A stretch of DNA of 21,927 nucleotides, taken from positions 1 to 21,927 of IMG/VR virus record IMGVR_UViG_3300031775_000657; one strand, given 5' to 3'. A program made the translations under genes and the position numbers. A model generated the notes under the pieces. It ran no database searches. It had not been told where the DNA came from and saw only the letters and a program-made list of their open reading frames with translations. Every line of letters begins with the position of its first letter. Position 1 is the first letter of the stretch. Shown here in pieces: positions 1 through 21,927 of the stretch. Origin of the DNA: a virus.

Positions 1-3000
1 GGTGCTGTGGGTACACCTATTCGTTGGACTGGCCGATCTTTATGGGGATCTTTAGAAGCGTCGCAAGATTTTCTTGGCCATAATATGCGTACTTACATGC
101 TTGCTCAAGAAGATACAAAAATTTGGGATCCCACATGGTTGAACCCTGCTAAATATTTTGGTAAAGGTGGTTTCCGTGACAGAGCCAAAGAAGCGGCGAG
201 TACATGGACTGCTGAAGATATAGACAAAATAAACGATACTTTTGCTGACGAGAAACGACGGTGGTTAGCTACAGAAACTCTCGGATACGGCGATTCAACA
301 GGACGTTTAAGCGATCTTATTGATGAACAATTTGAAGAAGAAGGAATAGTTGCAGATCAATATAGTCCTGAATGGGGTGAACGATACTTCGAGTTGTACG
401 ACTTGATGAACACACAAGAATGGGCTGAACTTTACAATGAGATAGGGGCAGGAGCTTACGCAGGTGCCGCTCCCGGCTCTATGGAAAGTTTTATTTTAAG
501 AGATTACAACAGTATGCAACAATTCGGTTTTATGAAAATGAAACCCGGAAGTGCGCCTGCACAAATGTTGCAAACAACTGTAGGTATGACTTACAGAGTT
601 TTTTATGATCCTGTGAACATAGCGTTTATGGGTGTAGGCACTGTTGGTCAGGCTGGTGTTATTGCTGGTAAAGCGATGTTGACTCAAACAGATGATATGG
701 TCAGATTGCTTCGTATGGCTAATGCTACTGATAATGCCGACGATGTATTGAGACTAAAAGATACATGGCGTGTAGGTGATGATGGAATATTCACAGCAGA
801 ACAACTGGGTCTTGAAGTCGGAGAAACTGTAAAGGTTAAAGATCTTGTACGTGCAGTAAGACAGCAAGCTGAAAAAACTCAATACGGTGATGCTATTGTT
901 AATGCCGCTAAAGGAACTAACAGACCAACAACCGCACAGGTTGCTACAGCGTTAAAGTACGGCAGGTTTAGTTACTTGGCGACTCCTCAATCTATTCGCG
1001 ATGTTATGTTTTTGCGGAAGATTAAACAAATCAACGGTACTTTAGGGTGGTTGTCTAAATCTTATAAGCAACATTTTTATTTGAAGACTTCTATTGAAGC
1101 GATAATGAAACTCTCTGGAGATGGGAAAAGCTTCAATTACAGTGTTACTGAAGGTGTAACGAAACTTAAACGGGTTGACTATCACCAAGCTAGACAAATG
1201 GTTTTGGATCGGATTGAAGCATTAGAGGGCGCTGGAGTTCGTGCTGAATATGAAACTGCGTGGCGTAATTTATATAATACAAATGCTGGCATTAGAAGAC
1301 TTTTGCCTTCTATGACAAAATGGCAGATAGAACGGTTAGAAGCAGGGTTAGAAGGATTCGGCGAATTTGATGACATGCTTGATTTCTTACAACAAAACCT
1401 TACTGAAGTTTTAGCGCACACAAATCAGCTTTCTCCTAGAGGATTCAGATTCCCTACAGTTTCAGCTAGACAAAGATTTCAAGGCCGCGAAAAAACTCGT
1501 GTTATGGACGCATCTGATAAAGGCAGGAACTTCACTCCAGAACAGATGGACAACATGCTCGGTCATGGTGTTACACAAATGAGACGAAGAATAGATGACA
1601 CAGCAGAAGAACTAGCTCGTTCCATTGAACAAAACTTCGAGCCGTCCCCTGCATCTTTAGTAGACGACGGTGTTATAACACCATTAGATAACATTTTGGC
1701 ACGATTAAATGATGAACAACGGGCGATGCTAAAGGAAGTATTCTCTGATCCTGATAGCAGAACTGTTCAGATGATAAGAGAAATTGTTCGGACTAGAGGT
1801 GTAACCCCAGTACCTCTTGGCGAAGAAGCAAAAGTTCGGATGATAGACCAGATTCTTAGACGTAACTATAAAACAAATATTAAGTTCGCTGAAGGTGTAA
1901 ATGCTGATAAAAGATTAAAACTCTTATCAAACTTTATTGACGAACTAATGGAAACAACTGTTACCAAACTCAAAAAAGAATATGAGATTAATGACATTTA
2001 CGGTCTGTCTACTAGACCAGATGGGTTAGGGAGACTAAGTAGATACGGGCGCGCAAGTCGAGAATTTGTTACTAACCCATTACGAGCGTTTGGTATTCTT
2101 TTAAGAAACGCAAGGTACGCGCCTAAAGGTGGACCTATAGCATTAGATACAGTCGGCGGGTTTGAGAACATGATGCGCTACTTTGACATGGGGTACTTAG
2201 CTCATTTACCTGATGAAGTCATCGAAGCATACCAAATAAAATATTTGTATGGAACTCCGGGTGAACGGTTAAATATTGCTACAGAGTTTGTATCTGACTT
2301 TTTGTCTAACAGCGGACTATTAAGTATAAGTGATCCATCTATTGAACGAATGTATTTACAGTGGGTTAAACGCATGGAACACACATACGGGGTGTCAGGT
2401 GCAGATGCTATCAACGTAATGGAAGATACGAACAGAGCTGTGTTTAAAAGCGAGATGGCTAATATGATGCTTCTCCCAGACATTCATCAAATGATGAAAG
2501 CGTCACGGCATTTAGGTTGGTGGAGAAGAATAGGATTTTCGCCTCCTGCGTCTGTTATTAATTCTATGGTTGGTACTTATTGGAAACCTGCCGTGTTGAT
2601 AAGGATGGGGTTCATTCCTAAGACTGCTGGCGAAGAAGCGTTTTCTTTTATTTTACGTAATGGTGTTTCAGATTATTTAGCGGCAAAGCTTGGGCCAAGA
2701 GGCGCATCTTTATATAAAGCATATGATCCTCGTACTGGTAAAAGAATATGGTATGACGGTAAGAACCTTCAACAATTAGAGCGCTACCGACGAGCTAGCG
2801 TTATTAAACCTATTTTATGGTATTTAAGATCTTTTGGCCCTAAAGAAAATAAGTTAAGGAAAATTGCTTCACAACAATTAGCTCAAGAACACGGTCAAGC
2901 TTGGCTTGCTTTTTCTGAAGTACAACAACAAGATCTTATTTATAAAAGATTAAGCATGATTTTAAATAATGCTTCGGATATCCCAGTTGCAGGCAAAGCA

Positions 3001-6000
3001 CACACATTTAATAAATGGTATGTTTATAACGTCAACATGTTTGATGAATGGGCTAGGCAACAGCATCGTTGGTATTGGGAGAGAATCGGTGAAAAATTTC
3101 ATGGTCGGAGCAGATCGTACAATCCTGTAAGACCATCTACACCAAATGTTACAAATCCTAAAAGAACTACAGGAAAATTTACTGATAGAGTTACAGATCC
3201 TGAGACTGGTATACAATACGATTTACCACCAGAACAATGGGTTAAAGCTAAACAAAGAACAGACCGTCTAGCTGAAAAAGTAGCAACAAATCTTGTTGGC
3301 CCTGAACACGTTGAGTACTTAGTTAAAGCCGCGCGTATATGGCATCTTCATCCAACAGCGCGTAATGCTAGTGCGAATGTTATGGCTAGTACCGTATCAA
3401 AAGGATATACAGGTGAGACTACGGCTGAACAATTAGCAAGAGAAGGTATCGACTATATTGATGGCTTTTCACCAGATCATGTTCATTTGTCGTTAGGTTA
3501 TGATAGACACATTTTTGAAACAATGCCTAATCCAGCACAAGTTGGTTTAGCGGATACATCACCGATGCTAGGTGCAGATTTCCCAAGAGCTACTTACATT
3601 CTTGGGTGGCGAATAGCAGATGATCCTGCGGCTTTTGAAGCGGCAAAAGTTCTTTTAAATGCTAACCCTAAAGTCGCTGGCGATAATGCGCGTAACACGA
3701 TTAGAACAATTTTAGGAACGGATGCAGTTGCTAAAGATCCTGCACAGTTTTATCAAATGTTTGTACGCGAACTTGATTACATGCCGTTTGATCTTAAAGG
3801 TATTTTAAGACAAGCACATAGACGATCACCTAATGGTCACGCATGGGACAATGCTTCACCTTTAGTAGCGCCGCATAACGCACAAGAAGCAAAACTTTTA
3901 TCTAAAGAAGAACGTATGCGTAAAGCAATGTCGGAAAGAGATTACGCTGAAGCACGTAGAGTAGGTGCTGAAGTTCCGGCAGGACATGAATGGAATTGGT
4001 TAGATGATTTATCTGATGAAGAGTTCGCAGTATACGAAAGAATCAATTACATTTTTTCACAAGCAACAGACTGGGATCCTAGTGTTGTAGAAAGAATCCA
4101 ATTAGGTGAAGCGTTAAGTTACGAAGAGCTTTTCACAATGCCGTCAGAAGGTGCATTAGCGCAAATGTTTAGTGACGATATGTTAGCTAAACCGTTAGAT
4201 CAATGGATTGATGTTTACAAAACATTAGCAAGAGATCGTACATTAACTGCCCGTGAAGCTAATGCTATTAATCTTTCTCATTGGACAATGTTCCCTCAAA
4301 CATCACGATACGGGGTGCATAGATATATACCAGTTAAACCTTTAGCTGGATTAGATAAATCCGCTCCGTTACCCGGAATAGGATCAAACACTAAATGGGT
4401 TCCTGCCGCTGAAGGTACTGCTGATGGTGCGTTAGATTCGATACGTACTGGCAATACTTATATTCATACAGGCGACACTCTTGTACCAGAGTTGCCTGTA
4501 CCTCGGTTGGATATTTTCAGAAATGATTTGGATGGGCAAAATATTTTAAACGGTTTGCTTGTTGGTAATAAAGAACAGCGTTTAATGCTTTACAACATAC
4601 AAGATATGGATATGCATATCTTGACAACAATGGGTGATGATCCTGCTTTATTGAGAGCGCATATGGGAGAAGCATCGTATTCAAAACTTATTCAACCAAT
4701 GTACTCTTCACAAATTGATGAGTCTGCGAGGATGTCTAGTGCAGTTGAAGGTGGCAGGCCAGCAGATCACACATCTCTTTATGTGCCGATTGTAAGAACA
4801 GAAATAGTTGAATCGTTTGTATCTACGTTACAAGATCCTGATATTTCTATAGAATTTGCAGAATTTTTAGCTAACAAATTGCGAAGCATCCCTAACCAAA
4901 GAAGAGCCTTAACTACTTCTCTTCCTATAGGAGAATTAAATAATCCTGAATACGCTAAGTTGTTTGCTGATGAAATAGTAGATTTACTGAATCCTCTTAA
5001 TGATCCTATTAGTACAGGGTTAGGCCCAGAAATTTATTCGACTGTAGCTGACGATGCTTTAGAGATGATGTCACTTGTAGATGACACAAACGGTGTGTAC
5101 TTCCCAACGATGATTATGTTAAATGATCCTGATACAGCGCGTGTTGTATCTGAAGCAATCACTGAGTTTGCTTCTGTTAAACAAATGGGTAAAACAGGTA
5201 TTACTTTTACCGACACTCCAGCTTTAAGTTTTGCGAGAGTTGATGTTCATTCAAATGCTTTCACTGGCAAAACAAAAATGAATCTCCCTAAAGAAAATAG
5301 TGTTTTAGGTATCCCTGATGGTACAGAAATACAAGTTACAGATGATGTTGTGGCAGAGATACAAGGTTTTAATCGAGATATTAAACCTAATTACAGACAC
5401 GATCCTTACGCTCCTAATAACCATCCGTTGTACCGTTCACCAGATATAGGTGTGTATGGTACTTCTCATAGAGCAGATTCGATTTGGCCTGCAAGCCCGT
5501 GGGAAGGAGAAGGATTCGCTTCACGCCCTGTGTTTGGTACAAGCGACATGGCTAGTCTTGAGTTGCATCCAGTTGTAAATGGTTCTGATGAATTTATAGA
5601 GATCAGTATTCTTAGCGGTCCTAACAAGGGTGCGCGCAAAACAATAAGTCAAGAAGAGTACATGATTTATATTGAGGATTGGCCGAAAGTTCGTGCTATG
5701 ACATCAGACGATTTCACAGCAGAAATTTTATACCCTCACGATCTTGACCCTACTGGTAAAGCGTATGGCATGTCTAAAATGGGTATGAATAGTTTGCGAA
5801 GAGGCGCATCTGCTACTGATCCTATTCCTATTTTCATAAATTTTGACGCTATTCTTGGGTGGGCTAACAGAAGAATAGTTACACAGGGTGCAGATTCATA
5901 TAGTTCTATAGCTATACAAGCATTACACGAAATGGGGATTGACCCGAATATGATGTTTGCATATTTGAGCAGTCCAAACACAAAGATTATTGCAGGAGAA

Positions 6001-9000
6001 CTTTCTTTTGCTGACGAGTTTTTAGAACTTGCTAACAAATGGTTGAAAAATCTTTACGGAGATGAAGTTGATCTTCTTACTACAACTTCTCGTTTAGAGG
6101 ATTCACTAGCTGAAGCGGCATTTATTTGGGAACATGAGATTGCTCATGCCAGATTAAACCATGTAAGAAAAGAAAGACGAGTCAATCCTGTTGCAGAATT
6201 AACAGTGACAGGTGTTAAAGAACAAATGGCTAACAGTATGGCTCTTAAAAAAATGGGAATCCCCGACGAAGCTCTTTCAACTAATCCAGAAGAAATCATG
6301 TACATGATCCCTGACGACCACCAATGGGTTGAAACAGGACGGTTCTTAGGTACCGGAGGTACACAAGACCAGTTGATACGCAAAGGAGCAAACGCGAAAA
6401 CAGACGGCGTATGGGATTATGCTACAAAACCATTACGTGCAAAAGGGATAGACACTACATCAATAGGTGATGTTTCATGGCCGCTACTAGACAATATTTT
6501 GGATCCTGATATAGCAAGATTTAATATGACTGCACGATTAGATGATATGCCTTGGGAAGCACACGGACCTCAAGCTGTGATTTCGTCGCAAGGAGCGTTC
6601 CAAAATATAGTTAATACCTTCTTTGAAGGTATAGCTTCACCGTTAATGAACGCTCTTATTAGAGAACCATTGTGGTTAGAAAACTTTGCTCTTGCGTTAA
6701 GAGAAACAGAATTTATACGAAGAACATTTCAGCATTCACCAACTGCGTTCACAAACCTTAAAAGCGCTAAGGGTCTTGTAGGACGAATGATACGTGTTGA
6801 CGATATAGGTCAAGTCCGGTCAGATGATTTAGAAGAAATAATTACTCATGGCATGATGAATCCTGAGCAGATGCCTGATGTTGTTCATATAGGAATGCAT
6901 GACATGGTAGCTACAGGAACTATCACAGCGCCAACAGAACCTAACTATATGAAAAAACTTGTTGTTGGTATTATCAACAGGGATCGCAGTGAAGTAGCTA
7001 AATATTTAGAACCAGCGATAGAACAAAAAGTTCTTAACAGATTTAATCCTACTTCTTTAGGTAAACAAAATGCAGATGAGTTCATGCTTGTTGTTGATGA
7101 CTTTATGGATTGGGCATGGCATGAATCACATGTAATAAACGAACAAATAAAAGTAGCATCATCTAACGCTGTTGGTAAAACAATCCCTTGGATAGACGAT
7201 CATACACTCCGTCCAATGTTCCAAGAACTTGTAGGGAATGTAATACCATTCTGGTTCGCCCACGAACAATTCCTTAGAAGAATGGCACGAGGGTTAATAG
7301 CAAACCCTCAAATGTACAGAAACTTAGAAGCTGGAATAACTGTAGGCGGAAATGTTGGTTTCATCAGGGAAGACAGCTTCGGCGAGAAACGCCTGTATAT
7401 GCCAGTGTTACCTACGGTAGCAAATCTTGTCCACGGAGGGTGGGATGGCGTATCAGATTTAGCTGGCAAATTGACGGTACCTCAAGTAGAAGCCGCAATG
7501 TTATGGGCAGGAGATTCGATACTGCAACCGTGGGAACAACCTATTGGTTGGCCTATGAAAAGCATGTTACCCGGATGGGACGCAAGCAAAGTTCATCAGC
7601 CCGGAGCGGGTCCGATAATTACAATTCCTCTTGTTGGTATATCTCAAATGCTTCCTGAGTTCGCACCTTTATTTGCTGATCTAACATACTTCAGGTATAG
7701 CGGTTCTACAGCAGTAGATGAGAACTCTGCGTTGGCGAGTATGCTTAATTCATTAGTCGGCATTGGTTTTATTAAACATGTGATACCTGCTGGTATGACA
7801 AATATAGGCATGACTGAAAGTCCTTTCGGTATGAAAGACGCAGGTGAAGCGTTAACTGCTGGTGCTGTTCTTATGAATATGTTAGGTGAGTTACCTGACG
7901 AAGAATCTTACTACCTTGACAAAGCAGAGTACCAAGAAGGTATCAGACAACACGCTAGAAACATTTTAAACATGCGCGCATTTACTTGGTTTTGGGGGCC
8001 GGGTGCCGCACAAATGGAACCGTTGATAGGTGATGAACCATTAAGGTTCAGTCGAGAGTTTCAAGACATGTTGGATGTTGCTTCACGTACAGGTGCGATG
8101 GGGTGGGAAGAACTTTATGTAGAATTGTTTGAAAGGTATGTCAATGACGCTAAAGCAGAACACGGAGAAGACTGGAGATTACATGCACCTCCACACAGAT
8201 TCCAGTTGTTTGTTACCGGCAAGCAAACTACGACTGCCACCGGAGCGCCTCTCCCTCCGACTGAACCTGCGTTGGAATACATTAATGATAATGAGCAATT
8301 TATTACTGATTATAAGTTCGGTGCCTCTTATCTTGTTCCTGCTAGTTGGACAGAAGATGAAGAATATTCAGCGTTATCTGCACAAAGAATGGTCGCGTTG
8401 GATCTTAGGCACAGAATCGAATGGGATGATCTAGTAGAAAGCTGGTATTTGGGTGCAGATAATCAGGAATACCATTTGCGTACTGGTGAGATGGACAGAA
8501 TCATTTTAGATAATGATTATAAGATCAAACGTAAAGGTATTTACAGAGGTACAAGTTGGTCGAGTCAGGAAATTAAAAACTTTCAAGAGATTATTAAACG
8601 AGTTAAAGCAGAAAAAGAGGCTTTTGTTGAGAGTTTCACTAATCTTCACCCTATTTTTGCTTATGGTAAGTCAAATCCTTCTACTGCTGAAGGTAAAAGA
8701 GCTAGAACTATTGACGACTTTAAAGTAATCTTACAAGTATATGACGAAGCACCTGAACTAATACCTGAATCTGAAAATAGAGATGACATACTAGAGTTCG
8801 CAAGAGTTCTAGTTAGCTTATCGGAAACTATGGATGATTTAAAAAACAGGCAAGGTGGGACAGACTTAAGAAAACAAGCTAGAAGAAAAGCGGTGAATGA
8901 AATGGAGAGAATGAGAAGAGGGAAACCTTGGTTAAATTCTTTATATTACACTGTTGGTCGTCCTCTCATTGGGGAAGATGAGTTTCTTAAAATTGAATTT

Positions 9001-9036
9001 GATCCTTACTATGGAGTAGCTGATGGTATTAACTGA
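1..9036 (+). CDS. Giant virion (ejection/polyvalent-type) protein with ImmA/IrrE-like zinc protease motif, 5'-partial
   Basis: The reading frame is open from the window edge to TGA at 9034-9036, over 3000 residues. The true start is unknown: a GTG sits at nt 7, but the codons before it are also open. Residues below count from nt 7. Most of the protein is helical, charged and soluble-looking. H2043-E-I-A-H2047 is a zincin HExxH motif. About 25 residues on, KEQMAN (E2072, N2076) resembles the ExxAN third-ligand segment of ImmA/IrrE (DUF955-like) proteases. Near the C-terminus there are hydrophobic or amphipathic stretches, about 2412-2434 and 2574-2593. Phages carry such giant polyvalent or internal virion proteins that enter the cell with the DNA. 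Its place at the head of the virion-gene run and overlap with the next gene support that role. The virion location and ejection are inferred; the HExxH motif is seen directly. The first 2000 residues match nothing I recognise. Confidence 0.72.
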   Translation, partial: GAVGTPIRWTGRSLWGSLEASQDFLGHNMRTYMLAQEDTKIWDPTWLNPAKYFGKGGFRDRAKEAASTWTAEDIDKINDTFADEKRRWLATETLGYGDSTGRLSDLIDEQFEEEGIVADQYSPEWGERYFELYDLMNTQEWAELYNEIGAGAYAGAAPGSMESFILRDYNSMQQFGFMKMKPGSAPAQMLQTTVGMTYRVFYDPVNIAFMGVGTVGQAGVIAGKAMLTQTDDMVRLLRMANATDNADDVLRLKDTWRVGDDGIFTAEQLGLEVGETVKVKDLVRAVRQQAEKTQYGDAIVNAAKGTNRPTTAQVATALKYGRFSYLATPQSIRDVMFLRKIKQINGTLGWLSKSYKQHFYLKTSIEAIMKLSGDGKSFNYSVTEGVTKLKRVDYHQARQMVLDRIEALEGAGVRAEYETAWRNLYNTNAGIRRLLPSMTKWQIERLEAGLEGFGEFDDMLDFLQQNLTEVLAHTNQLSPRGFRFPTVSARQRFQGREKTRVMDASDKGRNFTPEQMDNMLGHGVTQMRRRIDDTAEELARSIEQNFEPSPASLVDDGVITPLDNILARLNDEQRAMLKEVFSDPDSRTVQMIREIVRTRGVTPVPLGEEAKVRMIDQILRRNYKTNIKFAEGVNADKRLKLLSNFIDELMETTVTKLKKEYEINDIYGLSTRPDGLGRLSRYGRASREFVTNPLRAFGILLRNARYAPKGGPIALDTVGGFENMMRYFDMGYLAHLPDEVIEAYQIKYLYGTPGERLNIATEFVSDFLSNSGLLSISDPSIERMYLQWVKRMEHTYGVSGADAINVMEDTNRAVFKSEMANMMLLPDIHQMMKASRHLGWWRRIGFSPPASVINSMVGTYWKPAVLIRMGFIPKTAGEEAFSFILRNGVSDYLAAKLGPRGASLYKAYDPRTGKRIWYDGKNLQQLERYRRASVIKPILWYLRSFGPKENKLRKIASQQLAQEHGQAWLAFSEVQQQDLIYKRLSMILNNASDIPVAGKAHTFNKWYVYNVNMFDEWARQQHRWYWERIGEKFHGRSRSYNPVRPSTPNVTNPKRTTGKFTDRVTDPETGIQYDLPPEQWVKAKQRTDRLAEKVATNLVGPEHVEYLVKAARIWHLHPTARNASANVMASTVSKGYTGETTAEQLAREGIDYIDGFSPDHVHLSLGYDRHIFETMPNPAQVGLADTSPMLGADFPRATYILGWRIADDPAAFEAAKVLLNANPKVAGDNARNTIRTILGTDAVAKDPAQFYQMFVRELDYMPFDLKGILRQAHRRSPNGHAWDNASPLVAPHNAQEAKLLSKEERMRKAMSERDYAEARRVGAEVPAGHEWNWLDDLSDEEFAVYERINYIFSQATDWDPSVVERIQLGEALSYEELFTMPSEGALAQMFSDDMLAKPLDQWIDVYKTLARDRTLTAREANAINLSHWTMFPQTSRYGVHRYIPVKPLAGLDKSAPLPGIGSNTKWVPAAEGTADGALDSIRTGNTYIHTGDTLVPELPVPRLDIFRNDLDGQNILNGLLVGNKEQRLMLYNIQDMDMHILTTMGDDPALLRAHMGEASYSKLIQPMYSSQIDESARMSSAVEGGRPADHTSLYVPIVRTEIVESFVSTLQDPDISIEFAEFLANKLRSIPNQRRALTTSLPIGELNNPEYAKLFADEIVDLLNPLNDPISTGLGPEIYSTVADDALEMMSLVDDTNGVYFPTMIMLNDPDTARVVSEAITEFASVKQMGKTGITFTDTPALSFARVDVHSNAFTGKTKMNLPKENSVLGIPDGTEIQVTDDVVAEIQGFNRDIKPNYRHDPYAPNNHPLYRSPDIGVYGTSHRADSIWPASPWEGEGFASRPVFGTSDMASLELHPVVNGSDEFIEISILSGPNKGARKTISQEEYMIYIEDWPKVRAMTSDDFTAEILYPHDLDPTGKAYGMSKMGMNSLRRGASATDPIPIFINFDAILGWANRRIVTQGADSYSSIAIQALHEMGIDPNMMFAYLSSPNTKIIAGELSFADEFLELANKWLKNLYGDEVDLLTTTSRLEDSLAEAAFIWEHEIAHARLNHVRKERRVNPVAELTVTGVKEQMANSMALKKMGIPDEALSTNPEEIMYMIPDDHQWVETGRFLGTGGTQDQLIRKGANAKTDGVWDYATKPLRAKGIDTTSIGDVSWPLLDNILDPDIARFNMTARLDDMPWEAHGPQAVISSQGAFQNIVNTFFEGIASPLMNALIREPLWLENFALALRETEFIRRTFQHSPTAFTNLKSAKGLVGRMIRVDDIGQVRSDDLEEIITHGMMNPEQMPDVVHIGMHDMVATGTITAPTEPNYMKKLVVGIINRDRSEVAKYLEPAIEQKVLNRFNPTSLGKQNADEFMLVVDDFMDWAWHESHVINEQIKVASSNAVGKTIPWIDDHTLRPMFQELVGNVIPFWFAHEQFLRRMARGLIANPQMYRNLEAGITVGGNVGFIREDSFGEKRLYMPVLPTVANLVHGGWDGVSDLAGKLTVPQVEAAMLWAGDSILQPWEQPIGWPMKSMLPGWDASKVHQPGAGPIITIPLVGISQMLPEFAPLFADLTYFRYSGSTAVDENSALASMLNSLVGIGFIKHVIPAGMTNIGMTESPFGMKDAGEALTAGAVLMNMLGELPDEESYYLDKAEYQEGIRQHARNILNMRAFTWFWGPGAAQMEPLIGDEPLRFSREFQDMLDVASRTGAMGWEELYVELFERYVNDAKAEHGEDWRLHAPPHRFQLFVTGKQTTTATGAPLPPTEPALEYINDNEQFITDYKFGASYLVPASWTEDEEYSALSAQRMVALDLRHRIEWDDLVESWYLGADNQEYHLRTGEMDRIILDNDYKIKRKGIYRGTSWSSQEIKNFQEIIKRVKAEKEAFVESFTNLHPIFAYGKSNPSTAEGKRARTIDDFKVILQVYDEAPELIPESENRDDILEFARVLVSLSETMDDLKNRQGGTDLRKQARRKAVNEMERMRRGKPWLNSLYYTVGRPLIGEDEFLKIEFDPYYGVADGIN

Positions 9037-10516
9037 CCAAGATTGGGAAGACGCTTATCAACCTATACATCCTTCTAGGAAAGACAGAAATGTTTTAAAA
9101 ACTGGTAGAGAAGCATGGGAGATTTTAAAGAATTTTATTTTAGGTCAGCGTTTCGTTTTTTCAGATAATATTTCTATAAGCGCTATTATCCAAAACCCTG
9201 ATATATACAATCAATATGCATCGCAGGTGGAAGGCGGTGCGTTAATAAGTGGTCTTGATACTGCAATAGGTAGTGGAGCTTTTGAAGATGGGATATTGAC
9301 ATTAGTGCGTGACGGTGAAGACGATATTGATTTACAGTTGACGTTTTTAGAAGGTGATGATTTAGGCATAGGTGCAGTCGGTGACGTTGATGATCTTTTA
9401 ACAGGATTACATTTTGGAATGCAAAACATTGAAGCATTTTGGAATGGTTTAGATCAAGGTGAGCGTGATCGTATGCGTGCTTCTTTATGGTATTCAGGTT
9501 TCTATGGTACCGAGAACATGCCTTCTTTTGGGCAAGCTTCAGATATAAGAGATAACGGAGCTTTAGTTAATTTAGCTGACAAAATGTTACAAGCAGGTGG
9601 CACAGAAGATCCTCTTAGTATTTTCACTAAAAGTGAAAAAGAACATACTGATGAACTTGCTTCTAAATATAAAGATTCTAAAAGTACTGCGATGCGAGGA
9701 CTTATCTCTGGGTTATATGAAACAGACCCTTACTCTGGATTAACTGAAGCTGATCGCATGACATCAGATTTGTTGGATGTTTACGAACAAGAAACAGGGT
9801 TACGGTTAGGTGAAGAACAACTCAAAAATGCTTTCGACAAGATGATTGATGCTCGTATAGGCACAGAAATCTCAGCGGAGAATCGTTACGGTGCGGATGT
9901 GATGCAAACAACAGATCTTTTTCTCGGTCACTATTTTAACAATGGATATTACACCCCTCAATGGCAACAAGTAATGGGGCGTGAACGATTAGATAGCGAT
10001 ACGTTTGTTGATAATGCTGTAAAGATGGGGCTTACCACACGGCAAGAAGCCCGTCAGCTTCGCAACAAATACGAAAAGAATTTTACAATGTCTCCCAATA
10101 AGAGAGATTTTGATTCAGAAGACATGCAAAGGTATCTTGCTTTAGAACAACAAGTCATCCGAGAAAGTTTCGCTGGGATATTTCAAGCTACTGGTGGTGA
10201 TTTATTAACATCAAGTTATCTCTTTAACGAAGGTATAGGTAACAGTTTCTTCACAAAACAAAACATGGGGTATGAAGATATTCAAGGAATGATCGACAGC
10301 ACTAACGCTCATCTTGCATCAGGATCAGATGTTGTGAGTATGTCACCAAGTGATATAGGTAACACACCAGAAGACATAGCTAGACGAGCATTGATAGGCG
10401 CGAATGTTAATTTGGATACTGGGCATAAAGCCGCTGGAGCCGCTAAAGCATTAGCGCAAGGAATGGTTCAAGGCTGGGGGATAAACAGTCCTTATGATTA
10501 CAGGTCGGTGACTTAA
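9023..10516 (+). CDS. Predicted internal virion protein, 497 aa, unrecognised family
   Basis: It starts at ATG 9023, inside the last 14 nt of the giant gene, with GGAG at 9013-9016 six bases upstream. It ends in TAA at 10514-10516, overlapping the next ATG by one base. I do not recognise the family. The protein is acidic in its first third (residues about 80-125 rich in Gly, Asp and Glu) and then mostly helical with many charged residues. It has no signal peptide, membrane span or catalytic motif that I can see. Its position between the giant protein and a lysozyme-domain protein, with translational coupling to both, makes an internal core or ejection protein the most likely role. That role is inferred from context only. 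Confidence 0.8.
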   Translation: MVLTDQDWEDAYQPIHPSRKDRNVLKTGREAWEILKNFILGQRFVFSDNISISAIIQNPDIYNQYASQVEGGALISGLDTAIGSGAFEDGILTLVRDGEDDIDLQLTFLEGDDLGIGAVGDVDDLLTGLHFGMQNIEAFWNGLDQGERDRMRASLWYSGFYGTENMPSFGQASDIRDNGALVNLADKMLQAGGTEDPLSIFTKSEKEHTDELASKYKDSKSTAMRGLISGLYETDPYSGLTEADRMTSDLLDVYEQETGLRLGEEQLKNAFDKMIDARIGTEISAENRYGADVMQTTDLFLGHYFNNGYYTPQWQQVMGRERLDSDTFVDNAVKMGLTTRQEARQLRNKYEKNFTMSPNKRDFDSEDMQRYLALEQQVIRESFAGIFQATGGDLLTSSYLFNEGIGNSFFTKQNMGYEDIQGMIDSTNAHLASGSDVVSMSPSDIGNTPEDIARRALIGANVNLDTGHKAAGAAKALAQGMVQGWGINSPYDYRSVT

Positions 10517-13014
10517 TGAGTTTTGAAGATTACGTAGACGAAGATTTATACCAACCATCTCAAGCAGAGCTTGGTGACACACGCCCAATAATACAAAGCA
10601 CTAGCAGAGATGAGAAAGAGTTCTTAACTAATCTTATGGCAGGCGCGTTAATAGCTGGTCATAAAGAAGCTAAATCAATTCCGGGTATACGCCCAACTAA
10701 AGAGGTAACCGTTTCAGATGATGAGATCATTGAACAAGCTGACGTATGGTTGCGTCAAGTAGGTTTGACTTACGATAGTTTGACTTCTTTAATGACTCAA
10801 TCTGACGCACAAGACGGTCACGATTGGGCGTGGGAACTGACACGTAAACCTGAAGCGCAATGGAATGCAGGTAGTATTTTAAAAACTGCTAACCCGTTTA
10901 ACACAGCTATGGATGTTATTACAGGCAAGCCGGGTGCTACTCAGGAATCCATTAAACAGCATGGGGTTAACCCTTATTCTGATAGCACTGATTATATGGG
11001 CGGTGCGCTTACTGGTTTAGACGCGTTGGATATCGCTAGTCTTTGGCCTATGTATAAGGGGCCGATGTGGGTGATGAAAAATCTTATGGCGCGTATGGCT
11101 CCACGTAGAACTGTGGCGCGTCGTGGTAGCGATGATTTGTCTCGTGTACTCACGCATAAGTATTTAAGACCGAGAGGTATGCACTCTGGTATAGGTTCCG
11201 CGGATAGTAATACATTCCCACCGTATGACAGAACAAGCAGACGTCATCCTCAACAAATAGAAGCTGAAATAGACCAACTCCCAGTTGGCTACCAACAACA
11301 TGATGCGCCAGATTGGTACCGCTACGATGGACAGACTAAACCTGAAGAAAGAGTAGGTGCTGAAAGAGATCATTATTTAAACATGATGGATGAAGCAGAA
11401 TATAACGATTATGTGGCTTACCAAGAAGGAAAGTTTGAAGATAGTTATGATTGGCGGCAAGGCCCAGAATCAGTAGATGAAAAGCAAGCGGTATCAGATT
11501 TAGGAGATGAGTTGTATGAACAATTTAATCCTGCTAATCAGTTCCCTAATCCAAATCGAATGATGGACCGACGAAAAGAAGTGTTAGAAAATACTCAACA
11601 GTATAAACCTACAGTCGATGAATTCGGCAATGAAATAGACATACCTAGAGGTCCTTATCCAATGGATTATGGTTATCAGATCGACAATCCTTGGATTAAT
11701 TTTACGGATGAAGTCGCTACGAATCGAGTTTGGAGCAAAGGTGATGTTCGAGGGTACCGACCTACTGGCGAGTACGTTAATGGTGTCGGTTTTATAACAC
11801 GCGACCAATACGGAAATGTTGGACCTCCTTATCCTTGGACGCGACCTTTACCAGAACAAATAGACATAAACAATCTTCAAGCCACAGTGTTTGATGTACT
11901 CGACGAATTTAATGTTCAATACAACCAAGGTGCGCTCGGTCAAGTAATAGAAGAAGGCGGTGTTGAAGGGCTTGTAGAATCTCTTCTTAAACAACCTCAT
12001 ATCGAAATGATGTTTCCGGGTAAGTTACGAGACATTCTTAAATTAAGCGATAAAGAATACTCACCGTTTATTAAATGGTTAGCCGCCGCGAGTCTTATAG
12101 CCGCACCTTTAGGTGTAAGAGATGTAGCTAGTAACAAGGCTGGCCCTAACCAAGAAGATAAGTCCGGTACTGTTTTTGAAGGACTCGACGAGTCTTCGAT
12201 GCTTCAAACAATGATGGAAGACGCAGGTAAACAAGGTCATAGAATGTCGATTCTTATGGGTCGTACTAGCAAAGAAATGTTAGATCCTGTATGGGAGGCT
12301 TTAGTTTCTGCTTACGGTGAGGATTTCGCTAAAGAAGTTATGGATTATCCTAGTGAAACTAATCCTCTTGTAACAGGTAATGCAATTATACTTTCTTATC
12401 CTACTGAAGAAGCTGAAGCGTGGGTTGCAAGGAATGGCCCTCAGTATGGATTCTTTCAGAATAATGAACGCCCGTCAGAAGTTACATTCGGCAAGAGAAG
12501 AACATCGCAATCTGGTAATTTTGGTGATGTGTTAAGTACTGTTTTGAATGACCAGCAACCTATGATGCAGGAACCTGTTGAGTTCCAAGATTCTTTTGAG
12601 GTTCTGCAAAATAGAGGGCAGTTGTCTAGTTCAGAGAGAGCTATTTGGGCTAATCAATTCTTACAAGGGATAGATGCACCTATTACAGCAGATAATTTAG
12701 ACACGGTTGTTAGTTGGATTCATAATGAGAATGGTTCTAGTTTTAATCCTATTAATACTACGTGGGGTAAATCACATGATGAGTGGCCTGTTATTAACGA
12801 AGATGGTGTGAAAGCGTATCCTGATTGGAACACAGGGCTTCGCGCTTCTGTGGCAACTATACAAGAATCACAATATTCTGAGATGTTGGACGCGTTAAAA
12901 CGAGGCACTACTTCTCAAGAGTTTGGTGGATTGCTTATACCTACTCCGTGGGGTACTAACCATTTCCATAATCATCCTGATACTTACGATTACGTGGAGT
13001 TATTCAATGAGTGA
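10516..13014 (+). CDS. Virion-associated lysin-like protein with C-terminal lysozyme-like domain, 832 aa
   Basis: Start ATG 10516 overlaps the previous stop (TAATG). The C-terminal part, about residues 705-815, has the pattern W734-x3-E738-x5-N-P-x-N-T-T749, then V765-K-x-Y768, G774 and Y787. I recognise this from lysozyme/transglycosylase-like domains at the ends of phage tail and secreted proteins in Gram-positive hosts; E738 is the likely catalytic acid. Just before it, residues about 590-660 (TGNAIIL, W636, YGF around 644-646, SEVTFG 654-659) follow the layout of M15 D,D-carboxypeptidases but lack the zinc-binding His and Asp residues. A hydrophobic stretch lies at 518-534. The middle (about 215-430) is acidic and rich in Tyr, Pro and Asp. 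Likely role: local peptidoglycan opening during DNA entry. The lysozyme call is moderately secure, the M15 resemblance weak. Confidence 0.75.
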   Translation: MSFEDYVDEDLYQPSQAELGDTRPIIQSTSRDEKEFLTNLMAGALIAGHKEAKSIPGIRPTKEVTVSDDEIIEQADVWLRQVGLTYDSLTSLMTQSDAQDGHDWAWELTRKPEAQWNAGSILKTANPFNTAMDVITGKPGATQESIKQHGVNPYSDSTDYMGGALTGLDALDIASLWPMYKGPMWVMKNLMARMAPRRTVARRGSDDLSRVLTHKYLRPRGMHSGIGSADSNTFPPYDRTSRRHPQQIEAEIDQLPVGYQQHDAPDWYRYDGQTKPEERVGAERDHYLNMMDEAEYNDYVAYQEGKFEDSYDWRQGPESVDEKQAVSDLGDELYEQFNPANQFPNPNRMMDRRKEVLENTQQYKPTVDEFGNEIDIPRGPYPMDYGYQIDNPWINFTDEVATNRVWSKGDVRGYRPTGEYVNGVGFITRDQYGNVGPPYPWTRPLPEQIDINNLQATVFDVLDEFNVQYNQGALGQVIEEGGVEGLVESLLKQPHIEMMFPGKLRDILKLSDKEYSPFIKWLAAASLIAAPLGVRDVASNKAGPNQEDKSGTVFEGLDESSMLQTMMEDAGKQGHRMSILMGRTSKEMLDPVWEALVSAYGEDFAKEVMDYPSETNPLVTGNAIILSYPTEEAEAWVARNGPQYGFFQNNERPSEVTFGKRRTSQSGNFGDVLSTVLNDQQPMMQEPVEFQDSFEVLQNRGQLSSSERAIWANQFLQGIDAPITADNLDTVVSWIHNENGSSFNPINTTWGKSHDEWPVINEDGVKAYPDWNTGLRASVATIQESQYSEMLDALKRGTTSQEFGGLLIPTPWGTNHFHNHPDTYDYVELFNE

Positions 13015-14002
13015 AAATAGAAATACAGTAAGTCAACAACAAGAACTCGACGCGTTCATGGCAAACTACCCTGAGTACGCTTGGATGTGGGAAGACCCTG
13101 AACTTAAAGCTGTTATAGAAAAATATTTAATTGAAGTTACGCATTACGGTGATGATCCAGAAGCAAAAGTAGGTTTGTTACAACGTCTTCTTTTGGAAAC
13201 AGATTTTTATAAAACGTATTCAGCTACAAATCAAAAGTATTTAAGCGACGGTAGTGATCCAAAGCATGAAGCTACGTTCAGACAAAACATGATGGACAGA
13301 TACTATGACGTTATCCGTATGGCTCAACAAAAAGGTATTGTAATAACTCAAGAGAATGCATCGAACTTAGCTCACATGTCTTACCGTCACGGTTGGGACG
13401 GTGAGGAAATGGAAAAGCAAGTCGGTCACGTTCTCACTAATTATGAAAAACAAAAGTATTACGATAACGAGGCAAAAAGCTGGACATATGATTGGGATAC
13501 TAAAGTTTTTGTTGGAGAAGTTGGCGACTGGATGGACTACGGGCGTGATCGTGCGGCTAAACAACTGATAGAAGTAGACCAAGATGTACTGTACAACTAC
13601 GCTTTAATGGCAGTAGATGGTGTTAAAAGCAAATCTGATATTGACAGATGGATAGACAATCTAACTAAAGGCGCTTGGGGTTCTTACTCTACGCAGATAG
13701 ATACGTGGCTTGAAGACACAGGTGGCGAGTACACAATTACTGATTACTTAGCTGGTGCTAAATCAGCTATAGCTAATACGTTAGAGATAGAAGAACGTGA
13801 CATTAGTTGGAGTGATCCTAAATATTCACAAGTTGTTTTTCATAAAGATGAAGAAGGTAACCACAAGTTCATGGATAAGTATGAGGCTCAGGAATGGGCG
13901 CAACGTTCAGGTGGTGGTTGGGAAAAGACTATGAACTATAGAAAACAAATGGCTTCTAAAGCTAATGTTATACAGAAAGCATTCACAGGGAGACAGTTGT
14001 AA
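13007..14002 (+). CDS. Predicted virion structural protein, 331 aa
   Basis: I start this gene at ATG 13007, which overlaps the upstream stop by eight bases and has GGAG at 12996-12999 seven bases before it. The in-frame GTG at 12923 would add a hydrophobic stretch read from another gene's coding sequence. The protein is helical, Trp/Tyr-rich and soluble. Residues 20-41 (YPEYAWMW then DPELKAVIEKYL) and 61-86 (LLLETDFYKTY...DGSDP) resemble a repeating pattern in actinobacteriophage virion proteins, in which a 'Tx(W/F)Y' segment follows a helical pair. I cannot name the family. Context suggests an internal or tail-associated virion component made together with its neighbours. It ends in TAA overlapping the next ATG by one base. 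Confidence 0.8.
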   Translation: MSENRNTVSQQQELDAFMANYPEYAWMWEDPELKAVIEKYLIEVTHYGDDPEAKVGLLQRLLLETDFYKTYSATNQKYLSDGSDPKHEATFRQNMMDRYYDVIRMAQQKGIVITQENASNLAHMSYRHGWDGEEMEKQVGHVLTNYEKQKYYDNEAKSWTYDWDTKVFVGEVGDWMDYGRDRAAKQLIEVDQDVLYNYALMAVDGVKSKSDIDRWIDNLTKGAWGSYSTQIDTWLEDTGGEYTITDYLAGAKSAIANTLEIEERDISWSDPKYSQVVFHKDEEGNHKFMDKYEAQEWAQRSGGGWEKTMNYRKQMASKANVIQKAFTGRQL

Positions 14003-15492
14003 TGTCAGAAGTAGACGATTTTCTAGCTCATTTAGCACTATTAAACGCGCAAGGCGGGCAAGAAGCAGTAATAGCTTTTGGTGTAGAAACAGGAATTGTT
14101 TCTCCTGATGCCGCCGCTCAAATGCGTGGGACTGTAACTGCTGGAGAATCAGTAGGTTTAGGCGATTACGAAGACCCAATGGCGCATCCTGTATACACAT
14201 GGGATGAAACAGGCGCGCCTACAGGTGGACCTCAAATAGTTCTTAGACCGGATACAGGAACAACAGGTGGAGCGCCCCCTATAGCGGGAGAGCCTCTACC
14301 TACAGGTCCGGGTGGTCAACCTACTGACATTGATCCTTGGGTGCCTCCACTTGGCATGGAAGGTGAACAACCAAAATTAGCAGATGAACCTCCTTACGAA
14401 GTAGTAGGTCCAGAAATGGACGATGATCGTCCCCCTGTTTTTGCTGACGTAGCTGACGATGAAACTGTACGTAAGCCGGGAGAACCTGACGAACATTTTG
14501 TAGGTATGGGTGACCCTGCAAGAGAAACCGATATCGGTTATTACGAACCAAGCATGGAGCTTTCTAACATGTTGACATCATGGGGGTTCCCTGAACCTGT
14601 GAGACTTGATGGGAACATTGTTATTAATGATCCAGCTATGGGTAATGTCACGAACAGGATGATGGGTCTTATCGAGCAGTGGATGCGTGACCCGAAGATA
14701 GGCGAGGATGAATTAGAAATGCTTATCATCCAGTCTGAACCGTACTTGGATAGATTTCCCGGTATACGAATTGCAATGCAAAATAATGTTCAGACTCCTA
14801 CAGCCTCAGAGTATCTAGCTTACGAACGGTATGTAACAAATGTTTTCGCTGATAACGGTCTTATAGCTGACACAACTATGGTCGGTCAACTTATAGGTAA
14901 AGGCATTTCTATTACACAAGTTCAGCAACGCATGGACGCGGCTGTTGATGATGTGCTTATGATGCCTGAAGAAGTAAAGAGTATGTTCCGTACTTGGACT
15001 GGTACTACTGATGATGCGGCTGTTCTTTCATGGATGTTGAATCCTGAACAGTCGATACGTGAGATTGAACGTGCAACTGCTGAAGCAAAGTTTGGTGGGT
15101 TTACTATGATGAGTGAAGATGTGTTACCTGAAGAGCTTCTACCTACTTACACAGAGAGTCAACAGACTTTGTATAGTCGGGGGCATAGAGAGCCTAATTA
15201 TTCTAATTTACAAGATTTAGCAAAAGAACTAAGTCATCTAAATTTATCTAGACAACAAGTCACTCAAGGGTGGGGTCAGATTAAAGACATGGAACATCTG
15301 TTCGCTGAAACAATGCGCGAAGATAAAGATTTCTCTGCTCTTAAAGAAGGTGTAGACGTAGCCTTTGGTGCTGGTGCGGCAGGATCAGCGGCGTTAGCTA
15401 GAAGGATTCGTCAACGTGTCGCCACTAATCAAGGTGGCGGTGGAGCGTCGGTAGGGCGTAGTGTTACTGGGTTCGGTAGCGCAAACAGATAG
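14002..15492 (+). CDS. Predicted virion structural protein with disordered Pro/Asp-rich linker, 496 aa
   Basis: Start ATG 14002 overlaps the previous TAA, with GGGAG about nine bases upstream. A short helical N-terminus (1-45) is followed by a long Pro-, Gly- and Asp/Glu-rich linker, about 50-175, that should be disordered. Residues about 245-366 form a helical block: YLDRFPG ending at 254, then a SEYLAYERY segment, and LNPE at 346-349 leading to a Gly-Gly at 365-366. This block resembles a domain I associate with actinobacteriophage tail or internal virion proteins. The C-terminus is Gly-rich and basic. Function is not known. It is probably the last large member of the virion-protein run, since the next gene begins eight bases later with its own strong ribosome site. 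Confidence 0.8.
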   Translation: MSEVDDFLAHLALLNAQGGQEAVIAFGVETGIVSPDAAAQMRGTVTAGESVGLGDYEDPMAHPVYTWDETGAPTGGPQIVLRPDTGTTGGAPPIAGEPLPTGPGGQPTDIDPWVPPLGMEGEQPKLADEPPYEVVGPEMDDDRPPVFADVADDETVRKPGEPDEHFVGMGDPARETDIGYYEPSMELSNMLTSWGFPEPVRLDGNIVINDPAMGNVTNRMMGLIEQWMRDPKIGEDELEMLIIQSEPYLDRFPGIRIAMQNNVQTPTASEYLAYERYVTNVFADNGLIADTTMVGQLIGKGISITQVQQRMDAAVDDVLMMPEEVKSMFRTWTGTTDDAAVLSWMLNPEQSIREIERATAEAKFGGFTMMSEDVLPEELLPTYTESQQTLYSRGHREPNYSNLQDLAKELSHLNLSRQQVTQGWGQIKDMEHLFAETMREDKDFSALKEGVDVAFGAGAAGSAALARRIRQRVATNQGGGGASVGRSVTGFGSANR

Positions 15493-15500
15493 GAGAATAA

Positions 15501-15584
15501 ATGCCCAAATATGCAACTAGCTCTTCCAAAGGGAAGGCTAAGAAAGTACCATACAAGAAGGTAAAGAAAGGTAAACGTAAATAA
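15501..15584 (+). CDS. Tiny lysine-rich protein, 27 aa
   Basis: A short gene with a strong AGGAG at 15491-15495 five bases before ATG 15501. It ends in TAA at 15582-15584, sharing one base with the next gene's ATG. The product has 11 Lys and one Arg in 27 residues and no acidic residues. It begins MPKYATSSSKGK and ends KKVKKGKRK. Tiny Lys-rich proteins starting MP(K/A)Y are seen in other phage lysis or structural regions, but I know of no assigned function. Possible roles are nucleic-acid binding, packing with DNA, or acting on the acidic cell envelope. The ribosome site, exact coupling to the holin gene and biased composition argue that it is a real gene. Confidence 0.72.
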   Translation: MPKYATSSSKGKAKKVPYKKVKKGKRK

Positions 15585-15772
15585 TGTTTAACAAAGACGT
15601 ACTAGAAAGAGTGGTTGCCACATTCGCGCAATCGTTCCTTGCTGTGTTCACCATTGGTGACATGGGAAGCATGAAAGCGGCTGGAATTGCAGGAGGTACT
15701 GCTGTTCTGAGCCTTGTTAAGAGTGTTGTTGCCAAGCAGTTTGGTGATGGATCGGCTTCAGCCGCCAGCTAA
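15584..15772 (+). CDS. Holin, r1t-like (class II type), 62 aa
   Basis: Start ATG 15584 overlaps the preceding TAA. The layout is that of small r1t-type holins common in actinobacteriophages: a short N-terminal segment with an ERVVATFAQSFLA helix (about 8-25), a brief turn, a second helix (about 30-50) with Gly and Ala followed by LSLVKSVVA, and a short hydrophilic Ser/Ala tail. It would form pores in the cytoplasmic membrane to time lysis. Length and the two predicted spans agree with the family. It leads two further membrane-protein genes. No endolysin lies directly beside it. Confidence 0.82.
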   Translation: MFNKDVLERVVATFAQSFLAVFTIGDMGSMKAAGIAGGTAVLSLVKSVVAKQFGDGSASAAS

Positions 15773-16248
15773 TGACTGACGTTACCGACCTTAAACAAGT
15801 CAAAGTATCTAGGATAACCCTCGGACTTATCATGTCTGTGGCTATCACCAGTGGAGTCGTCGTATGGAATGCGGCTAGTATTGCTGGCAGGATAGATGAT
15901 TTGGAAAAACAGGTGCAGGTAATTGAAGGAAACACTGGGACAGACAGTACAGTTTTGGCAAAACTTGATGAAATATCTCAAGGGGTCATGGAAAATGCTG
16001 GCGGTCTTGATGATTTGCGGAGCGCTAGGGTCGATGACCTTAGCCGTTTTACTCCTTCTCATATTACAAGCGCTATGGCAGGTGATTTAGAAGCAATCAA
16101 AGGTGATGTTGATGAGATGAAAGAGATCATTGCTTCTATGGCTTGGGTTCCTTCAGAATTTAGTTCGATCTGGGATCGTATCTATCTAGCTGAAGAAGCC
16201 ATCCAAAGTAAGACATGGGGTAAAGACTTCTACGAAGAAAATGAATAA
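15772..16248 (+). CDS. Single-span membrane protein with coiled-coil-like domain, 158 aa
   Basis: Start ATG 15772 overlaps the holin stop by one base. Residues about 13-36 form one hydrophobic span (ITLGLIMSVAITSGVVVW). Residues about 40-60 (GRIDDLEKQVQVIE) and 100-118 look like amphipathic, coiled-coil-prone helices, and the C-terminus is acidic. There is no lipobox and no catalytic motif. The position next to the holin suggests a lysis accessory protein (holin regulator, antiholin or spanin-like), but spanins are not expected if the host has no outer membrane. The membrane call is firm, the role inferred. Confidence 0.78.
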   Translation: MTDVTDLKQVKVSRITLGLIMSVAITSGVVVWNAASIAGRIDDLEKQVQVIEGNTGTDSTVLAKLDEISQGVMENAGGLDDLRSARVDDLSRFTPSHITSAMAGDLEAIKGDVDEMKEIIASMAWVPSEFSSIWDRIYLAEEAIQSKTWGKDFYEENE

Positions 16249-16423
16249 GACCGTTAAGTTAATCACAGCTATAACAGCCTTGTTGGTTGCTATAGGTACA
16301 TTAATAGGGACAATCACTGTTACTTTAGGGAAGAGTGACCCTAGTCCTTATCAGGGTGGTATGACCATAGTTTTAAATAGTCCGGAAGCCTATGCCGAAT
16401 TTCTTTCTAACCATCCGGGTTAA
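16241..16423 (+). CDS. Small membrane protein, 60 aa
   Basis: Start ATG 16241 lies eight bases inside the previous gene and the stop overlaps the ferredoxin start by one base, so all three are coupled. The product has one N-terminal hydrophobic helix, about residues 5-29 (VKLITAITALLVAIGTLIGT), and a short polar C-terminal tail with a Gly-Gly and an Asn-Ser-Pro-Glu segment. No ribosome site stronger than GAAGAAA is seen. It could be a second holin, an antiholin or an unknown small membrane protein. It is not a recognisable family. Confidence 0.72.
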   Translation: MNKTVKLITAITALLVAIGTLIGTITVTLGKSDPSPYQGGMTIVLNSPEAYAEFLSNHPG

Positions 16424-16698
16424 TGAAAGTTTGGATTGACCAAGACTTATGCACAGGTGATGGACTCTGTGTAGAGATATGCCCTAGTCTTTTTGACATG
16501 CATGACGATGGTCTAGCATATGTTAAAGAAGCAGAATGGAAATCTTTATATGGGTCAGATAAATCTCGTACAGATAAAAGCACTCCTGTCTTACAAATGG
16601 CTGATGGAACTGCGACAGTCCCAGACGAACTCGCGGAAACGGCGATTGAAGCGGCAGAAGAATGCCCCGGAGAATGCATATTCCTTGAAATAGACTGA
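16423..16698 (+). CDS. Single-cluster ferredoxin ([4Fe-4S]/[3Fe-4S], Asp-ligand type), 91 aa
   Basis: Start ATG 16423 shares one base with the previous stop. C10-x2-D13-x2-C16-x3-C20-P and a distal C81-P match single-cluster bacterial/archaeal ferredoxins in which Asp replaces the second cysteine ligand, as in Pyrococcus furiosus ferredoxin. Expected ligands are C10, D13, C16 and C81. C20 and C85 may form a disulfide or be free. About 60 residues separate C20 from C81, against about 35 in the short family members, so there is an insert around residues 35-65. It would be a soluble low-potential electron carrier. No redox partner gene is visible here. It is the last gene before the capsid promoter, and the promoter overlaps its 3' end. 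The family call is firm; the partner and purpose are unknown. Confidence 0.88.
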   Translation: MKVWIDQDLCTGDGLCVEICPSLFDMHDDGLAYVKEAEWKSLYGSDKSRTDKSTPVLQMADGTATVPDELAETAIEAAEECPGECIFLEID

Positions 16699-16712
16699 GA
16701 TTAGGTTATAAT
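16685..16712 (+). promoter_or_regulatory. Strong sigma70/SigA-type promoter for the scaffold-capsid unit
   Basis: TTGAAA at 16685-16690 (five of six consensus bases) is separated by 16 bases from a perfect TATAAT at 16707-16712. The expected start of transcription is near 16719. The -35 box lies inside the end of the ferredoxin gene. It is the best promoter match I found in the window, and it sits before the only sizeable non-coding gap and the capsid genes. Confidence 0.72.
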
Positions 16713-16718
16713 AATCGT

Positions 16719-16892
16719 AGGCCGTCTGTGAGCTAAGTATTGGCCGGACGCGAGCTTATCCATTGGGATTTACCCACGCCCCTAATGAGTATGTAGTGGA
16801 GGTTGAACCAGCTAGTGACGACTGGGGAGACAAATTTAGTCACACACCGCATAGTTCCTCCGACTATGTGCGACAGTAAAGGAGTGATAGTT
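16719..16892 (+). promoter_or_regulatory. Structured 5' untranslated leader of the scaffold gene
   Basis: This non-coding stretch lies between the promoter and the scaffold start. Two inverted repeats stand out. CGTCTG (16723-16728) pairs with CGGACG (16745-16750). CATAGT (16850-16855) pairs with ACTATG (16863-16868) around a seven-base loop TCCTCCG. The loop is complementary to the ribosome site AAAGGAG at 16878-16884 and to GGAGG near 16797-16801, so it could influence translation of the scaffold gene. The only open frames in it are very short (for example ATG AGT ATG TAG). No tRNA or known riboswitch is recognised. The regulatory role is inferred. Confidence 0.45.
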
Positions 16893-17369
16893 ATGGTAGA
16901 TGAAACTGGTGGAATAAAAGAACTTCGAGATGCGGCAGATCGTGGTAAAGAAGCAATAGCTGAACGCGATCAGTTGAAACGAGAAGTAGCTTTTATGAAA
17001 GCAGGTGTTGATACTGATTCAAAAGCAGGGCAACTTTTGTTTAAGGCTTACGATGGCGAACTGGATACAGAAGCTATACAAGCTGAATGGCAGGAACTAG
17101 CTCCTACCCCTGTTCCCGTTGTAGAACCGGAACCGGCGCAGGAAACTGTTACTGAGACTGATACGCAAGTATCAGAACAGAGGCAGGCTTTAGCTGAAGA
17201 TAATGTTCCAGTAGAGGCAACTACTCAAAGTCCTTATGAACAAGGGTTTCAAGAGTTTCAGAAATCGTATGATTCGGGCAGGTCGAAGGAAGATTCGGCG
17301 GCAAGATTTGTACACACTGTGCTTGAGGCCGCTGGTCAAGGCGACGAACGAGTTGTATCTGACATCTAA
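16893..17369 (+). CDS. Capsid scaffolding protein, 158 aa
   Basis: I place the start at ATG 16893, eight bases after AAAGGAG (16878-16884). A TTG at 16803 and an ATG at 16866 are in frame but lack a ribosome site, and the latter sits in a hairpin arm. The protein has a charged helical N-terminal part (about 5-60, with RDQLKREVAFMKAG and KAYDGELDTEAI), a Pro/Glu/Thr-rich acidic linker (about 68-115) and a helical C-terminal part. This matches scaffolding proteins of actinobacteriophages and the gene lies two positions before the major capsid gene. It would guide procapsid assembly and leave or be degraded. Confidence 0.8.
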   Translation: MVDETGGIKELRDAADRGKEAIAERDQLKREVAFMKAGVDTDSKAGQLLFKAYDGELDTEAIQAEWQELAPTPVPVVEPEPAQETVTETDTQVSEQRQALAEDNVPVEATTQSPYEQGFQEFQKSYDSGRSKEDSAARFVHTVLEAAGQGDERVVSDI

Positions 17370-17731
17370 TGCCTACATATGTTTATGAATGTAAGGAGTG
17401 CTATTTCCTTTGGGAGTTAGTACAAGGCATGAAGGACGAACCTGTAAGGGTTTGCTCTGAATGTGGCAAGGAATCTGCTAAACGGATTCTTCAGTCACCA
17501 GCTTTAACGGCTGATGCTACTCCGAACAGGACACGAAATAAGGTTCCTCCTCGTAGACCAAATAATAATTGGGAAAGAGGAAAAGCCGGAGAACATAGAG
17601 CCGATGGTTCGTTTGTTCCATATGTTAAATCAGATGGTGACCATATACCTGTCAAAGAATTTGCTGATAATCGCTCAAAGTATGAAGGACTGTTGCGGAA
17701 GAGAAAGAACAAACAATCCACTACTAAATAA
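17369..17731 (+). CDS. FmdB-type zinc-ribbon protein, 120 aa
   Basis: Start ATG 17369 overlaps the scaffold stop by one base. The N-terminus begins MPTYVYECKEC, with C8-x2-C11 and C29-x2-C32-G, the classic FmdB/Zn-ribbon_8 domain, ending near KRILQSP at about 39-45. Residues 50-120 are a basic, Pro/Asn-rich, probably disordered tail ending in a Lys/Arg cluster (LLRKRKNK). Similar zinc-ribbon genes occur next to phage structural genes, but their job is not established. Its position between scaffold and capsid suggests a nucleic-acid-binding or assembly-linked role. The domain call is firm, the function open. Confidence 0.85.
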   Translation: MPTYVYECKECYFLWELVQGMKDEPVRVCSECGKESAKRILQSPALTADATPNRTRNKVPPRRPNNNWERGKAGEHRADGSFVPYVKSDGDHIPVKEFADNRSKYEGLLRKRKNKQSTTK

Positions 17732-17743
17732 AGGAGCGATAAC

Positions 17744-18928
17744 ATGGCCGTAGTCGGTTATGGAGGTAAAGTAACCTCATACGATCTTGCCGTTGGCGTT
17801 AAGATCAACATGGATGAACTCATTTATATGATTTCACCAACAGACTCTCCGTTTATCAACGGTATTGGAACTGATGGAAGGCAACTTCTTTCAAGTTCTC
17901 CCGTAGATCAGCAAGAGTTTAAATGGATGGACGAAGAACTATTGCTTCCTCGTGCAACCGTAGCTGGTACAGGAGCCGCAGGAGCAGGCGCTACAACTAT
18001 TACAGTTTCAGCCGCCGACTCTTACAGGTTCCAAGTAGACGATCTTCTAAACATTGGTGAAGAAGACGCTACTGTCAATGGTGCCATTAAGAGAATCACA
18101 GCGATTAATAACTCCACTGGTGTTATTAACGTAGCTGATTGGGCTAATGGTTCAGCATGGCCAGCAACAACAGCCGCGCACGAAGACACAGTTATATGTG
18201 TTGGTACTGCATTGGTTGAAGGTTCCGATCCGGGAGAAGCACGTTCAGCAGATCGCACGATCCACTCGAACTACACGCAGATCTTCGGACCTACACCTAT
18301 CCACATGTCACGTTCAGAACAGCAGGTATCCCGTTACGGTGTATCTGATGAGTTCGCCAAACAAGTTTATGGCCGCTCAGTTGAGAATGTGATTACTCGT
18401 GAACAAGCATACCTTTATGGTAAGCCAGTAAACGATACTACTAACAAGCGCCGTTCAACTGGTGGCTTGATGAATTTCATTACTACTAACACTGACAGTT
18501 CTTCTACTACGTTGACTGTTGCGGCGTTAGAAGCTTTGATGCAGAAATGCTACAACGCAGGTGGTATTCCCGATCTTCTGATCGCTAATCCAGCTTCGTT
18601 TGCTACCTTAAACGGCACATCAAGTAATGATCGTGTCCGCACGATCATTGATGATCCTCGTCGTGGTCGCGTACCTGTCATGTCTGTTTTCACCGAGTTT
18701 GGTGAAACACAGTGTGTAAGGAACCGCTGGTGCCACTCTGAGAGTGCATTCGTAATCCAGAAGGAAAATGTTTCCCGACGGGTTATGCAACCACTCGTAG
18801 TCGAAGCTCTTGCTAAGACTGGCGACAGTGACAAGGTGCAAATTGTTTGTGAAGAAGGACTCCAAGTTAAGGGTCAGTCTCACATGGCAAGATTCACTAA
18901 TCTAACTGGCTACACGGACACTCCGTAG
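17744..18928 (+). CDS. Major capsid protein, DUF5309/SU10-type, 394 aa
   Basis: Start ATG 17744 has AAGGAG at 17731-17736, seven bases upstream, overlapping the previous stop. The pattern of DUF5309 capsid proteins (HK97 fold, as in phage SU10) is present. It shows an N-terminal arm with SPTDSPFINGIG, then a beta-rich inserted domain with Ala/Gly/Thr (about 75-155). After that come EGSDPGEARS, TQIF at 178-181 and S189 in a helix-starting segment, then the spine-helix region REQAYLYG and a C-terminal beta domain. It is the shell protein, made from the strongest ribosome site in this unit together with scaffold. A strong hairpin follows 14 nt after the stop. Confidence 0.9.
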   Translation: MAVVGYGGKVTSYDLAVGVKINMDELIYMISPTDSPFINGIGTDGRQLLSSSPVDQQEFKWMDEELLLPRATVAGTGAAGAGATTITVSAADSYRFQVDDLLNIGEEDATVNGAIKRITAINNSTGVINVADWANGSAWPATTAAHEDTVICVGTALVEGSDPGEARSADRTIHSNYTQIFGPTPIHMSRSEQQVSRYGVSDEFAKQVYGRSVENVITREQAYLYGKPVNDTTNKRRSTGGLMNFITTNTDSSSTTLTVAALEALMQKCYNAGGIPDLLIANPASFATLNGTSSNDRVRTIIDDPRRGRVPVMSVFTEFGETQCVRNRWCHSESAFVIQKENVSRRVMQPLVVEALAKTGDSDKVQIVCEEGLQVKGQSHMARFTNLTGYTDTP

Positions 18929-18941
18929 TAGTTAACTAGAA

Positions 18942-18978
18942 GTTGTTGGGGGTGGGGCATAGCCTCACCCTCTACAAC
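18942..18978 (+). terminator. Strong hairpin after the capsid gene, probable terminator or mRNA-stabilising structure
   Basis: A 17-base arm (18942-18958) pairs with 18962-18978 around the three-base loop ATA (18959-18961). There are 14 Watson-Crick pairs, two G-T pairs and one T-T mismatch, and the stem is GC-rich. No T-run follows, so it is not a textbook factor-independent terminator. It may cause partial termination or protect the 3' end of capsid mRNA. Confidence 0.6.
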
Positions 18979-18995
18979 ACGCTAGTATTTACCTC

Positions 18996-19916
18996 ATGGC
19001 TACGATTGCTGACTGTATAACACGTACTAAAAGACTTTTAAATAGTAATACTCGTACCGAATTAGACGCTATTCATACAGGAATCAGCACTACTGATACA
19101 ACAATACGATTGAAATATCAGACTGATGGTATCCGTGCAGGCTCTTATATCTCTATTAGTAATAGCACTACTGAACCTGAAACTATGTATGTTCATTCAC
19201 GTAATGGTGAATATATAACAGTTAGCAGGAGTATTGATGGTAGTACTGCTAATAATTGGGTTGCTGATTCTGTTATAGAAGTAGAACCAAGATTCTCTGG
19301 GTTTCAAATAGTTGAAGCGATCAGAGATTCTATTAAATCAATGCCTAATAATTTGTATGCTGTTGGCACTACAACAGTGAGTTTCGCTAGTACCAGCACA
19401 CAATCTGTGACTGCTACTGATATGACAAGCACAGGTTTTTACCATATTATTTCTGCTACTCGTACAGCACGTAGTTCAGAAGACAGGTTGTTAAATTTTA
19501 ATATAGATGTACAACGACAGATAGACGGTACGTTTAAAGTTATTAGAAAAGAAGGTATCGAAAAGGCTGTCGATGTTACTATAAGATACGCTCATCCTTT
19601 TACTGTGTCTACGTTATCTCTGGATACTCGTCTTGACACCACTGTTGGAATGCAGGGTTCGATGATAGATATTCCAGCATTAGGAGCAGGAGTAGCTCTG
19701 ATTCTAAGTGAAGAAAGTCTTCGATTGGATCTTCATAGTCAAGGGGATAGTCGGGGTGATACTGCTGTTGCCGCTGGCGATCGCGCACGTTACTCATTGA
19801 TATTACAGGCGCAATATGATCGTCGGGTAAGTGAGGAGGCTCGTCGGTTGATGTCTTTGTATGGTGTTCGAGCAGGTTCGTCTGGGTCATCGGTGTTTCC
19901 AACGACGTTACGGTAG
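18996..19916 (+). CDS. Head-tail adaptor (connector) protein, 306 aa
   Basis: Start ATG 18996 has no Shine-Dalgarno sequence. The gene follows a hairpin and a TAGTAT at 18983-18988, so it may begin a leaderless transcript. The sequence begins MATIADCITRTKRLLNSNTRTELDAI, followed by a beta-rich segment (DTTIRLKYQTDGIRAGSYISI, GEYITVSRSIDGS) and an alpha-helical segment (SGFQIVEAIRDSIKSMP). The rest is beta-rich with a helical C-terminus. This is the layout I associate with phage adaptor proteins directly after the capsid gene, which bind the portal and carry the tail. The name rests on layout and position; alternatives are another neck protein. Confidence 0.62.
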   Translation: MATIADCITRTKRLLNSNTRTELDAIHTGISTTDTTIRLKYQTDGIRAGSYISISNSTTEPETMYVHSRNGEYITVSRSIDGSTANNWVADSVIEVEPRFSGFQIVEAIRDSIKSMPNNLYAVGTTTVSFASTSTQSVTATDMTSTGFYHIISATRTARSSEDRLLNFNIDVQRQIDGTFKVIRKEGIEKAVDVTIRYAHPFTVSTLSLDTRLDTTVGMQGSMIDIPALGAGVALILSEESLRLDLHSQGDSRGDTAVAAGDRARYSLILQAQYDRRVSEEARRLMSLYGVRAGSSGSSVFPTTLR

Positions 19917-19919
19917 CTA

Positions 19920-21746
19920 ATGTCTCTTCATCAAACAATTCGTGACGCTCTTCCCATAAGGCTAGGTAACCGTAAGTATAATATTGATCTCGGTCGTTTA
20001 GCGAGAGCTACTGTAGATCCAATACGACAGGGCTTTGATACTCAAGGTAGTCCGGGTGAACAATCTTTAAATCAGGCTGGTGTTTGGAAAAGAAGTAGGG
20101 ATGATTGGGAGCTTGGTGCTGGTCAGCGTGAGGCTGATACTCCTGAGTCGGGTTCTCGTAGGTTTTTTGAGTCTACTGGTGTTAATCCTTGGGTTAAGAA
20201 CGAACTTACTTTATTGAAAGACACAGACCGTGCTTGGTCTGATGGTTCTACGAATCTATATATGGCTACAGCTAAATCTGGTGGTACTTCACGTGCTTAT
20301 ATGTGTGACGGTCCTAATATACAGGCTTCTTCCAATTCGTTTGGGTCTGCTACTGCAATTACTAATCCTTGTGGCGATGACATACTTGGCATAGCTAGTG
20401 ATGGTACTAACATTTTTGTAGCTGGTAACGGCAAGGTGGTTAAAGTAACTGGCACTACATTTACCAGTCCGGGTGCTGACGGTACGGATTATTGGACGTT
20501 AGCTAATGTCGATGACGTGTGGGTAGCTAACGGTTATCTCATAGCTTCGGTAGCTGACAGGCTCACTGTTCTTTCTTCTGGTTCTGTAGCTAGCACTAAT
20601 GCTGATATAGCTAGCTCTAGTTTTAATCAAGTCGATTCATGGACATCTGTTATTGGCGCACCTGTAGGTATTTTTGCGGCAGGCAACCAAGGAGTTCAAG
20701 GACGCATCTACTATATAGGTATTAACGATTCAACTTCTTCGTTGAATGTTCCTGTTATAGCCGCTGAACTACCAGTAGGTGAAACAGTTAATACAATTAC
20801 AGAGTACGGTGGTCTGCTTGTTATCGGCACATCTAAAGGTATACGTCTAGCCCAGATACAGGGACAAGGGTACATAACATATGGTCCTCTTATTGAGATA
20901 AGCGGCGGTGTTAATTATCTACTGCCACAAGGAGAGTTTGTTTACTTCAACTGGGACAATTACGATTCACCGTTTGATACGACTACCCGTTCAGGATTAG
21001 GCAGGATAAGTCTTGCTGAACTAACAGATGTTTTAACACCAGCTTACGCTAGTGACATTATGGTGGCTAGTAGTACCGCCGCTGTACAAGGAATAGTAAT
21101 GGATCAAGGCAACCTACTGTTCAGTATCAGTGGCGCAGGTGTGTACAAAGAATCCACCAACTATTTATCTACTGGAAGTATTAATGAAGGTAGGTTCAGG
21201 TGGGGTGTAACAGAACTTAAAGCACCTGTGTCTGTTGAACTACGACACAGCAGTCTTGCGGCAAGTGAAGCAGTAGCTATCACAGTAACTTCTGATGATA
21301 CAACTACAGCTACTATAACTTCTGATACTGATGCTACTTACACATCAGGTATCAAAGCTATCTCTGGTGTGACAGGAGAGTATATAACTCCTACTATCAC
21401 ACTGACTGGAGCAGGATCAACTGCAACACCAACATTACACAGGTGGACAGTACGTGCTATACCTATGCCATTCGTAGCTGAGGTGATACAACTACCTGTT
21501 ATTCTTACGACACAAACACAGCATGATAACCGTGACGTATACCAAGACACATGGAATGACTACACGTACATACGTTCGCTCTTAGAGGATCGAGCGCTTG
21601 TTACTTTCACGATGGGTGACGAATCTAAAACAGTTTATGTAGCAGGTGTGGCATATGAACAAGGGGCTATTAATAAATGGTCTGATGACAACGGCTGGTT
21701 TGAAGGAGTGTTAACTGTTTCTATTGTAACGGTGCAAGGATCGTGA
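19920..21746 (+). CDS. Tail protein, propeller/nozzle-like, 608 aa
   Basis: Start ATG 19920 comes three bases after the adaptor stop and has no clear ribosome site, so it is probably coupled. The N-terminus has the actinobacteriophage tail-protein signature D40...P45-G-E47-x-S-L, W56-x-R58-S, D62-W63 and G66-A-G-Q69. Residues 80-330 contain repeated short beta blade-like segments (for example NLYMATA, GIASDGTNIFVAGNGKVVKV, YLIASVADRLTVL, LLVIGTSKGIRL), which suggests a beta-propeller. The C-terminal third is Thr/Ser-rich beta structure. It resembles tail nozzle or tubular proteins of short-tailed phages. The signature supports a tail protein; the exact part is inferred. Confidence 0.68.
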   Translation: MSLHQTIRDALPIRLGNRKYNIDLGRLARATVDPIRQGFDTQGSPGEQSLNQAGVWKRSRDDWELGAGQREADTPESGSRRFFESTGVNPWVKNELTLLKDTDRAWSDGSTNLYMATAKSGGTSRAYMCDGPNIQASSNSFGSATAITNPCGDDILGIASDGTNIFVAGNGKVVKVTGTTFTSPGADGTDYWTLANVDDVWVANGYLIASVADRLTVLSSGSVASTNADIASSSFNQVDSWTSVIGAPVGIFAAGNQGVQGRIYYIGINDSTSSLNVPVIAAELPVGETVNTITEYGGLLVIGTSKGIRLAQIQGQGYITYGPLIEISGGVNYLLPQGEFVYFNWDNYDSPFDTTTRSGLGRISLAELTDVLTPAYASDIMVASSTAAVQGIVMDQGNLLFSISGAGVYKESTNYLSTGSINEGRFRWGVTELKAPVSVELRHSSLAASEAVAITVTSDDTTTATITSDTDATYTSGIKAISGVTGEYITPTITLTGAGSTATPTLHRWTVRAIPMPFVAEVIQLPVILTTQTQHDNRDVYQDTWNDYTYIRSLLEDRALVTFTMGDESKTVYVAGVAYEQGAINKWSDDNGWFEGVLTVSIVTVQGS

Positions 21747-21927
21747 GGTTCTTCCCTAGTTACGGTTACGGTGAGCCTCCACGTAGAGCGCAACAACGTG
21801 TAGGTGCTGGCGGTTACACAGAGTATAAAGGCTCATCATCTGATGGTGGCGGCAGTATAAAACTTGGTGTAATAGATCATCCATTTGATACTCTTAATGC
21901 TTACGGTTACGTATCGTTTGATACTGG
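21743..21927 (+). CDS. Tail-associated protein, Gly-rich start, 3'-partial
   Basis: GTG 21743 overlaps the previous TGA (GTGA) and is the only start codon visible for this frame. AAGGA at 21736-21740 is only two bases away, so translation may depend on coupling. Sixty-one codons are seen before the window ends. The product starts with RFFPSYGYGEPPRRAQQ, then a Gly/Ser-rich segment (SSSDGGGSIKLG) and YGYVSFDT. The composition is typical of tail fibre or tip proteins, but the visible part is too short to classify. Confidence 0.55.
   Translation, partial: MRFFPSYGYGEPPRRAQQRVGAGGYTEYKGSSSDGGGSIKLGVIDHPFDTLNAYGYVSFDT

Follow-up and report, generated by a model that had tools for sequence, protein, structure and literature searches.

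A conserved zinc-protease-type domain, apparently carried as a movable accessory, in a giant phage protein encoded among head genes

Zincin-like domains are the most frequent domain in the polyvalent proteins of phages and plasmids, and either self-processing or attack on host proteins has been proposed for them (Iyer et al. 2017, PMC5512222). These metallopeptidase (MPTase) domains, after which PF18818 is named, combine HExxH with a distal Glu and lie inside very large phage proteins near virion genes, beside other conflict enzymes. Phage-borne NADAR and SLOG domains are believed to counteract NAD/ADP-ribose immune signals, in many cases from the virion (PMC9503650). An HExxH domain (C1) is also found within the N4 virion RNA polymerase, a phage protein of about 3500 aa that is ejected into the host (PMC12633501). 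Among cellular-type peptidase families, ImmA/IrrE (M78, PF06114) has HExxH followed by ExxAN about 25 residues on, and M48 (PF01435) and DUF2201_N (PF13203) share a similar HExxH helix sequence.

The domain described here resembles the polyvalent MPTase domains in motif and setting, with the other conflict enzymes found in its relatives. It differs from them in having no match above threshold to PF18818 or to any other Pfam or PHROG model, and in belonging to an uncatalogued phage family in which it travels with NADAR-like, SLOG and DUF7831 segments. Zincins in polyvalent proteins were already known in 2017; the present family and its mobility look new.

We analysed a stretch of viral DNA of 21,927 nucleotides (the window), in which the initial annotation had described a predicted virion-borne giant protein of more than 3000 residues. 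The left edge of the window cuts the giant ORF, and an overlapping contig, L001, which is identical over 16,498 bases, holds the start. The complete protein in L001 has 3189 aa, which bears out the size. The gene lies between the portal and major capsid genes, and this gene order, together with published work on polyvalent proteins, suggests that the giant would be delivered with the virion. The features of the giant and its cluster are as follows.

1..9036, plus strand: giant protein ORF, C-terminal 3011 of 3189 aa, start upstream of the window.
2167..2991, plus strand: stretch of conserved backbone (YWKPAVLIRMGF..GEEAFSFILRNG) that matches positions 812-1090 of the family profile, E 2e-35.
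4726..5172, plus strand: weakly conserved backbone segment 5' of the variable region, family profile positions 1403-1530, E 1e-5.
5173..6588, plus strand: variable region holding the zincin, about 470 aa vs about 260 in the family profile.
6589..8976, plus strand: C-terminal part of the conserved backbone (FFEGIASPLMNALIREPL ... IDDHTLRPMFQELVGNVIPFWFAHEQFLRRMAR), matching positions 1790-2523 of the family profile, E 9e-106.
10516..13014, plus strand: 832-aa protein, the cluster's second large one, with homologues at the same place in sister phages.
17744..18928, plus strand: major capsid protein of SU10 type, 3' of the giant gene, PF17236 E 6e-58, PHROG major head protein.

The full gene order is large terminase subunit, portal-like 604-aa protein, small protein, giant, four large ORFs, 158-aa protein, ferredoxin, 188-aa ORF, FmdB-like protein and SU10-type capsid protein. 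Strong family matches among these neighbours were obtained for the ferredoxin and the capsid protein only; we base the labels "terminase" and "portal" on features of the sequence, on position and on weak similarity, and the 604-aa protein matched other phages weakly. Sequence collections were scanned by conserved peptide patterns, and relatives of the giant were found at 22 loci with a conserved C-terminal motif and at 53 loci with a central motif; scans of this kind speak for presence and not for absence elsewhere. Because several contigs from different samples are nearly identical, locus counts are not lineage counts, and lineages are defined here by pairwise divergence and context, not by a tree. 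Profile matches place the giant as a backbone member of a phage protein family of 2.5-4.2 kaa, and the analysis defines this family together with its cargo slots. The giants diverge fast, with about 25-35% identity where alignable, compared to 64-85% for the capsid protein of the same relatives.

The initial annotation had also reported HEIAH followed about 25 residues later by KEQMAN. Both are present, and the spacing from the second His of HEIAH to the Glu of KEQMAN is exactly 25 residues. HEIAH occupies residues 2045-2049 in the frame opened at base 1 of the window (starting at 2043 if numbering begins with the GTG at base 7, as in the initial annotation) and residues 2223-2227 of the complete protein in L001. 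The motif and its surrounding domain map as follows.

5719..6381, plus strand: zincin-type domain, 221 aa, approximate limits, homologous to segments of L229, L043, L271 and L273/L274.
6133..6147, plus strand: HEIAH, with two His predicted to bind zinc and the Glu that would act as general base; the preceding E is also invariant.
6160..6162, plus strand: third His, located 5 residues past the second of the ligand His and kept in every intact copy.
6220..6222, plus strand: the Glu in EQMAN, predicted to be the third zinc ligand; every intact copy has it, and a degenerate lineage has Ala.

HExxH by itself is weak evidence. In 20,000 shuffles of the window giant, any HExxH occurred in 7.3%, a hydrophobic/small HExxH with a Glu 19-30 residues later in 0.4%, and HExxH combined with ExxA[ND] in 0.03%. 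Stray, unrelated HExxH strings occur in the giants of L043, L224, L226/L227 and L238, as would be expected if the window motif were likewise a non-catalytic coincidence, lying in a helix that reads PWIREIL in other family members. A weak alignment of HEIAH to this helix does exist (p about 0.01, about 1% of shuffles equalling it), and we considered HEIAH as a mutated form of it until copies of the domain in L229 and L043 showed the domain elsewhere.

Conservation in these copies was decisive. The closest relatives beyond the identical contig, L002 and L003, keep the motif and are little informative, because they are 80-90% identical. The L229 domain is 35% identical to that of the window over 114 aa (E 8e-11), with the motif HEIEH. 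The L043 copy has HERAH and EIEAN (E 2e-11) and sits inside a different protein of 1484 aa. A profile scan of 50 family contigs added a copy in L271 with HEMQH and EVPAN (E 6e-15), and weaker relatives with HELAH in L273 and L274, which entered the alignment on E-values of about 1e-5 only. Identity between the zincin lineages is 20-30%, and nine columns (G, F, L, E-H-E-x-x-H-x4-H ... E) are invariant across the eight intact copies, which come from five lineages. A literal ExxAN is present in the window, L043 and L271. Across the domain dN/dS is 0.12-0.20.

In a sixth lineage (L218, L223, L226, L227 and L231), the domain reads TQMSR where HEIAH would stand, and Ala replaces the distal Glu. All four catalytic residues are gone together, and the W-E and A-N flanks are retained, which fits a functional metal site and its decay. 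Homologues from five diverged lineages all keep H, E, H and the distal E, so the motif is more than chance, and these data support a real zinc-protease-type (gluzincin-type) motif with a conserved distal Glu. The conservation of the four residues anticipated by the initial annotation thus holds within the zincin family, and the giants of most relatives are without the domain. With invariance in five lineages, joint loss in a sixth, and homologous copies that sit in another slot and in other proteins, a chance HExxH is scarcely credible and is already largely refuted.

A DNA pattern for WEHE[hydrophobic]AH matched the known lineage alone, the zincin region had zero matches among 50,697 phage records, a 2111-aa piece of the giant gave matches of E=6 at best, and no convincing cellular homologue of the zincin was seen among 301 Chloroflexota genomes. 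Another 74 viral loci were retrieved with the pattern HExAHAxLxH, many of them ImmA-like or M48-like by eye, and were set aside.

We then compared the eight-copy alignment by hhalign with peptidase families fetched without motif bias. M78 received 68%, DUF2201 22% and M48 (HtpX-type) 9.5%, against at most about 1% in a shuffled-alignment null. An early preference for DUF2201 (35%) had weakened to the 22% after more homologues were added, and profile scores of 59-88% against pattern-picked sets were left unused as circular, because the motif had selected those sets. The M78 match spans 48 columns only, over HExxH and ExxAN, which stand at the M78 family spacing of 25 in the window, and leaves the N-terminal part unaligned. 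Judged by sequence profiles, the active-site part of the zincin therefore looks most like ImmA/IrrE among the three families, in two helices that are common to many gluzincins.

The initial annotation had called the motif ImmA/IrrE-like, and a true M78 protease would be expected to act early in infection, inactivating a host or prophage repressor of XRE type. The top rank among three unbiased families and the literal ExxAN in three copies agree with this. However, Pfam scans gave no PF06114 match, so that M78 membership is unproven; the sole Pfam peptidase match was to M48 PF01435, below threshold (E 0.007-0.08, 14-17 bits vs a cut-off of 20.3), and DUF2201_N likewise stayed under its cut-off. 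Moreover, the similarity is confined to the two shared helices, the domain has an extra invariant His at +5 where the fetched M78 sequences mostly have LH at four, and it is embedded in a giant virion-cluster protein with no HTH or XRE partner recognised. The zincin has no candidate repressor linked to it, and none was recognised among the scanned ORFs of the window. The resemblance thus stands at the level of the nearest of three families, and a genuine M78 repressor protease is distinctly unlikely.

Pfam scans that admitted E-values up to 10 did not match PF18818, a result for one model and not for all 12 published clades, and searches of the zincin against NCBIfam, PHROGs and PDB profiles returned no convincing match above threshold. 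AlphaFold2 runs on 394 aa and 221 aa, with three close sequences each, reached pLDDT 31 and 38, too low for either model to weigh for or against a zincin. The domain-only model (pLDDT 38, from this shallow alignment) contained no beta sheet, and Foldseek on that model returned noise. As to N4, the likeness lies in an HExxH domain within an ejected protein of similar size; there the domain is a fixed companion of its polymerase, in contrast to the movable zincin of the window. Pfam and PHROGs gave no polymerase match in the window giant.

The location of the domain was assessed against a profile of eleven zincin-free giants, which reveals a common backbone. Net inserts of about 960-1600 aa occur in some thirteen loci (near-identical contigs counted separately), at profile positions 1263-1372 or 1484-1687; further loci carry smaller inserts. 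Domains recognised in the inserts are cpYpsA (E 1e-19 to 1e-29), DUF7831 (E 1e-32 to 1e-34) and a 2OG-Fe(II) oxygenase (E 1e-25), along with NADAR-like segments whose matches all fall under Pfam's curated cut-off. In the window lineage, the stretch at profile 1529-1792 exceeds its length in the family by 215 residues and contains the zincin. The flanks of this variable region gave no significant alignment that would fix exact insertion boundaries, and we infer an insertion from the extra length and from the presence of the domain elsewhere.

In relatives, the zincin usually adjoins a NADAR-like segment. It lies in the first slot in L229, beside DUF7831 and a very weak NADAR match; it is flanked by NADAR-like and cpYpsA domains in the 1484-aa protein of L043, a putative counterpart, judged by position and N-terminal similarity, of the 832-aa protein in the window; and it is accompanied by a NADAR-like segment in L271. 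The degenerate copies occupy the first slot of giants of 3.0-3.9 kaa, and in the two that were scanned (L218 and L223) they occur with an AlkB-like 2OG-Fe(II) oxygenase, DUF7831 and a NADAR-like segment. Sequence comparison thus indicates that the zincin is an accessory, movable module, found at other positions or in other proteins of related phages. No second effector-type domain was recognised in the window giant, so the cassette argument depends on the relatives. As a separate observation, the giants of L046, L047 and L050-L052 reach at least 4.1-4.2 kaa, with 1.1-1.6 kaa of cargo; cpYpsA lies towards the cargo end in L046 and L050, the two scanned, and the remaining cargo is mostly unannotated.

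Taken with these data, our main reading, to which we give a probability of roughly one half, is that the zincin is a zinc-dependent metallopeptidase cargo of about 200 aa in an injected, virion-associated polyvalent giant, most likely hydrolysing host proteins. A compact metallopeptidase domain with HExxH and a distal Glu would be set as accessory cargo in a fast-evolving giant; the giant, as a virion-associated polyvalent protein, would enter the cell alongside the DNA; and inside the cell, probably at the onset of infection, the zincin would hydrolyse at least one host protein, such as a regulator or a defence component. For the zincin and its giant, we infer zinc binding, catalysis, packaging, injection and target alike. 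More tentatively, and somewhat below even odds, the giant could be an effector-delivery chassis, an injected conserved backbone with at least two hot-spot slots that swap zincin, cpYpsA-SLOG, NADAR-like, DUF7831 and 2OG-Fe(II) oxygenase modules. The zincin would then be an anti-defence protease, usually in a cassette countering NAD/ADP-ribose defences and decayed to a pseudo-enzyme in one lineage. Its companions are enzymes that would be expected to act against the NAD/ADP-ribose signals of host immunity.

The same arrangement could serve self-processing, in which the zincin cuts the giant or other large polyproteins before packaging, in the head or after injection, and frees pieces. This has been proposed for polyvalent-protein zincins generally, with P1 DdrB as a processed example (PMC5512222), and the zincin of L043, between NADAR-like and cpYpsA domains, occupies a natural site for a releasing protease. 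However, the degenerate lineage has rich cargo yet a dead zincin, and L042, L046 and L050 carry cargo in which no zincin was found, so cargo does not need the zincin. There is also no known cleavage site, and N4 vRNAP is packaged uncut despite its HExxH domain (PMC5512222). We consider self-processing rather unlikely, though the strongest of the alternatives; the cargo-rich relatives with a dead zincin or none modestly favour a host-directed role. The choice between self-processing and host attack, a question for polyvalent zincins at large, becomes testable in this family, where otherwise comparable giants have active, degenerate or absent copies; a further natural comparison comes from the placement of one module in several slots and several proteins.

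The position of the gene within the head cluster would also suit a morphogenesis protease, one that acts during assembly to process proteins of the head or the virion interior, and processing of virion proteins was among the roles first suggested. However, an intact zincin is missing from relatives that share the gene order and have homologous capsid and portal genes, and assembly in the family at large therefore does not need one. Because the domain is absent or dead in these relatives, a general assembly role is unlikely, and because most related phages are without it, so is a universal role in virion-protein processing; we regard a morphogenesis protease as very improbable. Host-protein hydrolysis by an injected cargo domain thus remains the preferred reading.

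Several further observations were made around the cluster. A 4Fe-4S ferredoxin is encoded among the head genes (window 16423-16698; PF13459, E 1e-18), and no match to it was seen in the sister contigs compared. In L031 (11602-13293), a homologue of the 832-aa protein contains a YHGT...GHGIY stretch that resembles an ADP-ribosyltransferase motif, with no Pfam match. L024 (OX376640.1), an unannotated phage record, encodes a distant portal homologue and, downstream, a 1772-aa protein without HExxH. No relative was found in 392 other Dehalococcoidia genomes, and the L031 contig was assigned by binning to a Dehalococcoidia (Chloroflexota) MAG recovered from the Red Sea, which is only a hint of a Dehalococcoidia host for the phage family, because binning may err. 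The window phage is probably marine.
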